DNA of 64,000 nucleotides from assembly GCF_014164785.1 (NCBI RefSeq), contig NZ_JACJFN010000005.1:62001-126000 (forward strand), given 5' to 3'. The notes under the pieces are model-generated. The model was not told the DNA's origin. It did no database searches and worked only from the letters and a program-made list of their open reading frames with translations. The translations under genes were made by a program, and so were the position numbers. Positions 1 to 64,000 of the stretch are shown one piece after another. The first letter of the stretch is position 1; each line of letters starts with the position of its first letter. This DNA comes from Aquipseudomonas guryensis. Lineage in GTDB: Bacteria > Pseudomonadota > Gammaproteobacteria > Pseudomonadales > Pseudomonadaceae.

Positions 1-2
1 TG

Positions 3-281
3 CTGGTGCTGAAGATCGATGAGAACCCGGCGCTGATGCTGGAAATGGGCCGCCTGGACGCCTGGTTCAACGGTATTCCCGAAGCCCGCTATTTCTGGGA
101 GAAAGTCGGCAAGCATGAACTGCGCAACAGCCCACCCATGACTGGTAACGATCTCTATCTGGCCTGCTCGCTGGAGTGCGACCCGGACCTGGTGGACAGC
201 CTGCGCCGGCGCCTGCAGCTGATGCAGGAGTCTGGCGAAGTGGCGCGCATCCAGGCCCGCTACGCCCGCTATACCGACTGA
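3..281 (+). CDS. C-terminal part of a periplasmic solute-binding protein (truncated by window edge)
   Basis: The reading frame is open from the first bases of the window to a TGA at 279-281, so only the C-terminal 92 residues or so are visible. The GTG at 6 is most likely internal. The sequence has features of the C-terminal lobe of extracellular solute-binding proteins (SBP_bac_3 type): a segment with D-A-W and G-I-P-E-A-R-Y, a stretch that alternates acidic and hydrophobic residues, and a final helix rich in Arg and Gln that ends in ARYARYTD. Three complete orphan proteins of the same general kind lie at 5196, 14896 and 30791. The ligand cannot be read from this fragment. Confidence 0.6.
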   Translation: MVLKIDENPALMLEMGRLDAWFNGIPEARYFWEKVGKHELRNSPPMTGNDLYLACSLECDPDLVDSLRRRLQLMQESGEVARIQARYARYTD

Positions 282-441
282 ATCGACCAAGCCTTCATCT
301 GCCAGTCATCCGCACGGCAGCCAAAACCGAAGCCATCAGTCGGAATGCAGCTGCACGACACTGGCAGAAACTCACTATTCAAGACCTGCCGCGCCGTGGA
401 AACTGCGCCCGACCACTGCAAGCCACAAGGAAGTTCCTGCC

Positions 442-831
442 ATGCACGCGCAATCACCCGCCGCTACACCTGCCACTCGTCCTGCCTTGCCCAAACTCAA
501 GCTGGTGCTGCATAGCCTGTCACTACTCGCGGCGGCCTTGGTGGCCTACGGTTTCTGGTCCAGCCTGCCGGCTTTCGCTGACGTTTTCAGCAGCTTCGGT
601 GCAGAACTACCCCTATTGACCCAGTTGGTCGTGGATTATCCGCAAGCGGTATGGAACATCCTGCGCAGCAGCCTGGCCCATCAACTGGCCTGGTTGCTGC
701 TATGGGTTGCGGTGCGCGAGCGCTGGGCCCATATCGGCCTGCTGCTCGCGAGCTTGCTGGCCTGGCTCCTGGTTGCCCTGCAGATCGTTGCGGTTTATCT
801 GCCGATTTTCAGTCTCAGTACGGTGGGGTGA
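442..831 (+). CDS. Small hypothetical inner-membrane protein
   Basis: This 129-residue protein starts at an ATG preceded by the ribosome-binding site AAGGAAG. A short Ala/Pro/Thr-rich N-terminus is followed by a hydrophobic segment at about residues 21-45 and two more at about 78-125, so two or three membrane spans are likely. No catalytic motif is visible. It stands alone on the plus strand with about 160 bases on its left and 180 on its right. I do not recognise the family, and the call rests on hydrophobicity and a good start site. Confidence 0.6.
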   Translation: MHAQSPAATPATRPALPKLKLVLHSLSLLAAALVAYGFWSSLPAFADVFSSFGAELPLLTQLVVDYPQAVWNILRSSLAHQLAWLLLWVAVRERWAHIGLLLASLLAWLLVALQIVAVYLPIFSLSTVG

Positions 832-1011
832 GGCGGCACCAGCCGATTCTTGCACCTGACGTGCGGCCACGCCGGCACGCTGCCTGGCTCCCGCAGCAGG
901 CTATGCTTGTTGCAGATGAAGCCTTGCATCCATGCAGGCTCATGCAGCCTGGGAGGTGGTAATGGCCAACGAGCACACAGCGTCCATCCCTATATCACCG
1001 AGGTAAACGCC

Positions 1012-1143
1012 ATGAGCAAGAGTCAGGATTCCCACAAAGAGAGCAAGAAGAAACCGCTCAAGAGCCTTCACGACAAGCGCCTGGCCAAGCGCGAGAAAAA
1101 GCATGGCACCACCCTGCTGGGCAGCCACGCCGAAACCCCTTGA
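1012..1143 (+). CDS. Small highly basic protein of unknown function (43 aa)
   Basis: The ATG at 1012 is preceded by GAGGT at a good distance and opens a 43-residue frame ending in TGA at 1141. The product is very rich in Lys, Arg, His and Ser (for example KESKKKP and KREKKHG) and has no hydrophobic segment, so it should be a soluble, possibly nucleic-acid-associated protein. A GC-rich hairpin lies at 1156-1178, just after the stop. A longer frame can be drawn upstream to 850, but this start has the better ribosome-binding site. Confidence 0.5.
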   Translation: MSKSQDSHKESKKKPLKSLHDKRLAKREKKHGTTLLGSHAETP

Positions 1144-1155
1144 ACCCCAGATAAA

Positions 1156-1178
1156 CCCGGCGCCACCTGGGCGCCGGG
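1156..1178 (+). terminator. GC hairpin after the 43-aa gene
   Basis: A perfect 9-bp stem (CCCGGCGCC at 1156-1164 and GGCGCCGGG at 1170-1178) encloses a 5-base loop 12 bases after the stop codon. No T-run follows, so it is a weak or factor-assisted terminator at best, or an mRNA-stabilising hairpin. Confidence 0.4.
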
Positions 1179-1314
1179 CCTCCTCCCCGCCCGTTCAAAC
1201 CACAGCCCGACAGCTCACAGGTGCCTCCGCGCGCGTGACCGGCTAGAATCTGCCGCCTTATCCGGCGCAGGCCGGACATCGACTTACCCATCCGCAGCAA
1301 GCGAGAGAACCGCC

Positions 1315-2016
1315 ATGGGCGCACAGTGGAAAGCCAAACCTAAAGAAGCCGCAGCCAACGCCAGGGGCAAGATCTTCGGCCGTCTGGTCAAGGAAATCAT
1401 GGTCGCCGCACGCAACGGCGCCGACCCGGACACCAACGCCAAGCTGCGCGTTGCCGTCCACGCGGCCAAGAAAGCCTCGATGCCCAAGGACACCCTGGAA
1501 CGCGCGATCAAGAAAGGCGCCGGCCTGCTCGGCGAGACCGTCAACTTCGAGCGCACCACCTACGAAGGCTTCGCCCCGCACCAGGTGCCGGTGATCGTCG
1601 AATGCCTGACCGACAACCTGAACCGCACCGTGGCGGAAATCCGCGTGCTGTTCCGCAAAGGCCAGATGGGCGCCTCCGGCTCGGTGACCTGGGACTTCAA
1701 CCACGTCGGCATGATCGAAGCCTCCTCCGACAGCGGCGCTGATCCGGAACTGGCTGCCATCGAAGCAGGCGCCCAGGACTTCGAGCCGTCCGATGAAGGC
1801 AACACCCTGTTCGTCACCGAACTGACCGACCTCGATGCCGTGTGCAAAGCCCTGCCGGACCACGGTTTCACCGTCAACTCGGCAAAGATCGGCTACATGC
1901 CGAAGAACCCGGTCAGCGGCCTGAGCGACGCGCAGATGGAAGAAGTCGAAGCCTTCCTCGAAGCCCTCGACAACCACGACGACGTGCAGAACGTCTACGT
2001 TGGCCTGGCTGGCTGA
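1315..2016 (+). CDS. yebC: YebC/PmpR-family regulatory protein
   Basis: The 233-residue product matches the YebC/TACO1 family in length and sequence. It opens with [13 protein letters not shown] and a G-K-I-F segment. The middle has the family's Y-E-G-[FY]-x-P and E-x-L-T-D-N-x-N-R-T elements, followed by G-x-M-G-x-x-G-S-V-x-W-x-F. Members are cytoplasmic proteins. Some bind DNA (PmpR of P. aeruginosa represses a quinolone-signal gene) and others act on the ribosome as translation factors, so the exact role here is open. Pseudomonas genomes often carry more than one copy, and this one does not sit beside ruvC, the common partner of the main copy. A purine-rich GCGAGAGAACC precedes the ATG. 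Confidence 0.88.
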
Positions 2017-2020
2017 TTCA

Positions 2021-2209
2021 TTGAGTCGCCAGCAATACCATGCTGACCACGCCGCGCGCGCCCAGAGCGAAGCGCGGCGCCTGCTCGACCAGCGTGCGGT
2101 TCTCGGCCCGCGCTGGCTGGCCTGGGTCGCCTCCGAGCTGTACCAGCTCAGCCCACCCGAGTTTGCCAACATGGTGCGCCGCGAGCTGGAACGGCAAAGC
2201 GCCGGTTGA
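2021..2209 (+). CDS. Small conserved-type hypothetical protein (62 aa)
   Basis: A TTG codon 4 bases after the yebC stop opens a 62-residue frame ending at 2209; an alternative TTG at 2000 overlaps yebC. The product is charged and helical, rich in Ala, Arg and Gln, with a central W-L-A-W-V-A-S-E-L-Y segment and a C-terminal R-R-E-L-E-R-Q. It is probably translated with yebC. The start is uncertain because no strong ribosome-binding site is visible. I do not recognise the family. Confidence 0.45.
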   Translation: MSRQQYHADHAARAQSEARRLLDQRAVLGPRWLAWVASELYQLSPPEFANMVRRELERQSAG

Positions 2210-2417
2210 ATCCCGCCCTACGACCATCCGCCTGCGCCGCCGATAATCGCGACTGATTCTCAGGTGTGCCGCAACATTGATCTCCGACAACACGCGCCGC
2301 CGGCCACGCCGCAACAATGCGCGACATAAGCGTGTGCGGCCAACGAGCCCATCCTCCTTCTTCCTTGCGTGTAGACCCGACCACCGCCGCCATCCGGCGC
2401 CCGCCAGAGGTTTACCC

Positions 2418-2753
2418 ATGAGCATCACATCCGCCAGCATCTGCGCCGCTGCCGACGCCCTGCAGGGCTTTGTCGGCTTCAATGCGAAAACCGGCCAGTA
2501 CATCGTGCGTTTCAGCGAGGACTCCTTCGGCCTCGATGTACCGGGCGAGAGCATCACCCCCACCAGCGAATTCGTCTGGACGCCGCTGCCCGGCGGCGTC
2601 ATGCGCCTCAGTCGCGAACGCCTGCAATTGCTGGTCGCACAGAACATCGACGACCGCCTACACCTCGGCGAGGCGCTGCATGTCTACCTGCGGCGCAGCG
2701 ACCTGCCGGAAATCAGCGCGGAACGGCGCGTACTGCCCAGGGCTTCGGCCTGA
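2418..2753 (+). CDS. Hypothetical cytoplasmic protein (111 aa)
   Basis: The ATG at 2418, preceded by AGAGG, gives a 111-residue soluble protein with no signal peptide or membrane span. It has a Gly/Phe-rich first half (F-V-G-F-N-A-K-T-G-Q-Y) and a C-terminal half rich in Leu and Arg that ends in L-P-R-A-S-A. The frame extends upstream to 2277, but the sequence there is low in coding character. No family is recognised. It lies about 90 bases before the amidohydrolase gene, in the same direction. Confidence 0.55.
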   Translation: MSITSASICAAADALQGFVGFNAKTGQYIVRFSEDSFGLDVPGESITPTSEFVWTPLPGGVMRLSRERLQLLVAQNIDDRLHLGEALHVYLRRSDLPEISAERRVLPRASA

Positions 2754-2843
2754 CCGAAACGACGGCACATTCATCGCTTTCGCCACCTGTCCGCCAGCTC
2801 CGTGACTCCTATGCTGTGAGCACAACAATAAGGAGTGGCACGC

Positions 2844-4583
2844 ATGTTCGATGTGCTGATCAAGAACGGCCTGTTTTTCGATGGCACCGGCGCGCCGGGC
2901 GTGCTGCGCCACCTGGGTATCCGTGCCGGCAAGGTGGCAGCGATCAGCGCCACGGCGCTGGACGAGAGCGGCTGCGCCGAGGTGATCGACGCCAGCGGCC
3001 AGTGGCTGCTGCCCGGCTTCATCGACATGCACACCCACTACGACGCCGAGCTGGTGGCCGCGCCCGCGCTCAAGGAGTCGGTGCGCCACGGGGTGACCAC
3101 GGTGATGATCGGCAGCTGCTCGATCAGCATGGTGCTGTCCGGCGCCGAGGACTGCTCGGACCTGTTCACCCGCGTCGAGTCGGTGCCACGCGAACATGTG
3201 CTGCCGTTGCTGCAGTCGCGCAAAACCTGGAACAGCGCCGCCGACTACGTGGCCTTCCTCGACCAGCACCCACTGGGCCCGAACATCTGCTCCTTCCTCG
3301 GCCACTCCGACCTGCGCGTGGCCGTACTCGGCCTGCAGCGTGCGGTGGATGGCAAGGTACGCCCCAGCCAGGCGGAGCTGCAGCGCATGGCCGATCTATT
3401 GGAGGAAGCACTGGACTCCGGCCTGCTCGGCCTCTCCAGCATGACCAACCCCTGGGACAAGCTGGACGGCGAGCGCGAGCGCTCCAAGTCGCTGCCCTCG
3501 GTGTATTCCACCTGGCGCGAATACGCCTGGCTTAACCGCGTGCTGCGCCGTCGCGGGCGCATCCACCAGGGCGCGCCGAACCTGGTGAGCAAGCTCAACG
3601 TGTTCGCCTACCTGTGGGAAAGCATGGGGCTGTTGCGCCGACCGCTGAAGACCACGCTGATCACCCTGATGGATGTGAAGGCCGATCCGTGGCTGGCGCC
3701 GATCCTCGGCCCGCTGACGCGCTGGCTGAACCGCCTGAGCAACGCCGACTTCCGCTGGCAGACCCTGCCGGTGCCGTTCGAGACCTATGCCGATGGCATG
3801 GAGTTCGTCGTCTTCGAGGAATTTCCCGCCGGCCAGGCCGCCCTGCACCTGGCCAGTCAGGACCTGCGCAGCGAGCTGTTCCGCGATCCAGCCTACCGCC
3901 GCCAGTTTCGCCAGGATGTCGACAAGCGCTTCGGCCCGCGGGTCTGGCACCGCGATTTCGACGATGCCTGGATCGTCGACTGCCCGGACGCCAGCCTGGT
4001 CGGCCACAGCATCGGCGAGCTGGCGCGCCAGCGCGATATGCATCCCGGCGACCTGTTCCTCGACCTGCTGGTATTGCACGGCCCGCGCCTGCGCTGGCGC
4101 ACGGTGATCGCCAATCACCGCCGCGAGGTGGTAGAAAAACTGGTGTGCGAACCGAGCACGCTGATCGGTTTTGCCGACTCCGGCGCACATATCCGCAACA
4201 TGGCCTTCTACAACTTCGCCCCGCGCCTGCTCAAGCTGGTGCAGGACGCCGAGCAGCGCGGCGCGGCGGTGATGCCGATCGAAAAGGCCATCTGGCGCCT
4301 GACCGGCGAGCTGGGCGAATGGTTCGGCATCGACGCCGGCACCCTGCGCGAAGGCGGCCGCGCCGACCTGTTGCTGCTCGACCCACGGCGCCTGGACGAC
4401 AGCCTGGCGGCGTATCAGGAAGCATCAATGGAAGGTTTCAACGGCCTGCAGCGCATGGTCAACCGTGGCGACGCGGTGCGCTGCGTGCTGATCAACGGGC
4501 GCATCGCCTACCGCGATGGCGAGTTCGCCAGCGATCTCGGCCAAGTTCGTGGCTATGGCCAGTTTCTGCGCGCCAGTACTTAG
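2844..4583 (+). CDS. N-acyl-D-amino-acid deacylase-like amidohydrolase
   Basis: This 579-residue protein belongs to the metal-dependent amidohydrolase superfamily, closest in layout to D-aminoacylases, which hydrolyse N-acyl-D-amino acids. The N-terminal strand (VLIKNGLFFDGTG) and the first metal site D-M-H-T-H-Y-D (His63, His65) are clear. Other landmarks are G-H-S-D-L-R near residue 155, F-A-D-S-G-A-H at about 440, and a C-terminal G-R-A-D-L-L-L-L-D-P strand followed by V-L-I-N-G-R. I chose the ATG at 2844 over the in-frame GTG at 2835 because AGGAG at 2831-2835 is well spaced for it. No signal peptide is seen, so it should act in the cytoplasm. The stop overlaps the stop of the convergent next gene by 4 bases. 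The exact substrate is not determined. Confidence 0.82.
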   Translation: MFDVLIKNGLFFDGTGAPGVLRHLGIRAGKVAAISATALDESGCAEVIDASGQWLLPGFIDMHTHYDAELVAAPALKESVRHGVTTVMIGSCSISMVLSGAEDCSDLFTRVESVPREHVLPLLQSRKTWNSAADYVAFLDQHPLGPNICSFLGHSDLRVAVLGLQRAVDGKVRPSQAELQRMADLLEEALDSGLLGLSSMTNPWDKLDGERERSKSLPSVYSTWREYAWLNRVLRRRGRIHQGAPNLVSKLNVFAYLWESMGLLRRPLKTTLITLMDVKADPWLAPILGPLTRWLNRLSNADFRWQTLPVPFETYADGMEFVVFEEFPAGQAALHLASQDLRSELFRDPAYRRQFRQDVDKRFGPRVWHRDFDDAWIVDCPDASLVGHSIGELARQRDMHPGDLFLDLLVLHGPRLRWRTVIANHRREVVEKLVCEPSTLIGFADSGAHIRNMAFYNFAPRLLKLVQDAEQRGAAVMPIEKAIWRLTGELGEWFGIDAGTLREGGRADLLLLDPRRLDDSLAAYQEASMEGFNGLQRMVNRGDAVRCVLINGRIAYRDGEFASDLGQVRGYGQFLRAST

Positions 4584-5005
4584 TAGAAAAACCGTAGCAA
4601 TAGGAAGGCCAGCAGACCGAGCGGGCCGAACATCAGGGTCAGCACATAACACGGCAGCAGCGCCCAGTGGCTGATGCCGGCCAGGGCGCCTTCGTGGCGG
4701 ATGTACAGGCCGACCATCAGGTCGAAGGCGAGGATATGCACCCAGGCCGCCAGCGCCGCCGTCGGCTGGCGCAACAGAGAGAGCACCCCGGCGAGACTGA
4801 AGAAACCCGGCCGCCCGGTACCCGGTTCTGGGCGCTGGCGCAGGGCCACCGCCAGCAACCAGGCATAGATCAGCACCAGCAGCACGACGATGCCCCACAG
4901 CAGCAGCGTGTCGGTGTGGGCCCAACCGGGCAGCAGCACCAACGCCAACCAGCCCAGCAGGGCGATGACGGAACTCAGGATGAACAGCGGTTTGAGCGGA
5001 GCCAT
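4580..5005 (-). CDS. ABA4-like (DUF4281) membrane protein
   Basis: The 141-residue protein has four predicted membrane spans, at about residues 7-27, 37-53, 86-106 and 115-140. It carries the typical motif run of the ABA4/DUF4281 family: W-V-H-I-L-A-F-D-L-M-V-G in the third span and M-F-G-P-L-G-L-L at the end. The plant namesake takes part in neoxanthin formation; the bacterial members have no assigned function. The gene is single and convergent with the amidohydrolase. Confidence 0.75.
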   Translation of the reverse strand: MAPLKPLFILSSVIALLGWLALVLLPGWAHTDTLLLWGIVVLLVLIYAWLLAVALRQRPEPGTGRPGFFSLAGVLSLLRQPTAALAAWVHILAFDLMVGLYIRHEGALAGISHWALLPCYVLTLMFGPLGLLAFLLLRFFY

Positions 5006-5195
5006 GGGCGACCTCGGAGCAGGAGAATGCGCTCAGCCTAGCGTCTGACGCTGCTGCTGCCAGCCAATCAGCCCGCGCTGAATGCCCCATCATGCCCATG
5101 AACCCGGTGCCACACTGATCCAGCTGGGCTGGCATAATGCTCGCCCCAAAATGGAGCGGCTGCCGCTCCGGTTCCGATTGAAAGGATTGCAATCG

Positions 5196-6110
5196 ATGCG
5201 AGCAAGGCGCAAGCCCGCTATAGGTCCGTGGCTGACGGCTTTCCTGCTAAGCGGACTGCTCGGCACTGTCCAGGCCGAGGCCCTGGGCGTGCTGCGTTAT
5301 CCGCGCGCGCCCAGCGGTGAGGAGTACCGCCATGAGTACGCGCTGGCACAATTGCAATTGGCTCTGAACAAGGTCGGCAGCCATCTGCAACCACGCCCAT
5401 CGAAGCAGCCGATGGAACAGGAACGCGCGCTACTGAGCCTGGAAGAAGGTGGCAGTGTCGATGTGGTCTGGAGCATGACCAGCATCGAGCGCGAACGGCG
5501 CCTGCTGCCGGTACGCATTCCGCTCGACAAGGGCCTGTATGGCTGGCGTATCGCCCTGCTGCGTGCCGACCGCGCACAGTTGCTGCGGCGGGTGCGCTCG
5601 CTTGACGATCTGCAGGCCCTCAGCGCCGGACAGGGTCACGACTGGCCAGACACCGCGATCCTGCGCCACAACGGTTTGCCCGTCGTGGTGACCTCCAGCT
5701 ACGACAGCCTGTTCCGCATGCTCGATGCCGGGCGTTTCGATTACTTCCCGCGTGCGGTGATCGAGATCTGGGACGAAGCCAGGCACCGGTCAGATGCGGC
5801 GATCACGGTCGATCGCCATCTGCTGCTGCACTACCCGACTGCCCTGTATTTCTTCTTCTCGCCGCACAACCCCGAGCTGGCCAATAGCGTGCGTAGAGGC
5901 ATGCAGCTCGCGCTGGCCGACGGTTCCTTCGACCGCCTGTTCATGCAGCACTATGGCGCTAACCTGCAGCAGGTGAAGTTCGCCGAACGCCGGGTGCTCG
6001 AACTGGACAACCCGCTGCTGCCCAGCGCTACACCGCTGCAGCAGCGCGAGCTGTGGTTCAGCCCCGCCGACTTGGCGCGCCAGCCTGGCGGCCAAACGCT
6101 ACAGCAGTAG
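5196..6110 (+). CDS. Orphan periplasmic solute-binding protein
   Basis: The ATG at 5196 follows AAAGGA at 5181 and is preferred over the upstream frame to 5082, because it places a signal peptide right at the N-terminus (basic start, hydrophobic core, cleavage near V-Q-A-E-A at about residue 25). The mature part, about 280 residues, resembles the two-lobed solute-binding fold: L-R-Y-P at the start, D-V-V-W in the first lobe, and Y-D-S-L-F-R-M-L-D-A-G-R-F-D-Y-F-P-R near the second hinge. No transporter permease or ATPase is nearby, so it may act as a sensor or pair with a distant system. The ligand is unknown. Confidence 0.7.
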   Translation: MRARRKPAIGPWLTAFLLSGLLGTVQAEALGVLRYPRAPSGEEYRHEYALAQLQLALNKVGSHLQPRPSKQPMEQERALLSLEEGGSVDVVWSMTSIERERRLLPVRIPLDKGLYGWRIALLRADRAQLLRRVRSLDDLQALSAGQGHDWPDTAILRHNGLPVVVTSSYDSLFRMLDAGRFDYFPRAVIEIWDEARHRSDAAITVDRHLLLHYPTALYFFFSPHNPELANSVRRGMQLALADGSFDRLFMQHYGANLQQVKFAERRVLELDNPLLPSATPLQQRELWFSPADLARQPGGQTLQQ

Positions 6111-6122
6111 ACTCCGCCGTCT

Positions 6123-7436
6123 TCAGGGCTGCTTGGCGGCAGGCACTGCAGGAGAGTTGGCCCGCAGCGCCTGGCGGCTATGGGCGCCGAAGTTGCGGAA
6201 CAGCTCAACCAACAGTTGCTCCATGGCTGGATCAGGCTCGCTCTGCGCCAGGCGATTGCTCTCGCTGAACCCCTTGTTTGCTGTGCGCTTGGCCAGCCAC
6301 AGGCCGATCAACTGATCCAGCTCGCCCGCCCGCGCCTGGGATTCGCCCGCGACCACCTGGGCGGCATAATCCGGACCGAAGGCCGGGTAGCGGGCATCCT
6401 GGCGGGTATCGCCGTAGGCGGTGAGCAAGGGATGGTCTGCAGGGCCGTCATGCATCAGCAACTGCATCCGATCGAACTGGTATTGCTCGATGGCCGTATG
6501 CCGATCCGCCACACGCTTGATCGCTGCCTCGCGGTCCTCCGGGTAACCGGCCTCGGCCTTGGCCGCAATCAGCAGCATGCCGCTGGCATCCACGCCTGGC
6601 AGCACGCTGGCATGGTAGGGCTGGGTCAGGTCCTGCAGGTAATGCAGGGCCCAGCCGAGGAAACGGTAGCCCCAGTAGGGATGCCCGCTGGCAAAAGCCA
6701 GCCGCGCCAGGCCACTGTACTGGTAGATGCGCCAGTGCGGCAGGGTGCGCTGCAGGTAAGGCGCGGCGGCGAAGATCAGGCTGGACTCGTGGTAGTAGCC
6801 AATATGAAACGGCGCCTGCGAGGAATACTCGAAGCGCGCATCGCCGAATGGCTGCGTGCCGAAGTTGTAGCGCTGGCCTGCCTCACCCGGATTATCGCTG
6901 AACAGGTTGATATCGTGGCCGTAGTCGGGCTCGTCGGCGGCACTGGCCAGCACCTGCAGGGCGCTGACCGCTTCGCCGGGCTGCAGGGCCAGGTAGCGCC
7001 AGTTGCTCCACGGGCCGACCTTGTGGAACACCAGCACCTCGGCGCTGTTCAGGCTGCGTCGGTTACCCGCATCCTGCCCCGGTAGCTGCTGGACAAAGCT
7101 GGCCAGGCGCACCTCGGGGTTGATGCGCAACGCCTGGATAAAGGCTGCACGCGGCGCCTGCAAGCCTTCGGCACGCCAACGCAGGGCATCCGGACGCGGC
7201 GGATAGGCGGGAAAATGCTCACGGGCAAAGGCTTCCTGCCCATCGAGCAAACGCTCGATGGCCGGCGCCTGCTCGGTAAGGAAAACCTCCAGCGGCTCAA
7301 CCTGCACCTCGCCGGCCAGCTCGGGCAGATCGCGCAGCGCCAGCAGGCTGCCCAGGGCATGATTGGACCAGGCCTGGGCGGTCAATGGCAGGCACGCCAG
7401 CAGCCAGACACAGGGCAACAGAACGGACGGTTTCAC
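6123..7436 (-). CDS. Secreted zinc-dependent phospholipase C / S1-P1 nuclease-fold protein
   Basis: The GTG at 7436 gives a 437-residue precursor with a signal peptide (MKPSVLLPCVWLLACLPL) cut after A-Q-A, so the mature protein would begin with Trp. An N-terminal Trp is a zinc ligand in phospholipase C and P1 nuclease. The motif H-Y-L-Q-D-L-T-Q-P-Y-H (His265, Asp269, His275) has the exact H-x3-D-x5-H spacing of the family's zinc-site helix, and G-H-D-I-N near residue 182 may supply further ligands. At 415 mature residues it is longer than a typical P1 nuclease (about 270) or bacterial PLC (about 250-370). Substrate (phospholipid or nucleic acid) cannot be decided by eye. In-frame TTG (7448) and GTG (7442) codons are alternative starts, but GGGAG lies closest to the chosen one. 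Confidence 0.75.
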   Translation of the reverse strand: MKPSVLLPCVWLLACLPLTAQAWSNHALGSLLALRDLPELAGEVQVEPLEVFLTEQAPAIERLLDGQEAFAREHFPAYPPRPDALRWRAEGLQAPRAAFIQALRINPEVRLASFVQQLPGQDAGNRRSLNSAEVLVFHKVGPWSNWRYLALQPGEAVSALQVLASAADEPDYGHDINLFSDNPGEAGQRYNFGTQPFGDARFEYSSQAPFHIGYYHESSLIFAAAPYLQRTLPHWRIYQYSGLARLAFASGHPYWGYRFLGWALHYLQDLTQPYHASVLPGVDASGMLLIAAKAEAGYPEDREAAIKRVADRHTAIEQYQFDRMQLLMHDGPADHPLLTAYGDTRQDARYPAFGPDYAAQVVAGESQARAGELDQLIGLWLAKRTANKGFSESNRLAQSEPDPAMEQLLVELFRNFGAHSRQALRANSPAVPAAKQP

Positions 7437-7553
7437 TCTCACTCCCAATACGCGCAGGGCCGAAAGTCAGCAAGACTAACCGCGGCACCTGACGCCGACA
7501 CGGACACAGAGCGACAGCCGCGCACACCGATTCGGCCACGCCACGCCCGGGCC

Positions 7554-8402
7554 CTACAGCAGCAATGCGGCTGCCATACCGAGCACCAGCAGCACACCTG
7601 CGCCCAACAGGGCCAGCCGCAGCGGTGCGGGGCCAGCCGGCGCGGCAGCTGCCGGAGTCGGCGCAGCCTGGGCCGCCGCGCGCAACGGGTTGGCGCTTGC
7701 CGTTGGTGCCGTGGCAGCCGGCTTCGCGGTGCTCGGCTTGGGCAGATCGACCGCGCGCATGAACAGCGTAGCGTCTTCGTCTTCGGCCTGCTGCACCTCG
7801 ACCTTGGGCCCGATCACCAGCAACAGCACCGAGCCCATGCGCACCTGGTCACCAGGCTGCAACACCGCGGTATTGGCCTTCGCACCATTGACGAACAGGC
7901 CATTGGCCGAGGCCAGGTCCTTGACCTCGAGCACGTCGTCCTTGAGGAAGAATTCGCAGTGCCGGCGCGACAGCTCGGCATCGCTGAAACACAGTTCGCA
8001 CTTCACCGAGCGGCCGAAGGTCATTGAGCCGTTGACGTGGTACTTCTTGCCTTCGTTCTCGCCCTTGAGCACCTGCAGGAACCAGCGCTGACTGGCCTCG
8101 TTGCGCGGCTTGGCCTTGGCCGGGTCGGTGAGCTGCAGCTCGACTTCGCCGAGGCGCAGGCAATCGTCGGCACGCAACTGGTAGCGGCTGGCAATGCGCT
8201 CCTCGTTGACGAAGGTACCGCTCTCGCTGTCGCAATCGCTGATGAAATAGAGGCCATTCTCCTGGCGGATTTCGGCATGGAACGCCGCAATCCCGACATC
8301 GCCCAGCACCAGGTTGTTGCGCCGGTCCTGACCCAGGGTGAAGCGCTCCTCGACCAACCAGATCGGGGCTTGGCGACTGTCCTTGAAATGCAGTTTGAGC
8401 AT
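7554..8402 (-). CDS. Tail-anchored protein with two FHA domains
   Basis: This 282-residue protein has two forkhead-associated domains, at about residues 15-92 and 108-198. A linker rich in Ala, Pro and Thr (about 220-258) leads to a C-terminal membrane span (about 261-281), so the FHA domains should face the cytoplasm. The second domain keeps the phosphothreonine-binding residues (G-R at 130-131, S-R-R-H at 145-148, V-N-G at 171-173). The first has G-Q in place of G-R and lacks the Ser before His42, so it may not bind phosphothreonine. It follows the kinase gene by 25 bases and is probably a partner or substrate of that kinase. Similar FHA proteins serve type VI secretion, but no such genes are in view. 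Confidence 0.85.
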   Translation of the reverse strand: MLKLHFKDSRQAPIWLVEERFTLGQDRRNNLVLGDVGIAAFHAEIRQENGLYFISDCDSESGTFVNEERIASRYQLRADDCLRLGEVELQLTDPAKAKPRNEASQRWFLQVLKGENEGKKYHVNGSMTFGRSVKCELCFSDAELSRRHCEFFLKDDVLEVKDLASANGLFVNGAKANTAVLQPGDQVRMGSVLLLVIGPKVEVQQAEDEDATLFMRAVDLPKPSTAKPAATAPTASANPLRAAAQAAPTPAAAAPAGPAPLRLALLGAGVLLVLGMAAALLL

Positions 8403-8427
8403 CGTCTAAATCCTGTCGAAGTGGCGA

Positions 8428-10116
8428 TCACTCACCAAAAAGGTTGTTCCAGGCGCGCTTGATCGGGTTGCTGCGCTCCTCGCGCGCGGCCTCGCTGGCG
8501 CGGGCACGGCTCTGTGCCGCACGGGCCGAGCTGAGCAGTTGCTGATGTTCGTCACGCATTTTCAACAGCTCGGGGTTCTGCGGCTCGACCTGCAGGCCAC
8601 GCTCGATCATGGCCAGCGCGGCGGGGAAATCGCTGCGCCGGTAAGACGCATTGGCCAGGTCGCGGTAGAGCATGGCGACTCGATTCAACCCCGCCAGGGC
8701 CTGCTCGTTGCCAGGTGCCCAGCCGAGAATCTGCTGGTAGTAGTAGACCGCGCTGTCCTCTTCCGGCAGCAGCAGGCGCTTGTCGGCAATACTCTGTTCG
8801 GCCCGCTCGAGAAACCCGGAAATCCGCGCATCAAGCAGGCGCTGCAGCGCCTCCAGGGTGGCGGCGTGCTGCTCATCCAGGGCCAGGGCCTGGCGAAAGT
8901 AGAAGTCAGCACTGTCCTGCGCCGGCTCCATCAGCAGGCCTTCACGCAGACGCTGCTCGCCCTGAGTAAGGAATGCATTGATACGGCTTACCTTGATCCG
9001 TTGTAGACCAGCCAGCGCTTCCTCGTTGTCGGCATCGAGCAGCAGCATCTGCTGGAAATAATGGGTGGCGCTGTCCTGCTCCGGCTCGACCAGTTGGCCA
9101 CTGGCGAAGCGCTGCTCAGCCTGCACCAGTAAGGCTTCGAGCTGCTGGCGTTGTTTGATGTAGAGACCGGCAAACGTCAGGGTAGCGATCAGCACCAAGA
9201 CGCTGAGCCCCATCAGCAGCGGCATGGCCGAGCGGCGCTTGTTCGGTAGCACAGGCACTGCAGTTGGCTCAGCAGCCAACGACAGCGCCGGACGTAACTG
9301 GGTCTGTTCTAGGTCGCTCAGCTCCACCTCGTCCAGCGCAACCAGCAAGGCGCGGCAGTCGGCGAAGCGCTCGGCCGGGTTCTTCGCCAGCATGCGCGCC
9401 AGCAACTCGCGGAAGGCGCCCAGCGCTTCGGGCAGCGGTGGCAGCTCCATTTGCACATGGTTGACCACGGTCTGGGTGTAGTTGCCGCCACGGTAGGGGT
9501 TGGTGCCGGTGAGCATCTCCAACAGGATCACCCCCAGGCTGTAGATGTCGCTGCGCGCATCCAGCGGCTGGCACTGGGCCTGTTCCGGGCTGCTGTAGGC
9601 GGGGCTGCCGACGGCGATGCCGAAATGGGTCAGCTCGCTGTCGATATCAAGATCCTTGGCCACCCCGAAATCGGTGAGCACGGCCGTGTCGTCACTGCGA
9701 AAGAGGATATTGGCCGGCTTCACATCGCGGTGTACCAGGCCCTTGTCGTGGACCACGGCCAGGCCACTGGCGATCTGGCGGACGATGGCCAAGGCGCGTT
9801 CGGCGGCGAACACCTCACCTTTGTGCTGGGCCAGATCACCTCCGGCGACATACTCCATCGCCAGGTAATAACGGCCATCGGCCAGGCGGTCGATGTCATA
9901 GATGGTGATGATCGAGGGATGGTTGAGCGAGGCGACTATGTGCGCCTCCTTGACGAAGCGCACACTGAACGCCTCGTCATCGGCACTCAGCAATACCTTG
10001 ATCGCCACCTTGCGGTGCAATGATTCTTGGGTGGCCAGGTAGACCTCGGCCATACCGCCCTTGCCCAACTGGCCGTGCACACGGTAGCCGGGTATCTCAA
10101 GCAAATTGTCGCTCAT
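8428..10116 (-). CDS. Transmembrane Ser/Thr protein kinase with TPR-like extracytoplasmic repeats
   Basis: The 562-residue protein has a complete Hanks-type kinase domain (about 10-265): glycine loop G-K-G-G-M-A-E-V-Y at 18-26, Lys40, Glu57, H-R-D-V-K-P-A-N at 129-136, D-F-G at 149-151 and S-P-E-Q at about 176. One membrane span (about 299-320) separates it from a periplasmic part holding three similar units of about 46 residues. Each has an A-E-Q-R or G-E-Q-R start, an E-x-D-S-A pair and a Y-[FY]-Q-Q or Y-F-R-Q helix; a fourth, more ordinary TPR-like unit follows. The repeats suggest binding of a protein or cell-wall ligand that controls the kinase. It sits between the PP2C phosphatase gene (upstream) and the FHA gene (downstream), a usual phospho-signalling trio. 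Confidence 0.9.
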   Translation of the reverse strand: MSDNLLEIPGYRVHGQLGKGGMAEVYLATQESLHRKVAIKVLLSADDEAFSVRFVKEAHIVASLNHPSIITIYDIDRLADGRYYLAMEYVAGGDLAQHKGEVFAAERALAIVRQIASGLAVVHDKGLVHRDVKPANILFRSDDTAVLTDFGVAKDLDIDSELTHFGIAVGSPAYSSPEQAQCQPLDARSDIYSLGVILLEMLTGTNPYRGGNYTQTVVNHVQMELPPLPEALGAFRELLARMLAKNPAERFADCRALLVALDEVELSDLEQTQLRPALSLAAEPTAVPVLPNKRRSAMPLLMGLSVLVLIATLTFAGLYIKQRQQLEALLVQAEQRFASGQLVEPEQDSATHYFQQMLLLDADNEEALAGLQRIKVSRINAFLTQGEQRLREGLLMEPAQDSADFYFRQALALDEQHAATLEALQRLLDARISGFLERAEQSIADKRLLLPEEDSAVYYYQQILGWAPGNEQALAGLNRVAMLYRDLANASYRRSDFPAALAMIERGLQVEPQNPELLKMRDEHQQLLSSARAAQSRARASEAAREERSNPIKRAWNNLFGE

Positions 10117-10136
10117 GAGGTGTCGTATCGAAGTGG

Positions 10137-10928
10137 TCAGGACTTACGTGAGTTCAGCCATCTGCTGAGAAAGTTACGCGGTCTGGCGGCGATCACCGGC
10201 GATTCCGGGGCGCTGAGGCCAAGTACGATGCAGCTGATATTGTCCTTGCCGCCAAGCTGGTTGGCCAGCCCTATCAACTGTTCGACCAATGCATCGAGGG
10301 TTTCCGCCTCGGCGCACAGGTGTTGGATCTGATCATCGCTGAGCTCGCCGGTCAGGCCGTCACTGCACAGCAGCAGCAACTCGCCGGCGGCCAGGGTGCC
10401 GCGCAGCAGGCCGACTTCCAATTCCTGCTCTGTCTGCCCCAGGCACTGGATGACGATATTGCGCCGCGGATGCTGGCGAGCCTCTTCCACGCTCATCTCG
10501 CCGGCATCGATCATCAGCTGCACCCAGCTATGGTCGCGGCTCAACTGCTCAATACCTGCGGCGCTGACCCGATAGGCGCGGCTGTCACCGACCCAAGCCA
10601 GCTCGAATTCGCCGCCGGCAACCTGCAGCGCGACCAGGGTGGTGCCCATGCGCCGACCACCGGCAGCCTGCCCGGCCTGAATGATGGCGGCATTGGCGGT
10701 CTGCGCGGCCGTCAGCAGATCGCCACCGGTGCCAATCACTTCGCGCAGGGTCTGCAAGGCCAAAGCGCTGGCCACTTCACCGGACTGATGGCCACCCATG
10801 CCATCGGCAACCGCCCACAGCCCCAGCTCGGGGCAACACAGCACCGCATCTTCGTTGTGCGCACGCACCTGGCCGGCAACGCTCTGCGCCGCGAACACCA
10901 GGGACTGCTCGATGAGCGTAATGGACAT
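10137..10928 (-). CDS. PP2C-family protein Ser/Thr phosphatase
   Basis: The 263-residue protein shows the metal-dependent phosphatase motifs in order: R-A-H-N-E-D at 22-27, D-G-M-G-G-H at 42-47, M-G-T-T-L at about 94, V-G-D-S-R-A-Y at about 113, S-D-G-L-T-G at about 189 and K-D-N near the C-terminal end of the domain. It has no membrane span and should reverse phosphorylation by the kinase encoded 20 bases downstream. Bacterial relatives are PppA and Stp1. It is the first gene of the three-gene minus-strand operon. Confidence 0.9.
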   Translation of the reverse strand: MSITLIEQSLVFAAQSVAGQVRAHNEDAVLCCPELGLWAVADGMGGHQSGEVASALALQTLREVIGTGGDLLTAAQTANAAIIQAGQAAGGRRMGTTLVALQVAGGEFELAWVGDSRAYRVSAAGIEQLSRDHSWVQLMIDAGEMSVEEARQHPRRNIVIQCLGQTEQELEVGLLRGTLAAGELLLLCSDGLTGELSDDQIQHLCAEAETLDALVEQLIGLANQLGGKDNISCIVLGLSAPESPVIAARPRNFLSRWLNSRKS

Positions 10929-11060
10929 GGCTAGTGGATCATCTCGTTACTACACGTGAGCGGCATGATGCGGCCACCACCCGCGGCTGTCAGCCCTGCG
11001 CGGAAGTTTCCCCGGGAAGTGTTAAGCAGTCGATATCGGCAACGTGGCAACACCCACGTT

Positions 11061-11396
11061 TCACTGCTGACGCTGTACCTCGTAATTGTTCTGCCCCGGA
11101 TAACGCTGCACCTCAAGACCGCCGGGGTACTTGATGCTCTGCCGAATGCCGCCGTTCTGCTGCACGCCAGAACTGCCATAGGCATGACGCTGCGTGCTGC
11201 CACTTTCACTGGGTACGGCATAGCCGCCATAGACGTCATAACTCTGACTGCTGCTGGACGAGCTGATACTGCCGGAGGCACCAGGACTGACGTACTCGAT
11301 GGGTACACTCTGAATCTGACGGCTAACCGGCTCGGCGGCCAGCGCTGGTACAGCCGCCATGGCCATGCCCAGTAGCCCTATTTGCATGATGTGCAT
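11061..11396 (-). CDS. Small secreted Ser/Gly/Gln/Tyr-rich protein
   Basis: The ATG at 11396, preceded by GAAGGGG, gives a 111-residue precursor with a clear signal peptide cut near A-L-A-A at about residue 21. The mature part is low-complexity, with a run of six serines followed by Q-S-Y-D-V-Y-G-G-Y and several Gln/Asn-rich stretches that end in E-V-Q-R-Q-Q. It contains no Cys and no domain I recognise. Such composition suits a periplasmic or secreted, mostly unfolded protein. Confidence 0.6.
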   Translation of the reverse strand: MHIMQIGLLGMAMAAVPALAAEPVSRQIQSVPIEYVSPGASGSISSSSSSQSYDVYGGYAVPSESGSTQRHAYGSSGVQQNGGIRQSIKYPGGLEVQRYPGQNNYEVQRQQ

Positions 11397-11534
11397 TGGC
11401 AACCCCTTCCTCTCAAACCCAGCCTAGGATGCTACGCCGATTAGCACCGTTGGCGAGAGTGGCCAGCTCTTTGCCAGCCTTGGCAAAAGGCGCCGGGCCC
11501 GTATGATGCGGCGCTTTTCAGGGATGCCGTATTC

Positions 11535-12239
11535 ATGCCCTTGCGCTACCTCGTTGCTCTGCTCGCCCTGGTCTGCTCGGCCGCCAACCTCGCTGCTCCG
11601 CCCCGCACCTTTGCCGAAGCCAAGAAAATCGCCTGGAAACTCTATGCCCAGCAGTCCGTGGAGTTCTATTGTGGCTGCCGCTATACCGGCAAGTCGGTCG
11701 ACTTGAACAGTTGCGGCTATGTACCGCGTACCAATGCCCGGCGCGCCGCGCGCATCGAGTGGGAGCACATAGTCCCGGCCTGGGTCATCGGCCATCAGCG
11801 CCGCTGCTGGCAACAAGGTGGCAGAAAGCACTGCGCCAGCCAGGACAAGGCCTACCGAAGCGCCGAAGCGGACTTGTTCAATCTGGTGCCGAGCATCGGC
11901 GAGATCAATGCCGATCGCAGCAACTACAGCTATGCCTGGCTGCCGCAGCAACCTAGCCAGTACGGCAGCTGCCCGATGGTGGTGGATTTCAAGGCACGCA
12001 AGGCCATGCCCAGAACCAAGGTTCGCGGCATGATTGCACGCACCTATTTCTACATGAGCGAACGCTATGGCCTGCGCCTGTCGAAACAGGAGCGGCAACT
12101 CTTCAGCGCCTGGCACAAGCATTACCCGGTGCAGGCTTGGGAGCGCCAGCGCAACCAGCAACTTGCCTGTGTGATGGGCTGGAGCAATCCCCATGTCGGC
12201 CCCGTGGATATGCGCCTTTGTCCGAAAAAAGGCAGCTAA
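11535..12239 (+). CDS. endA: Secreted endonuclease I (EndA/NucM family)
   Basis: This 234-residue protein has a signal peptide (cleavage near L-A-A-P at about 21) and the core of the endonuclease I family: W-E-H-I-V-P-A-W with the catalytic His at about residue 79, and D-L-F-N-L-V-P-S-I-G-E-I-N-x-x-R-S-N-Y, where Asn and His residues bind the magnesium ion in NucM and Vvn. Cys residues (C-G-C, C-G-Y, C-W, H-C, S-C-P, A-C, L-C) are plentiful, as in the disulfide-bonded periplasmic members. The predicted role is non-specific cleavage of DNA in the periplasm or outside the cell. It stands alone, just before the cold-shock gene. Confidence 0.88.
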   Translation: MPLRYLVALLALVCSAANLAAPPRTFAEAKKIAWKLYAQQSVEFYCGCRYTGKSVDLNSCGYVPRTNARRAARIEWEHIVPAWVIGHQRRCWQQGGRKHCASQDKAYRSAEADLFNLVPSIGEINADRSNYSYAWLPQQPSQYGSCPMVVDFKARKAMPRTKVRGMIARTYFYMSERYGLRLSKQERQLFSAWHKHYPVQAWERQRNQQLACVMGWSNPHVGPVDMRLCPKKGS

Positions 12240-12298
12240 AACAAGCGCGCAAAGCCTGTAAGCAAACGTGCCGCTTAGCGAATTAAATAAGAAATCAT

Positions 12299-12327
12299 TT
12301 GGCGATTGGCACTTTCCCCTGTAGGGT
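12299..12327 (+). promoter_or_regulatory. Candidate sigma-70 promoter and long leader of the cold-shock gene
   Basis: TTGGCG at 12299-12304 and TAGGGT at 12322-12327 are 17 bases apart. Transcription would start near 12334, giving a 5' leader of about 136 bases before the cold-shock ATG at 12470. Cold-shock genes of the CspA type usually have such leaders, which control mRNA stability and translation with temperature. The leader is richer in T and A than its surroundings. Confidence 0.4.
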
Positions 12328-12469
12328 GATCGGACTGTGTTGCATGTGTCACCGCAAATCGACTTGTTTAGATCTCGATCCAACCTTCCATCGGTTTCTT
12401 TACTCTTTGCACTCAGTCATGGCCTGGGCTGTTCCAGTGTCATGTTCACTTTGTTCAAGGAGACATCCC

Positions 12470-12679
12470 ATGTCCGAACGTCAAACTGGCACCGTCAAGT
12501 GGTTCAACGATGAAAAAGGCTTCGGCTTCATCACCCCGGAAAGCGGCGCTGATCTGTTTGTGCACTACCGCTCGATCCAGAGCGCTGGCTTCAAAAGCCT
12601 GCAGGAAGGCCAAAAGGTCTCCTTCGTGGCTGTGAAAGGCCAGAAAGGCATGCAGGCTGACGACGTTCAAGTAATCTAA
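12470..12679 (+). CDS. Cold-shock protein (CspA family)
   Basis: The 69-residue product is a single cold-shock domain with both RNA-binding motifs intact: G-T-V-K-W-F-N (RNP1 region), K-G-F-G-F-I at about 18-23 and D-L-F-V-H-Y at about 29-34. These proteins bind single-stranded RNA and DNA and melt secondary structure. The ATG at 12470 is preceded by AAGGAGA. One variation is Tyr after the conserved His (V-H-Y-R, more often V-H-F-S). The gene ends just before a strong terminator, so it is probably a single-gene transcript. Confidence 0.95.
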
Positions 12680-12696
12680 TTACTCGACGCGTCACG

Positions 12697-12724
12697 AAAA
12701 CCGGCCCACGGGCCGGTTTTTTTA
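12697..12724 (+). terminator. Rho-independent terminator of the cold-shock gene
   Basis: A stem AACCGGCCC / GGGCCGGTT with a 2-base loop (AC) begins at 12699, preceded by AA and followed by a run of T to 12723. It lies about 20 bases after the stop codon. Confidence 0.9.
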
Positions 12725-12784
12725 TCCCTGCCATTTTTACCCGCGCTCACCGTGCGCCATAGATTTCCTGAAGAGGGAGCCACC

Positions 12785-12964
12785 ATGCGAGTCAAAGGAT
12801 CCAGCCAGAAACCCAAACCGCAACCGGCCGTGGAAACCCACGAATCCATCGAAGCCCAGGTCGCAGCCTTCCTCAAGTCTGGCGGTGAAATCCAGCAGAT
12901 TGCCAAAGGTGTCAGCGGTCAATCGCTTACCCCCAGCCGGCATATCACCATCAGCAAGAAGTAA
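12785..12964 (+). CDS. Small SutA-like protein (59 aa)
   Basis: ATG at 12785 follows GAGGGAG and opens a 59-residue frame. The first 20 residues are basic and proline-rich (K-P-K-P-Q-P). The middle has V-A-A-F-L-K-S-G-G-E-I-Q-Q-I, which resembles the E-F-L-x-x-G-G-x-V-Q-x-I core I remember from SutA, the RNA-polymerase-binding regulator of slow-growing P. aeruginosa, and the tail S-R-H-I-T-I-S-K-K is basic. Lacking SutA's long acidic N-terminal arm, it would be a shortened relative rather than SutA itself. It lies right after the cold-shock terminator, in the same direction. Confidence 0.55.
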   Translation: MRVKGSSQKPKPQPAVETHESIEAQVAAFLKSGGEIQQIAKGVSGQSLTPSRHITISKK

Positions 12965-13131
12965 CACCCGCCGCCACATCGCCAGCCGCCACCGTTGACT
13001 CCGAACCTTTCGGCACTTTGGCGGAAATACTGGCATCTTGCCCAAGATCACTCTTGCCCGCCTCGGCAAAGCTCTGCATTCTTGTCAGCACAAGAACGAT
13101 AAGAAGCGCCAAAGGCCAGGGACTCTCGCTG

Positions 13132-14160
13132 ATGTTCAAGCGACTCAGGAAGGATTTTCAGCTATCCATCATCACCTTGATGGGGCTGATCGGCGTATTG
13201 GGCATTACCCCCTATGCAATTTATCGCCTGACCCATGGCAACTATCTGGTTGGCATCGCCGACTCGATCATTGTGCTTTCCACCATCCTGGCAGTGCTCT
13301 ATGCCTGGCGTACCGGGGACACGGTAAAACCCGGCATCTACCTGGCCAGCATTTTCTCCGTCGGTGCGACCCTGATCGCCATCGACCTGGGCGTCAACGG
13401 GCTGTTCTGGATCTATCCGCTGATCCTCTTCAACTTCTTCATGGTTTCTCCCGGCAAAGCCATTGCCGCCACCCTGCTCATTCTCGGCAGCCTGGTCGGC
13501 TATGCGTTATGGGTGCCCGGCAGCGTGTTCGAAAGCGACTATCAGATGGTCTCTTTCCTGGTCACCAATGTCACCGCCGGCATCATGACCTTCATCTTCG
13601 CCTACCGCACCCGCAGCCAGCGCGACCAGCTGCAGGTACTGGCCATCCGTGACCCGCTGACCGGTGCGCGCAATCGCCGGGCCATGGATGAAGAGATGAA
13701 AATCGCCGTTTCCAGCAAGCGCCGCCATGGCACCAGCTACGGCGTACTGGCCATGGACCTGGATCATTTCAAACAGATCAACGACCGCTTTGGCCACCAG
13801 GCCGGCGACCTGGTGCTGATTGATTTCGTAGAACTGATCAAGCACTGCTCGCGCAAGGAGGATCGCCTGTTCCGCTTCGGCGGTGAAGAATTCCTGCTTC
13901 TGCTGCCCGATACCCAGCTGGAAGGCCTGCAAGCCGCGGCCAATAATCTGCTGCTGCAGGTACGCAACGCCCTGCAGGGCCCGGGCGGGATGGTAACAGT
14001 GTCCATCGGCGGCGCCATCCTGCGGGCGGATGAAAGCCAGGAAAGCTGGCTGCAACGCGCCGACCAATGCCTGTATCAGGCGAAAAGCGCCGGGCGCGAT
14101 CGTTACTTCATCGACGAACCAGTAGCAGTGCCGCTCGGCAGCCCCGCTCCCACGTCCTGA
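13132..14160 (+). CDS. Membrane-bound diguanylate cyclase (GGDEF)
   Basis: The ATG at 13132 gives a 342-residue protein with an N-terminal set of about six membrane spans (residues 10-160) and a C-terminal GGDEF domain (about 165-325). The active-site motif is G-G-E-E-F at 250-254, which is catalytically competent, and an R-x-x-D inhibitory site (Arg241-Asp244) lies exactly five residues before it, so product feedback by cyclic di-GMP is expected. D-P-L-T-G-A-R-N-R-R at 174-183 is the usual domain entry. The frame extends upstream to 13018, but that part is not membrane-like and the in-frame ATG fits the family better. It is encoded alone; the membrane sensor type is not recognised. Confidence 0.9.
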   Translation: MFKRLRKDFQLSIITLMGLIGVLGITPYAIYRLTHGNYLVGIADSIIVLSTILAVLYAWRTGDTVKPGIYLASIFSVGATLIAIDLGVNGLFWIYPLILFNFFMVSPGKAIAATLLILGSLVGYALWVPGSVFESDYQMVSFLVTNVTAGIMTFIFAYRTRSQRDQLQVLAIRDPLTGARNRRAMDEEMKIAVSSKRRHGTSYGVLAMDLDHFKQINDRFGHQAGDLVLIDFVELIKHCSRKEDRLFRFGGEEFLLLLPDTQLEGLQAAANNLLLQVRNALQGPGGMVTVSIGGAILRADESQESWLQRADQCLYQAKSAGRDRYFIDEPVAVPLGSPAPTS

Positions 14161-14241
14161 GCACAGACTACACTCAGGAAAGGCCGCAGCATTAGCGCCA
14201 AACAGACGGGGGCCCGCTAACCGCAAGATGGGAGGTGTGCC

Positions 14242-14796
14242 ATGAATCGGCATTACTACATCAGTGACAATCTCGATGAACTGGAGACGCTCGAAAACGA
14301 GCTGGAAGCCAGCGGCATCAGCACCGAGCAAATCCACGTCCTCAGCGACAAGGATGCTGACGTCGAACAGCACCATCTACACGATGTGTCCTCGGTCATG
14401 AAGCAGGATATCGTCCACGCCGGCAAGATCGGCAGCCTGATCGGCCTTGCCCTGGCAGCACTGGTAGTACTGCTGGCCTGGCTTAATGGCTGGGCTGAGA
14501 CTCCGGCAGGCTGGATACCCTTTGTTTTCCTGGCAGTGGTATTGCTTGGTTTCAGCGTATGGGAAGGCAGCCTGTTTGGCCTGCAAAAGCCCAATAGCGC
14601 ATTCCAGCGCTTTGCCGACAAGCTGCACGAAGGCAAGCACTTGTTCTTCGTCGACGTGAAACCCGCGCAGGAGCCCCTCCTGAACCAGATAGTCGCCCAC
14701 CATCCGCGGCTTGAGCTGGCGGGCACTGGCAGCGCATCACCGGACTGGGCGATTGCCCTGCAACATCACTGGAACCAGTTCCGCAAACTGATCTGA
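14242..14796 (+). CDS. Hypothetical protein with two central membrane spans (184 aa)
   Basis: The ATG at 14242 is preceded by GGGAGGTG, a strong ribosome-binding site. The product starts with a soluble part that looks like a small alpha/beta fold (H-Y-Y-I-S-D-N-L-D-E-L, then E-Q-I-H-V-L-S). A membrane hairpin follows at about residues 64-85 and 92-110, and then a second soluble part (H-L-F-F-V-D-V-K, then a His-rich H-H-P-R-L-E). Proteins of this outline with a glycine-rich membrane hairpin occur widely in Pseudomonas, but I cannot name a function. It ends just before a hairpin at 14811. Confidence 0.6.
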   Translation: MNRHYYISDNLDELETLENELEASGISTEQIHVLSDKDADVEQHHLHDVSSVMKQDIVHAGKIGSLIGLALAALVVLLAWLNGWAETPAGWIPFVFLAVVLLGFSVWEGSLFGLQKPNSAFQRFADKLHEGKHLFFVDVKPAQEPLLNQIVAHHPRLELAGTGSASPDWAIALQHHWNQFRKLI

Positions 14797-14810
14797 AAGG
14801 CACACCATGA

Positions 14811-14834
14811 GGGGGCGAGTCGATACTCGCCCCC
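14811..14834 (+). terminator. Hairpin after the 184-aa protein gene
   Basis: A perfect 10-bp stem (GGGGGCGAGT / ACTCGCCCCC) with the loop CGAT lies 15 bases after the stop. A pyrimidine-rich but not pure T tract follows, so termination is likely but not textbook. Confidence 0.55.
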
Positions 14835-14895
14835 CTCTCTCCAAGTACCGCGACAATCAATACATTCAACAGACCAGACAGGATGCCATCGCCGC

Positions 14896-15648
14896 ATGAG
14901 TTTAAAGCGGGCACTGTTACTTGCCGGTGTACTGTTCAGCAACCTGATCCTGGCCTCGCCTTTGCGCCTGGTCAGCGGCGAAGACTACGCCCCTTATGCA
15001 GGCAGCGCCCTGCCCAATGGCGGGATGCTCAGCGAAGTGGTGTTCGCGGCCCTGAGCAGTTCTGGCTACCAGCCGAGCCTGGCCTGGCAACCCTGGAAGC
15101 GCGGCTATCACGCCACGTTGAAAGGCAGCTATGACGCCACCTACCCCTACCTGAAATCGGCAGAGCGCGAGGCGGAGTTTCTTTACTCGGAACCACTTTA
15201 CGAGGTCACTCAGCGAGTCTTCACGCGCCGCGGGATGATGCTCGAACCGGATAACCTGCAGCACTTTATCGGCAAGCGCCTGTGCTATCCGCTCGGCTGG
15301 CTGCCACCTGCCGCACTCAAGCCACTGCTGGAGCAAAACCAGCTACAGCGCCATGAGCCACCAGACCTGCTGACCTGCGCCAAGCTGCTGGCCCTGGGGC
15401 GTGATGACTTCTTTGTTGCCGACAGCCTGCTGGGGCAGCAGGCCATTCACTTATCGGGACTCGATCCAGGTCAATTCGACAGCTCACAGGCCGTGGTCAG
15501 CAAACACAGCCTGCACTTCATCGTGCCGCGCAATCATCCGCGCGCAACTCAACTGATCGACGATTTCAACCGTGGTCTGCAGCAACTGATGGCAAACGGT
15601 GAGTACCAGCGAATCCTACAGGCCCACCGCAGCCTCACAGTCGAGTAG
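14896..15648 (+). CDS. Orphan periplasmic solute-binding protein
   Basis: This 250-residue precursor has a signal peptide (cleavage near L-A-S-P at about 21) and the layout of SBP_bac_3 proteins: G-E-D-Y-A-P-Y near the N-terminus, W-Q-P-W-K-R-G-Y, A-T-Y-P-Y-L-K-S-A-E-R-E, and a C-terminal F-N-R-G-L-Q-Q-L helix. Orphan members of this kind in Pseudomonas are often tied to sensing or to polar amino acid uptake. It is similar in plan to the protein at 30791: both carry an Y/W-x-P-Y motif after the first strand and end in [FN]-N-[RQ]-G-L-Q-Q-L. The stop is 3 bases from the convergent pdxJ stop. Confidence 0.75.
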   Translation: MSLKRALLLAGVLFSNLILASPLRLVSGEDYAPYAGSALPNGGMLSEVVFAALSSSGYQPSLAWQPWKRGYHATLKGSYDATYPYLKSAEREAEFLYSEPLYEVTQRVFTRRGMMLEPDNLQHFIGKRLCYPLGWLPPAALKPLLEQNQLQRHEPPDLLTCAKLLALGRDDFFVADSLLGQQAIHLSGLDPGQFDSSQAVVSKHSLHFIVPRNHPRATQLIDDFNRGLQQLMANGEYQRILQAHRSLTVE

Positions 15649-15651
15649 TGC

Positions 15652-16398
15652 TTAGCCGCGCCCGGCTGCAGCCAGAATCAGCTGCTTCATCTCCGCGACC
15701 GCCCCCTTGAAACCGACAAACAGAGCATGGGCAACGATCGCATGACCGATATTCAACTCGTGCACCCCGGCAATCGCCGCCACCGGCTCGACGTTGTGGT
15801 AATGCAAGCCATGCCCGGCATTGACAATCAGCCCATGGGCCAAGCCACACGCCACGCCATCACGGATGCGGGCCAGTTCACGCGCCGCTTCGGCGGGCGT
15901 ATGAGCATCGGCGTAACGGCCGGTATGCAATTCGATCGCCGGCGCCCCGACGCGACGCGCCGCCTCGATCTGCTTCTCGTCGGCATCGATGAACAGCGAC
16001 ACCTCGCAACCGAGCTTGCTCAGACGCTCAACTGCTGCGCGAATGCGCGCCTCCTGCCCAGCCACTTCCAGGCCGCCTTCGGTGGTCAGTTCCTGACGCG
16101 TTTCCGGGACCAGGCAGACATGTTCGGGGCGGATGCTTTCGGCGAAGTCGAGCATGAAATCGGTCACGCCCATCTCGAAGTTCATCCGCGTCTGCAGCAC
16201 CTCCTTGAGCAGGCGCACGTCGCGCTCCTGGATATGCCGACGGTCTTCACGCAGGTGCACGGTAATGCCATCGGCCCCTGCCTCTTCCGCATCCAAGGCG
16301 GCTTTCACCGGGTCCGGGTAACGGGTTCCACGCGCCTGACGCAGGGTGGCGACATGGTCGATATTCACACCGAGAAGAATGCGATTGGCTTCAGTCAC
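15652..16398 (-). CDS. pdxJ: Pyridoxine 5'-phosphate synthase
   Basis: PdxJ condenses 1-deoxy-D-xylulose 5-phosphate with 3-amino-2-oxopropyl phosphate, the last step of de novo vitamin B6 synthesis. The 248-residue TIM-barrel protein shows the family landmarks [26 protein letters not shown] near residue 50, E-M-G near 75, H-T-G-R-Y-A near 160 and N-A-G-H-G-L near 195. It starts at a GTG that overlaps the end of recO by 8 bases and is the last gene of the lepA-to-pdxJ cluster. Confidence 0.97.
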
Positions 16399-17089
16399 GG
16401 GCAGGTTCCTTGAGGTTCATAAAGAGTTCGCGGCTGACCAGCGGCCGGCCACCCAGATGCGGAGCCAAAGCCTGACGCATCAGGCGCTTGGCGGCTGCCA
16501 GCGCCCCCGGCGAGCTCCAGTCAGCCTGGGCCATGGCCAGCAGATCAGCCCCCTGGAACAGGCCAGGCTGCAGCTGCGAGACGGGCTCCAGCCCAGCATC
16601 CGGCTGCAGGCGATATAGGCCGACAGGCGTAATCGGCAAGCCGGACAGGTCGTGATCGAGGGCAAAACCATAGCCCAACTCGTCCAGCAGGCGCCACTCG
16701 AAAGCGCGCAGCAAGGGCTCCAGCGGTGGATTAACCGCCAGGGCCTGCAGCGTCAGGGCATAGTGCTCGAACAAGGCGGGATGTGGATCTTCTACCGGCA
16801 GCAGGCGGATCAGCAGCTCATTCAAATAGATACCGCTGAACAAAGCGGCACCACTGAGCAGATTAGGGACACCGGCGGCTTCCAGACGGGCCACATTCTT
16901 CAGCTCACCGCGCCCACGGAGTTCGACCTCCAACGGCACGAACGGCCGCGCTAAGGTGCCGGCCTTGCCGCGCGCGCCGCGTAACACGGCACGCAAGCGT
17001 CCTTGCGGGGTGAGCAGATCGACCAGCGCGCTGCTCTCGCGGTAGGCACGGCTGTGCAGAACATAGGCCGGTTGCGCGCTGGCCTGCAT
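16391..17089 (-). CDS. recO: DNA repair protein RecO
   Basis: RecO acts with RecF and RecR to load RecA on SSB-coated single-stranded DNA. The 232-residue product has the N-terminal OB-fold start ([13 protein letters not shown], then L-L-T-P-Q-G-R) and the helical C-terminal part with [11 protein letters not shown] and [11 protein letters not shown]. The zinc-finger cysteines of some RecO proteins are absent, as in other gammaproteobacteria. It follows era after 3 bases. Confidence 0.95.
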
Positions 17090-17092
17090 GGC

Positions 17093-17995
17093 TTAGATGT
17101 CGTTGTAGCCCAGCGAACGCAGCGCCCGCTCATCGTCGGACCAGCCACCTTTGACCTTGACCCAGAGGTTGAGCATGACCTTGGAGTCGAACAGCACCTC
17201 CATGTCCTTGCGCGCCTCCTGGCCAATGCGTTTGATGCGCTCACCCTTGTCGCCAATGATGATTTTCTTCTGGCCGTCGCGCTCGACCAGGATCAATGCA
17301 TGGATATGCAGGATGCGACCTTCCTGCTTGAACTCTTCGATTTCCACAGTGATCTGGTAAGGCAGCTCGGCACCCAGCTGACGCATGATCTTCTCGCGCA
17401 CCAGCTCAGCGGCCAGAAAGCGACTGGAACGGTCGGTGATCTGATCTTCCGGGAAGAAGTGCTCACCTTCCGGCAGGAAATCCGCCACCAGCTTTTCCAG
17501 GGCGTCGAGATTGTGCCCCTGCTGCGCGGAAATCGGCACGATCTCGGCCTTGGGCAGTTGCTGTTGCAGCCACTCCAGGTGCGGCATCAGCTCGACCTTG
17601 TCTTCGATACGATCGGTCTTGTTGATCGCCAGAATCACCGGGCCCTGGACGTACTGGATACGCTCGAGGACCATCTGGTCTTCGTCAGTCCAGCGGGTAC
17701 GATCGACCACGAAAATCACCACATCGACGTCTTTCAACGCCGCCGAGGCGGTCTTGTTCATGTAGCGGTTCAGCGCTTTTTCGCTGTTTTTGTGCAGGCC
17801 GGGGGTATCGACATAGATCGCCTGTACTTCGCCCTCGGTCTTGATCCCGAGCATGTTGTGGCGAGTGGTCTGCGGCTTGCGCGAAGTAATCGCCAGCTTC
17901 TGCCCGAGGATATGGTTGAGCAGGGTCGATTTGCCCACGTTCGGGCGACCGACAATGGCGACATAGCCGCAGCGGGTTACAGGTACATCAGTCAT
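17093..17995 (-). CDS. era: GTPase Era
   Basis: Era is an essential GTPase that helps 16S rRNA maturation and 30S assembly. The 300-residue protein has G1 G-R-P-N-V-G-K-S at 16-23, G3 D-T-P-G at 63-66, G4 N-K-T-D near 125, and a C-terminal KH domain (about 200-300) with the R-N-A-binding loop V-I-G-D-K-G-E-R. I chose the ATG at 17995; the open frame runs to 18088 but lies inside rnc. Era then overlaps rnc by 8 bases, the normal coupled arrangement. Confidence 0.97.
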
Positions 17996-18677
17996 TGCCA
18001 TTCTCCACGCCCAGCGCCACCAGGGCAGCAGCGGCGGCGACCTGCTCAGCAATGCGCCGACTGGCGCCCTGCCCCTGGGTCTTGTCATTCAATAAGGCAA
18101 CTTCGCACTGGACGAAGAACGTCCGGCAATGCGGTTCGCCCTGGATATCCACCACGTCATAGCGCGGCAGATCAGTCCCCCGCGACTGCAGAAACTCCTG
18201 CAGGCGGGTTTTCGGATCCTTGTTGGTGTCGACCAGAGTCAGGCTGTCCAGCTCGTTGCTTAGCCAACCCAGCACACGCTGACGAGCCACATCCATACCT
18301 GCATCCAGGTAGATGGCACCAATCAGCGCCTCCAGGGCATCGGCAAGAATCGACTCACGGCGAAAACCGCCACTCTTCAACTCACCGGAACCCAGGCGCA
18401 AGTACTCGCCTAGATCGAAACCACGCGCCAGTACGGCCAGTGTCTCGCCTTTCACCAAGCGCGCGCGCAAACGCGACAACTGGCCTTCGCGAGCCTGGGG
18501 GAAACGCTCGAACAACGCCTCGCCCGCAACGAAGTTTAGGATGGCGTCGCCGAGAAACTCCAGGCGCTCATTGTTGCGCCCGGCAAAACTGCGGTGGGTA
18601 AGGGCCAGGAGCATAAGATCCTGGTCCTGAAAGGTATGACCGAGCTGACGCTCAAGACGGGCTAAGGGAACACTCAC
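17988..18677 (-). CDS. rnc: Ribonuclease III
   Basis: RNase III cuts double-stranded RNA, including the precursor of rRNA. The 229-residue protein has the catalytic signature [12 protein letters not shown] near residues 36-47 and [10 protein letters not shown] near 114-123, then a double-stranded RNA-binding domain (about 155-225) with G-x-G-x-S-R-R-I-A-E-Q-x-A-A. It starts at a GTG whose first bases overlap the DUF4845 gene stop (GTGA), indicating translational coupling. Confidence 0.97.
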
Positions 18678-19051
18678 GGCGCTCGCACACGAAATTCTTT
18701 TTCGAACTTGGCTACCAGATCGAGATTCTGGATCAGCGGCTCGCGCTTCTCATAGTTCAGGTGCACTACAAAATCACTGTTCTCGATCTTGACCTGCATA
18801 ATTTCTTTCAGCTTTACGTCGCGAATACCATTGATATCCATGCCTTTTATGACATGACCGTAAAAATCGCTAACGGTACGAATATCCAAACTCTGATCGG
18901 TTTCCACAGAGGTGATGATCTTTTCCAGCGACATATAGTCAAGATAATGCGGCAGCATCTTGAACACCATGCTGGCGAAAAATGCCACAACAGCCAGCAG
19001 CACCATCCAGCTCAGAAACGACATGCCTTTCTGCGAACGCGCAAATGTCAT
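18674..19051 (-). CDS. DUF4845 membrane-anchored protein
   Basis: The ATG at 19051, preceded by GGGGG, gives a 125-residue protein with a short basic start (MTFARSQKG), one membrane span (about 12-32) and a soluble domain, as in the DUF4845 family always found between lepB and rnc in Pseudomonas. Its K-G-M-S-F-L start resembles a pseudopilin leader, but the usual Glu at position 5 is missing. The function is unknown; the position suggests a role tied to protein export or RNA processing. Confidence 0.85.
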
Positions 19052-19154
19052 GATTACCCCCAATTGTCAGTTTTGTTGTAATGCCCGCAGCCGCAGACAC
19101 CACTATATATAAGCCGAGGCGGCCCACTTGCCCAGCCGCCACCGTTTGAAACGC

Positions 19155-20009
19155 CTAGCGAATCAAACCCACTCGAGAAAAATTCGGCAAACTGCGCAGC
19201 TTCGGATCTGGCCAACTCAGCCATACAGCAAAGGCCTTACCAACAATATTGCGGTCCGGTACCATGCCCAGCAACTCCTTGGGAATATGCTTGTCGTTCC
19301 AATAGCGGCTGTCGTTGGAGTTGTCGCGATTGTCACCCATCATGAAGTAGTGCCCCTGCGGCACCACCCACTCGTCACCAGGGATGCGCAGGTTACGACG
19401 CAGCTCCTTGCGTATCTGGTGCTCGACCTCGCCAAGCTTTTCCTTGTATAGCGCAGCACTGCCCAAGCTACCGGGCTCTTCACCGATGAACTGCTCGGCA
19501 ATTGGCTGACCATTAACAGTCAGACGTTTGTCCATGCTGTAGCTAATACGGTCGCCCGGCAACCCAACGACGCGCTTGATGTAATTGATGTTCGGATCGC
19601 TAGGGTAACGGAACACCATCACATCGCCGCGCTGCGGATTACCGACCTCGACCACCTTGCTATCAATAACCGGCAGGCGAATACCGTAGGCGAACTTGTT
19701 GACCAGAATAAAGTCACCAATTTCCAGGGTCGGCTTCATCGAGCCGGACGGAATCTGGAAGGGCTCCAGCAAGAAAGAGCGCAGTACCAGCACGATGGCC
19801 AGCACCGGGAAGAACGACTTGCCGTATTCGACCAGCAACGGCTCGCGGTTCAGGCTCTGCAGCACGACCTCGTCAGGCTCGCTGACCTGTCCCTCGTAAG
19901 TGGCAATCGCCGCGCGCCGACGTGGAGCCAGCAGCAGCAGATCAAGCAAAGCCAACGCACCGCAAACTGCTACGGCTATCACCAGAATCAGAGGGAAATT
20001 GAACGACAT
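19155..20009 (-). CDS. lepB: Signal peptidase I
   Basis: LepB removes signal peptides from exported proteins at the outer face of the inner membrane. The 284-residue protein has two N-terminal membrane spans (about 4-27 and 65-82) and the catalytic Ser-Lys dyad: P-S-G-S-M with Ser90, and Y-I-K-R-V-V-G with Lys145. It also has the boxes R-G-D-V-M-V-F and G-D-N-R-D-N-S-x-D-S-R. The gene follows lepA after 5 bases. Confidence 0.97.
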   Translation of the reverse strand: MSFNFPLILVIAVAVCGALALLDLLLLAPRRRAAIATYEGQVSEPDEVVLQSLNREPLLVEYGKSFFPVLAIVLVLRSFLLEPFQIPSGSMKPTLEIGDFILVNKFAYGIRLPVIDSKVVEVGNPQRGDVMVFRYPSDPNINYIKRVVGLPGDRISYSMDKRLTVNGQPIAEQFIGEEPGSLGSAALYKEKLGEVEHQIRKELRRNLRIPGDEWVVPQGHYFMMGDNRDNSNDSRYWNDKHIPKELLGMVPDRNIVGKAFAVWLSWPDPKLRSLPNFSRVGLIR

Positions 20010-20014
20010 AGTGA

Positions 20015-21814
20015 TTAGCTATCCAACCTGAGCACTGCAAGGAAGGCCTCTTGTGGAATTTCCACGTTGCCCACTTGCTTCATCCGTTTTTTACCGGCCT
20101 TCTGCTTTTCCAGCAGCTTTTTCTTACGGCTGACATCACCACCGTAGCACTTGGCCAATACGTTCTTGCGCAGTGCCTTGACCGTTGTTCGTGCCACGAT
20201 CTGCCCACCAATGGCAGCCTGAATGGCCACATCGAACATCTGCCGTGGAATCAGCTCTTTCATTTTCTCGGTCAACGCACGGCCTTTGTAGTGCGCATTG
20301 TCGCGATGCACGATCAGCGCCAGGGCATCGACCTTGTCGCCGTTGATCAAAACATCGAGCTTAACCAGATTGGCCGACTGATAGCGGTCGAAATGGTAGT
20401 CCAGCGAAGCGTAGCCACGGCTGGTGGACTTAAGGCGATCGAAGAAGTCCAACACCACTTCGTTCATCGGCAGATCGTAGCTGACCTGAACCTGGGAGCC
20501 GAGGAACAGCATGTCGCGTTGTACGCCGCGCTTCTCGACACACAGGGTGATGACGTTACCCAGATGCTCCTGGGGTACGAGAATATTGGCGCGCACAATC
20601 GGCTCGCGCATATCTTCAACAGACGATAGATCGGGCAGTTTGGACGGGTTATCGACGTAGATGGTCTCACCGGTCTTCAACAACAACTCGAAGATTACCG
20701 TTGGCGCAGTAGTAATCAGATCCAGATCGTACTCGCGCTCCAGGCGCTCCTGAATGATCTCCATGTGCAGCATGCCGAGGAAGCCGCAACGGAAACCAAA
20801 ACCCAGCGCGTCCGAGCTTTCCGGCAGGTATTGCAGCGACGAATCGTTCAGCGTGAGCTTTTGCAGGGCTTCACGGAAATTTTCGAAATCGTCCGAACTG
20901 ACTGGAAACAGACCGGCATACACCTGCGGCTGAATGCGTTTGAAGCCTGGCAACACATCTACATCAGGGGTAGAGCTGAGGGTCAACGTATCGCCCACCG
21001 GCGCACCGTGGATGTCCTTGATACCGGCGATGATAAAGCCCACTTCACCTGCTTTCAGGTCAGCGGTTTGCGTGTGTTTAGGGGTAAACACGCCGACACT
21101 ATCCACCAGGTGGATTTTGCCGGTGGACTTGACCAGGATCTTGTCACCCTTCTTCACGCAACCATGGCGAACACGCACCAGGGACACAACACCCAGGTAG
21201 TTGTCGAACCAGGAGTCGATGATCAGTGCTTGCAGCGGGTCTTCGATGTTGCCGGTGGGTGCCGGAATGGTCTTCACCAGGCGCTCAAGCACCTCGTCAA
21301 CGCCCATACCGCTCTTGGCACTGCAGGCCACAGCGTCGGTAGCGTCGATACCAATGATTTTCTCGATCTCTTCCTTGACCTTGTCCGGATCGGCCTGCGG
21401 CAGGTCCATCTTATTCAGCACCGGCATGACTTCCAGGCCTTGCTCGATGGCGGTGTAGCAGTTGGCAACCGACTGGGCTTCCACGCCCTGACCAGCATCC
21501 ACCACCAACAACGCACCTTCACAGGCAGCCAGGGAACGACTCACCTCATAGGTAAAGTCGACATGCCCAGGGGTATCGATGAAATTCAGCTGATAGATTT
21601 TACCGTCGAGAGCCTTGTAATGCAGCGTGACGCTGTGGGCCTTGATGGTAATTCCGCGCTCGCGCTCGAGATCCATGGAGTCGAGCACCTGGGCCTCCAT
21701 TTCACGCTCGGAGAGGCCACCGCACATCTGGATGAAGCGGTCGGCCAGGGTCGACTTGCCGTGGTCGATGTGGGCGATGATGGAGAAATTGCGGATATGA
21801 CTCAGGTCACTCAC
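20015..21814 (-). CDS. lepA: Elongation factor 4 (LepA)
   Basis: LepA is a ribosomal GTPase that helps translation under stress and contributes to 30S assembly. The 599-residue product has G1 A-H-I-D-H-G-K-S-T at about 14-22, G3 D-T-P-G-H near 81, G4 N-K-M-D near 135, and the unique C-terminal domain ending in [16 protein letters not shown]. It starts at a GTG. It begins a run of genes (lepA, lepB, DUF4845, rnc, era, recO, pdxJ) separated by a few bases or overlapping. Confidence 0.97.
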
Positions 21815-21921
21815 GGATCAACACTCGAAAAAGCCGCAGGCAGGCTGCCCGCCGAAAATAGCCGAGCATTCTACCTGACCGATGACCATGGCGTCACGCA
21901 CACGCACCGATAGGCAGACAC

Positions 21922-21949
21922 AAAAAAGGGCAGTAGAAACTGCCCTTTA
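21922..21949 (-). terminator. Terminator of the algU-muc operon
   Basis: On the minus strand GGGCAG and CTGCCC form a 6-bp stem around a 6-base loop (21928-21945), and the run of A before it on the plus strand supplies the U tract. It lies about 17 bases after the mucD stop. Confidence 0.8.
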
Positions 21950-21965
21950 TGCCCATCAAACCGCC

Positions 21966-23387
21966 CTACTCCGCAAGTTTGAAGGTAATGAAACTGGCTC
22001 GCCCCTGACGCAAGACACGCATGGAAACCGAGCGATTGCTTGGCAACTCCTTGGCCACCTGGGTGAAGGTTTTGGCAGAGTCAATCGCCTGATTGTTCAA
22101 ATGAGTGATCACATCACCGGGACGCAGGCCGATCAGAGCTGCTGGGCCGCCCAGCACTTCCTTGATCACCACGCCCCCACGCACATCCAGGGCCTTTTTC
22201 TGTTCGACCGTCAGCTCGACCACCGAAACACCCAGGCGATTACTGCTGCGCTCGACGCCCGCGTCGGCATCGATAGCAACTTCATCACCCTCTTCCGGCA
22301 ACACCCCCACACTCATCTGCAGGGTCTTGCGCTCACCTTCGCGCACCACTTCCAGCTCGGCCTTGCTACCCGGCTTGAGACCACCAACCAGATGCGGCAG
22401 ATCGGCAGACATGATGATCGGCTGATCGTTCATGCTGAGAATCACATCCCCCACCTGCAGGCCACCTTTGGCTGCAGGACCATTCTCCAGCACCTGGGCC
22501 ACCAGCGCGCCCGCCGGCTTCTCCAGACCGAAAGATTCGGCCAGGTCCTTGTTGACCTCCTGAATCACCACTCCCAACCAACCGCGGCTGACCTTGCCGT
22601 CCGCCTTCAACTGATCGGCCACAGACATGGCCACATCGATCGGAATGGCAAAGGACAGCCCCATGAAACCACCGGAGCGAGTGAATATCTGCGAGTTGAT
22701 CCCCACCACCTCGCCATCCAGATTGAACAGCGGACCACCCGAATTACCTGGATTGATCGCCACATCGGTCTGAATGAACGGCACGTAGTTCTCGTTTGGC
22801 AGGCTACGCCCTTTGGCGCTGACGATGCCCGCAGTCACCGAGTGATCGAAACCAAAAGGCGAGCCGATAGCCAGCACCCAGGCCCCAACCTTCAGGTCAT
22901 CCGACTTCCCCAGGCGCACTGTCGGCAGGTTCTTACCCTCTACCTTGAGCAAGGCCACATCAGTACGCGGATCCGCCCCGACCAGCTTGGCTTCGAGTTC
23001 ACTGCGATCAGACAGGCGCACGATGATCTCATCGGCATCTGCCACCACATGATTATTGGTCAGGACATAGCCGTCAGCGGAAATGATGAAGCCCGAGCCC
23101 AGCGACTGCGCCTCGCGCTGACGCCCCCCCGGATTGCGCGGCATCTGCGGAATATTGCGCTCGAAGAACTCGCGAAACTGGGGTGGCAGACCTTCCAGAT
23201 CGGGGATCTGCCCCTGGATGGCGACATTGCGCTGTGGTGCATTCTGCCGGGTACTGATGTTCACCACTGCCGGGGAAGCCTCTTCGACCAGCGCGGTAAA
23301 CTCGGGTAACTCCGCACGCGCGAAAGCAGCCTGCCCGCACAGCAGGAGAGCAAAAACTCCGGATAAAGAGGATTTCAGACCAAGCAT
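21966..23387 (-). CDS. mucD: Periplasmic serine protease MucD (DegP/HtrA family)
   Basis: MucD is a periplasmic protease and chaperone that lowers AlgU activity by removing misfolded envelope proteins. The 473-residue precursor has a signal peptide (cleavage near A-R-A-E at about 25) and a trypsin-like domain with the triad His113 (N-N-H-V-V), Asp143 (R-T-D-V-A-L-L) and Ser216 (G-N-S-G-G-P). Two PDZ domains follow (about 265-365 and 380-470). Last gene of the operon, 35 bases after mucC, with a terminator behind it. Confidence 0.95.
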   Translation of the reverse strand: MLGLKSSLSGVFALLLCGQAAFARAELPEFTALVEEASPAVVNISTRQNAPQRNVAIQGQIPDLEGLPPQFREFFERNIPQMPRNPGGRQREAQSLGSGFIISADGYVLTNNHVVADADEIIVRLSDRSELEAKLVGADPRTDVALLKVEGKNLPTVRLGKSDDLKVGAWVLAIGSPFGFDHSVTAGIVSAKGRSLPNENYVPFIQTDVAINPGNSGGPLFNLDGEVVGINSQIFTRSGGFMGLSFAIPIDVAMSVADQLKADGKVSRGWLGVVIQEVNKDLAESFGLEKPAGALVAQVLENGPAAKGGLQVGDVILSMNDQPIIMSADLPHLVGGLKPGSKAELEVVREGERKTLQMSVGVLPEEGDEVAIDADAGVERSSNRLGVSVVELTVEQKKALDVRGGVVIKEVLGGPAALIGLRPGDVITHLNNQAIDSAKTFTQVAKELPSNRSVSMRVLRQGRASFITFKLAE

Positions 23388-23422
23388 CGATTACGACTCC
23401 TATCCATAAAAACAACGAGTAC

Positions 23423-23869
23423 TCAAACAGTTCCGACCAGCAGGGCACACACCACCACAGGCTGTAGCGCTGGATCACCGGCAGTACGCCGACTACGCCA
23501 ACGCACCACCAGCCAGGCCAAAACCAAACCAGCCAGGCCGAACAAGATCACCAACGGCTCAGACAACCCCAGCCACTGGGCAAATAGCGCAAAAGTGAAC
23601 AAACCCACCAGCGGCAAGAGATAGACCAGGAACGCTCCCCGCAGCAGCAGCTCCTCGCGCACCCCGATGACAACGGAATCACCAACCTGCAATTGCAGGT
23701 CAGAAAGCGCACGCACCAGACCACGATTGCGACCGACGCCCAGCTTATTCATCAGCCCCTGCCCACAACCCGCATTGGCAGAGCAACTGGAACACGTGCT
23801 TTTACGAAGGGTCTCGACCCAGACGGCTCCAGCCTCCAGCGCTATGACCCGCCCTGGCTCCTCGATCAT
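23423..23869 (-). CDS. mucC: RseC/MucC family membrane protein
   Basis: The 148-residue protein has a soluble N-terminal part with a cysteine cluster (C-S-S-C, then A-G-C-G-Q-G) and two membrane spans (about 78-98 and 103-123). This is the RseC/MucC outline; the E. coli relative is linked to the SoxR-reducing system, and MucC modulates AlgU output in P. aeruginosa. Its ATG overlaps the mucB stop in ATGA, so translation is coupled. Confidence 0.93.
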   Translation of the reverse strand: MIEEPGRVIALEAGAVWVETLRKSTCSSCSANAGCGQGLMNKLGVGRNRGLVRALSDLQLQVGDSVVIGVREELLLRGAFLVYLLPLVGLFTFALFAQWLGLSEPLVILFGLAGLVLAWLVVRWRSRRTAGDPALQPVVVCALLVGTV

Positions 23870-24813
23870 TGCACAACCTTCTCGGCGGCTTGCGCCTGCA
23901 TCGACAAGGCGACCCGCTCGGCAGTCCCCAATGGAATCTCGCCGACCACCGTCACCATGACATCGCCATCAACCGTACTCATTCGCCGGGAGACCACGGC
24001 AGTCGGGCCAAGTTGACTACGCGCATCTTCAACCTTGGCGCCCCGCAAGGGTTCGAGAAATATCGAGAAACGCGCCAGGCCATCGTCATAGGTCAGATAC
24101 GTGACCTGTTCCGTCGAAGCCGGACTGCGGCGCTGCATGGCTTGCTGCAACTGGAAACCCGGCGGCACCCAGGCCGCACGCCAGGCCGGCACAGAGGCGC
24201 TACCAGGCGACACTGAATCGATTGACTTACAGCTGTCGCCAGGCTGCAACTGCTCATCCGAGACGGCCGTTTCAGTATCCAGATCGATGAACTGAAAACG
24301 TTCCAGCAACTGGCCTTTTTCGTTGACCAGTAGCGATTTGAGCGGCAGCGCACTGGCTTCGTCCAGATGCAGCTCGACCGCATACCGATGCTGATCCCGC
24401 GGTATCAGGGTCAATATGACCGCTTCACGCCCCGCCACACGAGAACGCCCTGCTACGCGCAACTCATAGCGTTCCGCAAGCCGCTTAGGCGCGACAACAT
24501 GAGGCGACAAGCGCAGATCACTTAGCTGATCCGCCAAGCCTTCACTCACGCAGGCCGACTGCCCACCGACCCGCAGCACTTCTTGTACCGGGCCATCCAG
24601 CTGCAGCAGACGCTCACGCACCTCACCCGCTGCATCAACCCGATGCCAGATGCCATGGGTAGAAAAACTACCGTTGCGTTCATAAACAAAAGAACCGTGA
24701 AAGCTCTGTCCCTCGGACTCAGCCAAGCGACTCAGCCAATCCTGAGCATTGGCAGCATGAACCGAAGAGGCAAGACAACTGCCAAGCAAAGCAAGCAGAG
24801 GAAAGGCGCGCAT
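23866..24813 (-). CDS. mucB: Periplasmic AlgU regulator MucB (RseB family)
   Basis: MucB binds the periplasmic part of MucA and protects it from proteolysis, releasing it when lipid or misfolded-protein signals arrive. The 315-residue precursor has a signal peptide cut near V-H-A-A at about 20. The LolA-like lobe follows (W-L-S-R-L-A-E-S, then F-H-G-S-F-V-Y-E-R), and after it a smaller C-terminal lobe ending near residue 300 (V-G-E-I-P-L-G-T-A). It is 8 bases downstream of mucA. Confidence 0.95.
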   Translation of the reverse strand: MRAFPLLALLGSCLASSVHAANAQDWLSRLAESEGQSFHGSFVYERNGSFSTHGIWHRVDAAGEVRERLLQLDGPVQEVLRVGGQSACVSEGLADQLSDLRLSPHVVAPKRLAERYELRVAGRSRVAGREAVILTLIPRDQHRYAVELHLDEASALPLKSLLVNEKGQLLERFQFIDLDTETAVSDEQLQPGDSCKSIDSVSPGSASVPAWRAAWVPPGFQLQQAMQRRSPASTEQVTYLTYDDGLARFSIFLEPLRGAKVEDARSQLGPTAVVSRRMSTVDGDVMVTVVGEIPLGTAERVALSMQAQAAEKVVQ

Positions 24814-24821
24814 GATCCCCC

Positions 24822-25412
24822 TCAGCGGTTTTCCAGGCTGGCGGCGCGCGCATAGGGCAGCACCGAATCGGTTCCACTGGCGGCAGCCTGCTGGGCATGC
24901 TGGCGCAGATAGGCAGGCAGGCGTTGTTCATGCCAACCAGAAGTCGGTTGCTGCACATTCAGCTGCGGCCCCTGCGGCATAGGCTCACTGCTGGTGGTGT
25001 AACCGGCCAATACGGCCGGCCCTTGCACCTGTGGCATCACCAGATTTGGCTGGGCGGCCTGCTGAGCCAGCTGAGCACCACTCAGCTCATCCTGATTGTA
25101 GAAGCGTACGCCAGCCAGCACGGCGACAGTCACCGACGCAGCAACCGCTAGACGCCCCAGACCACGCCAGCGACTATTGGCTACTTTTTCCGGCAGCGCT
25201 TCATCAGCCAGAGCAGCGGAGACGGCAGCGGCGATATCCAGACGCGGCTCCAGCAACTCCTTGTGCATCACCGCACGGGCAATCTGGTAACGCGACCAGG
25301 TGGCACGCAGCTCGGGTTCTTCGCTGGCAGCCAGCACCCGACGCAACTCCAGTTCGTCCGCTTCGTTATCCATTACCGCGGACAGCGATTCCTGCAGGGC
25401 TTCACGATTCAT
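24822..25412 (-). CDS. mucA: Anti-sigma factor MucA
   Basis: MucA is the inner-membrane anti-sigma factor that holds AlgU until regulated proteolysis frees it. The ATG at 25412 gives 196 residues, near the 194 of P. aeruginosa. The cytoplasmic AlgU-binding part (about 1-80) starts with R-E-A-L-Q-E-S-L-S-A-V-M-D-N-E-A, one membrane span follows at about 85-103, and the periplasmic part (about 105-196) ends in Y-A-R-A-A-S-L-E-N-R. The frame is intact with no premature stop, so a mucoid mucA mutation is not evident. It starts 31 bases after the algU stop. Confidence 0.96.
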   Translation of the reverse strand: MNREALQESLSAVMDNEADELELRRVLAASEEPELRATWSRYQIARAVMHKELLEPRLDIAAAVSAALADEALPEKVANSRWRGLGRLAVAASVTVAVLAGVRFYNQDELSGAQLAQQAAQPNLVMPQVQGPAVLAGYTTSSEPMPQGPQLNVQQPTSGWHEQRLPAYLRQHAQQAAASGTDSVLPYARAASLENR

Positions 25413-25443
25413 GGCAGTTCCTCTCTTGGCTGTCGCCGCTGTC

Positions 25444-26025
25444 TCAGGCGTCCTGCAACAAAGGTTGCAGGGCTCTATCAATGGCCTCGCGCGCCCGGAA
25501 AATCCGCGAACGTACGGTGCCGACCGGACACTGCATGACGCTGGCAATGTCCTCATAACTCAAGCCGTCAAACTCGCGCAGGGTCAGGGCCGTACGCAAA
25601 TCCTCGGGCAGCAGCTGGATGGTTCGATGCACTGTGGCTTCAATTTCATCCCGCAGCAGTAACCGCTCTGGTGACTCATTGTCCTTGAGCGCGTGGTCGC
25701 CCTCATAGAACTCGGCATCCTCGGCACTCACATCACTGTCTGGCGGCCGACGACCGCGCGAGACCAGATAGTTCTTCGCCGTGTTGATGGCGATCCGGTA
25801 CAGCCAGGTATAAAACGCACTGTCACCGCGAAAATTGGCGAGCGCGCGATAGGCCTTGATAAAGGCCTCCTGGGCAACATCCTGGGCCTCATGGCTGTCG
25901 TGCACGAAACGCACAACCAGACCAAGAATCTTGTGCTGGTACTTGAGCACCAACAGATCGAAAGCCCGCTTGTCGCCGCGCTGCACCCGCTCGACCAGTT
26001 GCTGATCGTCTTCCTGGGTTAGCAT
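25444..26025 (-). CDS. algU: Extracytoplasmic-function sigma factor AlgU (RpoE/AlgT)
   Basis: AlgU directs transcription of envelope-stress and alginate genes. The ATG at 26025 gives 193 residues, the same length as in P. aeruginosa. Region 2 has F-D-L-L-V-L-K-Y-Q-H-K-I, then D-V-A-Q-E-A-F-I-K-A-Y-R-A-L and F-Y-T-W-L-Y-R-I-A-I-N-T-A-K-N. Region 4 has L-P-E-D-L-R-T-A-L-T-L-R-E-F-D-G-L-S-Y-E and G-T-V-R-S-R-I-F-R-A-R-E-A-I. Two AlgU-type promoter sequences lie upstream, fitting autoregulation. It heads the algU-mucA-mucB-mucC-mucD operon. Confidence 0.97.
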   Translation of the reverse strand: MLTQEDDQQLVERVQRGDKRAFDLLVLKYQHKILGLVVRFVHDSHEAQDVAQEAFIKAYRALANFRGDSAFYTWLYRIAINTAKNYLVSRGRRPPDSDVSAEDAEFYEGDHALKDNESPERLLLRDEIEATVHRTIQLLPEDLRTALTLREFDGLSYEDIASVMQCPVGTVRSRIFRAREAIDRALQPLLQDA

Positions 26026-26084
26026 GAATACTCCTCTTGGAGTTCGGAGGAGTTCTGCGTCTGCCAGCAAGTCGCTCTGCCAAG

Positions 26085-26111
26085 ATAGACTCGGACGCTG
26101 CGCAAAAGTTC
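26085..26111 (-). promoter_or_regulatory. Candidate AlgU-dependent promoter (proximal)
   Basis: On the minus strand GAACTT (26106-26111) is followed after 16 bases by TCTAT (26085-26089), close to the AlgU consensus GAACTT-N16/17-TCTGA. It lies about 60 bases before the algU ATG, where an autoregulated promoter is known in P. aeruginosa. Confidence 0.65.
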
Positions 26112-26255
26112 TCCCTCCAAACTGGCTTCCTGCAGCACGCAAAGTACCTGCACGAAACAATGCAGCAGAGTCAACGACCCTGCTGCTGGAAATTTTCTAC
26201 CTGATCGACAGAGCCATGCTGCGCGACCGGCACCTTGAACCACGGGTGACAGACT

Positions 26256-26282
26256 ATGGAACCCGAACGTCTAAGAAAGTTC
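26256..26282 (-). promoter_or_regulatory. Candidate AlgU-dependent promoter (distal)
   Basis: On the minus strand GAACTT (26277-26282) is followed after 16 bases by TCCAT (26256-26260). It lies about 230 bases upstream of algU, in the 346-base divergent region between algU and nadB. The rest of that region shows no gene. Confidence 0.5.
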
Positions 26283-26310
26283 CCGAGCGCCTTAGTCTGT
26301 CATAAGCGCG

Positions 26311-26340
26311 CTATTGTGCCGGTCACCCCCTCTATATACT
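26311..26340 (+). promoter_or_regulatory. Candidate nadB promoter
   Basis: CTATTG at 26311-26316 and TATACT at 26335-26340 are 18 bases apart; TTGTGC at 26314 is an alternative -35 with a shorter spacer. The leader to the nadB ATG would be about 25 bases. The -10 element is good, the -35 is weak. Confidence 0.35.
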
Positions 26341-26371
26341 AGGCGATGCCCTTTTGCGGAATCAGCAGTAG

Positions 26372-27988
26372 ATGAGCCAACACCACCAGCACGACGTCCT
26401 CATCATTGGCAGCGGCGCAGCCGGCCTGACCCTGGCCCTGACGCTACCGCAGCACTTGCGCGTCGCCGTGTTGAGCAAGGGCGACCTGGCCAACGGTTCG
26501 ACCTACTGGGCCCAGGGCGGAGTCGCCGCCGTGCTGGACGACACCGACACGATCGAATCCCACGTCGCCGACACCCTCAATGCTGGCGGCGGCCTGTGCC
26601 GCGAGGACGCCGTGCGTTTTACCGTCGAGCACAGCCGCGAAGCCATCCAGTGGCTGATCGAACAAGGCGTGCCCTTCACCCGTGGTGATGAGCACGAACG
26701 CGAGGATGGTGGATTCGAGTTCCACCTGACGCGCGAAGGCGGTCATAGCCACCGGCGCATCATCCATGCCGCCGACGCCACCGGTGCAGCCATCTTCAAC
26801 ACCCTGCTGCAACAGGCCCGCCAACGCCCCAATGTCGAACTATTGGAGCAGCGCGTAGCAGTCGACCTGATTACCGAGCGCAAACTCGGCCGCAGCGGCC
26901 AGCGCTGCCTCGGCGCCTATGTCCTGAACCGCCACACTGGCGAGGTCGACACCTTCCACGCGCGCTTCGTTATCCTCGCCACCGGCGGCGCGGCCAAGGT
27001 CTACCTTTACACCAGCAACGCCGACGGCGCCTGTGGCGATGGCATCGCCATGGCCTGGCGCGCGGGCTGCCGGGTTGGCAACCTGGAATTCAACCAGTTT
27101 CATCCGACCTGCCTGTACCACCCGCAGGCCAAAAACTTCCTGATCACCGAAGCCCTGCGCGGCGAAGGCGCCCAGCTCAAACTGCCTAACGGCGAGCGCT
27201 TCATGGCGCGCTTCGACCCGCGCGAAGAGCTGGCCCCGCGCGACATCGTCGCCCGCGCCATCGACCATGAAATGAAGCGCCTGGGCATTGACTGCGTTTA
27301 TCTGGACATCAGCCACAAGCCGGCAGACTTCATCAAGACGCACTTCCCTACCGTCTATGAGCGCTGCCTGCAATTCGGTATCGACATCACCCGCCAGCCG
27401 ATCCCGGTAGTACCGGCGGCGCACTACACCTGCGGCGGCGTAGTGATCGATAGCAGTGGCCATACCGACGTGCCCGGCCTGTACGCGATTGGCGAAACCA
27501 GCTTCACCGGCCTGCATGGCGCCAACCGCCTGGCCAGCAACTCGCTATTGGAATGCTTCGTCTACGCCCGTTCGGCCGCGGCCGATATCGTTGCGCAACT
27601 GGATAGCGTGAACATGCCAGGCGAGCTGCCGACCTGGGACGCCAGCCAGGTGACCGACTCGGACGAAGACGTGATCATTGCGCACAACTGGGACGAACTG
27701 CGGCGATTTATGTGGGACTACGTCGGCATCGTGCGCACCAACAAGCGCCTGCAACGGGCCCAGCACCGCGTGCGCCTGCTGCTCAGCGAGATCGACGAGT
27801 TCTACAGCAACTACAAGGTCAGCCGTGACCTGATCGAACTGCGCAACCTGGCACTGGTCGCCGAGCTGATGATCGAGTCAGCCATGCGCCGCCATGAGAG
27901 CCGCGGTTTGCATTACACCCTCGACTACCCGCAGCAGTTGCCTGAAGCGCACGATACTATTCTGGCGCCGCCCACCTTCGCCGACTGA
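26372..27988 (+). CDS. nadB: L-aspartate oxidase
   Basis: NadB oxidises L-aspartate to iminoaspartate, the first step of de novo NAD synthesis. The 538-residue flavoprotein starts with a dinucleotide-binding motif G-S-G-A-A-G-L at about 12-18. Family landmarks follow: [12 protein letters not shown] near 46, H-P-T-C-L-Y near 246, [11 protein letters not shown] near 256, H-Y-T-C-G-G near 351, and [16 protein letters not shown] near 380. It is divergent from algU, as I recall for P. aeruginosa. Its 3' end overlaps the convergent ygfX by 32 bases. Confidence 0.96.
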
Positions 27989-28409
27989 ACTTCAGCCGCA
28001 CCCGCAGGCGCCGATGCACCTCGCGGGCCAGACCGTCGCGCGGAATGCACAAGCCGCGCACCCGCCACTCACCGGCCAGACGGAAGCGCAGGATCACCAG
28101 CTGCGGCAAGGTCAGGCTATCCGGCCGCAACTGCACCGCCTGCCAGCCCTGCGCCTGATTCCATAGCTGCCAGCCATCCTCGTCCCGGCGCAAACCGGTA
28201 AACGCCTGCGGATGACGCAGCAGCACCTGGCGCGGCACCACCCAGGCGGCATGCCCCAAGCAAGCCAAAGCACAGAGACAAAGCAGCCAGAACGGCACAT
28301 CAAGCAGCAACAGCGTCACCCATGCCAGGCATTGCGCCAGCACATAGGCCGCCAGCAGCAGGCGCGAAGCCTGCCAGTGGCATTCGAAGCTGTTACTTGG
28401 GCTGGACAC
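27957..28409 (-). CDS. ygfX: YgfX-family membrane protein
   Basis: The 150-residue protein has a short soluble start with F-E-C-H-W, two membrane spans (about 18-36 and 40-57) and a soluble C-terminal part ending in a basic [14 protein letters not shown]. This is the outline of YgfX (CptA), which is encoded beside SdhE in gammaproteobacteria and has been proposed to act on the cell-division and cytoskeleton proteins as a toxin; a housekeeping role is also argued. Its start overlaps the sdhE end by 17 bases and its stop lies within the end of nadB on the other strand. Confidence 0.8.
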
Positions 28410-28647
28410 GATCCAGGATCATGCGAACCATGCGCCGCAGGTCGGCGTCTTCCGGCTCGTCGCGCTGCATGAACCAGCCGAACATGTCCTGATCCTCGCA
28501 CTCCAGCAACTTGCGGTAGCGCGCCTGATCCTCGGCATCCAGCGTCGCATAGACCTCCCTGACGAAGGGCACCAGCAATACATCCAGCTCCAGCATGCCG
28601 CGACGGCTGTGCCAGAAGAGTCGGTTCAGTTCAGTAGAATCGGCCAT
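28393..28647 (-). CDS. sdhE: FAD assembly factor SdhE
   Basis: SdhE helps attach FAD to succinate dehydrogenase. The 84-residue protein has the family signature R-R-G-M-L-E-L-D (residues 15-22), where the R-G-x-x-E residues contact the flavoprotein, and the C-terminal F-G-W-F-M segment. I chose the ATG at 28647, since the longer frame to 28767 lacks family character. It precedes ygfX in the same direction and is divergent from ygfZ, a common arrangement. Confidence 0.92.
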
Positions 28648-28766
28648 ACAGCGGCTCCTGTGAGAAGGTGCGCAGTATAGCGAGCGGCGCCTCACTCGGC
28701 ACCCGCTGACAAGCTGCCGAGCGGGCTCTATGATGACGCCCCGGACTTTCCTTACTGCGACAGCCA

Positions 28767-29705
28767 ATGGCCGACTCAGCTTTCTTCTGCACCCTGACCC
28801 ATGAAGCCCTGCTCGCCGTGCGCGGCGTAGATGCCAGTAAATTCCTCCAGGGCCAGGTCACCTGCAACCTCAACTACCTCGACCCGCATACCAGCAGCCT
28901 CGGCGCCCGCTGCACGCCCAAGGGCCGCATGCTGTCGAGTTTCCGCATTGTTGCCGAAGGCGACGGCTACCTACTGGCGATGGCCAGCGAACTGCTCGAC
29001 ACCCAGCTCGCCGAACTGAAAAAGTATGCAGCTTTCTCCAAATCCACCCTCAGCGACGAATCTGCCGCCTGGGTACGCTACGGCCTCAGCGGCGGTGACG
29101 GCGCACTGGTCAGCCTCGGCCTGGATCTGCCGCAGACGGCGAACACGGTAGCGCGCCACAATCGCCTGCTGGCAGTGCGCCTGAGCGATGGCCGCACCGA
29201 ACTCTGGGCGCCGGCCAGCGAAGCCGAAACCCTGCACAAGCGCCTGGCCACGCAACTGCGCGAAGTGCCACTGAACGACTGGCTGCTGGGCCAGATCCGC
29301 GCCGGCATCGGCCAGGTCTTCGGTGCCACCCGCGAGCAGCTGATCCCGCAGATGATCAACCTGCAGGCCCTGGGCGGCGTGAGTTTCAAGAAAGGCTGCT
29401 ACACCGGCCAGGAAATCGTCGCGCGCATGCAGTACCTCGGCAAGCTCAAGCGCCGTCTCTATCGCCTGAGCCTGGACGCCGCACCACCCGCCGTAGGCGC
29501 GGCGCTGTTCTCGCCGGTACATGGTTCCAGCGTCGGTGAAATCGTGTTGGCTGCACAGGCCGCCAGTGGCAGCGAAGTGCTGGCCGTGCTGCAGGAAGAT
29601 GCCGCCAGCGATGGCCGCATCCACCTCGACAGCCTCGAAGGCCCCCTGCTGCACCTACTGGAACTGCCCTACGAGCTGGACAGCGACCGAGAAATCCAGC
29701 GCTAA
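28767..29705 (+). CDS. ygfZ: Folate-binding protein YgfZ
   Basis: YgfZ is a folate-binding protein of the GcvT superfamily needed for certain iron-sulfur enzymes such as the tRNA methylthiotransferase MiaB. The 312-residue product has the family signature [12 protein letters not shown] near residue 209-220, including the conserved Cys, and G-Q-V-T-C-N-L near 33. It is divergent from sdhE with 119 bases between the starts. Confidence 0.92.
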
Positions 29706-29813
29706 GCAGAAAACTGATGCAGACGCCGGGACAAACAGGTTACAACCGGCATAACCCTGACCAACAAGCGACACCGCACTACACTGATGCGGTCGAGTGA
29801 TCCGAGAGCCGAG

Positions 29814-30650
29814 ATGAGCAAGCTTGCCGAAAAAGTCCAACAGGAACTGATCCAGGCCATCGAAAACGATGAGCTGGTACTGCCGACCTTGCCCGAAGTG
29901 GCCCTGCGTGTTCGCGAGGCAGCGGAAGACCCGAATATCAGCATCCCGGCCCTGAGCAAGGTGATCGGCAACGATGCCGCCCTTACCGCGCGCATCGTCA
30001 AGGTGGTGAACAGCCCGCTGCTGCGTACCAGCAAGGAAATCACCGACCTGCAGATGGCCGTCAGCCGCCTCGGCATCAACTACACCTGCAACCTGGCCAC
30101 CGGCCTGGCCATGGAGCAGATGTTCCAGGCCACCTCCGACGTGGTCGATCGCAAGATGCGCGAAGTGTGGAACAAAAGCACGGAAATCGCCGGCATCTGC
30201 CACGTTCTGTGCAAACACTACACTCGCCTGATGCCTGACCAGGCGACCCTCGCCGGCCTGGTCCACCAGATCGGCATCCTGCCGATCCTGACCTACGCCG
30301 AAGAACACAACGAGCTGCTGGCAGACTCCATCAGCCTCAACCACGTAATCGAGAAGATTCACCCGATCATCGGCGACAGGATCCTGCGTGCCTGGGAATT
30401 CCCCGAGCCGATCGCCATGGTGCCGGGCCAGCACCTGGACTTCACCCGCAACTCGCCGAAAGTCGACTACGTCGATATCGTCCAGGTCGCCACCCTGCAA
30501 AGCTACCTGGGCAGCGAGCACCCCTATACCCAGCTGGACTGGAGCAAGATTCCCGCCTTCGCCAAGCTCGGCCTCGACCCGAGCGTCGACATGCAGGCCG
30601 ATGAAGACCTCTCTGCGGCCATGGAAGCCGCCACCAGCATGCTGCAGTAA
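29814..30650 (+). CDS. HDOD-domain signalling protein
   Basis: The ATG at 29814 gives 278 residues forming one HDOD domain, a relative of HD phosphohydrolases that usually lacks catalytic metal ligands. Typical parts are L-P-T-L-P-E-V-A at about 24-31, I-S-I-P-A-L-S-K-V-I-G-N-D-A-A-L-T-A-R-I, V-N-S-P-L near 69, and H-Q-I-G-I-L-P near 152. HDOD proteins in Pseudomonas take part in regulation (motility, stress or c-di-GMP links), but no partner domain is fused here. It is on its own, 109 bases after ygfZ. Confidence 0.85.
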   Translation: MSKLAEKVQQELIQAIENDELVLPTLPEVALRVREAAEDPNISIPALSKVIGNDAALTARIVKVVNSPLLRTSKEITDLQMAVSRLGINYTCNLATGLAMEQMFQATSDVVDRKMREVWNKSTEIAGICHVLCKHYTRLMPDQATLAGLVHQIGILPILTYAEEHNELLADSISLNHVIEKIHPIIGDRILRAWEFPEPIAMVPGQHLDFTRNSPKVDYVDIVQVATLQSYLGSEHPYTQLDWSKIPAFAKLGLDPSVDMQADEDLSAAMEAATSMLQ

Positions 30651-30695
30651 CACGCAGCAAGACGTATCGACCAACCCCTTCTAAGCTATGAGTAT

Positions 30696-30720
30696 GTCCT
30701 GTCGCCACTGGCGACAGGAC
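30696..30720. other. Perfect 11-bp hairpin between the HDOD and binding-protein genes
   Basis: GTCCTGTCGCC at 30696-30706 and GGCGACAGGAC at 30710-30720 form an 11-bp stem with a 3-base loop. No T-run follows on either strand, so it is not a typical terminator. It lies 45 bases after the HDOD stop and 70 bases before the next start. Confidence 0.6.
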
Positions 30721-30790
30721 AGCGGCTTGCCGCAGCAAAGGTCACCGGACTGGCCTCTGTCTCGCTCAACTCAGGGGAAGGAAGTACCCG

Positions 30791-31546
30791 ATGCGTCTGT
30801 TGTTACTGCTGTTCACCCTGGCTTTCGGCTGCCACCTGCAGGCTGAAACCATCCGCCTGACCAACGGCGAATGGAGTCCTTATCTGGGTGAAAAGCTGCC
30901 CCATCACGGCGTCGCCTCGCGCATCGTCGAAGAAGCCTTCGCCCTGCAGGGCGTGCAGGTGCAGTGGGAGTTCTACCCCTGGGCACGTGCCCTACGCAGC
31001 GCCGAAAAGGGCAAGAGCGATGGTGCAGCAGTATGGCTGCGCAGCCCGGAGCGCGAGCAGGCCTTTTTCATCAGCGACCCGGTGGTGGACAGCGGCTACT
31101 ACCTGTTCCACCGCAAGGATCAGGTCTTCGACTGGCAACAGGTTAGCGATCTGCACGGCAAACGCCTTGGTGGCGCTATCGACTACGACTACGGCCAGGC
31201 CTTCCAGCAAGCGGAAAGCAGCGGCCACCTGCAGGTCAAGCGCCTGAGCAGCGAGGAACAGGGCCTGCGCATGGTGCTGGCTGGACGCCTGGATGCCTTT
31301 CCGATGGATAAGGTGGTGGCCTTCGATCTGCTGCACAGCAGGTTCACTACCGCCGAACGCCGCCAGCTGAGCTTTCACCCCCTGCCGCTGCGCAGTGACA
31401 GCCTGCACCTGCTGCTGTCACGCAAGGTGGCCGGCAACGAGGCCATGTTGCAACGCTTCAACCAGGGTTTGCAGCAACTGCGCGACAGCGGCAAGGTCAC
31501 TCAATACCTGCTGGAAATCCAGCAACCCCTGAGCCTGAGCTACTGA
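30791..31546 (+). CDS. Orphan periplasmic solute-binding protein
   Basis: The ATG at 30791 has a strong GGAAGGAAG before it. The 251-residue precursor has a signal peptide (cleavage near L-Q-A-E at about 19) and SBP_bac_3 landmarks: G-E-W-S-P-Y after the first strand, V-E-E-A-F-A-L, F-Y-P-W-A-R-A-L, S-P-E-R-E-Q-A-F and a C-terminal F-N-Q-G-L-Q-Q-L-R-D-S-G. There is no permease or ATPase nearby. It is close in plan to the protein at 14896. The stop lies 3 bases from the convergent tctE stop. Confidence 0.75.
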   Translation: MRLLLLLFTLAFGCHLQAETIRLTNGEWSPYLGEKLPHHGVASRIVEEAFALQGVQVQWEFYPWARALRSAEKGKSDGAAVWLRSPEREQAFFISDPVVDSGYYLFHRKDQVFDWQQVSDLHGKRLGGAIDYDYGQAFQQAESSGHLQVKRLSSEEQGLRMVLAGRLDAFPMDKVVAFDLLHSRFTTAERRQLSFHPLPLRSDSLHLLLSRKVAGNEAMLQRFNQGLQQLRDSGKVTQYLLEIQQPLSLSY

Positions 31547-31549
31547 TCA

Positions 31550-32944
31550 CTACGGCTGCGGCGGAAAAGCCACCTGCACCCGCAAGCCGCCACTGCGTCC
31601 CTCCTCCAGGCTGATCTGCGCCAGATGGGCACGGCAGATCTCGCCGACGATCGCCAGGCCCAGCCCAGCACCACCGACCTGCGGGTTACGCCGGTAGAAC
31701 CGCTCGAAGACCTTCTCCCGCTCCTGCGGCGGAATTCCCGGACCGTCGTCCTCGACCTCCAATAAGCCCGGCGCCAGCACCCGCAGAACCACATTGCCAC
31801 CCGCCGGAGTGTGCGCCAGAGCGTTGTCCACCAGGTTATAGACCAGCTCGTTGAGCAGGGTCGGTTCGCCATGGATGAACACATCCTCCTCGGCCTCCAG
31901 CGCCAGGGCAATGCCGCGCTGGTGGGCCAGCGGTGCCAGGGCCATGGCCAGTTCACGCACCAGCAGGCCGAGATCGACCCGCTCGGCACCACCCTCGGCG
32001 ATGGCCCGAGCGCCGCGCTCGATGCGCGCCAGGGAAAGCAGCTGGTTGGCCAGGTGGGTCAGGCGATCGCTGCTCTGCGCCGCCTTTTCCAGGGTGCTAT
32101 ACCACAACTGCGGTTCACGCTCGCGCAGGCCCAGTTCGATGCGCGCCTTGAGCGCCGCCAGTGGCGTGCGCAGCTCGTGGGAAGCATCGGCGATGAACTG
32201 CGCCTGGCGCTCGAACTGCACACGCAGGCGCTCGGTGAAGTGGTTGAGGGCCGCCACCAGCGGGCGCAATTCATCCTGCGCCTCGACCAGCGGCAGCGGC
32301 CGCAGATCGTCCGGCTGGCGCTCCTCGACGGCGCTGCGCAAACGCTCCAGCGGGCGCAAGGCGGCGCTCACCGCCAGCCACACCAGGGCCAGGCTGACCA
32401 GCGCCAGCAGGCCCATACGCCACAGGGTATCCAGCAGCAGGCCACGGGCCATGCGCTCGCGCGCGCCGTCGGTCTCGGCCACGCGAATCTCCGCCATGCC
32501 ATTCATTTCCGGTTCGCTGACCGGCTGCAACAGGCTGACCACGCGTACACCTACGCCCTCGAACTCACCGTCGTAGAAGCGCGCCAGGGCCGGGTAATCG
32601 TCGGTGCGCGGGGTGCCGGGCGGCGGTGCCGGCAGGGCGTCGTAGCCCGAGACCAGGCGTCCCTGCAGGTCGCTGACCTGGTAGAAGATGCGCCCCTCGC
32701 TGTCGTAAGCGAACACATCCAGCGCCACATAGGGCACGTCGGCGCGCAACAGCCCCTCTTCGGTGTACAGGCCGTCGGCGATGGCCCGTGCCGAGGCCAG
32801 CAAGGTGCGGTCGTAGGCCGCGTCCGCCGCCTCGCGACCATTCCAGTAGGCGCTCAGGCTGCCGATTAGCAGCGGAATGGCCAGCAGCGCGGCGAGGCGC
32901 CGCAGCAGCCGGCCGCGCAGGCTGCCGGCAGGTTTTTCAGCCAC
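31550..32944 (-). CDS. tctE: Sensor histidine kinase TctE
   Basis: TctE is the membrane sensor of tricarboxylates that works with TctD. The GTG at 32944 overlaps the tctD stop by 8 bases and gives 464 residues. Two membrane spans (about 17-35 and 160-182) flank a periplasmic sensor domain. The cytoplasmic part has the H-box S-H-E-L-R-T-P-L-A-A-L (phosphorylated His near 249), the N-box N-L-V-D-N-A-L, the G1 box E-D-D-G-P-G-I-P and a G2-like G-L-G-L-A-I. It is encoded downstream of tctD and divergent from the genes it controls. Confidence 0.9.
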   Translation of the reverse strand: MAEKPAGSLRGRLLRRLAALLAIPLLIGSLSAYWNGREAADAAYDRTLLASARAIADGLYTEEGLLRADVPYVALDVFAYDSEGRIFYQVSDLQGRLVSGYDALPAPPPGTPRTDDYPALARFYDGEFEGVGVRVVSLLQPVSEPEMNGMAEIRVAETDGARERMARGLLLDTLWRMGLLALVSLALVWLAVSAALRPLERLRSAVEERQPDDLRPLPLVEAQDELRPLVAALNHFTERLRVQFERQAQFIADASHELRTPLAALKARIELGLREREPQLWYSTLEKAAQSSDRLTHLANQLLSLARIERGARAIAEGGAERVDLGLLVRELAMALAPLAHQRGIALALEAEEDVFIHGEPTLLNELVYNLVDNALAHTPAGGNVVLRVLAPGLLEVEDDGPGIPPQEREKVFERFYRRNPQVGGAGLGLAIVGEICRAHLAQISLEEGRSGGLRVQVAFPPQP

Positions 32945-33608
32945 CGACCGCCTCCAGCAGATAACCCAGGCCACGGAAGGTGACGATGCGTACGCTGTCG
33001 CCTTCCAGCTTCTTGCGCAGGCGGTGCACGTAGATCTCGATGGCGTCGGCGCTGGCCTCCTCGTCCAGACCGAACACCTGGTCGGCCAGCTGTTCCTTGC
33101 TCATCACCCGTCCCGGACGGGCGATCAGCGCCTCCAGCACCGCCTGCTCGCGCGAGGTCAGGTTGAGCAGCTGTTCGTGCAGGCTGAAGCGCCGGGTGCC
33201 CAGGTCATAGACCAGCGCCCCACAGCGTTGCTGCGCCTCGCCGCCGAGCACGCTGCGCCGCAGCAGGGCCTTGACCCGCGCCTCCAGCTCGGTCAGCTCG
33301 AAGGGCTTGGCCAGGTAATCGTCGGCGCCCAGGTTGAGGCCGTGCACACGGTCCTTGACCTCGCCACGGGCGGTCAGCATCAGTACCGGCAGGGTCTTGC
33401 CGCGCCCGCGCAGGCGCGCCAGCACCTCGAAGCCGTCCAGCCGTGGCAGGCCGACATCCAGCACCGCCAGGGCGTAGTCCTCGCTGGCCAGGGCATGCTC
33501 GGCGGCGATGCCGTCGTGCAGCACATCCACGGTCAAGCCGGTGCCGCGCAGGGCCTGGGCCACGCTTTCGGCCAGGGGCAGATGGTCCTCGACCAGCAGG
33601 ATTCGCAC
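32937..33608 (-). CDS. tctD: Response regulator TctD (OmpR family)
   Basis: The GTG at 33608 gives 223 residues: a receiver domain (about 1-115) with the acidic pair Glu7-Asp8, the phosphorylation site Asp51 (V-L-D-V-G-L-P), and the switch L-A-K-P-F-E. An OmpR-type winged-helix domain follows (about 130-220) with L-T-S-R-E-Q-A-V-L-E-A-L. It probably controls the divergent opdH-tctCBA operon; the 206-base intergenic region contains an inverted repeat that may be its site. Confidence 0.92.
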   Translation of the reverse strand: MRILLVEDHLPLAESVAQALRGTGLTVDVLHDGIAAEHALASEDYALAVLDVGLPRLDGFEVLARLRGRGKTLPVLMLTARGEVKDRVHGLNLGADDYLAKPFELTELEARVKALLRRSVLGGEAQQRCGALVYDLGTRRFSLHEQLLNLTSREQAVLEALIARPGRVMSKEQLADQVFGLDEEASADAIEIYVHRLRKKLEGDSVRIVTFRGLGYLLEAVGG

Positions 33609-33687
33609 GGTGATGGCACTCCAGGAACTTGTAGTTATGCGCCGAGTGTAACCAGCGCGAAGGCGCTGTACAGGCCGCAAAAACTTT

Positions 33688-33702
33688 CTTTCACGCTGAA
33701 AG
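33688..33702. promoter_or_regulatory. Inverted repeat in the tctD-opdH divergent region
   Basis: CTTTCA-CGC-TGAAAG is a perfect 6-bp inverted repeat, followed by a further GCGAAAGC. Its position 80 bases upstream of tctD and 113 bases upstream of opdH makes it a candidate binding site for TctD; this has not been shown. Confidence 0.35.
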
Positions 33703-33814
33703 CCTGGCGAAAGCTTGGCCTCCTAGCATCCGGCTCAGGGTGGCTAGAACCACCCACAGAACGCCGGCTGCGTGGTTGCGCCGGCGTGACAAAAACAATA
33801 TTCGGAGACCACAT

Positions 33815-35080
33815 ATGCGCACTGCCTCCCGGCAGGCCCTGCCGCCTGTCCGCCGCCTCAGCCTCGCCCTTCTCGCCTGCACCCTGGCGCCTGCCGCCCA
33901 TGCCGCCTTCGTCGCCGACAGCAGCGCCAGCCTCACGACCACCAACATCTACCTGAACCGCGACTTCCGCGAAGATGCCGGGCAGAACAAACGCGAGGAA
34001 TGGGGTCAGGGTTTCTGGCTCGATATTCAGTCCGGCTATACGGAAGGCACTGTTGGCTTCGGCCTCGACGCCCTCGGCCTGCTCGGGGTCAAGCTGGATT
34101 CCGGTGGCGGCCGCACCGGCACCGACCTGCTGCCGGTACAGGACGACGGCGGCACCCCGGACCAGTACGGCCGCCTGGGCCTGACCGCCAAGCTCAAGGT
34201 CTCCGCGAGCGAGTTCCGCTATGGCTCGCACATCCCCGAGCTGCCGGTGGTCAAGGCCAGCGACAGCCGCCTGCTGCCGCAGGTGTTCGAGGGCGGCCTG
34301 CTGACCTCCAACGACATCGATAACCTGAGTTTCACTGGCGGGCGCCTGGACAAGGTAATCGACCGCGCCTCGACCAACTCCGAGGACCTGATCCTCAACA
34401 GCAAGAACAAGCGCTTCACCGGCGGCGTCACGGCCGAGCACATGGATCTGGCCGGCTTCGACTACAGCTTCACCAAGGGCCTGACCGGACGCTACTACTA
34501 CGCCGATGTCGAGGACATCTACCGCCAGCACTTCCTCGGCCTGCTGGCCAGCCAGGCGCTGGGCGGTGGCACCCTGAGCGCCGACCTGCGCCTGTCGATC
34601 AGCGACGACAGCGGTTCGGCCAACGCCGGCCAGATCGACAACAACGCTTGGAACGGCCTGCTCGGCTACGCCCACAGCGGCCACAAGCTGAGCCTGGGCT
34701 ACCAGCACCTGTCCGGTGACACCGGTTTCGCCTACCTCGATGGCAGCGACCCGTTCCTGGTCAACTTCGTGCAGATCAACGACTTCGCCAACGCCGACGA
34801 ACGCTCCTGGCAGGCCCGTTACGACTTCGACTTCACCAGCCTCGGCGTGCCCGGCCTGAGCTTCATGACCCGCTACATCAAGGGCGACAACGCTCAGGTG
34901 AGCGGCAGCGATGAAGAAGGCCGCGAGTGGGAGCGCAACACCGAGCTCAAGTACGTGGTGCAGAACGGCCCGCTCAAGGACCTCTACGTGCGCCTTCGTA
35001 ATGCCAGCTTCCGTTCCAGCTTCGCCCGCGACGCGGACGAGAACCGCGTGATCGTCGGCTACTCCCTGCCCATCTGGTAA
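33815..35080 (+). CDS. opdH: OprD-family outer-membrane porin (OpdH-like, tricarboxylates)
   Basis: OpdH forms the outer-membrane entry channel for citrate, isocitrate and cis-aconitate in P. aeruginosa. The 421-residue precursor has a signal peptide cut near A-H-A-A at about 30. The 18-strand OprD barrel pattern starts with N-I-Y-L-N-R-D-F-R, and the typical terminal aromatic residue is Trp. The ATG at 33815 was chosen over the upstream frame because of the signal peptide. It is the first gene of the tct operon, 29 bases before tctC. Confidence 0.9.
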   Translation: MRTASRQALPPVRRLSLALLACTLAPAAHAAFVADSSASLTTTNIYLNRDFREDAGQNKREEWGQGFWLDIQSGYTEGTVGFGLDALGLLGVKLDSGGGRTGTDLLPVQDDGGTPDQYGRLGLTAKLKVSASEFRYGSHIPELPVVKASDSRLLPQVFEGGLLTSNDIDNLSFTGGRLDKVIDRASTNSEDLILNSKNKRFTGGVTAEHMDLAGFDYSFTKGLTGRYYYADVEDIYRQHFLGLLASQALGGGTLSADLRLSISDDSGSANAGQIDNNAWNGLLGYAHSGHKLSLGYQHLSGDTGFAYLDGSDPFLVNFVQINDFANADERSWQARYDFDFTSLGVPGLSFMTRYIKGDNAQVSGSDEEGREWERNTELKYVVQNGPLKDLYVRLRNASFRSSFARDADENRVIVGYSLPIW

Positions 35081-35109
35081 GCCACAATAAAACTCCACAG
35101 GAGATCAAG

Positions 35110-36084
35110 ATGAAGACTGCCCTGTCCCGTGTCGCCCTGCTCGCCTCCGGCCTGCTGCTGTCCAGCCAGTTACTGGCCGAACCCAAGCGCCCCGAATGCA
35201 TCGCCCCAGCCAAGCCCGGCGGCGGTTTCGACCTGACCTGCAAGCTGGCCCAGAGCGGCCTGCGCGACGGCGGGCTGCTCGAAGCGCCGATGCGCGTCAC
35301 CTACATGCCCGGCGGCGTCGGCGCGGTGGCCTACAACGCGGTGGTCGCTCAGCGGCCGAAAGACGCCGGCACCATCACCGCCTTCTCCTCCGGCTCCCTG
35401 CTCAACCTGGCCCAGGGCAAGTTCGGCCGCTACGACGAGAACGCCGTGCGCTGGCTGGCCGGCATCGGCACCGACTACGGCGCCATCAGCGTGCGCGCCG
35501 ACTCGCCCTACCAGACCCTCACCGACCTGGTCGAGGGGCTGAAGAAGGACCCGGGCAGCATCGTCTTCGGTGCCGGCGCCACCATCGGCGGCCAGGACTG
35601 GATGCAGACCGCCCTGCTGGCCCGCCTCGCCGGCATCGACCCGCAGAAACTGCGCTACGTGGCCTTCGAGGGCGGCGGCGAGACCCTCACCGCCATGCTC
35701 GGTGGCCATGTCCAGGTCACCTCCAGCGGCCTCGGCGAAGTCACCCCGCAACTGGCGGCGAACAAGATCCGCGTCATCGCCGTGCTCTCCGAGCAGCGCC
35801 TGCCGGGCAAGCTGAGCAACATCCCCACCGCCCGGGAGCAGGGCTACGACATCACCTGGCCGGTGATCCGTGGCTTCTACATGGGGCCGGAAGTCAGCGA
35901 TGCGGACTTCGCTTGGTGGAAGGGCCAGTTCGACACCCTGCTGGCCAGCCCCGAGTTCGCCAAGCTGCGCGAGCAGCGCGACCTGTTCCCCCTGAGCATG
36001 ACCGGCGACGAGCTGAAGGCCTACGTGTTCAAGCAGGTGCAGGACTACAAGGCCCTGGCCGGCGAGTTCGGCCTGGTCCAGTAA
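35110..36084 (+). CDS. tctC: Tricarboxylate-binding protein TctC
   Basis: TctC is the periplasmic binding protein of the tripartite tricarboxylate transporter. The 324-residue precursor has a signal peptide (cleavage near L-L-A-E at about 22) and the family features: C-I-A-P-A-K-P-G-G-G-F-D at the start of the mature part, Y-M-P-G-G-V-G-A-V-A-Y-N near 67 and a G-G-Q-D-W region. A repeat-rich stretch follows before tctB. Confidence 0.94.
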   Translation: MKTALSRVALLASGLLLSSQLLAEPKRPECIAPAKPGGGFDLTCKLAQSGLRDGGLLEAPMRVTYMPGGVGAVAYNAVVAQRPKDAGTITAFSSGSLLNLAQGKFGRYDENAVRWLAGIGTDYGAISVRADSPYQTLTDLVEGLKKDPGSIVFGAGATIGGQDWMQTALLARLAGIDPQKLRYVAFEGGGETLTAMLGGHVQVTSSGLGEVTPQLAANKIRVIAVLSEQRLPGKLSNIPTAREQGYDITWPVIRGFYMGPEVSDADFAWWKGQFDTLLASPEFAKLREQRDLFPLSMTGDELKAYVFKQVQDYKALAGEFGLVQ

Positions 36085-36087
36085 GGC

Positions 36088-36186
36088 ATCCCCCTCTCCC
36101 CCTCCCGGGAGAGGGTGGCCCGCAGGGCCGGGTGAGGGAAGCGCATGCCCCTCACCCCTAGCCCCTCTCCCGGCGGGAGAGGGGAA
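36088..36186. repeat. GC-rich hairpin mosaic repeat between tctC and tctB
   Basis: The 129-base gap between tctC and tctB contains three perfect hairpins: CCCTCTCCC/GGGAGAGGG (36092-36115), GGGTGAGGG/CCCTCACCC (36130-36157) and CCCCTCTCCC/GGGAGAGGGG (36162-36184). The C/T-rich half-sites recur, which is the look of a mobile extragenic palindromic repeat found in many proteobacteria. It may protect the upstream tctC mRNA and lower expression of tctBA, as REP elements do in transporter operons. Confidence 0.85.
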
Positions 36187-36213
36187 CAACCATCCTTGCT
36201 CAGGAATACCACC

Positions 36214-36660
36214 ATGTACGTCCGCCTGTTCGCCGCGGTGTGGCTGCTCGTCTGCGCCTTTCTCGCCGTGGTCGCCTGGGGCTTCCAGGCGCCCTTTTCC
36301 TACGACCCGGTCGGCCCGCGCGCCTACCCCCTGCTGTTGCTGACACTGATGGCCGCCGCCGCCCTGTGGCTGCTGTGCAAGCCGAGTGGCGAGCCGACTC
36401 TGCCGATCTCCTGGGCGCTGGCGCGCAAGGTCGCCCTGTGCATCGGCGCCCTGCTGGCCTACGCCCTGCTGTTCGAGCCACTGGGCTTCGTGCTCAGCAC
36501 CGCCCTGGCCGGCTTCGGCCTCGGCCTGCTGTTCGGCGGCCGCCTGCTGCCCAGCGCCATCAGCGGCCTGCTGATGGGCACGCTGCTGTATGGCCTGTTC
36601 GACTACCTGCTGGACGTGCCGCTGCCGCTCGGCCTGTTCGCCGCCTTCGTGGAGAGCTGA
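36214..36660 (+). CDS. tctB: Tricarboxylate transporter small membrane subunit TctB
   Basis: TctB is the small inner-membrane subunit of the transporter. The ATG at 36214 gives 148 residues with four membrane spans, at about residues 5-25, 38-53, 69-95 and 105-140. Low sequence conservation is usual for TctB; the call rests on size, topology and position between tctC and tctA. The stop is one base from the tctA start. Confidence 0.9.
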   Translation: MYVRLFAAVWLLVCAFLAVVAWGFQAPFSYDPVGPRAYPLLLLTLMAAAALWLLCKPSGEPTLPISWALARKVALCIGALLAYALLFEPLGFVLSTALAGFGLGLLFGGRLLPSAISGLLMGTLLYGLFDYLLDVPLPLGLFAAFVES

Positions 36661-36661
36661 A

Positions 36662-38170
36662 ATGGAAACGCTGAATTTCTTGATGCAGGGCTTCGACGTG
36701 GCCACCCGGCCGGTCAACCTGCTGGTGGCGCTGTTCGGCGCCTTCGTCGGTACCGTGGTCGGCCTGCTGCCGGGCCTGGGGCCGATCAACGGGGTGGCGA
36801 TCCTGCTGCCGCTGGCCTTCGCCCTCGGCCTGCCGCCGGAAACCGCGCTGATCCTGCTGGCCGCCGTGTACCTGGGTTGCGAGTACGGTGGGCGCATCTC
36901 CGCCATCCTGCTCAACGTGCCGGGCGACGCCGCCGCCATCATGACCACCCTCGACGGCTATCCGCTGGCGCGCCAGGGCAAGGGCGGCATCGCCCTGTCG
37001 CTGTCGGCCATGAGTTCGTTCATCGGCAGCACCATCGCCACCATCGGCGTCGTATTGTTCGCGCCGATCCTGGCCAACTGGGCGGTGGCCTTCGGCCCGG
37101 CCGAGTACTTCATGCTGATGGTGTTCGCCATCGCCTGCCTGGGCGGCATGGTCGGCGACAAGCCGGTCAAGACCCTGCTCGCCGCGCTGATCGGCCTGGG
37201 CCTGGCCACCGTCGGGGTGGACGCCACCACCGGGGTGTACCGCTTCACCTTCGACAGCATCGGCCTGTCCGACGGCATCCAGTTCGTCATCGTGGTGATC
37301 GGCCTGTTCAGCGTCAGCGAGGTGCTGCTGATGCTCGAACACACCGCCAGCGGCCAGCAGGCGGTGAAGGCTAGCGGGCGCATGCTGTTCAACGCCAAGG
37401 AGTTCACCTTCACCTGGTGGAGCACGGTGCGCAGCTCCCTGGCCGGCTTCGTCATCGGCGTGCTGCCGGGCGCCGGGGCGACCATCGCCAGCGCCATCAC
37501 CTACATGAGCGAGAAGCGCATCGCCGGCAGCAGCGGCCGCTTCGGCGACGGCGACCTGCGCGGCGTGGCGGCCCCGGAAGCGGCCAACAATGCCTCGGCC
37601 TGCGGCTCGCTGATCCCCATGCTGACCCTCGGCGTGCCGGGTTCGGGCACCACTGCGGTGATGATCGGCGCCCTGACCCTGTACAACATCACCCCCGGCC
37701 CGCTGCTGTTCGAGCAGCAGCCGGACGTGGTCTGGGGCCTGATCGCCTCGCTGTTCATCGGCAACGTCATCCTGCTGGTGATGAACATCCCGCTGGTCGG
37801 CCTGTTCGCCCGCATGCTCAGCGTGCCGACCTGGATCCTGGTGCCGGCCATCACCATCATCAGCCTGGTCGGCGTCTACGCCGTGCACAGCACCACCTTC
37901 GACCTGGTGCTGATGATCGGCCTCGGCGTGTTCGGCTACCTGCTGCGCAAGATGGACTTCCCGCTGTCGTCGCTGATCCTCGGCTTCGTCCTTGGCGAAC
38001 TGATGGAGTCCAACCTGCGCCGCGCCCTGTCGATCAGCAACGGCGACCTGGCGATCCTCTGGCAGAGCCCGATCAGCATGGCGCTGTGGGGCCTGGCCGC
38101 GCTGATGCTGGCCCTGCCAGGCCTGCGCTGGCTGCGCAAGCGCCGCTCGCTGCGCGCCGCGCATGCCTAA
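36662..38170 (+). CDS. tctA: Tricarboxylate transporter large membrane subunit TctA
   Basis: TctA is the sodium-coupled channel subunit. The 502-residue protein has about 12 membrane spans and the family motif G-L-L-P-G-L-G-P-I-N-G-V-A near residues 34-46, repeated in the second half as G-V-L-P-G-A-G-A-T-I near 266. L-N-V-P-G and G-V-P-G-S-G-T-T-A-V are also present. I start at ATG 36662, immediately after tctB. Confidence 0.95.
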   Translation: METLNFLMQGFDVATRPVNLLVALFGAFVGTVVGLLPGLGPINGVAILLPLAFALGLPPETALILLAAVYLGCEYGGRISAILLNVPGDAAAIMTTLDGYPLARQGKGGIALSLSAMSSFIGSTIATIGVVLFAPILANWAVAFGPAEYFMLMVFAIACLGGMVGDKPVKTLLAALIGLGLATVGVDATTGVYRFTFDSIGLSDGIQFVIVVIGLFSVSEVLLMLEHTASGQQAVKASGRMLFNAKEFTFTWWSTVRSSLAGFVIGVLPGAGATIASAITYMSEKRIAGSSGRFGDGDLRGVAAPEAANNASACGSLIPMLTLGVPGSGTTAVMIGALTLYNITPGPLLFEQQPDVVWGLIASLFIGNVILLVMNIPLVGLFARMLSVPTWILVPAITIISLVGVYAVHSTTFDLVLMIGLGVFGYLLRKMDFPLSSLILGFVLGELMESNLRRALSISNGDLAILWQSPISMALWGLAALMLALPGLRWLRKRRSLRAAHA

Positions 38171-39185
38171 CTGGTGGCTCACCCCGCTGGCCGGCGCGGC
38201 CGGCGGTGCCCTGGCCAGCCTGATCGGCTGGCCTTTGCCGTGGATGGTCGGCTCGCTGCTGACGGTGATTTTGCTGCGCTGTCTGGGCGGCCTGGACCTG
38301 CGCGAGGTGCCCGGCGCGCGCAAGGGTGGACAGTGGCTGGTGGGCACCGGCATCGGTCTGCACTTCAGCCCGGCGGTGCTGCAGCAGGTCGTCAGCCACG
38401 GCGGCCTGCTGCTGGCCGGCGCGCTGTTCACCAGCCTCACCTGCCTGATCGGCATCGGCCTGCTGCGGCGGGCCGGCTGCGACCGCGCCACCGCCTACTT
38501 CGCCAGCATGCCCGGCGGCGCCAGCGAGATGGTCAACCTCGGCCAGCGCAATGGCGCCCTCGCCAGCCAGGTGGCCGCCGGGCAGAGCCTGCGTCTGCTG
38601 CTGGTGGTGCTCTGCGTGCCGGCGCTGTTCCAGTGGTGGCTGGGCACGCCACCGGCCCTGGCACATGCCGGCGGCAACGTGGACATCGCGGTTCTGGCGC
38701 TGCTGCTGGCCGGCGGCGCCGGCCTGGCCCTGCTCGGCCAGCGCCTGCGCCAGCCCAATCCCTGGCTACTCGGGCCGATTCTGGTCAGCGCGCTGGGGGC
38801 GATCCTGCTTGAGTCCAACCCGAGCCTGCCGGCCGGCACCAGCCAGCTCGGCCAGTGGCTGATCGGCAGCGCCCTGGGCTGCCACTTCGGCCGCGAGTTC
38901 TTCCGCCACGCGCCGCGCTTCGTCACCCTGGTGCTGCTGGCCACGCTGCTGGCCATGCTCAGCGCCGCCCTGGGTGCCGGGGCGCTGGGCTGGCTCGGCG
39001 CCCTGGACCGGCGCGCGCTGATGCTGGGCATGATGCCCGGCGGCATCGCCGAACTGAGCCTGACCGCCGAAGCCCTGGCCCTGTCGGTGCCGCTGATCAC
39101 CGGGCTGCAGGTGCTGCGCCTGCTGTGCGTGCTGTTTCTCGCCGAGCCGCTGTTCCGCCTGTGGCAGCGCCTTCATCGGGTTTGA
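38163..39185 (+). CDS. AbrB-family membrane protein (PF05145 type)
   Basis: The 340-residue protein has about ten membrane spans and two matching halves with the repeat M-P-G-G (A-S-M-P-G-G-A-S-E-M near 119 and M-M-P-G-G-I-A-E-L near 290), characteristic of the AbrB/PF05145 family once called putative ammonia monooxygenase. The ATG overlaps the tctA end by 8 bases, so it is translated with the transporter and may supply a related transport function. The activity is not known. A terminator follows. Confidence 0.85.
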   Translation: MPNWWLTPLAGAAGGALASLIGWPLPWMVGSLLTVILLRCLGGLDLREVPGARKGGQWLVGTGIGLHFSPAVLQQVVSHGGLLLAGALFTSLTCLIGIGLLRRAGCDRATAYFASMPGGASEMVNLGQRNGALASQVAAGQSLRLLLVVLCVPALFQWWLGTPPALAHAGGNVDIAVLALLLAGGAGLALLGQRLRQPNPWLLGPILVSALGAILLESNPSLPAGTSQLGQWLIGSALGCHFGREFFRHAPRFVTLVLLATLLAMLSAALGAGALGWLGALDRRALMLGMMPGGIAELSLTAEALALSVPLITGLQVLRLLCVLFLAEPLFRLWQRLHRV

Positions 39186-39209
39186 TCCGGTTTTCCTCGA
39201 ACCACCTTT

Positions 39210-39236
39210 GACCCGCCTTGTGCGGGTCTTTTTTTG
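39210..39236 (+). terminator. Terminator of the opdH-tctCBA-abrB operon
   Basis: ACCCGC / GCGGGT form a 6-bp stem around CTTGT, followed by C and a run of seven T (39229-39235), starting 25 bases after the last stop. Confidence 0.9.
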
Positions 39237-39281
39237 CACGGGAGGACGCGCAACCGGGCGCTGCAGGGTTTTCGCGCAGAC

Positions 39282-39307
39282 AAAAAAAGGGGCGACCGAA
39301 GTCGCCC
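39282..39307 (-). terminator. Terminator of the ccoM-like gene
   Basis: GGGCGAC (39290-39296) and GTCGCCC (39301-39307) form a 7-bp stem with loop CGAA. The seven A at 39282-39288 on the plus strand become the U tract for minus-strand transcription. Confidence 0.85.
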
Positions 39308-39340
39308 TAATTTGCCTTGCGTGCTCGTTGCCAGGAAGGA

Positions 39341-39457
39341 TCAGCTTGGCTTGCGCTTGTGCGAGTCCTTCCAGATGAAATAACCGACGCCTGCGAAGAA
39401 GGCGATCATCAGACCGACCGTACCGATGCCGGCGAGTACCACTGTATCGATGAACAT
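39341..39457 (-). CDS. ccoM: CcoM-like small subunit of cbb3-type cytochrome oxidase (38 aa)
   Basis: This very short gene has a strong ribosome-binding site (AAGGAGG) and an ATG at 39457. The 38-residue product is one membrane span (about 5-29) with a basic tail (W-K-D-S-H-K-R-K-P-S). Its V-V-L-A-G-I-G-T-V-G-L-M and G-Y-F-I-W-K-D stretches resemble my memory of CcoM, the small subunit found in the cbb3 oxidase of P. stutzeri, also encoded away from the cco operons. The TTGAC-N4-GTCAA box upstream, centred 41.5 bases before the predicted start site, suits control by the oxygen regulator Anr. Other single-span oxidase or bd-type small subunits are possible. Confidence 0.65.
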   Translation of the reverse strand: MFIDTVVLAGIGTVGLMIAFFAGVGYFIWKDSHKRKPS

Positions 39458-39495
39458 GGCTGCCTCCTTGTGCAAAGCCCCTGCTGGATGGCTTC

Positions 39496-39537
39496 AAGGT
39501 AACGGCAACGGGCCTGGCGAAAATTGACCGGGGTCAA
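39496..39537 (-). promoter_or_regulatory. Anr/FNR-type class II promoter of the ccoM-like gene
   Basis: On the minus strand a box TTGACCGGGGTCAA (39524-39537) precedes a -10 element TACCTT (39496-39501). With transcription starting near 39489, the box centre is at -41.5, the class II position for Anr or Dnr activation. The leader would be about 32 bases. Confidence 0.65.
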
Positions 39538-39574
39538 TATCTGCATGGGCAGGTGGAGGGAGGTGCTACGGGTG

Positions 39575-39588
39575 TTGATCTGGGTCAA
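39575..39588. promoter_or_regulatory. Second Anr/Dnr-type box
   Basis: TTGATCTGGGTCAA matches TTGAT-N4-ATCAA with one mismatch. It is 51 bases upstream of the first box (centre to centre), facing the same gene; no gene starts on the other side within 1.3 kb in a fitting direction. Confidence 0.55.
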
Positions 39589-39743
39589 TTTTGCCCGGGC
39601 AGGCGCCCTGCGCGCGCTGACTCAGAACCCGTTTCGTATCTCGGTAACTCCCCTCCTCCCTGAATGGAAGAGGGGGGGCAAAGCTATCCGCGCCTGTCTC
39701 TACAAGCAGCTATGGCACTGCAAAAAAGATCATAAACAGCTTC

Positions 39744-39905
39744 TCAGCGCTTCTTCGGTTTGCCCTTGGCCTTCTTCTTGGCCTTGGGCAAGGGCAACGC
39801 CTGTTCGAAAGCTTGGCGCATCTCGTCGAGCTTCTTGTCGTGCAGGTCGTGGATGCGCTTGCCGCGCTCGGCGCTGAAGTCGATCAGCTTGTCGTCGTTG
39901 CTCAT
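39744..39905 (-). CDS. Small Lys-rich protein (53 aa)
   Basis: The ATG at 39905 overlaps the end of the alkB-like gene (ATGA), indicating co-translation. The product has an acidic/basic start (S-N-D-D-K-L-I-D-F-S-A-E-R-G-K-R) and a lysine-rich C-terminus (K-A-K-K-K-A-K-G-K-P-K-K-R), which suggests nucleic-acid contact. No family is recognised beyond small conserved Pseudomonas proteins. Confidence 0.65.
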   Translation of the reverse strand: MSNDDKLIDFSAERGKRIHDLHDKKLDEMRQAFEQALPLPKAKKKAKGKPKKR

Positions 39906-40504
39906 GACTGCGTCCGGATCAGGCGAAAAGTGAGGTTTAAGCGTGGCGCCACCGGCTTGGCGGTTTTCGCCACCTGATGCTGCCAATAATGCTGGGTTGC
40001 GCCTGCCATGACCAGCAGCGCACCATGTCCCAGCGGCAGCGAGTGCTCTATAGCCTGGTGGCCCTTGCGACGCAGATCGAAGCGCCGGGTAGCACCGAGA
40101 TTGAGCGAGGCGACCAGCGGATTGCGCCCCAGCTCGGGCTCATCGTCACTGTGCCAGCCCATGGAGTCCTGGCCATCGCGGTAATAGTTGAGCAGTACGC
40201 CGTTCAGCCGCTGCCCCGCCACCGTCTCGACCTGTGCGCGAATCTGCGCCAGCAGGGGGGTCCAGGGCAACGGCTGGTGCAGCAGACCGGAATAGCGATA
40301 GCTGGCCTCGGCATCGCCATACCAGGCGACCAGGCGTGGCACCGGATAATGCCGACCATGCAGGAAGACGTGCGGCTGCTCCCAGGGCGTCTCAACCAGC
40401 AGCTGTGCCAGCCACTGGTCGGCGCAGGCCGCATCCAGCCAGTGCGGACGGTAATCCAGCTGGGCATCGGGCAATTGCAGGGGCAGGTCGGCGAACAGAT
40501 CCAC
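39902..40504 (-). CDS. alkB: AlkB-family 2-oxoglutarate/Fe(II) dioxygenase
   Basis: AlkB-type enzymes remove methyl groups from alkylated bases by oxidation. The 200-residue protein carries the metal-binding H-x-D (His118, Asp120) with the distal His176 in H-Y-W-Q-H, and the 2-oxoglutarate-binding R-L-N-L-T-F-R (Arg188 and Arg194). N-Y-Y-R-D-G-x-D-S-M-G-W-H-S-D-D-E is the family core. The length fits the short AlkB2-like branch. It starts at a GTG, with no strong ribosome-binding site. Confidence 0.9.
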   Translation of the reverse strand: MDLFADLPLQLPDAQLDYRPHWLDAACADQWLAQLLVETPWEQPHVFLHGRHYPVPRLVAWYGDAEASYRYSGLLHQPLPWTPLLAQIRAQVETVAGQRLNGVLLNYYRDGQDSMGWHSDDEPELGRNPLVASLNLGATRRFDLRRKGHQAIEHSLPLGHGALLVMAGATQHYWQHQVAKTAKPVAPRLNLTFRLIRTQS

Positions 40505-40537
40505 GGCTTCGATTATCTGGCAGGTTACGAAAACAGG

Positions 40538-40834
40538 TCAGACCTCAACATCCACCCACAGCCCCTGCCGCGGCAACTCGTCGAGCAGTTTCTCATCGGC
40601 CTTATCGACCTCGCCCTCGGCCAATGCCTCCGGGCTGTAGTGACGACGCTGGCGACGACGTTGTTCCTCGCGCAGGAGCATCTCGGCTTCCTGCGGGTGA
40701 CGCTTGTCCAGCTCCACCGCGCTTTCCTTCTGGCTTTCGCTGGCGGGCGTGACCGGCGGAATTTCCGGGCGCGGCTTGGGCACGTCCTGCTGGACGGTCA
40801 CCGGCTGAAGGCTATGTGGAATCGGCGGCAGCAT
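40538..40834 (-). CDS. Hypothetical charged protein (98 aa)
   Basis: The 98-residue soluble product begins with a proline-rich stretch (L-P-P-I-P-H, then P-K-P-R-P-E-I-P-P) and continues with a strongly charged helical part (E-E-Q-R-R-R-Q-R-R, then [12 protein letters not shown]), ending in L-W-V-D-V-E-V. It is encoded alone on the minus strand, divergent from rapA. I do not recognise a domain. Confidence 0.6.
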
Positions 40835-41010
40835 GGATTTCCCTCACTCTTGAAACTGCTGTCGGCTGGACGGCCATCAACTTGAACGGACGCTCGCTAC
40901 ACTTTCGACTCAGGCTTTGCCGATTGATTCCGGGCAAAGCCACAAGTGTCGTCGCTCTGCGCGCGGCGTTCCGTTACCATACGCGGCTTTTTTCGCAGCT
41001 GGGGCAATTC

Positions 41011-43872
41011 ATGGCAAGTAGTGGCACTGTGCAGCAGTATGAACCGGGGCAACGCTGGATCAGCGACAGCGAGGCGGAACTGGGCCTCGGCACCATCCTG
41101 ACCTCCGACGGCCGGTTGCTTACCGTGCTTTATCCGGCGACCGGCGAAACCCGCCAGTACGCCCTGCGCAACGCCCCGCTGACCCGCGTGCGCTTCGCCC
41201 CGGGTGACGAGATCACCCACTTCGAAGGCTGGAAGATGACCGTGCAGGAAGTCGAAGACGTCGACGGCCTGCTGGTCTACCACGGTTTCGATGCCCAGCA
41301 CGCGCCCTACACACTGCCGGAAACCCAGCTGTCCAACTTCATCCAGTTCCGCCTGGCCAGCGACCGCCTGTTCGCCGGGCAGATCGACCCGCTGAGCTGG
41401 TTCTCCCTGCGCTACCACAGCCTCGAACACCAGAGCCGCCTGCTGCAGTCCAACCTGTGGGGCCTGGGTGGCGCGCGCGCACAGCCGATCGCCCACCAAC
41501 TGCATATCGCCCGCGAAGTCGCCGACCGGGTCGCCCCGCGCGTGCTGCTGGCCGACGAAGTGGGCCTGGGCAAGACCATCGAAGCCGGCCTGGTGATTCA
41601 CCGCCAGCTGCTCACTGGCCGTGCCAGCCGCGTGCTGATCCTGGTGCCGGAGAACCTGCAGCACCAGTGGCTGGTGGAAATGCGCCGACGCTTCAACCTG
41701 GAGGTGGCGCTGTTCGACGCCGAACGCTTCGTCGAAAGCGATGCCGACAACCCCTTCGAAGACACCCAGCTGGCGCTGGTCTCGCTGGAATGGCTGAAGC
41801 GCAGCGAGAAAGCCCAGGACGCCGCGTTCGCCGCCGGCTGGGATCTGCTGGTGGTCGACGAGGCCCACCACCTGGTCTGGCACCCGGAAAAAGCCAGCGA
41901 CGAATACCGCCTGGTCGAGCAACTGGCCGGCCTGATTCCCGGCGTGCTGCTGCTCACCGCCACCCCGGAACAACTGGGCCTGGAAAGCCACTTCGCCCGC
42001 CTGCGCCTGCTCGACCCCAACCGTTTCCATGATCTGGCCGCCTTCCGCGCCGAAAGCGCCAACTACCGCCCGGTCGCCGAAGCGGTACAGGAACTGCTCG
42101 ACGAAGGACGTCTGTCGGAAAAGGCCCACGCCACTATCCACGGCTTCCTCGGCGCCGAGGGCGAAGCGCTGCTGGGCGCGGTCAGCGATGGCGACAGCGA
42201 GGCCGCCGCCCGCCTGATTCGCGAGCTGCTCGACCGCCACGGCACCGGCCGTCTGCTGTTCCGCAACACCCGCGCCGCCGTGCAGGGCTTCCCCCAGCGC
42301 GAGCTGCACGCCTACCCGCTGGCCAACCCGGTCGAATACATGGAGCTGCCGCTCGGCGAACATGCTGACCTGTACCCGGAAGTCAGCTACCAGGCGCAGC
42401 AGGAAGGCGCTGAAGACGAGCGCTGGTGGAAGTTCGACCCGCGCGTCGACTGGCTGATCGACACCCTGAAGATGCTCAAGAAGTTCAAGGTGCTGGTGAT
42501 CTGCGCCCACGCCGAGACCGCCCTTGATCTGGAAGACGCCCTGCGCGTGCGTTCCGGCATCCCGGCCACGGTGTTCCACGAGGGAATGAACATCCTCGAA
42601 CGCGACCGCGCCGCCGCCTACTTCGCCGACGAGGAATTCGGCGCCCAGGTGCTGATCTGCTCCGAGATCGGTTCCGAAGGCCGCAACTTCCAGTTCAGCC
42701 ATCACCTGGTGCTGTTCGACCTGCCGGCCCACCCGGACCTGCTCGAGCAGCGCATCGGCCGCCTCGACCGCATCGGCCAGAAGCACGTGATCCAGCTGCA
42801 CGTGCCGTACCTGGAGAACAGCCCGCAGGAACGCCTGTTCCAGTGGTACCACCAGGCGCTGAACGCCTTCCTCAATACCTGCCCGACCGGCAACGCCCTG
42901 CAGCACCAGTTCGGCCCGCGCCTGCTGCCGTTGCTGGAAGAAAGCGACGGCGGCGACTGGCAAGGCCTGCTGGACGAGGCCACGGCCGAGCGCAAACGCC
43001 TGGAAGGCGAGCTGCACAGTGGCCGCGACCGCCTGCTGGAGCTCAACTCCGGCGGCTCCGGCGAAGGCCAGCAGTTGGTCGAGGACATCCTCGAGCAGGA
43101 CGACCAGTTCGCCCTGCCGATCTACATGGAAGAGCTGTTCGACGCCTACGGCATCGACAGCGAGGACCATTCGGAAAACGCCCTGGTGCTGCGCCCCAGC
43201 GAGAAGATGCTGGACGCCAGTTTCCCGCTTGGCGACGACGAGGCGGTCACAATCACCTACGACCGCAACCAGGCCCTGGCCCGCGAAGACATGCAGTTCC
43301 TCACCTGGGAACACCCCATGGTGCAGGGCGGCATGGACCTGGTGCTGTCCGGTTCGATGGGCAACACCGCGGTGGCGCTGATCAAGAACAAGGCACTGAA
43401 ACCCGGCACCGTGCTGCTCGAGTTGCTCTACGTCAGCGAAGTGGTGGCCCCGCGCTCGCTGCAGCTGAGCCGCTACCTGCCGCCGGTGGCGCTGCGCTGC
43501 CTGCTCGACGGCAACGGCAACGACCTGGCCGCGCGCGTGGCCTTCGAGACCCTCAACGACCAGCTGGAAAGCGTGCCACGGGCCAGTGCCAACAAGTTCG
43601 TGCAGGCCCAGCGCGAAGTGCTGAGCAAGCAGATCAACGCCGCCGAGGCGAAGATACTGCCGCGCCACACCCAGCGCGTGGATGAAGCACGCCAGCGTTT
43701 CAGCGCCGGCCTGGACGAGGAAATCGCCCGCCTGACGGCCCTGCAGGCGGTCAACCCGAGCGTGCGCGACAGCGAGATCGAAGCCCTGCGCAAGCAGCGC
43801 AGCAGCGGCCTGAGCTTCTTCGAAAAAGCCGCCATGCGCCTGGAGGCGATCCGCGTACTGGTCGCCGGCTGA
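41011..43872 (+). CDS. rapA: RNA polymerase-associated ATPase RapA (HepA)
   Basis: RapA is a Swi2/Snf2-type ATPase that recycles stalled RNA polymerase. The ATG at 41011 gives 953 residues. The N-terminal Tudor-like part is followed by the ATPase core: [10 protein letters not shown] at 181-190, V-V-D-E-A-H-H near 285-291 and the C-terminal helicase motif [13 protein letters not shown] near 577-589. The long C-terminal spacer and RapA-specific region follow to the end. The plus-strand frame upstream to 40816 is not used. Confidence 0.95.
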
Positions 43873-43888
43873 TTCGCCGCGATTGGTA

Positions 43889-43941
43889 GCCCGGATGAAA
43901 TCCGGGAGTGGCGTTGTTCAGGCCGTGGATTGCATCCGGGC
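43889..43941. repeat. REP-like palindromic element after rapA
   Basis: GCCCGGATG (43889-43897) and CATCCGGGC (43933-43941) form a 9-bp inverted repeat enclosing a second CCGGATG-like/CCGGG pair. Such GTAGCCCGGAT elements are common extragenic repeats in Pseudomonas chromosomes. Confidence 0.7.
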
Positions 43942-43955
43942 GACGAACCGCCAAT

Positions 43956-43985
43956 AAAAAGGGGCAGCCTAGGCTGCCCCTTTTT
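43956..43985. terminator. Bidirectional terminator between rapA and the SDR gene
   Basis: The palindrome GGGGCAGCCTAGGCTGCCCC (43961-43980) is flanked by five A and five T, so it can end transcription from rapA on the plus strand and from the SDR gene (stop at 44000) on the minus strand. Confidence 0.9.
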
Positions 43986-43999
43986 CATACCCGCGCGAA

Positions 44000-44809
44000 T
44001 CAGCTGGCGCCCAGCTTGCTGCGCATCTTCTCGCACATCACGGTCATCTCGTCGTAGATCGCCTGCGGGTTCTGCTGCTTGACCTGCCAGGCCATGCGCC
44101 CCTGCTCGTGCGGCAGGATCATGAACGCGCCCTTGGCGACTTCCTGATAGATGTAGTCGGCGATATCCGCAGCGCTGATCGGGCTGCCTTCCAGCAACTT
44201 GCCGACCTGCTGCTTCATCGCCGGGGTCGGGCCACGGAAAGAGTCGAGCAGGTTGGTCTGGAAAAACGACGGGCAGACCACGTGCACGCTGACGCCTTCC
44301 GGCTTGAGTTCGGGCAGCAGGCTCTCGGACAAAGCCACCACGCCGGCCTTGGCCACGTTGTAGTTGCTCATCGCCGGCCCCTGCATCAGCGCGGCCATGG
44401 AGGCGATGTTGATGATCCGCCCCTTGCTTTGCAGCAGCAGCGGCAGGAACGCCTTGCAGCCCTTGACCACGCCCATCAGGTTGATTGCCAGCTGCCAGTC
44501 CCAGTCCTCCAGGCTCAGATCGCCGAAGAAACCACCTGCCGAAACCCCGGCGTTGTTGACCAGCACATCGAGGCCGCCAAAGCGCTCCTCGCAGGCCTGG
44601 GCCACGGCGGTCAGCTGGCTGTAATCACGCACGTCACAACGCATGGTGAAGCCATCACCACCGGCTTCGCGCACCAGCTGGAGGCTCTCTGCCAGACCGG
44701 TTTCGTTGACGTCGGCCAGGGCCAGCTGCCAGCCCTCGCGCGCCCAACGCAGGGCTATTTCGCGTCCCAGACCGGAGCCCGCTCCGGTAATCATCATGCG
44801 CTTTTGCAT
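44000..44809 (-). CDS. Short-chain dehydrogenase/reductase
   Basis: The 269-residue protein is a classical SDR: cofactor motif T-G-A-G-S-G-L-G at 8-15, N-N-A-G near 87, catalytic Ser in N-I-A-S-M near 137, and Y-N-V-A-K at about 151-155. The Asp after the second strand (L-A-D-V-N) points to NAD(H) preference. C-terminal M-R-S-K-L-G. The substrate is not evident; fatty-acid or aldehyde-type SDRs of this size are common. It is encoded alone. Confidence 0.88.
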   Translation of the reverse strand: MQKRMMITGAGSGLGREIALRWAREGWQLALADVNETGLAESLQLVREAGGDGFTMRCDVRDYSQLTAVAQACEERFGGLDVLVNNAGVSAGGFFGDLSLEDWDWQLAINLMGVVKGCKAFLPLLLQSKGRIINIASMAALMQGPAMSNYNVAKAGVVALSESLLPELKPEGVSVHVVCPSFFQTNLLDSFRGPTPAMKQQVGKLLEGSPISAADIADYIYQEVAKGAFMILPHEQGRMAWQVKQQNPQAIYDEMTVMCEKMRSKLGAS

Positions 44810-44950
44810 TATTTACAGCCTTGCTGTCGGGTGAGAATGCAAGGAGTGTAACCAAGCTCGGCGCGAGCACCTTGCAGCATCAGACTGCTGAATGACGACC
44901 AAGAAAGGCACCCTAAGAACCTTGCCCGCTCATGCCTCAGGCTACACACC

Positions 44951-45316
44951 TCAAACACGCCTCTGGCGCAGCAGCAGACCCAGGTAGATCGGCAGGTTCA
45001 CCAACAGCACAAGCGCGCCCAGCCAGAGCTGAGTCTGCGCCGTTAGCCCGGCCGGATAGATCAGTGGAATCAGGTACTGCTCGACGAACCCACCGCTGTA
45101 GCCCTGCTGTCCAGCAGCCTGGCGCAACAGGTTTTCCAGGGGTGTCAGCGGGCAGTAGAGGTGCAGCAGCTCCACCGCCGCGCCCCAGGCCACCGCCGGC
45201 AGATGAACCCAGGCCAAGCGCGGCCAACGCCACACCAGCAGCGCGCCAAACAGCACGAACAGGATAAAGCCCAGGTGCAGGAGCACCACGCCATCGGCAG
45301 CGATGCGCAGGATCAT
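44951..45316 (-). CDS. DUF2784 membrane protein
   Basis: The 121-residue protein has three or four membrane spans and matches DUF2784: A-D-G-V-V-L-L-H-L-G-F-I-L-F-V, A-V-E-L-L-H-L-Y-C-P-L-T-P-L-E-N in the middle, and the final T-Q-L-W-L-G-A-L-V-L-L-V-N. The function is unknown. It is encoded alone, 141 bases downstream of nothing related. Confidence 0.78.
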   Translation of the reverse strand: MILRIAADGVVLLHLGFILFVLFGALLVWRWPRLAWVHLPAVAWGAAVELLHLYCPLTPLENLLRQAAGQQGYSGGFVEQYLIPLIYPAGLTAQTQLWLGALVLLVNLPIYLGLLLRQRRV

Positions 45317-45612
45317 CGCGATGCCTCCTGCCCCGGCCTACGTCGGTGGGTTGCCCTGGTGTCAGACTCGTTCATTACCCACCCTCGCCAAACCACGGAA
45401 CACTGCGCATTACGGAACCACGGCACTCCTGTATGAAAATAATAGTCCGCAGTCTTTTATTGCCTTATTTCAATGATTTAGCGCCAAGACGCAGAACTTA
45501 AGCATTCTTATTTATATTAATTTTCATATATTTTTCAATTGCTTATGTTTGACGATCGGCAATAGCGGGCGCAAACTTCCGTGTTACTTACACCAGCCAC
45601 GCGAGGCGCGTC
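45317..45612. promoter_or_regulatory. AT-rich intergenic region before bacterioferritin
   Basis: This 296-base gap contains no gene. From about 45430 to 45550 it is far richer in A and T than its surroundings (long runs of TTATTTATATTAATTTTCAT type), which suits a promoter bound by MvaT/H-NS-type proteins or a supercoiling-sensitive promoter for bfr. A sequence resembling half a Fur box (GAAAATAATAGTC, 45435-45447) is visible but weak; no clear promoter can be chosen by eye. Confidence 0.45.
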
Positions 45613-46083
45613 ATGAAAGGCGACAAGAAAGTCATCCAACATCTGAACAAGATCCTCGGCAACGAGCTGGTGGCCATCAACCAGTACTTTCTGCATGCGC
45701 GTATGTACGAAGACTGGGGTCTGAAAAAGCTCGGTGAGCACGAGTATCACGAGTCCATCGACGAGATGAAGCATGCGGACAAGCTGATCAAACGCATCCT
45801 CTTTCTCGAAGGCCTGCCCAACCTGCAGGATCTCGGCAAGCTGATGATCGGCGAGAACACCAAGGAAATGCTCGGCAGCGACCTCAAGCTGGAACAGCAG
45901 GCCATTCCCGACCTGAAAGCGGCCATCGCCTATTGCGAAAGCGTCGGTGACTACGGCACCCGCGATCTGCTGGAAGACATCCTAGAATCCGAGGAAGAGC
46001 ACATCGACTGGCTGGAAACCCAGCTCGGCCTGATCGACAAGGTCGGCCTGGAGAACTACTTGCAGTCGCAGATGGACGAATAA
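45613..46083 (+). CDS. bfr: Bacterioferritin
   Basis: The 156-residue product is a heme-containing ferritin subunit that stores iron. It keeps the ferroxidase ligands Glu18, Glu51 and His54, and the heme-ligand Met52, in the motif D-E-M-K-H-A-D. E-E-H-I-D-W-L is the C-terminal metal helix. This fits the BfrB type of Pseudomonas. No bacterioferritin-associated ferredoxin gene is beside it. The AT-rich leader precedes it and a strong terminator follows. Confidence 0.95.
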
Positions 46084-46094
46084 GCCAACGCGCA

Positions 46095-46126
46095 TAAAAA
46101 AGCCCCGCTAAGTGCGGGGCTTTTTT
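46095..46126. terminator. Bidirectional terminator between bfr and the tad operon
   Basis: AGCCCCGC and GCGGGGCT form an 8-bp stem around TAAGT, with six A on one side and six T on the other. It serves bfr on the plus strand and the last gene of the tad operon on the minus strand. Confidence 0.9.
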
Positions 46127-46140
46127 ATGGCGTCGAACTT

Positions 46141-46827
46141 TCACAAGCACTGCATATCAGTACCGCAGGCTTCCGAATCACGCAGCGCCGGAGACTGCAT
46201 GCGCACCGTGGCCTCGGAGGTGATAACGATGCCGCGCCGGCCTGCTTGGCAGATATCGGTATAACCGGGCACCGCATTCTGCGAAGCGCCACTGAAACTG
46301 CCTTCGATATTGGCATTGTTGAAACTGGATGCCGCACTGAGCAGGCGGTCGACGATCGGTACCACCAGGTACAGACAGTACTGCACGCGGATCTTCAGCA
46401 GGTTGGCATCCTGGATGCCGGTTGCCGGACGGTACATCAGGTTGTCGTTGGGGATCAGGTAGTCCGACTCGTCACTGTCGAACTCCGCGAACGCACTGAA
46501 ATCGCTGAGGGTCGGGCTGATACGGGTAATGCGTACATAGTTGTCCACCTCGGCGCCGGCCTCGATATTGGCCTGCTCCTTGTCGGCATCGGTGTTGTGG
46601 TGGATGAACATCGGCGTCAGGCCACGAATCAATCCTCGGCGAATACCGTCGTAGCTGGCGTTGTTCACCGCGCCCAACCGGGCAGCCTGGAAGGTGGCGT
46701 AATTGAGGCTGTTCTTCGCCGAATAGATGAAGGCCGCCTGGATAGTACCGAAGATCAGCATGATCAACGCTGGCAGCACGATCAGGTACTCGACCATCGC
46801 CTGCCCCGACTGTTTGCGCCCACGCAT
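46141..46827 (-). CDS. TadE-like pseudopilin
   Basis: The 228-residue protein has the TadE/F-type leader K-Q-S-G-Q-A-M-V-E-Y followed by one membrane span (about 14-35), so it should be processed like Flp pilin (after Gly, with Glu at mature position 5). The periplasmic remainder has Cys residues near 152 and 197-227. It ends the tad operon, one base after the TPR lipoprotein gene, and probably forms part of the pilus or its assembly platform. Confidence 0.85.
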   Translation of the reverse strand: MRGRKQSGQAMVEYLIVLPALIMLIFGTIQAAFIYSAKNSLNYATFQAARLGAVNNASYDGIRRGLIRGLTPMFIHHNTDADKEQANIEAGAEVDNYVRITRISPTLSDFSAFAEFDSDESDYLIPNDNLMYRPATGIQDANLLKIRVQYCLYLVVPIVDRLLSAASSFNNANIEGSFSGASQNAVPGYTDICQAGRRGIVITSEATVRMQSPALRDSEACGTDMQCL

Positions 46828-46828
46828 C

Positions 46829-47278
46829 TCAGCGCTCCGCCGGCTCTAGCGGCACCTCGAACACCCGCATCACCGCTTCCGCCTTGCTCGCGACCGGTGC
46901 CACGCGCGGGTCGTTGCGGTCGATGTGCAGGTACATTTCCGCCACGCTCTGCCCCACCCCTTGCAGTTGCAGGTAGATCAGGTTGTGCCAGGCCTTGGCA
47001 TGCTTGGAGTCACGCAAAAGTGCCTCGCGATAGGCCTGCATGGCGCCATCGACCTCCCCCTCTTGAGCCAGGCTGTTGCCCAGGCGATAGCGCAAGTCGG
47101 CGTCTTTGGGCAGCTGTTCGCTCAGGTAGCGGTATTCCAGGCTCGCGCGAGCATAGTCGCCTGCCGCGTAGGCCTCGCTGGCCTGGCGTTGCCGATCGAG
47201 CAGATCGCCACGCTCCCCAGGAAAACCGGCACAACCGGCCAGCGCTGCCAACAGGCAACAAATCATCAGGCTGCGCAT
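46829..47278 (-). CDS. TPR lipoprotein (TadD-like)
   Basis: The 149-residue product has a lipoprotein signal (L-A-A-L-A-G-C-A-G, Cys at 16) followed by two or three TPR units (A-S-E-A-Y-A-A-G-D-Y-A-R-A-S-L-E-Y; then Y-R-L-G-N-S-L-A-Q-E-G-E-V-D-G-A; then a third, weaker one). TadD lipoproteins have this outline and are pilotin-like assembly factors for the secretin. It overlaps the DUF192 gene by 13 bases. Confidence 0.82.
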   Translation of the reverse strand: MRSLMICCLLAALAGCAGFPGERGDLLDRQRQASEAYAAGDYARASLEYRYLSEQLPKDADLRYRLGNSLAQEGEVDGAMQAYREALLRDSKHAKAWHNLIYLQLQGVGQSVAEMYLHIDRNDPRVAPVASKAEAVMRVFEVPLEPAER

Positions 47279-47625
47279 GAAAAAACATCTCCTTCGCTAA
47301 TATTCAGACGTTCCGCTTCGCCCCAGGCCAGCTCAATCACGCTGTGTGCGCCAGCGCAGGCCGCCATGCGCCAGGGCTTGAGCCGGCGGCAAATTTTCAC
47401 GACACGCCCCTCGCCATCGAGAAACAGCACGTCGATGGCATACCCCATGAACCAGCAGTGCACCGCATTGCAGGGTTTCAGCCAGATGCCCTGCTGCGGC
47501 AGAGGCTGTGGTCGACCCAGCAGGCCACGCGCCCGCCGCCACCAATCGAAAGCGATCAACAGATGTAACTCGCTGATCCGCTCTCCAGCCCGCTGTACCT
47601 GCACAGCCCGGTAGCCAGGTTTCAT
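47266..47625 (-). CDS. DUF192 protein in the tad operon
   Basis: The 119-residue protein has the DUF192 core: a short strand-rich part with A-R-G-L-L-G-R near residue 32, the W-F-M-G-Y-A-I-D-V-L-F-L-D segment and C-R-R-L-K-P-W-R. DUF192 has no agreed function; some members are periplasmic, but no signal peptide is seen here. It starts about 3 bases after the tadC stop (an in-frame GTG at 47631 overlaps it), so it is translated with the Tad genes. Confidence 0.78.
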   Translation of the reverse strand: MKPGYRAVQVQRAGERISELHLLIAFDWWRRARGLLGRPQPLPQQGIWLKPCNAVHCWFMGYAIDVLFLDGEGRVVKICRRLKPWRMAACAGAHSVIELAWGEAERLNISEGDVFSCAA

Positions 47626-47627
47626 CG

Positions 47628-48503
47628 TCACTGCGCCATGAACTTGACCGCGATCGGAAACAGCAGGATCACGAACGTCAGCGGGAAGATAAACAGGATC
47701 AATGGGACGATCAGCTTGACCGGTGCCTGCATGGCGGTTTTCTCGGCGCGCTGGAAGCGCTCTTCGAGGCGCTGCTGGGCCTGGATCTGCAAGGTCGTCT
47801 TGAGGCTCGAACCCATTTTTTCGGCCTGGATCACCGCGCGCACGAAGGTAGAGATGTCCTTCAGGTTGATGCGCTTTTCCATGCGTGCCAGCGCTTCGGC
47901 ACGCGGCAACCCGGAGCGGATATCGCGCAGGACGATGCGAAATTCGTTCTTCATCGCCCCATTGGGCCCCTTGTCCACCGCCTGTTGCAGGGCGCCGAGG
48001 AAGTTCAGACCGGCATCCACGCACATGGTCAGGTATTCGAGGAACACCGGGAGGTTGCGCACGATGTCACGGTCGCGGCGCTGGCGCGTATCGTTGATCC
48101 ACAGCTCAGGCAACACAGCGCCGAGCACGAACATCAGTAGCAGCACTGAACCCAGCACACCGCTCTTGCCACTGAGCATCGGCAGCAGGGCAATCAGCGG
48201 CAGGAGCAGGGCCAGCACCACGCACAGGGCGAAGTAGTCTTCCGGGGTCAGCACATACAGCGCACCGGTGCGCTGCAGACGCCGATCCAGCCAGTCCAGC
48301 ACCTTGGGCGGCAGACTGGCGCCGACGAAATAGGAGACCAGGCGCACCAGGGGCCAGACCGGCTTCATCAGCGGTGGCACCGGATCCATGTAAGTGCGGT
48401 TCTCTTCCGGCAGGTAGCGGAACAGGGCCATGAACACCAGGATCAGGCAGGTTACCGCCACGCCGGTACCCGCACCGCTGAACAGGGCTAGAAGTTCGCT
48501 CAT
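47628..48503 (-). CDS. tadC: Tad platform protein TadC
   Basis: TadC forms, with TadB, the inner-membrane platform on which the TadA ATPase acts. The 291-residue protein has the T2SSF domain with membrane spans at about 15-30, 92-112, 115-132 and 262-282, the cytoplasmic part with V-F-L-E-Y-L-T-M-C-V-D-A-G-L-N and the C-terminal P-V-K-L-I-V-P-L-I-L-F-I-F-P. The ATG shares its last base with the tadB stop. Confidence 0.92.
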   Translation of the reverse strand: MSELLALFSGAGTGVAVTCLILVFMALFRYLPEENRTYMDPVPPLMKPVWPLVRLVSYFVGASLPPKVLDWLDRRLQRTGALYVLTPEDYFALCVVLALLLPLIALLPMLSGKSGVLGSVLLLMFVLGAVLPELWINDTRQRRDRDIVRNLPVFLEYLTMCVDAGLNFLGALQQAVDKGPNGAMKNEFRIVLRDIRSGLPRAEALARMEKRINLKDISTFVRAVIQAEKMGSSLKTTLQIQAQQRLEERFQRAEKTAMQAPVKLIVPLILFIFPLTFVILLFPIAVKFMAQ

Positions 48504-49360
48504 CAGGCGTCGATCCGGGTGATTTTCTTGATGAAGACGAAACCGAGCACTTCCATCACCACCATCACCGTCAGCACCATCAGACCCACGCGCGTGGTGT
48601 ACAGCTGGCTCATGGCTTCGGGTTCGATGGCACTGAGGATGCCGGCGAGAAAGATCGGCAGCATGGCCATGAAAATACCCTGGGCGCGGCCCTGGGAGGT
48701 CAGGCTGTCAATTTTGCCTTCCATGACCTTCTTGCGCCGCAGGGTATTGGCCATGCCGTTGATGGTTTCCACCAGATTGCCGCCCACCTCACGACTGATG
48801 CGCACCGCCGAGCTGGCCATGATGAAAGAGGGCAACGGAATGCGCTCCTCCATCTTCACCAGGGCATCTTCCAGGGTCACGCCCAGGCGCAGTTTCTTCA
48901 CCAGCAGGCCAAATTCCTGGGACAAAGGTGCAGGTGACTGCTGCACCACGTTCTCCAGGGCCATGTTCAGACTGGCCCCCGACTGCAGGCTGCTGGACAG
49001 CAGCATGAAAGCATCCGGCAACTGCTCCTCGAACTTCATCAGGCGCTTGCGTCGCAGCATGCCGAAGAACATCCGCGGCACGAAAAGCATGAGCACGGCA
49101 CCGGCCACGGTGAGCACGGTGATCTGGAACAGCACATGGAGAAACAGCGGCACGATCACCAGCAGCATCAGGTTGAAGATGAACAGTTGCTGGCCGCTGG
49201 CGAAGATGAACATGTCGGCCAGCTCCACCTCGGCACTGGCGCTGAACTGGCGGCGGTAGAAGCCCAGGTTGGCGAGGATCACCCGGCCGAAAATCAGCAC
49301 CAGGCAGCACACGCTGACGGCAATGGCCGCCACGCAGACGATGAACATCAAAGTGCTCAT
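48503..49360 (-). CDS. tadB: Tad platform protein TadB
   Basis: The 285-residue T2SSF-type membrane protein has N-terminal spans (about 5-25, 55-75, 78-98), a soluble part with L-P-D-A-F-M-L-L-S-S-S-L-Q-S-G-A-S and E-V-G-G-N-L-V-E-T-I near 185, and two C-terminal spans. One base separates it from tadA. Its role is to hold the ATPase and extrude pilin. Confidence 0.92.
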   Translation of the reverse strand: MSTLMFIVCVAAIAVSVCCLVLIFGRVILANLGFYRRQFSASAEVELADMFIFASGQQLFIFNLMLLVIVPLFLHVLFQITVLTVAGAVLMLFVPRMFFGMLRRKRLMKFEEQLPDAFMLLSSSLQSGASLNMALENVVQQSPAPLSQEFGLLVKKLRLGVTLEDALVKMEERIPLPSFIMASSAVRISREVGGNLVETINGMANTLRRKKVMEGKIDSLTSQGRAQGIFMAMLPIFLAGILSAIEPEAMSQLYTTRVGLMVLTVMVVMEVLGFVFIKKITRIDA

Positions 49361-49361
49361 G

Positions 49362-51017
49362 TCACAACCCCGTATCGGTGGCGAAGATGCTCATGTCCAC
49401 GGGAATGCCGCGGCTGCGCAACTCTTCGTAGAACTCCGGCACCTGGCCGGTGGCCATGTAACGCCCCTGCACCCGGCCATTCTGGTCGAAGCCCTGCTGC
49501 CGGAAGCAGAAGATCTCGTTGAGCAGGATAGTGCCCTGCTCCATGCCAGTGATCTCGGTGATGCTGGTGATGCGCCGCGAACCATCGCCGAAACGGGTCT
49601 GCTGCACGATCAGGTTGACCGCCGAGGAAATTTGCTCGCGGATGGCCTGCACCGGCAGGTCCATACCGGCCATCAGTACCATGACCTCCAGACGACGCAG
49701 CATGTCGCGCGGCGAGTTGGCGTGGCCAGTGGTCAACGAACCATCATGGCCCGTGTTCATCGCCTGCAGCATGTCCAGCGCCTCGCCGCCACGACACTCA
49801 CCGACCACGATACGGTCCGGGCGCATGCGCAGGCAGTTGCGCACCAGGTCGCGAATAGTCACCTGGCCCTTGCCCTCCATGTTCGCCGGACGCGACTCCA
49901 GCGAAACCACGTGAGGCTGCACCAGTTTCAGTTCGGCGGCGTCTTCCACGGTGACCACCCGCTCCTCCACGGGAATGAAGTTGGAGAGGATGTTCAGCAG
50001 TGTAGTCTTGCCCGAACCGGTACCGCCGGAGACCACAATGTTCAGCCGCTGCTCCACCGCCGTGCGCAGGAAAGTCACCATCGGCTCGTTGATCGAGCCG
50101 TAGCGCAACAGGTCATCGGTGGTCAGCTTGTGGATGGAGAACTTGCGGATGGTCAGGCATGGACCACGCAGCGCCAGCGGCGGAATGATGGCGTTGACCC
50201 GCGAGCCATCCTTGAGACGCGCATCGACCATCGGCGAGCTTTCGTCGATGCGCCGTCCCAGCGGCGAGATGATCCGTTCGATGGTCGCCATCACCGTGGC
50301 ATCGGAGCTGAAGCTGATCGCCGAACGCTCCAGGCGCCCGGCCCGCTCGACGTAGATATCGTCGTGGCGGTTGACCATGATCTCGCTGACGCTCTCGTCG
50401 GCCAGCAGGTCTTCCAGGGGACCGAGGCCGACCGCCTCGTCCAGCACGATCTTGTGCAACACGCTGCAATCGATGCACTTGGGCAGGCGCCCGCGAATCT
50501 GCTCCATGACCTCGTCGACCAGTTCCGCCAGGCGCGCACGCACCTCGTCATGGGCCATGGTCTCCAGGCTCATGCGGCGCAGGTCCATGGCGCGGAACAG
50601 CTCGGCGTGGATGTACTTCGACCACTCCATGTAGGCCGCCTGGTCGTGCGTCACGATGCCGGCCGCTTCCGCCTCGTTGAGCGGCAGATCGCTATCGCTG
50701 GGCGGCATGGCCTCCGCTTCGACCTGCAGCGAGCGCACCCGTACCAGGTAACCACCGATGCCAATCTGGTCACTGTCGCTCAGCGGCCCGTAGCGCCCGA
50801 TCAGCTTGCCGTTGACTTCGACCTCGTAGCCACGACTGAGGTCTTCGACGAACAGGCCGGCTAGTGAGCGCTCAATCCGCGCATGGATCGGCGCCACTTT
50901 CCAGCCGCGCAGACGCAGGATGCAGGTGCGCGCCTTGCCCAACTCGCACTGCGCGGCCGTGCAGGTGACCTTGTCGACCGGCTGACCGTTGCGGTAGGTA
51001 ACCTCTAATTCGAACAT
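49362..51017 (-). CDS. tadA: Tad secretion ATPase TadA (CpaF) with N-terminal FHA-like domain
   Basis: TadA powers pilus assembly. The 551-residue protein has an N-terminal FHA-like domain (about 1-98): G-K-A-R-T near 27, I-H-A-R-I at 44-48, V-N-G at 68-70 and the C-terminal strands. The canonical phosphothreonine residues are not kept (G-K for G-R, and Ala in place of the Ser before His45), so phosphate binding is doubtful. The ATPase part starts at about 155: Walker A G-G-T-G-S-G-K-T at 331-338, Walker B R-I-V-V-G-E near 402-407, and the His box [11 protein letters not shown] at 423-433. It is about 130 residues longer than a plain TadA because of the extra domain. Confidence 0.9.
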
Positions 51018-51027
51018 CTGGTTACCC

Positions 51028-52512
51028 TCAGTCGAGCAGGCCGTTCTTCACGGTCTTGCCAAAGTCATCACGCATGCGATTGGCACGCTCGATTTCCCGC
51101 TGGTTGGCGCCGCTGCCGGCAATCATCAGCTCTGGAGTGATGAAGATCACCAGCTCGGTCTTGCCGCCCTTGAAGCTCTTGCTACGGAACAGTGCCCCCA
51201 GCACCGGGACATCTTTCAACCAGGCCACGCCCTCATAGGACTGCTGGCTGTCCTGATTGACCAGCCCGGACAGCACCAGGGTTTCGCCGACTTTCAGCTG
51301 CACTTCGTTATCGGTGCGACGGGTCTTGAATGCCGGGTAATCCCCCACCTGGTTGGCCTTGTCCAGCTGGCTGATCTCGGCCATCACCTTGGCCGCGATA
51401 CGGTCACTGCCGTAGATCTGCGGGGCGATGTTGAGGATGATGCCGAACTCCTTGTACTCCACCGAAGGGCCGTTGATGCTGCTCGTCACCACCGGCACTT
51501 CGCCGCCCACGGTCAGCTCGGCATTGCCGCCGCTGCGCGCAGACAGACGCGGCGAAGCCAGGGTCAGGGCCGAGCCGTTCTTCTCCAGCAGGTTGATGCG
51601 AGAAGTGATCTCGGTGGCGATACCGAAGTAGGTATTGGTGCCGGTATTGCCGATCGCATCGTTGAGCTCATCGAACGTCCCGGCCGCGCTGGGGAACTGG
51701 CCGCGGAAGTAGTCATTGGTGATGCCATCGGCCGAATGGGCGAGCGTCGGCCCGTTGATGCTGGTACTCCAGTTGATGCCCAGTTCTTCCACGTCGTCCT
51801 TGGCGAACTCGGTAATGCGCACGTCGAAGTAGATCATCGGGGCGACGAAATCGGACATTGGCTGCGCCAGCACCAGCAAGTCTGGATAGCGCTCCTGCAG
51901 CAGCTTGATGCGTTCCATGTCGATCTCGTTGAGATCACCGTCGACCACGATCTGCCGGCCCACCGGTTTGATCGAGATACCGGGAATCTGCCCAAGCATG
52001 GCCCGCACTTCCTCGAGCATCAGCCCGGAGTCGGACTTGGTTGCCGCCCCTGTCTGCTCTTCGGCCAGCACCAGCACATTGTCGTAGAACTTCACGGCAT
52101 CCTTGACCCGCTGCAGGTCGCGACTGTGCAGCTGCCCATCCATGACCACCTGACGACCAACGGTGCGGATCTTCAATCCGGGGATATCGGCCAGCAGTGC
52201 ACGCAGTTCGCCGATCTGCCGATAACCATTGGCCTTCACCACCACCACGCCCATCTGCTCGCGATGGCCATCGGTGAACCACACCTGCACGGTGGTTTCG
52301 CCTTCGTTTTCGGCGGTGATGACCATTTCCTGATTCTTCAGCAAAGTGGCGCTGATCACCTCCACGTCCCCTACCGCCAGACGTTCGATGCCAGGCGTTT
52401 CGAGTACCCGTACATCACCACTGTAAAGCGTCAGCTGTGCCGGAAGATCCTCGGCCAGCGCCGGAAACAGCGTTCCCATCCCCAAAAACAGAACCAGCAA
52501 GCGTGCTTTCAT
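51028..52512 (-). CDS. rcpA: Tad secretin RcpA (CpaC)
   Basis: RcpA forms the outer-membrane channel of the Tad system. The 494-residue precursor has a signal peptide (cleavage near A-L-A-E at about 21), a T2SS-type N-terminal domain (V-R-V-L-E-T-P-G-I-E-R), two tandem similar segments of about 55 residues (I-P-G-L-K-I-R-T-V-G-R-Q-V-V-M-D-G near 109-126 and I-P-G-I-S-I-K-P-V-G-R-Q-I-V-V-D-G near 176-193; BON-like) and the C-terminal secretin domain with V-P-V-L-G-A-L-F and T-E-L-V-I-F-I-T-P. It is about 10 bases before tadA. Confidence 0.92.
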   Translation of the reverse strand: MKARLLVLFLGMGTLFPALAEDLPAQLTLYSGDVRVLETPGIERLAVGDVEVISATLLKNQEMVITAENEGETTVQVWFTDGHREQMGVVVVKANGYRQIGELRALLADIPGLKIRTVGRQVVMDGQLHSRDLQRVKDAVKFYDNVLVLAEEQTGAATKSDSGLMLEEVRAMLGQIPGISIKPVGRQIVVDGDLNEIDMERIKLLQERYPDLLVLAQPMSDFVAPMIYFDVRITEFAKDDVEELGINWSTSINGPTLAHSADGITNDYFRGQFPSAAGTFDELNDAIGNTGTNTYFGIATEITSRINLLEKNGSALTLASPRLSARSGGNAELTVGGEVPVVTSSINGPSVEYKEFGIILNIAPQIYGSDRIAAKVMAEISQLDKANQVGDYPAFKTRRTDNEVQLKVGETLVLSGLVNQDSQQSYEGVAWLKDVPVLGALFRSKSFKGGKTELVIFITPELMIAGSGANQREIERANRMRDDFGKTVKNGLLD

Positions 52513-52587
52513 TGTGGTTATCTCAAAGCCCTAGCATTTTCTTTTTATGCAGCGGCGCGCACGCCGCTGAGGTGGCAGCGAGCTGCC

Positions 52588-54645
52588 TTATTCCATGCGA
52601 ATCGTCTGGATCGGGATGATGCCGTCCTTGCCGGTGCCACCCGGAATGAACTGCACCATGCGACTGGCAGCCGGCGTTTCACTGGCCGCCGCGTCAGTGG
52701 CCAACGCCGCGTTGGCGGCAGCCTGGCCTTCGAGCGCGGCACTCACCCCGGCGGCTACGACATTGCCGTTGCCATCCACGACCTTGCCATCCACCAGTTT
52801 GCCAACCACCTTGCCATCGGCACCGTAGACGGTATCGCCCTTGAGCATGCCGATGACCTTGCCCGAGGCATCTCGCGCCACGCGGGCAACATCCTGCTGC
52901 ACTTCTACGGCGACACCCTCCGCCACCACCTGGCCATCCTTGCCGACCACCTTGCCATCCACCAGCTTGCCGACTTCACGGCCTTGCTCGTCCAGCACGC
53001 GATCGCCGACCACCGTGCCGAGCACCTTGCCCGAGGCGTCGCGCACCACCCGCACAGCGTCGTCTTTGGGCCGACCCTGCTCGTCGAGCAAGACCTTGTC
53101 GACCTGGCCGATCGCTTTGCCATCGGCACCGACTGCCTTGCCGTCCTTGACCTGACCGATGACCTTGCCGTTGGCGTCGACCACCTTGCCGTCAATCACC
53201 CGACCGAGAATCTTGCCATCGGCGCCACGCACCACCTCGCCCATCTGCCCGACCACCTTGCCCTGGGCATCCACCACGGCGGTGCTGACCTGGCCCAGGA
53301 CTTTGCCTTCCAGGCCGACCGGCTTGCCATCCTTGACCACGCCAATCACCTGGCCACGGGCGTCGAGCACCTTGCCGTCCTTGATGGTGCCGATCACCTT
53401 GCCGTTGACATCGCGCACCACCTGTTGCTCGCTGCCACGCACCTGCGGCAGCGCCTGGGCGATGGAAGCGCCCATATCGACTACGCGACCCTGAGCATCC
53501 AGTGCCACATTGCGCTCGACACGACCTAGGGTTTCGCCCTTGAGGCCTACGGCCTTGCCATCCTTGACCACGCCAATGATCTTGCCATCGGCGTCCAGTA
53601 CCTTGCCATCGACCACCCGACCCAGCACATTGCCATCGGCATCACGCACCACATCGGCCCGCGCCCGCACCCGCAGCAGCGGGTCATTGGCGGCCACTTT
53701 TTCCCTGACCGTACCCAGCGCCTTGCCATCGAAGCTCACCGGCTTGCCGTCGACCATCTTGCCGACGATGCGACCCTGGGCGTCCACCACGTTGTCGCCG
53801 ACGATGCGCCCGACCAGTTGGCCATCGGCGCCGAGCACCACATCAACGGTTTCCGTCGGGGGCGGATCGAGCAGGTTGGCCACGGTGACCTGGCCAAGCT
53901 TGCCCAGGCTGGTGTCCTTGGGATGGCGCAGAACCGCCAGCAGTTCGCCAGTCTTCTCCGCCAGTTCGACACGCGCCACCTGCTGCGGGCTGAGCGCCAG
54001 GGTGATGGTGGAAAAGTTCATGTTGAAACCGTCGGCCGAGTTCTGGTCATAGAAGGTCTCGTATTTGCGCCCGCTGGCGTCTTCGCGGCCGGCAGCCAGC
54101 ACCACGACGTTTTCCAGCACGGTCATGACCACATCGTCGGAATAATTCGGTTGTTTCTGCAGGCCAATATCGGTGGCGCTGAAGTTACCCAGCAGGTCGA
54201 TATGGTCTCCGGGACGCAGCAGGCCATCGAAGGAGTTGATCTTGCTGATCTTCACCGTCTTGCCGCGCTTGCCCAACTCGAGGTTCTCGGAAAAGCGCGT
54301 CACCGCGCTGCCCTCCACGGCACTCCAGGTGATCGGCTTGCCTTTCTGCAACGGCGCCTCGACCATGCGCCCGTCGAGCTTCTTCCAGTCCTGCGCCAGC
54401 ACAGCACCGGACGGCACGAACTGCGCCGGCACTTCCAGCACCGCGACCTTGTCCTTGGTCACCACCTCGGCCCTGCCGATGTCGTTGCGTGGCACCACCA
54501 GCGCCACCTTGCGCTCCACCGGTGGCTTATAGGCCTCGCGGTACTGCGCTTCCTTGCTCTTCAGGTACAGCCAGGCCGCGCCGCCTGAGACAACCCCGCA
54601 GACCACGGCAATGATCAACAACTTGCTCCCCGAAACCGGCTGCAT
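52588..54645 (-). CDS. cpaB: CpaB (RcpC) with very long C-terminal repeat array
   Basis: The first 260 residues are a normal CpaB: one N-terminal membrane span (about 8-28), SAF domain with A-V-L-E-V-P-A-Q-F-V-P near 67-77, and a pilus-assembly domain with L-R-P-G-D-H-I-D-L-L-G near 143-153. Residues 267-634 are a tandem array of about 21 units, each 14-17 residues, with the pattern [VI]-x-D-A-x-G-[KRQ]-[VI]-[VIL]-G-x-V-x-D-G-K. They group into six super-repeats starting near 268, 332, 409, 471, 533 and 589. A proline-poor tail rich in Ala follows and ends in I-P-I-Q-T-I-R-M-E. Usual CpaB proteins have 250-350 residues, so this one is about twice as long. The role of the array is not known. 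Confidence 0.88.
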   Translation of the reverse strand: MQPVSGSKLLIIAVVCGVVSGGAAWLYLKSKEAQYREAYKPPVERKVALVVPRNDIGRAEVVTKDKVAVLEVPAQFVPSGAVLAQDWKKLDGRMVEAPLQKGKPITWSAVEGSAVTRFSENLELGKRGKTVKISKINSFDGLLRPGDHIDLLGNFSATDIGLQKQPNYSDDVVMTVLENVVVLAAGREDASGRKYETFYDQNSADGFNMNFSTITLALSPQQVARVELAEKTGELLAVLRHPKDTSLGKLGQVTVANLLDPPPTETVDVVLGADGQLVGRIVGDNVVDAQGRIVGKMVDGKPVSFDGKALGTVREKVAANDPLLRVRARADVVRDADGNVLGRVVDGKVLDADGKIIGVVKDGKAVGLKGETLGRVERNVALDAQGRVVDMGASIAQALPQVRGSEQQVVRDVNGKVIGTIKDGKVLDARGQVIGVVKDGKPVGLEGKVLGQVSTAVVDAQGKVVGQMGEVVRGADGKILGRVIDGKVVDANGKVIGQVKDGKAVGADGKAIGQVDKVLLDEQGRPKDDAVRVVRDASGKVLGTVVGDRVLDEQGREVGKLVDGKVVGKDGQVVAEGVAVEVQQDVARVARDASGKVIGMLKGDTVYGADGKVVGKLVDGKVVDGNGNVVAAGVSAALEGQAAANAALATDAAASETPAASRMVQFIPGGTGKDGIIPIQTIRME
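52744..53847 (-). repeat. Coding repeat array in cpaB
   Basis: About 1.1 kb of near-periodic DNA encoding the 14-17-residue units (roughly 42-51 bases each). The unit is degenerate at DNA level, with recurring GGCAAGGT and GACGGCAAG on the minus strand. It lies wholly within the cpaB frame and keeps the frame throughout, which argues for protein-level selection. Confidence 0.9.
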
Positions 54646-54686
54646 GCCCTCTCCCCTATCGCAAAGCCAAAAATTCTTGTTATTGC

Positions 54687-54702
54687 CCGCCGTAAGCGGC
54701 GG
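54687..54702 (-). other. Hairpin between the pseudopilin gene and cpaB
   Basis: CCGCCG and CGGCGG flank TAAG (54687-54702) in the 106-base gap before the cpaB start, the largest gap in the operon. No U tract follows on the minus strand, so it could be a processing site or weak attenuator. Confidence 0.4.
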
Positions 54703-54751
54703 ATTGTTCTAATTCTTCGTCAGCACGCCGCCAGTGGAACGGCGACAGACC

Positions 54752-55843
54752 TTAGTTCGGCCCGCTCAATGTCCAGCTGTCCGCGTTCTCCTGCAGCACC
54801 CAGCGGCCCTGGCAACCTCCCGAGCCGAGGTCGCCACTGTCGATGAAACCCACATTGTTGGTAGGTGACTCGACTACCGCGTTATTGGTGGTGGTGACAT
54901 CGTTGTCGTCGGCATCTTTTTCAGTCTTGGCAAAGGTGTAATCGCCACTGCCGGGATAACCGCTCAGCTCGCTGTTGACCCAGTCCAGGCCGCGCGCCAC
55001 GCACTTCGAATAGCCGCTCCAGCTGGCGATGGTCGTCAACTGGCTCAAGCGCATCTCGACCAGTTCAGCGTCCGGTATCTTCGCAGAGCCGTAGGTTTCG
55101 TTAGCCACCTGCACCTTGGCCAGCGAGTAGATGTAGCCGTCCACCTCATAGCCGAAATCGCTGATCTTGCCGGCGCTGTCGCGAATTTTCACCACGCGGG
55201 TATCACGTACCTCGGCGCCGTTCGGCACTTTGTCGGTCTCTTCACCCTGCAGGGCGTCGTAGTACTTGCCATCGTCGACATAACCGAAGCCCACCAGGTT
55301 ACCGTTGACGACGAAGGCCTTGACCTCTAGAGGGTCACCGTCCTTGCCCACCACCACACCGACGACGCTGACACCGGTGACAATCTCGCCATCAATGACC
55401 GCGGTCTGCTCGCCAGTTTCCGGATTGAAGACGTAATCACCAATCAGATTGCCTTCCAGGTCATAGATCTGCGTGCCCTGCACGACTCCCAGCAGATTGC
55501 CATTGGCGTCATAGATCTGGTTGACCTTGCCCAGGGTTTCCGGCTGCGGCGTATCGCCGTCATCGTCGCCACCACCGGGGATCTCGTCGTTGTCCTCTTC
55601 ATCGTCGTCATCGTCCTCGGCAGGCGGCGCAGCCACCTCCACATCGCCGTAATCCTGAATATCGCCGATGGCCGCCGAGTAGCCCGCATAGTTGTTATGC
55701 AGGGCGTCGAGCATGGTCGGGATGCAGCCCTTGGCGCTATTGGCCTCGCTGCACGGCACCAGAGTCAGCGCCGCCAGGATGCTGCCGCTGACGCCCAGCA
55801 CTACCAGGTACTCGGCCATCGACTGCCCCTTTTGGCGGCGCAT
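54752..55843 (-). CDS. TadE-like pseudopilin with acidic linker and CpaB-type repeats
   Basis: The 363-residue protein has a pilin-type leader (K-G-Q-S-M-A-E-Y, cleavage after Gly6), a membrane span (about 12-30), and then a soluble part. An acidic tract (about 76-97, mostly Asp/Glu) is followed by two units resembling the cpaB repeats (I-Y-D-A-N-G-N-L-L-G-V-V at about 110-121 and I-Y-D-L-E-G-N-L-I-G-D-Y at about 126-137). Weaker continuation (V-V-N-G-N-L-V-G near 178) follows, and then a Cys-containing C-terminal part with G-G-C-Q-G-R-W. It is one base downstream of the 223-residue gene. Confidence 0.82.
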   Translation of the reverse strand: MRRQKGQSMAEYLVVLGVSGSILAALTLVPCSEANSAKGCIPTMLDALHNNYAGYSAAIGDIQDYGDVEVAAPPAEDDDDDEEDNDEIPGGGDDDGDTPQPETLGKVNQIYDANGNLLGVVQGTQIYDLEGNLIGDYVFNPETGEQTAVIDGEIVTGVSVVGVVVGKDGDPLEVKAFVVNGNLVGFGYVDDGKYYDALQGEETDKVPNGAEVRDTRVVKIRDSAGKISDFGYEVDGYIYSLAKVQVANETYGSAKIPDAELVEMRLSQLTTIASWSGYSKCVARGLDWVNSELSGYPGSGDYTFAKTEKDADDNDVTTTNNAVVESPTNNVGFIDSGDLGSGGCQGRWVLQENADSWTLSGPN

Positions 55844-55844
55844 C

Positions 55845-56516
55845 TCAGCGATCCATCCGGTTGAGCAGGATCTGGGTGAATTCCTGATGGCGCAGGAACA
55901 CGATCGACAGCTGTTCGCGCCCTTCGCTGTAGATCAGCGTGGCGTCGTTCTGCCGCACCAGCCGGCGGTTGAGCTGCCAGCCATTACGCGCCATCTCGCT
56001 CTCGTACCAGCTCACCGAATCTTCCAGGGTGTTGGAACTGGCCAGCATGACCATTTGCCCATCCCGGAAACGGTCCTGGTTCTGCATGTCGGAGACCACC
56101 GCAGCATCGGGTGGAATCGGCACGCCACTGCCCAGCGGGCGGCTGACCATCTCCTCGTCCGGCGGGTTGACCAGCATCAGCCGGCCCATGCTCTGCGTGC
56201 CCTGGCCCTGCAGCTGCACCATCATCATGCAGTCTTCGGTGAGGTGCATGATCTGCTGCCAGGGGCCGAACTCGCTGAAGTCGACCTCGCCTTCCCAGCG
56301 CTCGCCATAGAAGCCCTTTACCGCCTCCGGGGGCGCCTCGACCTGGAAGCCCTTGACGCTCATCGGCACGTTGTTCCACTGCATGTTCTCGGCAATGCTG
56401 GCTACCTGCATGCCTTCCAGCAGTGGGAACTCATCGAAGTCGCAGTCCGCCCGCAGTGGCTCGGCGCAGGACAGCGCCGCGGCAAACACCAGCGCGCCCA
56501 GCCGAGGGTTATTCAT
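55845..56516 (-). CDS. Periplasmic protein of unknown function in the tad operon
   Basis: The ATG at 56516 overlaps the previous gene by 8 bases and gives 223 residues with a signal peptide (cleavage near L-R-A-D at about 23). The mature protein has scattered Cys residues and a long C-terminal part rich in Gln/Met (for example M-M-M-V-Q-L-Q-G-Q-G) that ends in Q-I-L-L-N-R-M-D-R. No known domain is seen; it presumably acts in pilus assembly because it is embedded between pseudopilin genes. Confidence 0.72.
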   Translation of the reverse strand: MNNPRLGALVFAAALSCAEPLRADCDFDEFPLLEGMQVASIAENMQWNNVPMSVKGFQVEAPPEAVKGFYGERWEGEVDFSEFGPWQQIMHLTEDCMMMVQLQGQGTQSMGRLMLVNPPDEEMVSRPLGSGVPIPPDAAVVSDMQNQDRFRDGQMVMLASSNTLEDSVSWYESEMARNGWQLNRRLVRQNDATLIYSEGREQLSIVFLRHQEFTQILLNRMDR

Positions 56517-57426
56517 CGAAGTAACAGAAGCCAAAGTCGCAATCCACGTCAGCATCGGGCAGCGGCTCGATACCGACATAACCGAAGTCCACATCATTGA
56601 ATGAGGGCTCGAACAGCCCGATCACATCGATGGCGGCATTCACCACCGCGTTGTCCATCATGGTGCCGATGGCGAAGTCGTCCACCCGCTCCTTGAAGTG
56701 ATGATCGCCCTGGGCATTCCAGCCATCGGCCAGCACGGCACTGTTGGCACGCATCGTCAGGCCAGACGGCAGGTATTCCGGGCCGAGAAAGCCGCGTCCG
56801 TCGATCGTCTCCAGGCCACCGTTACCGAGATTGACGCTGGCGGTGACGTTGGGCGTGAAGTAGTTGTCCTGCGGGTGGGCAACCTGCAGAAAGTCATCAT
56901 CGTTCTGGATCTTCAGCATGGTCAGCGGCGTCATCAGCAGATCCATGCCGTCGTTGTAGACCTCCAGCACGTCGTAGGCGAACGAGGGGGTTTCCTGCGG
57001 GCTCAGGCTGCCACCGGTCAAACCGCCGCCGCTGAGCATCTGCTGGCCATTGCTCCAGCGCCACAGGGCATGCTTCTCGCCGGTGGCAATACCGGACACA
57101 TCACTGGCACTGAGAGTTTGCGGCACACTGCTGAAGGTCAGCAGGCGCTTCTCGGCAGTACCGGAAATCGCTGCATCGCTGCGGATGGCGATGTCATAGC
57201 CGGGCTCGGTGGTTTCACCCGGCTGGTCGCCGTTGTCGTACCAGACGGTGCGCTCCCAGGCCACATAACGGGCCATTACCTGGGTCTGGAAGCTCATGTC
57301 GAGCAGCTTGGCCAGCCCCGGCACGATCAGGAACAGCACCAGCAACACGCCACTGGTCATGACCACGAACTCGGTCATGGCCTGGCCGCTGCTGGCCCTG
57401 GGCAGATCACGCTGAGCGAGGCTCAT
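56509..57426 (-). CDS. TadE-like pseudopilin (305 aa)
   Basis: The N-terminus has A-S-S-G-Q-A-M-T-E-F followed by a membrane span (about 19-41), the TadE/F-type leader with Glu at mature position 5. The rest is a long periplasmic region (about 260 residues) rich in Asp and Gly, ending in Y-F-D-E. It overlaps the following TadG-like gene by 4 bases (ATGA). Confidence 0.82.
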   Translation of the reverse strand: MSLAQRDLPRASSGQAMTEFVVMTSGVLLVLFLIVPGLAKLLDMSFQTQVMARYVAWERTVWYDNGDQPGETTEPGYDIAIRSDAAISGTAEKRLLTFSSVPQTLSASDVSGIATGEKHALWRWSNGQQMLSGGGLTGGSLSPQETPSFAYDVLEVYNDGMDLLMTPLTMLKIQNDDDFLQVAHPQDNYFTPNVTASVNLGNGGLETIDGRGFLGPEYLPSGLTMRANSAVLADGWNAQGDHHFKERVDDFAIGTMMDNAVVNAAIDVIGLFEPSFNDVDFGYVGIEPLPDADVDCDFGFCYFDE

Positions 57427-59495
57427 GGCACATAGCTCTCCAGCTCGCCCATCAAGGCATCCTTGGCCGTGCCGGTCACCTCATCCATCACCTCGTCGAC
57501 CACTTCCTCGGCGAACATTTTCACCGGTGGTTTGATGGTCTTCAGCAGGCGTTCCTTGGCCGGGTCGGCCAATGCGCCGATGGCGGTATCCACCACATAC
57601 TCGGCGACGCCCATGATGCCGCCCGACAGGTTGAGCTCACTGAGCAAGGTGAAAGGATCGACATCACCACTGGCGATCATCATGGTGATCTTGCTCGGTT
57701 CACGTAGGCGCGCGTCCCAGAACGGGCTGAACTGGCTCGCCACCTCGCCATCCCGCGGGCTGGCGAAATAGGTCTCGGCCGAGGACACGGTCATCAGTGC
57801 ATCCGGCTCCTGCCACATCACCGTGGCGTAGGCCGTGGCCACCGCATCACCCTCGCTGGCACTGGTGGTGTCCAGCTGGAAGCGATGCAGATTGGTACCA
57901 GATGAGCCATTCAGGTTGAGGCCGTCGGGGCTGTCGGTGGTGGGCACATCGCTGAGCTTCTTGGCCACCGCAATGCTGAACTCATGGCTGGTACCAGAAT
58001 CGGCAAAGGAATCATTGAGGCCGAAGAACGATGGCGGTCCGGCATAGTTCTTCGCCACATCGGCGGGAATGCTGCCGTAGATATTGCGCACGTTACCCCA
58101 CAGATAGGTCACCGCATGCACCAGGTCGAAGGTTTCGCCGTACATGCCCGGTGCCATGTCCAGGTATTGCATCCCTGGAAAGCCCCATTGCGGCCCGGCG
58201 CGCATGGCGTCCAGGTCCTCGGCCACCAACTGTTCGGTCGCCCCGCTGATGGGTAGCCCCATGTGGATGGGAATCGTCCCGTCGATGATGGTGAAGCATT
58301 CGGTGCCAACCACCGGGAACCACAGGCACAGCTCGACGGAAAGATCGATATCCAGCTTGAAGCCAAGCGAGGTCATGTCGATCGAGGTCCAGCCATAGCG
58401 CTCGATACCATCGCCCGTGCTGCTGGTACGCAAGGGGTTGTAACGGTAGGCTGTGCCGCCATCGTTGAACGAGCCGACCTCAAGAGTCAGGCTGAACTTG
58501 ATGGTCAACGGGCCGAGGAAAATCGGAATCTCCGGCGAGCTGATCGCCGGCGGCCCCAGATTGAAATGGCGATCGGCCAGCCAGTCGTTGCGGTTGTCGT
58601 TGACGATGGCGGCGAAGTGCTTGTAGGCCTCCTTGGCGTCGTCATTGGGCGGCGGATCGGCGGCTCCGGCCTTCTTCTTGTAGCGATCCGGGTTGGTATC
58701 CACCAGCATGGTTTCCGGCCCGTTGAGGCCGCCGAGGAAAGAGCCGACCACCTCGTCGGTGGTAGAGGGTTCGGCCGCGCCACCTCCCGCCGCGCCACCG
58801 CTGTTCATGGCGCTGCTGGCCTGGCTGTAGAGGTTCTCGTAGCTGAAGGTATCGCCGAAGTAAGTCAACGCCGCATTCTGGGTCAGGAAGTAGTAGCCCA
58901 GCAGCGGTATATAAAGGTCATCGTCGGGATCGGCGTTCGACGGATTCTGGTGCGCCTCCACCACTTCGATCATGCCTTCAATCTGCGACTCCACCGTGGC
59001 CACGGCAAAGGCCTTCTGAAACATGGACAGGGCCATGTTGAAGTACGACACGGTGGTCGGATAGAAGCCCACCAGCGGCTTGCTCACCGCCTCCACCCCG
59101 TAGCCGAGGATGATGTAGGGCAGATAGGCCAGCTTGAGCACATCGGCCAGGGTCGGCCGTGGCGAAGGCGGGACTATGGGAATCTGGTACGCCGGGAAGG
59201 AATCGACCCAGCTGGGAATGGTCTTGTAGCGCTTTGACCACGACAGCATCGCCACCATCTGCCCCACCGACAGCTCGTTGGCGACCATGGCGCGGTTGGT
59301 GTAGGCGATGAAGTTCTGGTTGCGGGCGAACAACTTGGCCTGGGAATACACCGCCGCATCGGCGGCGTTTTCCAGCTGCACGCGATCACGGCTGAGGATG
59401 CCGTGGTTGTACACCAGCAGCATCGCCACCAGTGCCACACCGAAAAAGAGCAGGCCAAAAACCATGGCCTGCCCTTTCTGGGCTGAACGCTTCAT
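57423..59495 (-). CDS. Large TadG-like protein (690 aa)
   Basis: The 690-residue protein starts K-G-Q-A-M-V-F-G-L-L-F, a leader like the others but without the conserved Glu, followed by one membrane span (about 12-31). The N-terminal TadG-type element R-V-Q-L-E-N-A-A-D-A-A-V-Y follows near 37-49. The remainder is a long periplasmic part with no repeat I can name and a C-terminal acidic amphipathic helix (E-E-V-V-D-E-V-M-D-E-V). TadG-like proteins are minor parts of the pilus or its anchor. At this size it is much larger than TadE. Confidence 0.78.
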   Translation of the reverse strand: MKRSAQKGQAMVFGLLFFGVALVAMLLVYNHGILSRDRVQLENAADAAVYSQAKLFARNQNFIAYTNRAMVANELSVGQMVAMLSWSKRYKTIPSWVDSFPAYQIPIVPPSPRPTLADVLKLAYLPYIILGYGVEAVSKPLVGFYPTTVSYFNMALSMFQKAFAVATVESQIEGMIEVVEAHQNPSNADPDDDLYIPLLGYYFLTQNAALTYFGDTFSYENLYSQASSAMNSGGAAGGGAAEPSTTDEVVGSFLGGLNGPETMLVDTNPDRYKKKAGAADPPPNDDAKEAYKHFAAIVNDNRNDWLADRHFNLGPPAISSPEIPIFLGPLTIKFSLTLEVGSFNDGGTAYRYNPLRTSSTGDGIERYGWTSIDMTSLGFKLDIDLSVELCLWFPVVGTECFTIIDGTIPIHMGLPISGATEQLVAEDLDAMRAGPQWGFPGMQYLDMAPGMYGETFDLVHAVTYLWGNVRNIYGSIPADVAKNYAGPPSFFGLNDSFADSGTSHEFSIAVAKKLSDVPTTDSPDGLNLNGSSGTNLHRFQLDTTSASEGDAVATAYATVMWQEPDALMTVSSAETYFASPRDGEVASQFSPFWDARLREPSKITMMIASGDVDPFTLLSELNLSGGIMGVAEYVVDTAIGALADPAKERLLKTIKPPVKMFAEEVVDEVMDEVTGTAKDALMGELESYVP

Positions 59496-59516
59496 GGGAG
59501 CAATCTAGGCTTGCTC

Positions 59517-59768
59517 TTATTCGGCCTGCTTGAAGTCACCCAACTCGTAGTCCTCAGCCGCTTCGGCACCTGCTTCAGTACCCGCCGCTGCACCCTGGTC
59601 GGTAGCGGTCTGACCACCCAGCTCCGCCGCCATATCACCCACCTGCCCACGCACGGTATCGCCGAACAGGTTGTAGACGACGATGGCAGCGATCGCGATC
59701 AGCGCCACGATGATGATGTACTCGGTCATGCCCTGACCCAGCTGACGTGCGCGCGCTTTGATATTCAT
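59517..59768 (-). CDS. flp: Flp-type major pilin
   Basis: The ATG at 59768 gives an 83-residue prepilin with the Flp processing site R-Q-L-G|Q-G-M-T-E-Y (cleaved after Gly11, Glu at mature 5) and the hydrophobic stretch I-I-I-V-A-L-I-A-I-A-A-I. The mature part, about 72 residues, has an acidic C-terminus rich in Ala and Gly. It is the first gene of the operon, 21 bases before the TadG-like gene. Confidence 0.9.
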   Translation of the reverse strand: MNIKARARQLGQGMTEYIIIVALIAIAAIVVYNLFGDTVRGQVGDMAAELGGQTATDQGAAAGTEAGAEAAEDYELGDFKQAE

Positions 59769-59878
59769 GGAAATACTCCCGTTTTTATTGGTTATGGCGA
59801 ATCTATGGCAGATGGCCGATACACTACCAAAGTTGTAGGAAATTGGCGCAAAAAAGTTAGACAAACAGCTTGACTCTG

Positions 59879-59892
59879 TCTGATTGATCAGA
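59879..59892. promoter_or_regulatory. Palindrome upstream of flp
   Basis: TCTGATTGATCAGA is a perfect 6-bp inverted repeat with TG in the centre, about 110 bases before the flp ATG, in the 211-base gap shared with the grxD terminator. The region is AT-rich. It is a candidate operator; no matching regulator is named. Confidence 0.35.
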
Positions 59893-59932
59893 TTTTAAAT
59901 CGCGCAACTATGGCGCAAGCCAAATTCCAGGC

Positions 59933-59964
59933 AAAAAAAACCGATGCTTGGGCATCGGTCTTTT
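59933..59964 (-). terminator. Terminator of grxD
   Basis: CCGATGC and GCATCGG form a 7-bp stem around TTGG. The eight A at 59933-59940 become the U tract on the minus strand. It begins 16 bases after the grxD stop. Confidence 0.88.
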
Positions 59965-59979
59965 GGTTCCAGCAACGAA

Positions 59980-60309
59980 TTACTCGGCGCTGGCCTTCTG
60001 TGCGGCTTCCTTGATCAGGGTCTGCAGCTCACCCTTCTCGAACATCTCGGTCATGATGTCGCTGCCGCCGACCAGTTCGCCGGCTACCCACAGCTGCGGG
60101 AAAGTCGGCCAGTTGGCGTACTTCGGCAGGTTGGCGCGGATTTCCGGGTTTTGCAGGATGTCCACATAGGCGAACTTCTCGCCACAGGCCATCACCACCT
60201 GCGCGGCTTTCGACGAAAAACCGCACTGCGGCGCATTCGGCGAGCCTTTCATGTACAGCAGAATGGTGTTGTTGGCGATTTGATCTTTGATGGTATCGAT
60301 AATATCCAC
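59980..60309 (-). CDS. grxD: Monothiol glutaredoxin GrxD (Grx4)
   Basis: The 109-residue protein has the monothiol motif C-G-F-S at 29-32 (Cys29 active), preceded by P-N-A-P-Q, and the glutathione-binding W-P-T-F-P-Q-L-W and G-G-S-D-I near 66-84. Grx4-type proteins carry and deliver iron-sulfur clusters together with BolA proteins. It is encoded alone with its own terminator. Confidence 0.95.
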   Translation of the reverse strand: MDIIDTIKDQIANNTILLYMKGSPNAPQCGFSSKAAQVVMACGEKFAYVDILQNPEIRANLPKYANWPTFPQLWVAGELVGGSDIMTEMFEKGELQTLIKEAAQKASAE

Positions 60310-60437
60310 GACTCACCTCGTCTGAACTTTCCCGGACTGCACCGGACAGGATGGGCGCGATTGTAACCGAAAAACCCACTAGTGGGCTCGGGCTTGCTCT
60401 GCCCCCCTCGCCCACTAGAGCCAGAGGGACAAAAGCC

Positions 60438-62546
60438 TCAGGCCGCCTGGATACGCACCGGCACCCCGTTCAGTGCCGCGTTACCGGATACCGCATCCAG
60501 ATGACGCTCGTCGGTCAGGTCGTTGGCGCTGGCACCCGGCTGGGCGCTGGCAATCGCCATCTGCACACCCGGGCGGGCATGGCCCCAACCGTGTGGCAGG
60601 CTGACCACGCCGGGCATCATATCCTCGCTGCCGAGCACCTCGACCTCGATGGCACCCACCCGCGACTCGATGCGCACCCGCTGGCCATCGCTGAGGCTAC
60701 GTCCGGCCATGTCCTGCGGATGCATCAGCAACTGGTGGCGCGGCTTGCCCTTCACCAGGCGCTGGTAGTTGTGCATCCAGGAGTTGTTGCTGCGTACATG
60801 GCGGCGGCCAATCAGCATCAGCTCGCCCTCACCCGCCTGCGGTTGCGCGGCGAAGCGCGCGAGGTCGGCGACCAGTAGCGCCGGCGCCGCTTCGACAGCC
60901 TTGGATTCGGTTTTCAGGCGCTCGCCCAGGTTTGGCTGCAGCGGCCCCAGGTCGATGCCATGGGGCTGCTCGCGGATGGCCGCCAGGCTGAGCTTGTATG
61001 GCGACTGGTCGCCGTAAGGGCCGAAGCGCACGCCCATATCGATCATCTGCTCCGGCGCCTTGGTCGGTTTCAGTTCATTGCCGACCTTGGCAGCGAAGGC
61101 CTGGGCCAGACCGACGAATATTTCCCAGTCGTCCAGCGCCCCGGCCGGCTTGTCCAGCACCGCCTCGTTGAAGCGGGTGACGTTGCGTACGGCGAAGGCA
61201 TTGAAGGTGCTGTCGTAGTGCTCGTGCTCCAGCGGCGCGGTGGGCGGCAGGATCAGGTCGGCATAGCGGGTGGTTTCATTTATATAGAGGTCGATGCTGA
61301 GCATGAACTCCAGCCCCTCCAGCGCCTGCTCCAGCTGGCGACCATTGGGGGTGGACAGCACCGGGTTGCCGGCCACGGTGATCAGCGCACGCACCTGGCC
61401 TTCGCCAGGGGTGAGCATCTCTTCGGCCAGGGCCGCCACCGGCAGCTCACCGCCATATTCTGGCAGGCCGGATACCCGGCTCTGCCAGACATTGAAATGG
61501 CCGCCGGAGGTGGTCGCCACCAGGTCCAGCGCCGGCGTGGTGCACAGCGCCCCGCCCGGTTGGTCGAGATTGCCGGTAACCAGGTTGATCAGCTGGATCA
61601 GCCAGTGACACAGGCTGCCGAAGGCCTGGGTCGATACGCCCATGCGCCCGTAGCACACCGCCGAGTCGGCTGCGGCGAAGTCCCGCGCCAGTTGGCGGAT
61701 GGTCGCCGCCGGCACGCCACAGCGGCCGCTCATGGCCTCGGCCGTGAACTCGGCAATCGCCGCCCGCACCTGCTCCAGGCCATTGACCGGCAGGTGGCTG
61801 GCGCGGGTCAGGCCCTCGTCGAACAGGGTATTGAGCAGGCCCAGGAGCAAGGCTGCATCGTTGCCGGGGCGGACGAACACATGCTGGTTGGCCATTGCCG
61901 CTGTCTCGCTGCGGCGCGGGTCGACCACCACCAGCTTGCCGCCGCGGGCCTTGAGCGCCTTGAGGCGTTTCTCCACGTCCGGCACGGTCATCAGGCTGCC
62001 GTTGGACGCCAGCGGGTTGCCGCCGAGGATCAGCATGAACTGGGTGTGATCGATGTCCGGGATCGGCAGCAGGAAACCGTGACCGTACATCAGGTAGCTG
62101 GTCAGGTGGTGCGGCAACTGATCCACCGAGGTGGCGGAATAGCGGTTGCGCGTCTTCAACTGGCCGAGGAAGTAGTTGCTGTGGGTCATCAGCCCATAGT
62201 TGTGCACGCTGGGGTTGCCCTGGTAGATGGCCACGGCGTTCTTGCCGTGTTGCTCCTGGATGGCCGCCAGGCGCTCGGCGACCAGGGCAAAGGCCTCGTC
62301 CCAGCCAATCGGCTGCCATTCGCTGCCATGGCGGCGCATGGGCTGACGCAGGCGGTCGGGGTCGTGCTGGATGTCTTGCAGAGCCACGGCCTTGGGGCAG
62401 ATATGGCCACGACTGAAGCTGTCCTGGGCGTCGCCCTTGATCGACAGGATCTGCTGGCTGCCGTCGGCCAGGCGTTCGGTTTCGATGGTCAGACCGCAGA
62501 TAGCCTCGCACAGGTGGCAGGCACGGTGGTGGAGGGTCTTGCTCAT
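60438..62546 (-). CDS. Molybdopterin-dependent oxidoreductase with one [4Fe-4S] cluster
   Basis: The ATG at 62546 gives 702 residues. The N-terminus has C-x2-C-x3-C-x32-C (Cys10, 13, 17, 50), the cluster motif of the formate dehydrogenase/nitrate reductase superfamily. Molybdopterin-binding parts include N-P-L-A-S-N-G near 183 and P-T-A-P-L-E-H-E near 445. The usual Cys/SeCys ligand of formate dehydrogenase is not obvious at its normal place. There is no NuoF/E-type or cytochrome partner gene beside it. The substrate is undetermined. It ends about 130 bases before the grxD start. Confidence 0.88.
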   Translation of the reverse strand: MSKTLHHRACHLCEAICGLTIETERLADGSQQILSIKGDAQDSFSRGHICPKAVALQDIQHDPDRLRQPMRRHGSEWQPIGWDEAFALVAERLAAIQEQHGKNAVAIYQGNPSVHNYGLMTHSNYFLGQLKTRNRYSATSVDQLPHHLTSYLMYGHGFLLPIPDIDHTQFMLILGGNPLASNGSLMTVPDVEKRLKALKARGGKLVVVDPRRSETAAMANQHVFVRPGNDAALLLGLLNTLFDEGLTRASHLPVNGLEQVRAAIAEFTAEAMSGRCGVPAATIRQLARDFAAADSAVCYGRMGVSTQAFGSLCHWLIQLINLVTGNLDQPGGALCTTPALDLVATTSGGHFNVWQSRVSGLPEYGGELPVAALAEEMLTPGEGQVRALITVAGNPVLSTPNGRQLEQALEGLEFMLSIDLYINETTRYADLILPPTAPLEHEHYDSTFNAFAVRNVTRFNEAVLDKPAGALDDWEIFVGLAQAFAAKVGNELKPTKAPEQMIDMGVRFGPYGDQSPYKLSLAAIREQPHGIDLGPLQPNLGERLKTESKAVEAAPALLVADLARFAAQPQAGEGELMLIGRRHVRSNNSWMHNYQRLVKGKPRHQLLMHPQDMAGRSLSDGQRVRIESRVGAIEVEVLGSEDMMPGVVSLPHGWGHARPGVQMAIASAQPGASANDLTDERHLDAVSGNAALNGVPVRIQAA

Positions 62547-62642
62547 GGCTGGCCTCATCTTCTTGTTCGAGACGACCGGTCAGGTCGTGGAAACAAGACT
62601 ATGGAGGCAGAAGGAATGCTTGGCCAGTGGCCTGCGTTTCAT

Positions 62643-62671
62643 GAATCGGTGGGCATCATGCCCACCGATTC
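62643..62671. other. Perfect 14-bp-armed inverted repeat
   Basis: Two arms of 14 bases beginning GAATCGGTGG and ending CCACCGATTC are separated by a single base. It lies 60 bases beyond the stop of the lipoprotein gene and 97 bases upstream of the molybdopterin gene. No T-run follows on either strand, so it is either a terminator of unusual form or an operator. Confidence 0.6.
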
Positions 62672-62730
62672 AACAGCGCATCAATCGATCAGGCCGGGCT
62701 CGACTGCAGGCAGCCGAGTAGCCCGGCAGA

Positions 62731-63162
62731 TCAACGAATGGCGCTGATGGTGCCTTTGTTGCCGGTCACTTTGACGTTGACGGCCTTGTACACCATGTAA
62801 TCCTGCACGCTCACTTCGTAGCGCGGCGCGACGATCAGGTCGGCACCGGAGGATTTGACGGCCTTGAAGGCAGCCGCGGATTTGGCAGCAGCCACCGGGT
62901 CCAGACCCAGGGCGAAACCACCTTCGCCGCCACCATAGGTCACGCCGTCGGCGAACTGGGTATCGCCACCCAGCTTGAACAGACCGAAGAGGATGTTCAC
63001 CGAGGACTCGCCCGTGATGGACTCGCCGACTTTCACGTCCGCTTTCAGGTTAGTTTGTACTTCACCATTCAGCGGTGCGCTCGGCTGGCTGTAGTTCTGG
63101 CTGGCACAGCCAGTCAGCAGAGCGAGGGCGGAAAAAGCGGCGGCATAGGCTACGTGTTTCAT
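62731..63162 (-). CDS. Lipoprotein of unknown function (143 aa)
   Basis: The ATG is preceded by AAGGAG. The lipobox L-L-T-G-C gives a lipid-anchored Cys at 19, and the residue after it is Ala, so outer-membrane sorting is likely. The mature part has L-K-A-D-V-K-V-G-E-S-I, F-G-L-F-K-L-G-G, and a Tyr-rich C-terminus Y-E-V-S-V-Q-D-Y-M-V-Y-K. Proteins with this V-x-D-Y-x-V-Y-K end are widespread in bacteria but have no known role. It is divergent from argF. Confidence 0.7.
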   Translation of the reverse strand: MKHVAYAAAFSALALLTGCASQNYSQPSAPLNGEVQTNLKADVKVGESITGESSVNILFGLFKLGGDTQFADGVTYGGGEGGFALGLDPVAAAKSAAAFKAVKSSGADLIVAPRYEVSVQDYMVYKAVNVKVTGNKGTISAIR

Positions 63163-63270
63163 GCAAGACTCCTTTGCATTGATCTATCCATGTGCCCTGT
63201 TGCAGGGCTTGAAGTGCCTAGTCAGGCGGCGCGCATGGTAGGAGCCGGGAACCTAGGCCAGCAAGCCTGC

Positions 63271-63288
63271 ATGTCACTTTTGTGACAT
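63271..63288. promoter_or_regulatory. Perfect palindrome in the lipoprotein-argF region
   Basis: ATGTCAC-TTTT-GTGACAT, a 7-bp perfect inverted repeat with a 4-base spacer, 109 bases upstream of the lipoprotein gene start and 198 bases upstream of argF. The TGTCAC half-site resembles a regulator dimer site rather than a terminator, since no T-run follows the stem. Confidence 0.5.
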
Positions 63289-63349
63289 CGCCCGCAGTGG
63301 CAATAATCTGCTGACTCGGCCAGTTGCAATACATGGCAGGGCCGCTCAT

Positions 63350-63379
63350 TTGCCCCGGCTCGTCATTTCCTTATAAGAT
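63350..63379 (+). promoter_or_regulatory. Candidate argF promoter
   Basis: TTGCCC at 63350-63355 and TATAAG at 63372-63377 are 16 bases apart; TAAGAT at 63374-63379 gives an 18-base spacer. The leader would be about 100 bases. Confidence 0.4.
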
Positions 63380-63485
63380 CGCGCCTCCCCATTTGTCGTC
63401 CCCACGCGGCTCCAGCCGCTGTACGGCGTGCTTTTCCCCGGAAAAACCGCCGCCACGACAATCGTAAAAACTAAGGTAGTGAATG

Positions 63486-64000
63486 ATGAGCACCAGGCAC
63501 TTTCTCTCGTTGATGGATTGCACCCCTCAGGAACTGAGTGGACTGATCCGTCGCGCCATCGAGCTGAAGGACCTGCGCCAGCGTGGCGTGCTACATGAGC
63601 CGCTAAAGAATCGTGTGCTGGGGATGATCTTCGAGAAGGCCTCGACCCGCACCCGCCTGTCGTTCGAAGCCGGCATGATCCAGCTCGGTGGCCAGGCCAT
63701 CTTCCTCTCCCCGCGAGATACCCAGCTGGGCCGCGGCGAGCCGATCGGCGACACGGCCATCGTCATGTCGCGCATGCTCGATGCGGTGATGATTCGCACC
63801 TTCGCCCACAGCAGCCTGACCGAATTTGCCGCCCATTCGCGGGTACCGCTGATCAACGGCCTGTCCGACGACCTGCATCCCTGCCAGTTGCTGGCCGACA
63901 TGCAGACCTTCGTCGAGCAGCGCGGCAGCATCGCCGGCAAGACCGTGGCCTGGATCGGCGACGGCAACAACATGTGCAACACCTATATCGAAGCGGCACA
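63486..64000 (+). CDS. argF: Ornithine carbamoyltransferase (3' end outside window)
   Basis: ArgF makes citrulline from ornithine and carbamoyl phosphate in arginine synthesis. The first 171 residues are present. Landmarks are the start [10 protein letters not shown], the carbamoyl-phosphate-binding S-T-R-T-R in E-K-A-S-T-R-T-R-L, the F-E-A-G-M segment, and H-P-C-Q near 138. An ATG at 63483 immediately before is an alternative start; I chose 63486 because it matches the P. aeruginosa protein as I remember it. The gene runs off the right edge without a stop. Confidence 0.93.

Follow-up and report, generated by a model that had tools for sequence, protein, structure and literature searches.

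In the 64,000-nucleotide stretch of Aquipseudomonas guryensis DNA analysed here (the window), we found that the cpaB/rcpC gene encodes a protein with an array of six β-hairpin super-repeats (beads), placed between the linker after its D2 domain and a conserved C-terminal segment. The domains of this protein and their order, the insertion site, the conservation of the array, the purifying selection acting on it and the change in bead number between species could all be established, and the architecture is well supported. For its function we infer, with a probability of about one half, a beaded periplasmic sleeve or tether between the inner-membrane ring and the secretin of the Tad pilus machine. 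Three ingredients are already known: CpaB itself, the Tad locus, and the β-flower families, to which the repeats are related by sequence. The preliminary description of this DNA was aware of no published CpaB bearing such an array, and this still stands: a literature search whose scope excluded most subscription papers and all bioRxiv preprints gave no paper on a CpaB that carries a repeat array, whether of β-flower or of another type. CpaB ordinarily forms a ring through which the pilus is guided across the cell envelope; a string of β-hairpin beads, set just before its presumed secretin-gripping tip, may make a periplasmic sleeve in a manner not yet described.

The cpaB gene and its repeats

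The preliminary description had placed the gene at 52588-54645 without giving a strand; the position holds and the strand is minus (Table 1), the plus-strand reading of the interval containing two stops in frame. The 685-residue frame matches the CpaB model TIGR03177 with 125.2 bits (cut-off 71) over residues 11-262, and its SAF and RcpC domains sit behind a predicted N-terminal membrane helix. Judged by these matches, the product is CpaB/RcpC, a predicted subunit of the Tad-pilus alignment complex. A single place in the A. guryensis genome matches the whole protein, and the RcpC family likewise matches once.

The surroundings are, by their Pfam content, a Tad pilus locus: the secretin, a T2SSE ATPase (49362-51017) and two proteins matching Tad and TadE (57423-59495 and 46141-46827) share the strand of cpaB, and the minor pilin-like gene lies directly upstream of it. 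Two minor features of the locus are an FHA domain fused to the N-terminus of the ATPase, and a 250-residue protein (55845-56597) that Pfam does not match up to E 1. This protein lies between the minor pilin-like gene and 56509-57426, and L039 has a frame that looks similar.

Table 1. Features of the cpaB region, with positions in the window
Feature	Positions	Strand	Basis
Tad secretin CpaC/RcpA, with which the C-terminal segment probably pairs	51028..52512	-	Pfam, alignment
cpaB/rcpC gene, 685 aa (P0001)	52588..54645	-	ORF, Pfam, TIGR03177
Conserved C-terminal segment, residues 661-685	52591..52665	-	counterpart of the RcpC β-hairpin by position and motif
Spacer, poorly conserved, residues 641-660	52666..52725	-	conservation 0.43
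Super-repeat 6, residues 589-640	52726..52881	-	autocorrelation, Pfam
Super-repeat 5, residues 533-588	52882..53049	-	autocorrelation, Pfam
Super-repeat 4, residues 471-532	53050..53235	-	autocorrelation, AF2, Pfam
Super-repeat 3, residues 409-470	53236..53421	-	autocorrelation, AF2, Pfam
Super-repeat 2, residues 332-408	53422..53652	-	autocorrelation, Pfam
β-flower-type super-repeat 1, residues 269-331	53653..53841	-	autocorrelation, Pfam
Linker after D2 (L3-like by position), residues 241-268	53842..53925	-	alignment; conservation 0.80
RcpC domain (D2), residues 118-240	53926..54294	-	Pfam PF16976, 63.8 bits (cut-off 28.8)
SAF domain (D1), residues 50-111	54313..54498	-	Pfam PF08666, 31.7 bits (cut-off 21)
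N-terminal membrane-anchor helix, residues 6-38	54532..54630	-	AF2 secondary structure (low-confidence model)
Minor pilin-like gene, 363 aa, GQSMAEY start, related hairpin region ~110-243	54752..55843	-	Pfam, profile

Autocorrelation of residues 263-640 gave mean BLOSUM62 scores of 0.44 at a lag of 16 residues and 0.30 at a lag of 62, against a maximum of -0.10 in 500 shuffles. Super-repeat borders were set by a manual split of this output and hairpin units were counted by eye (3+4+4+4+3+3), which bears out the earlier estimate of some 21 units in six super-repeats; in our split these cover residues 269-640 with 52-77 residues each. By our own count, 13 of the 21 units carry the hairpin-tip motif [DNEQ]xxG.

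The whole protein passes the Pfam cut-offs of both β-flower families, PF21785 (Bflower_2; 105.1, cut-off 38) and PF21784 (Bflower; 96.5, cut-off 25), and every super-repeat taken singly matches both, with E values of 7.5e-8 to 4.7e-4 for the former and 6.1e-7 to 0.021 for the latter. Two shuffled arrays and a reversed one gave zero Pfam matches up to E 0.1; together with the 500 shuffles, these controls rule out an artefact of chance or composition. Fewer single super-repeats exceed a cut-off: two of the six for PF21784, none for PF21785, two for DUF3659 and one for PRC-barrel, and the whole protein also passes DUF3659. Since DUF3659 and PRC-barrel pass their cut-offs as well, these families and β-flower overlap on repeats of this kind. 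We call the units β-flower-type in the sense of a sequence family, leaving the fold itself aside.

In the excerpts of PMC10584680 used here, β-flower proteins are described as closed, shallow β-barrels whose petals are hairpins in 4-, 5- or 6-fold arrangement, tipped by a semiconserved [DNEQ]xxG motif; the fold is known from predicted models and has no assigned function there. CpaB shares with them the family matches and the D-x-x-G hairpin tips, but it has tandem super-repeats inside a pilus-machine protein. Furthermore, β-flower and Tubby-like proteins have a described network, whereas the CpaB array is nearly devoid of aromatics (one F and one Y in 372 residues); its net charge is +4.

A first AF2 model of the whole protein, made with four sequences, was weak (mean pLDDT 59.8, with 43-84 in the blocks of the array and 26-35 in the last 45 residues). 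AF2 of super-repeats 3 and 4 with 50 aligned pairs reached a mean pLDDT of 85.3 and showed regular short strands, in agreement with the alternating strands and D-x-x-G turns proposed in the preliminary description. Confidence in the placement of these two super-repeats relative to each other is limited, with a pTM of 0.58. Structural alignments to this model fell into two blocks (about 1-48 and 53-122; all Z ≤ 3.5), which hints at separate domains rather than one continuous coil. Of the two folds suggested at the outset, β-hairpin units fit the array, while a β-solenoid is the less favoured reading, the β-flower families being matched instead; this is a judgement by sequence family and not by coordinates. 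A Foldseek search of the two-super-repeat model gave no match in PDB or BFVD at E 0.001, which does not imply that the fold is new.

An insert before the C-terminal segment

The array had been described as an extension past the normal end of CpaB. Our comparisons contradict this and place it as an insert before a conserved 25-residue tail. The A. guryensis protein ends in RMVQFIPGGTGKDGIIPIQTIRME; in ordinary CpaBs the last residues form a short segment, for example VEVIRG or VEFIIGG. We searched 1640 ORF segments of the loci with a profile built from 30 tails of array-bearing CpaBs. Outside the training loci, the three top-ranked matches fell in the C-terminal parts of CpaBs that lack the array: L069 (E 3.8e-4; 57 more residues follow the match), L013 (0.022) and L012 (0.029). 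The next three, with E values of 1 to 2.3, were two further CpaBs (L016 and L010) and one non-CpaB. The tail of L058 was left out of the profile; its CpaB frame ends in residues resembling translated sequencing adapter, so that the contig end may be an artefact. In a MAFFT alignment of twelve CpaBs, the array falls in the gap between the linker after D2 and the C-terminal segment, and this segment aligns with the ends of five of the six array-less proteins; the exception is L069, although the profile does find it. Given this likeness of residues 661-685 to the ends of ordinary CpaBs, we read the array as an insertion and reject an appended extension. Large inserts are evidently tolerated where D2 of CpaB joins the hairpin. 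Over its 25 codons the tail has a dN/dS that varies from 0.00 to 0.46 and is not uniformly low.

RcpC of P. aeruginosa (PDB 9gzr) is built alike, from a membrane anchor, D1, D2, a linker and a C-terminal segment whose motif matches, but it is 303 residues long and lacks the array, whereas about 390 residues separate the linker from the C-terminal segment in A. guryensis. Its alignment with an array-less Pseudomonas CpaB runs through the C-terminal segment. Searched with phmmer against PDB sequences, the A. guryensis protein itself returned only weak, unrelated-looking matches (best E 0.031); since it missed 9gzr in this way, the likeness between the two runs through the array-less Pseudomonas protein.

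According to the excerpts of the P. aeruginosa study used here (PMC12307814), the RcpC ring is a dodecamer, linker L3 is needed for oligomerisation, and the C-terminal β-hairpin, which is needed for Tad function, is modelled as completing a sheet of the secretin N-domain. The N-domain of RcpA is described as VirB9-like (PMC10499894). Since an RcpC construct lacking the hairpin was still co-purified with the N-domain of the secretin, this hairpin is not the sole secretin contact; the model in the same excerpts has the N-domain touching both the hairpin and D2 (PMC12307814). By position and motif, the C-terminal segment of the A. guryensis protein resembles the secretin-binding hairpin of RcpC and is its likely counterpart, and a secretin contact through this tail is plausible.

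Distribution, bead number and history

The array is not unique to A. guryensis. Scanning a genome collection with a profile of four relatives yielded 17 loci, 15 of them labelled Pseudomonas or Pseudomonadaceae, one Gammaproteobacteria and one uncultured Cellvibrionales. With three same-genus loci and that of A. guryensis they make 21, some possibly from the same genome; two (L054 and L055) are cut by a contig end, leaving 19 full-length CpaBs. All 19 carry the array, each with at least four super-repeats, and 14 have six. Super-repeats have been lost in the other five: L046 has five, L047 and L051 have five and a remnant, L049 has four and a remnant, and L053 has four. The comparison of unit counts between strains suggested by the preliminary description, extended here to species, thus gave a super-repeat number of 4 to 6. 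Within the genus, this type of CpaB was detected (E 1e-30 or better) in 11 of 398 genomes, A. guryensis included. Their stop-to-stop frames are all long (636-720 aa); the array was read directly in four of the 11 and deduced from length in the others.

If the array were a linker expansion that is tolerated but has no specific task, whole super-repeats could be missing in some species, as they are, and new ones could arise, as the two adjacent super-repeats of L046 that look recently duplicated by eye may have done. Such neutral growth is nevertheless very improbable. The array is under purifying selection, with a dN/dS of 0.14-0.34 in six comparisons (0.11-0.28 for the N-terminal 262 residues). 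Conservation is 0.85 for D2, 0.83 for the C-terminal tail and 0.62-0.79 for the super-repeats, missing super-repeats being scored as differences. Moreover, a comparison among six of the 14 six-bead proteins gave a higher mean likeness for corresponding super-repeats (0.55-0.70) than for different ones (0.38-0.52), which indicates that the six are old, were kept in order and diverged before the species did. The retention of at least four super-repeats in all 19 full-length proteins likewise argues against a neutral insert. A rapidly changing array could be rejected for the six-bead group (14 of 19), whose alignment contains no indel of four or more residues.

To place the array in the class, we drew on a sample of 369 genomes, 54 of them with RcpC. 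By our own count these hold 56 proteins, of which 55 were examined; G259, a 130-residue fragment, was left out, and L084, L098 and L109 look cut by contig ends. A DG-repeat array is present in 13 of the 55, A. guryensis included, with 150-515 residues after D2, while the other 42 have 5-141 residues there (a few being cut by contig ends). The array is therefore a minority trait in the class, and the view that most CpaBs carry it, which would have refuted the preliminary description, can be dismissed. The DG-repeat CpaBs of other Gammaproteobacteria (L056-L058, L061-L068 and L071) have their array at the same site, before a tail like GG-x-[SG]-x-[DN]-G, except for L058, which has no usable tail. 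They differ in repeat family: of the ten foreign arrays scanned (all 12 except L062 and L067), six exceed the DUF3659 cut-off and L065 alone exceeds those of β-flower, whereas L071 stays below the cut-off in its match to PF21784 and neither L058 nor L061 passes any repeat family. When three DUF3659-type arrays were compared with that of A. guryensis as profiles, the match (91.3%, E 9.5e-7) was confined to a single short stretch, and it carries no weight in our conclusions. On a tree of 58 rows, which leaves out L084, L098 and L109, two changes of the array label are required, and in 43% of bootstrap trees a single one is enough. So few changes suggest an old trait with one or two origins rather than a recent Pseudomonas oddity; many independent origins are not supported.

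The DotG parallel and the function of the array

PF21785 matches occur in at least six of 274 class genomes, A. guryensis included, a figure that is no census because G526, whose CpaB passes PF21785, is absent from it. The other five proteins (L112-L116, in G358, G284, G208, G367 and G222) are DotG/IcmE-like, matching NF033900 with E values of 6.9e-22 to 1.8e-100, all below its 750-bit cut-off. Four of the five have a membrane anchor, a β-flower array and a TrbI/VirB10 domain, in this order; L112 is a fragment ending in the array. DotG connects the inner and outer membranes in type IVB secretion. In the excerpts of PMC7511231 used here, tomography suggests that the DotG repeats are located in the periplasmic stalk, and deletion of dotG removes stalk, plug and dome density. 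The Legionella repeats are called penta-peptide repeats there (PMC7511231), so the likeness of CpaB to DotG is one of position and, in the five genomes, of repeat family. The two share an inner-membrane anchor, a hairpin-repeat array (of the same Pfam families in those genomes) and a C-terminal part directed to the outer membrane. They belong to different machines, however, and this C-terminal part is TrbI/VirB10 in DotG but a short hairpin segment in CpaB; a Pfam scan of the A. guryensis protein gave no match to PF03743 up to E 1. The A. guryensis CpaB is thus not a DotG, though it may work like one.

Helped by this parallel, a periplasmic stalk or sleeve is our leading reading. The ring of D1 and D2 domains would lie at the inner membrane, probably as a dodecamer like that of P. 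aeruginosa, and the C-terminal hairpin would still dock on the secretin N-domain; both the dodecamer and the hairpin contact are taken over from the P. aeruginosa work. Twelve bead chains would run between or around the ring and secretin contacts as a sleeve or tether. In this way they would surround the path of the pilus, and they might also fix the machine at the layer of the cell wall. We infer this arrangement from the retention of the ring end and the presumed secretin-binding end with the beads between them. Six in-line beads may not fit straight, because ring and secretin of P. aeruginosa already span 21 of the about 24 nm of periplasm; a small gap is noted there, and the authors left their assembly model to be tested (excerpts of PMC12307814).

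This tight fit bears on an alternative that we regard as unlikely, though worth weighing, in which the hairpin and D2 stay close together and the twelve arrays loop outward as a lateral collar that binds or displaces peptidoglycan, replacing a protein such as CpaI. The placement of hairpin and D2 on the same secretin domain (excerpts of PMC12307814) is consistent with such a collar, as is the difference in bead number between species. Some β-flower proteins are annotated as cell wall-binding (excerpts of PMC10584680), and in Caulobacter the separate periplasmic protein CpaI is placed at the peptidoglycan, with the CpaB hairpin predicted to pack on it (excerpts of PMC13170226). However, no peptidoglycan-binding family is among the Pfam matches, the charge and the two aromatics of the array offer no obvious glycan-binding face, and the DotG parallel favours an in-line role.

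The minor pilin-like gene, which adjoins cpaB in all 21 loci, raises another option: an array lying in the ring wall could bind the related domain of the minor pilin and keep the pilus tip complex in the conduit until engagement of the secretin. In hhalign, the array profile aligns with one made from 15 of these pilins (97.5%, E 7.2e-12). The pilin domain nevertheless stays below the Pfam β-flower cut-off (best 21.8 of 25 bits), four of the ten minor pilin-like proteins scanned have no β-flower match up to E 1, and the likeness may only reflect domain copying within the operon or shared composition. We consider such homotypic docking improbable; it and the neutral insert are both less likely than either the sleeve or tether or the collar.

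Returning to the sleeve or tether, we propose more tentatively that arrays of β-flower and related DG hairpins may serve envelope-crossing machines as a reusable, bead-counted module that spans the periplasm, shared by two unrelated connectors, CpaB and DotG/IcmE. The presence of β-flower repeats in two membrane-to-membrane connectors offers a concrete hypothesis for the function of the fold, and this module, if real, would give it a concrete cellular role. Because natural CpaBs either lack the array or carry 4, 5 or 6 beads exactly where D2 meets the hairpin, they make the spacing in RcpC testable. A strict ruler is not what we expect: bead number ranges from 4 to 6, and the secretins of four Pseudomonas with fewer beads (L046, L047, L049 and L051) align end to end with that of A. 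guryensis. The secretin of L053, which has four beads, lacks about one internal segment. As a separate observation on these secretins, those of the Pseudomonas array loci match that of A. guryensis over its whole length and seem to hold two BON-like segments, where the alignment of several other lineages looks as though a single one were present.
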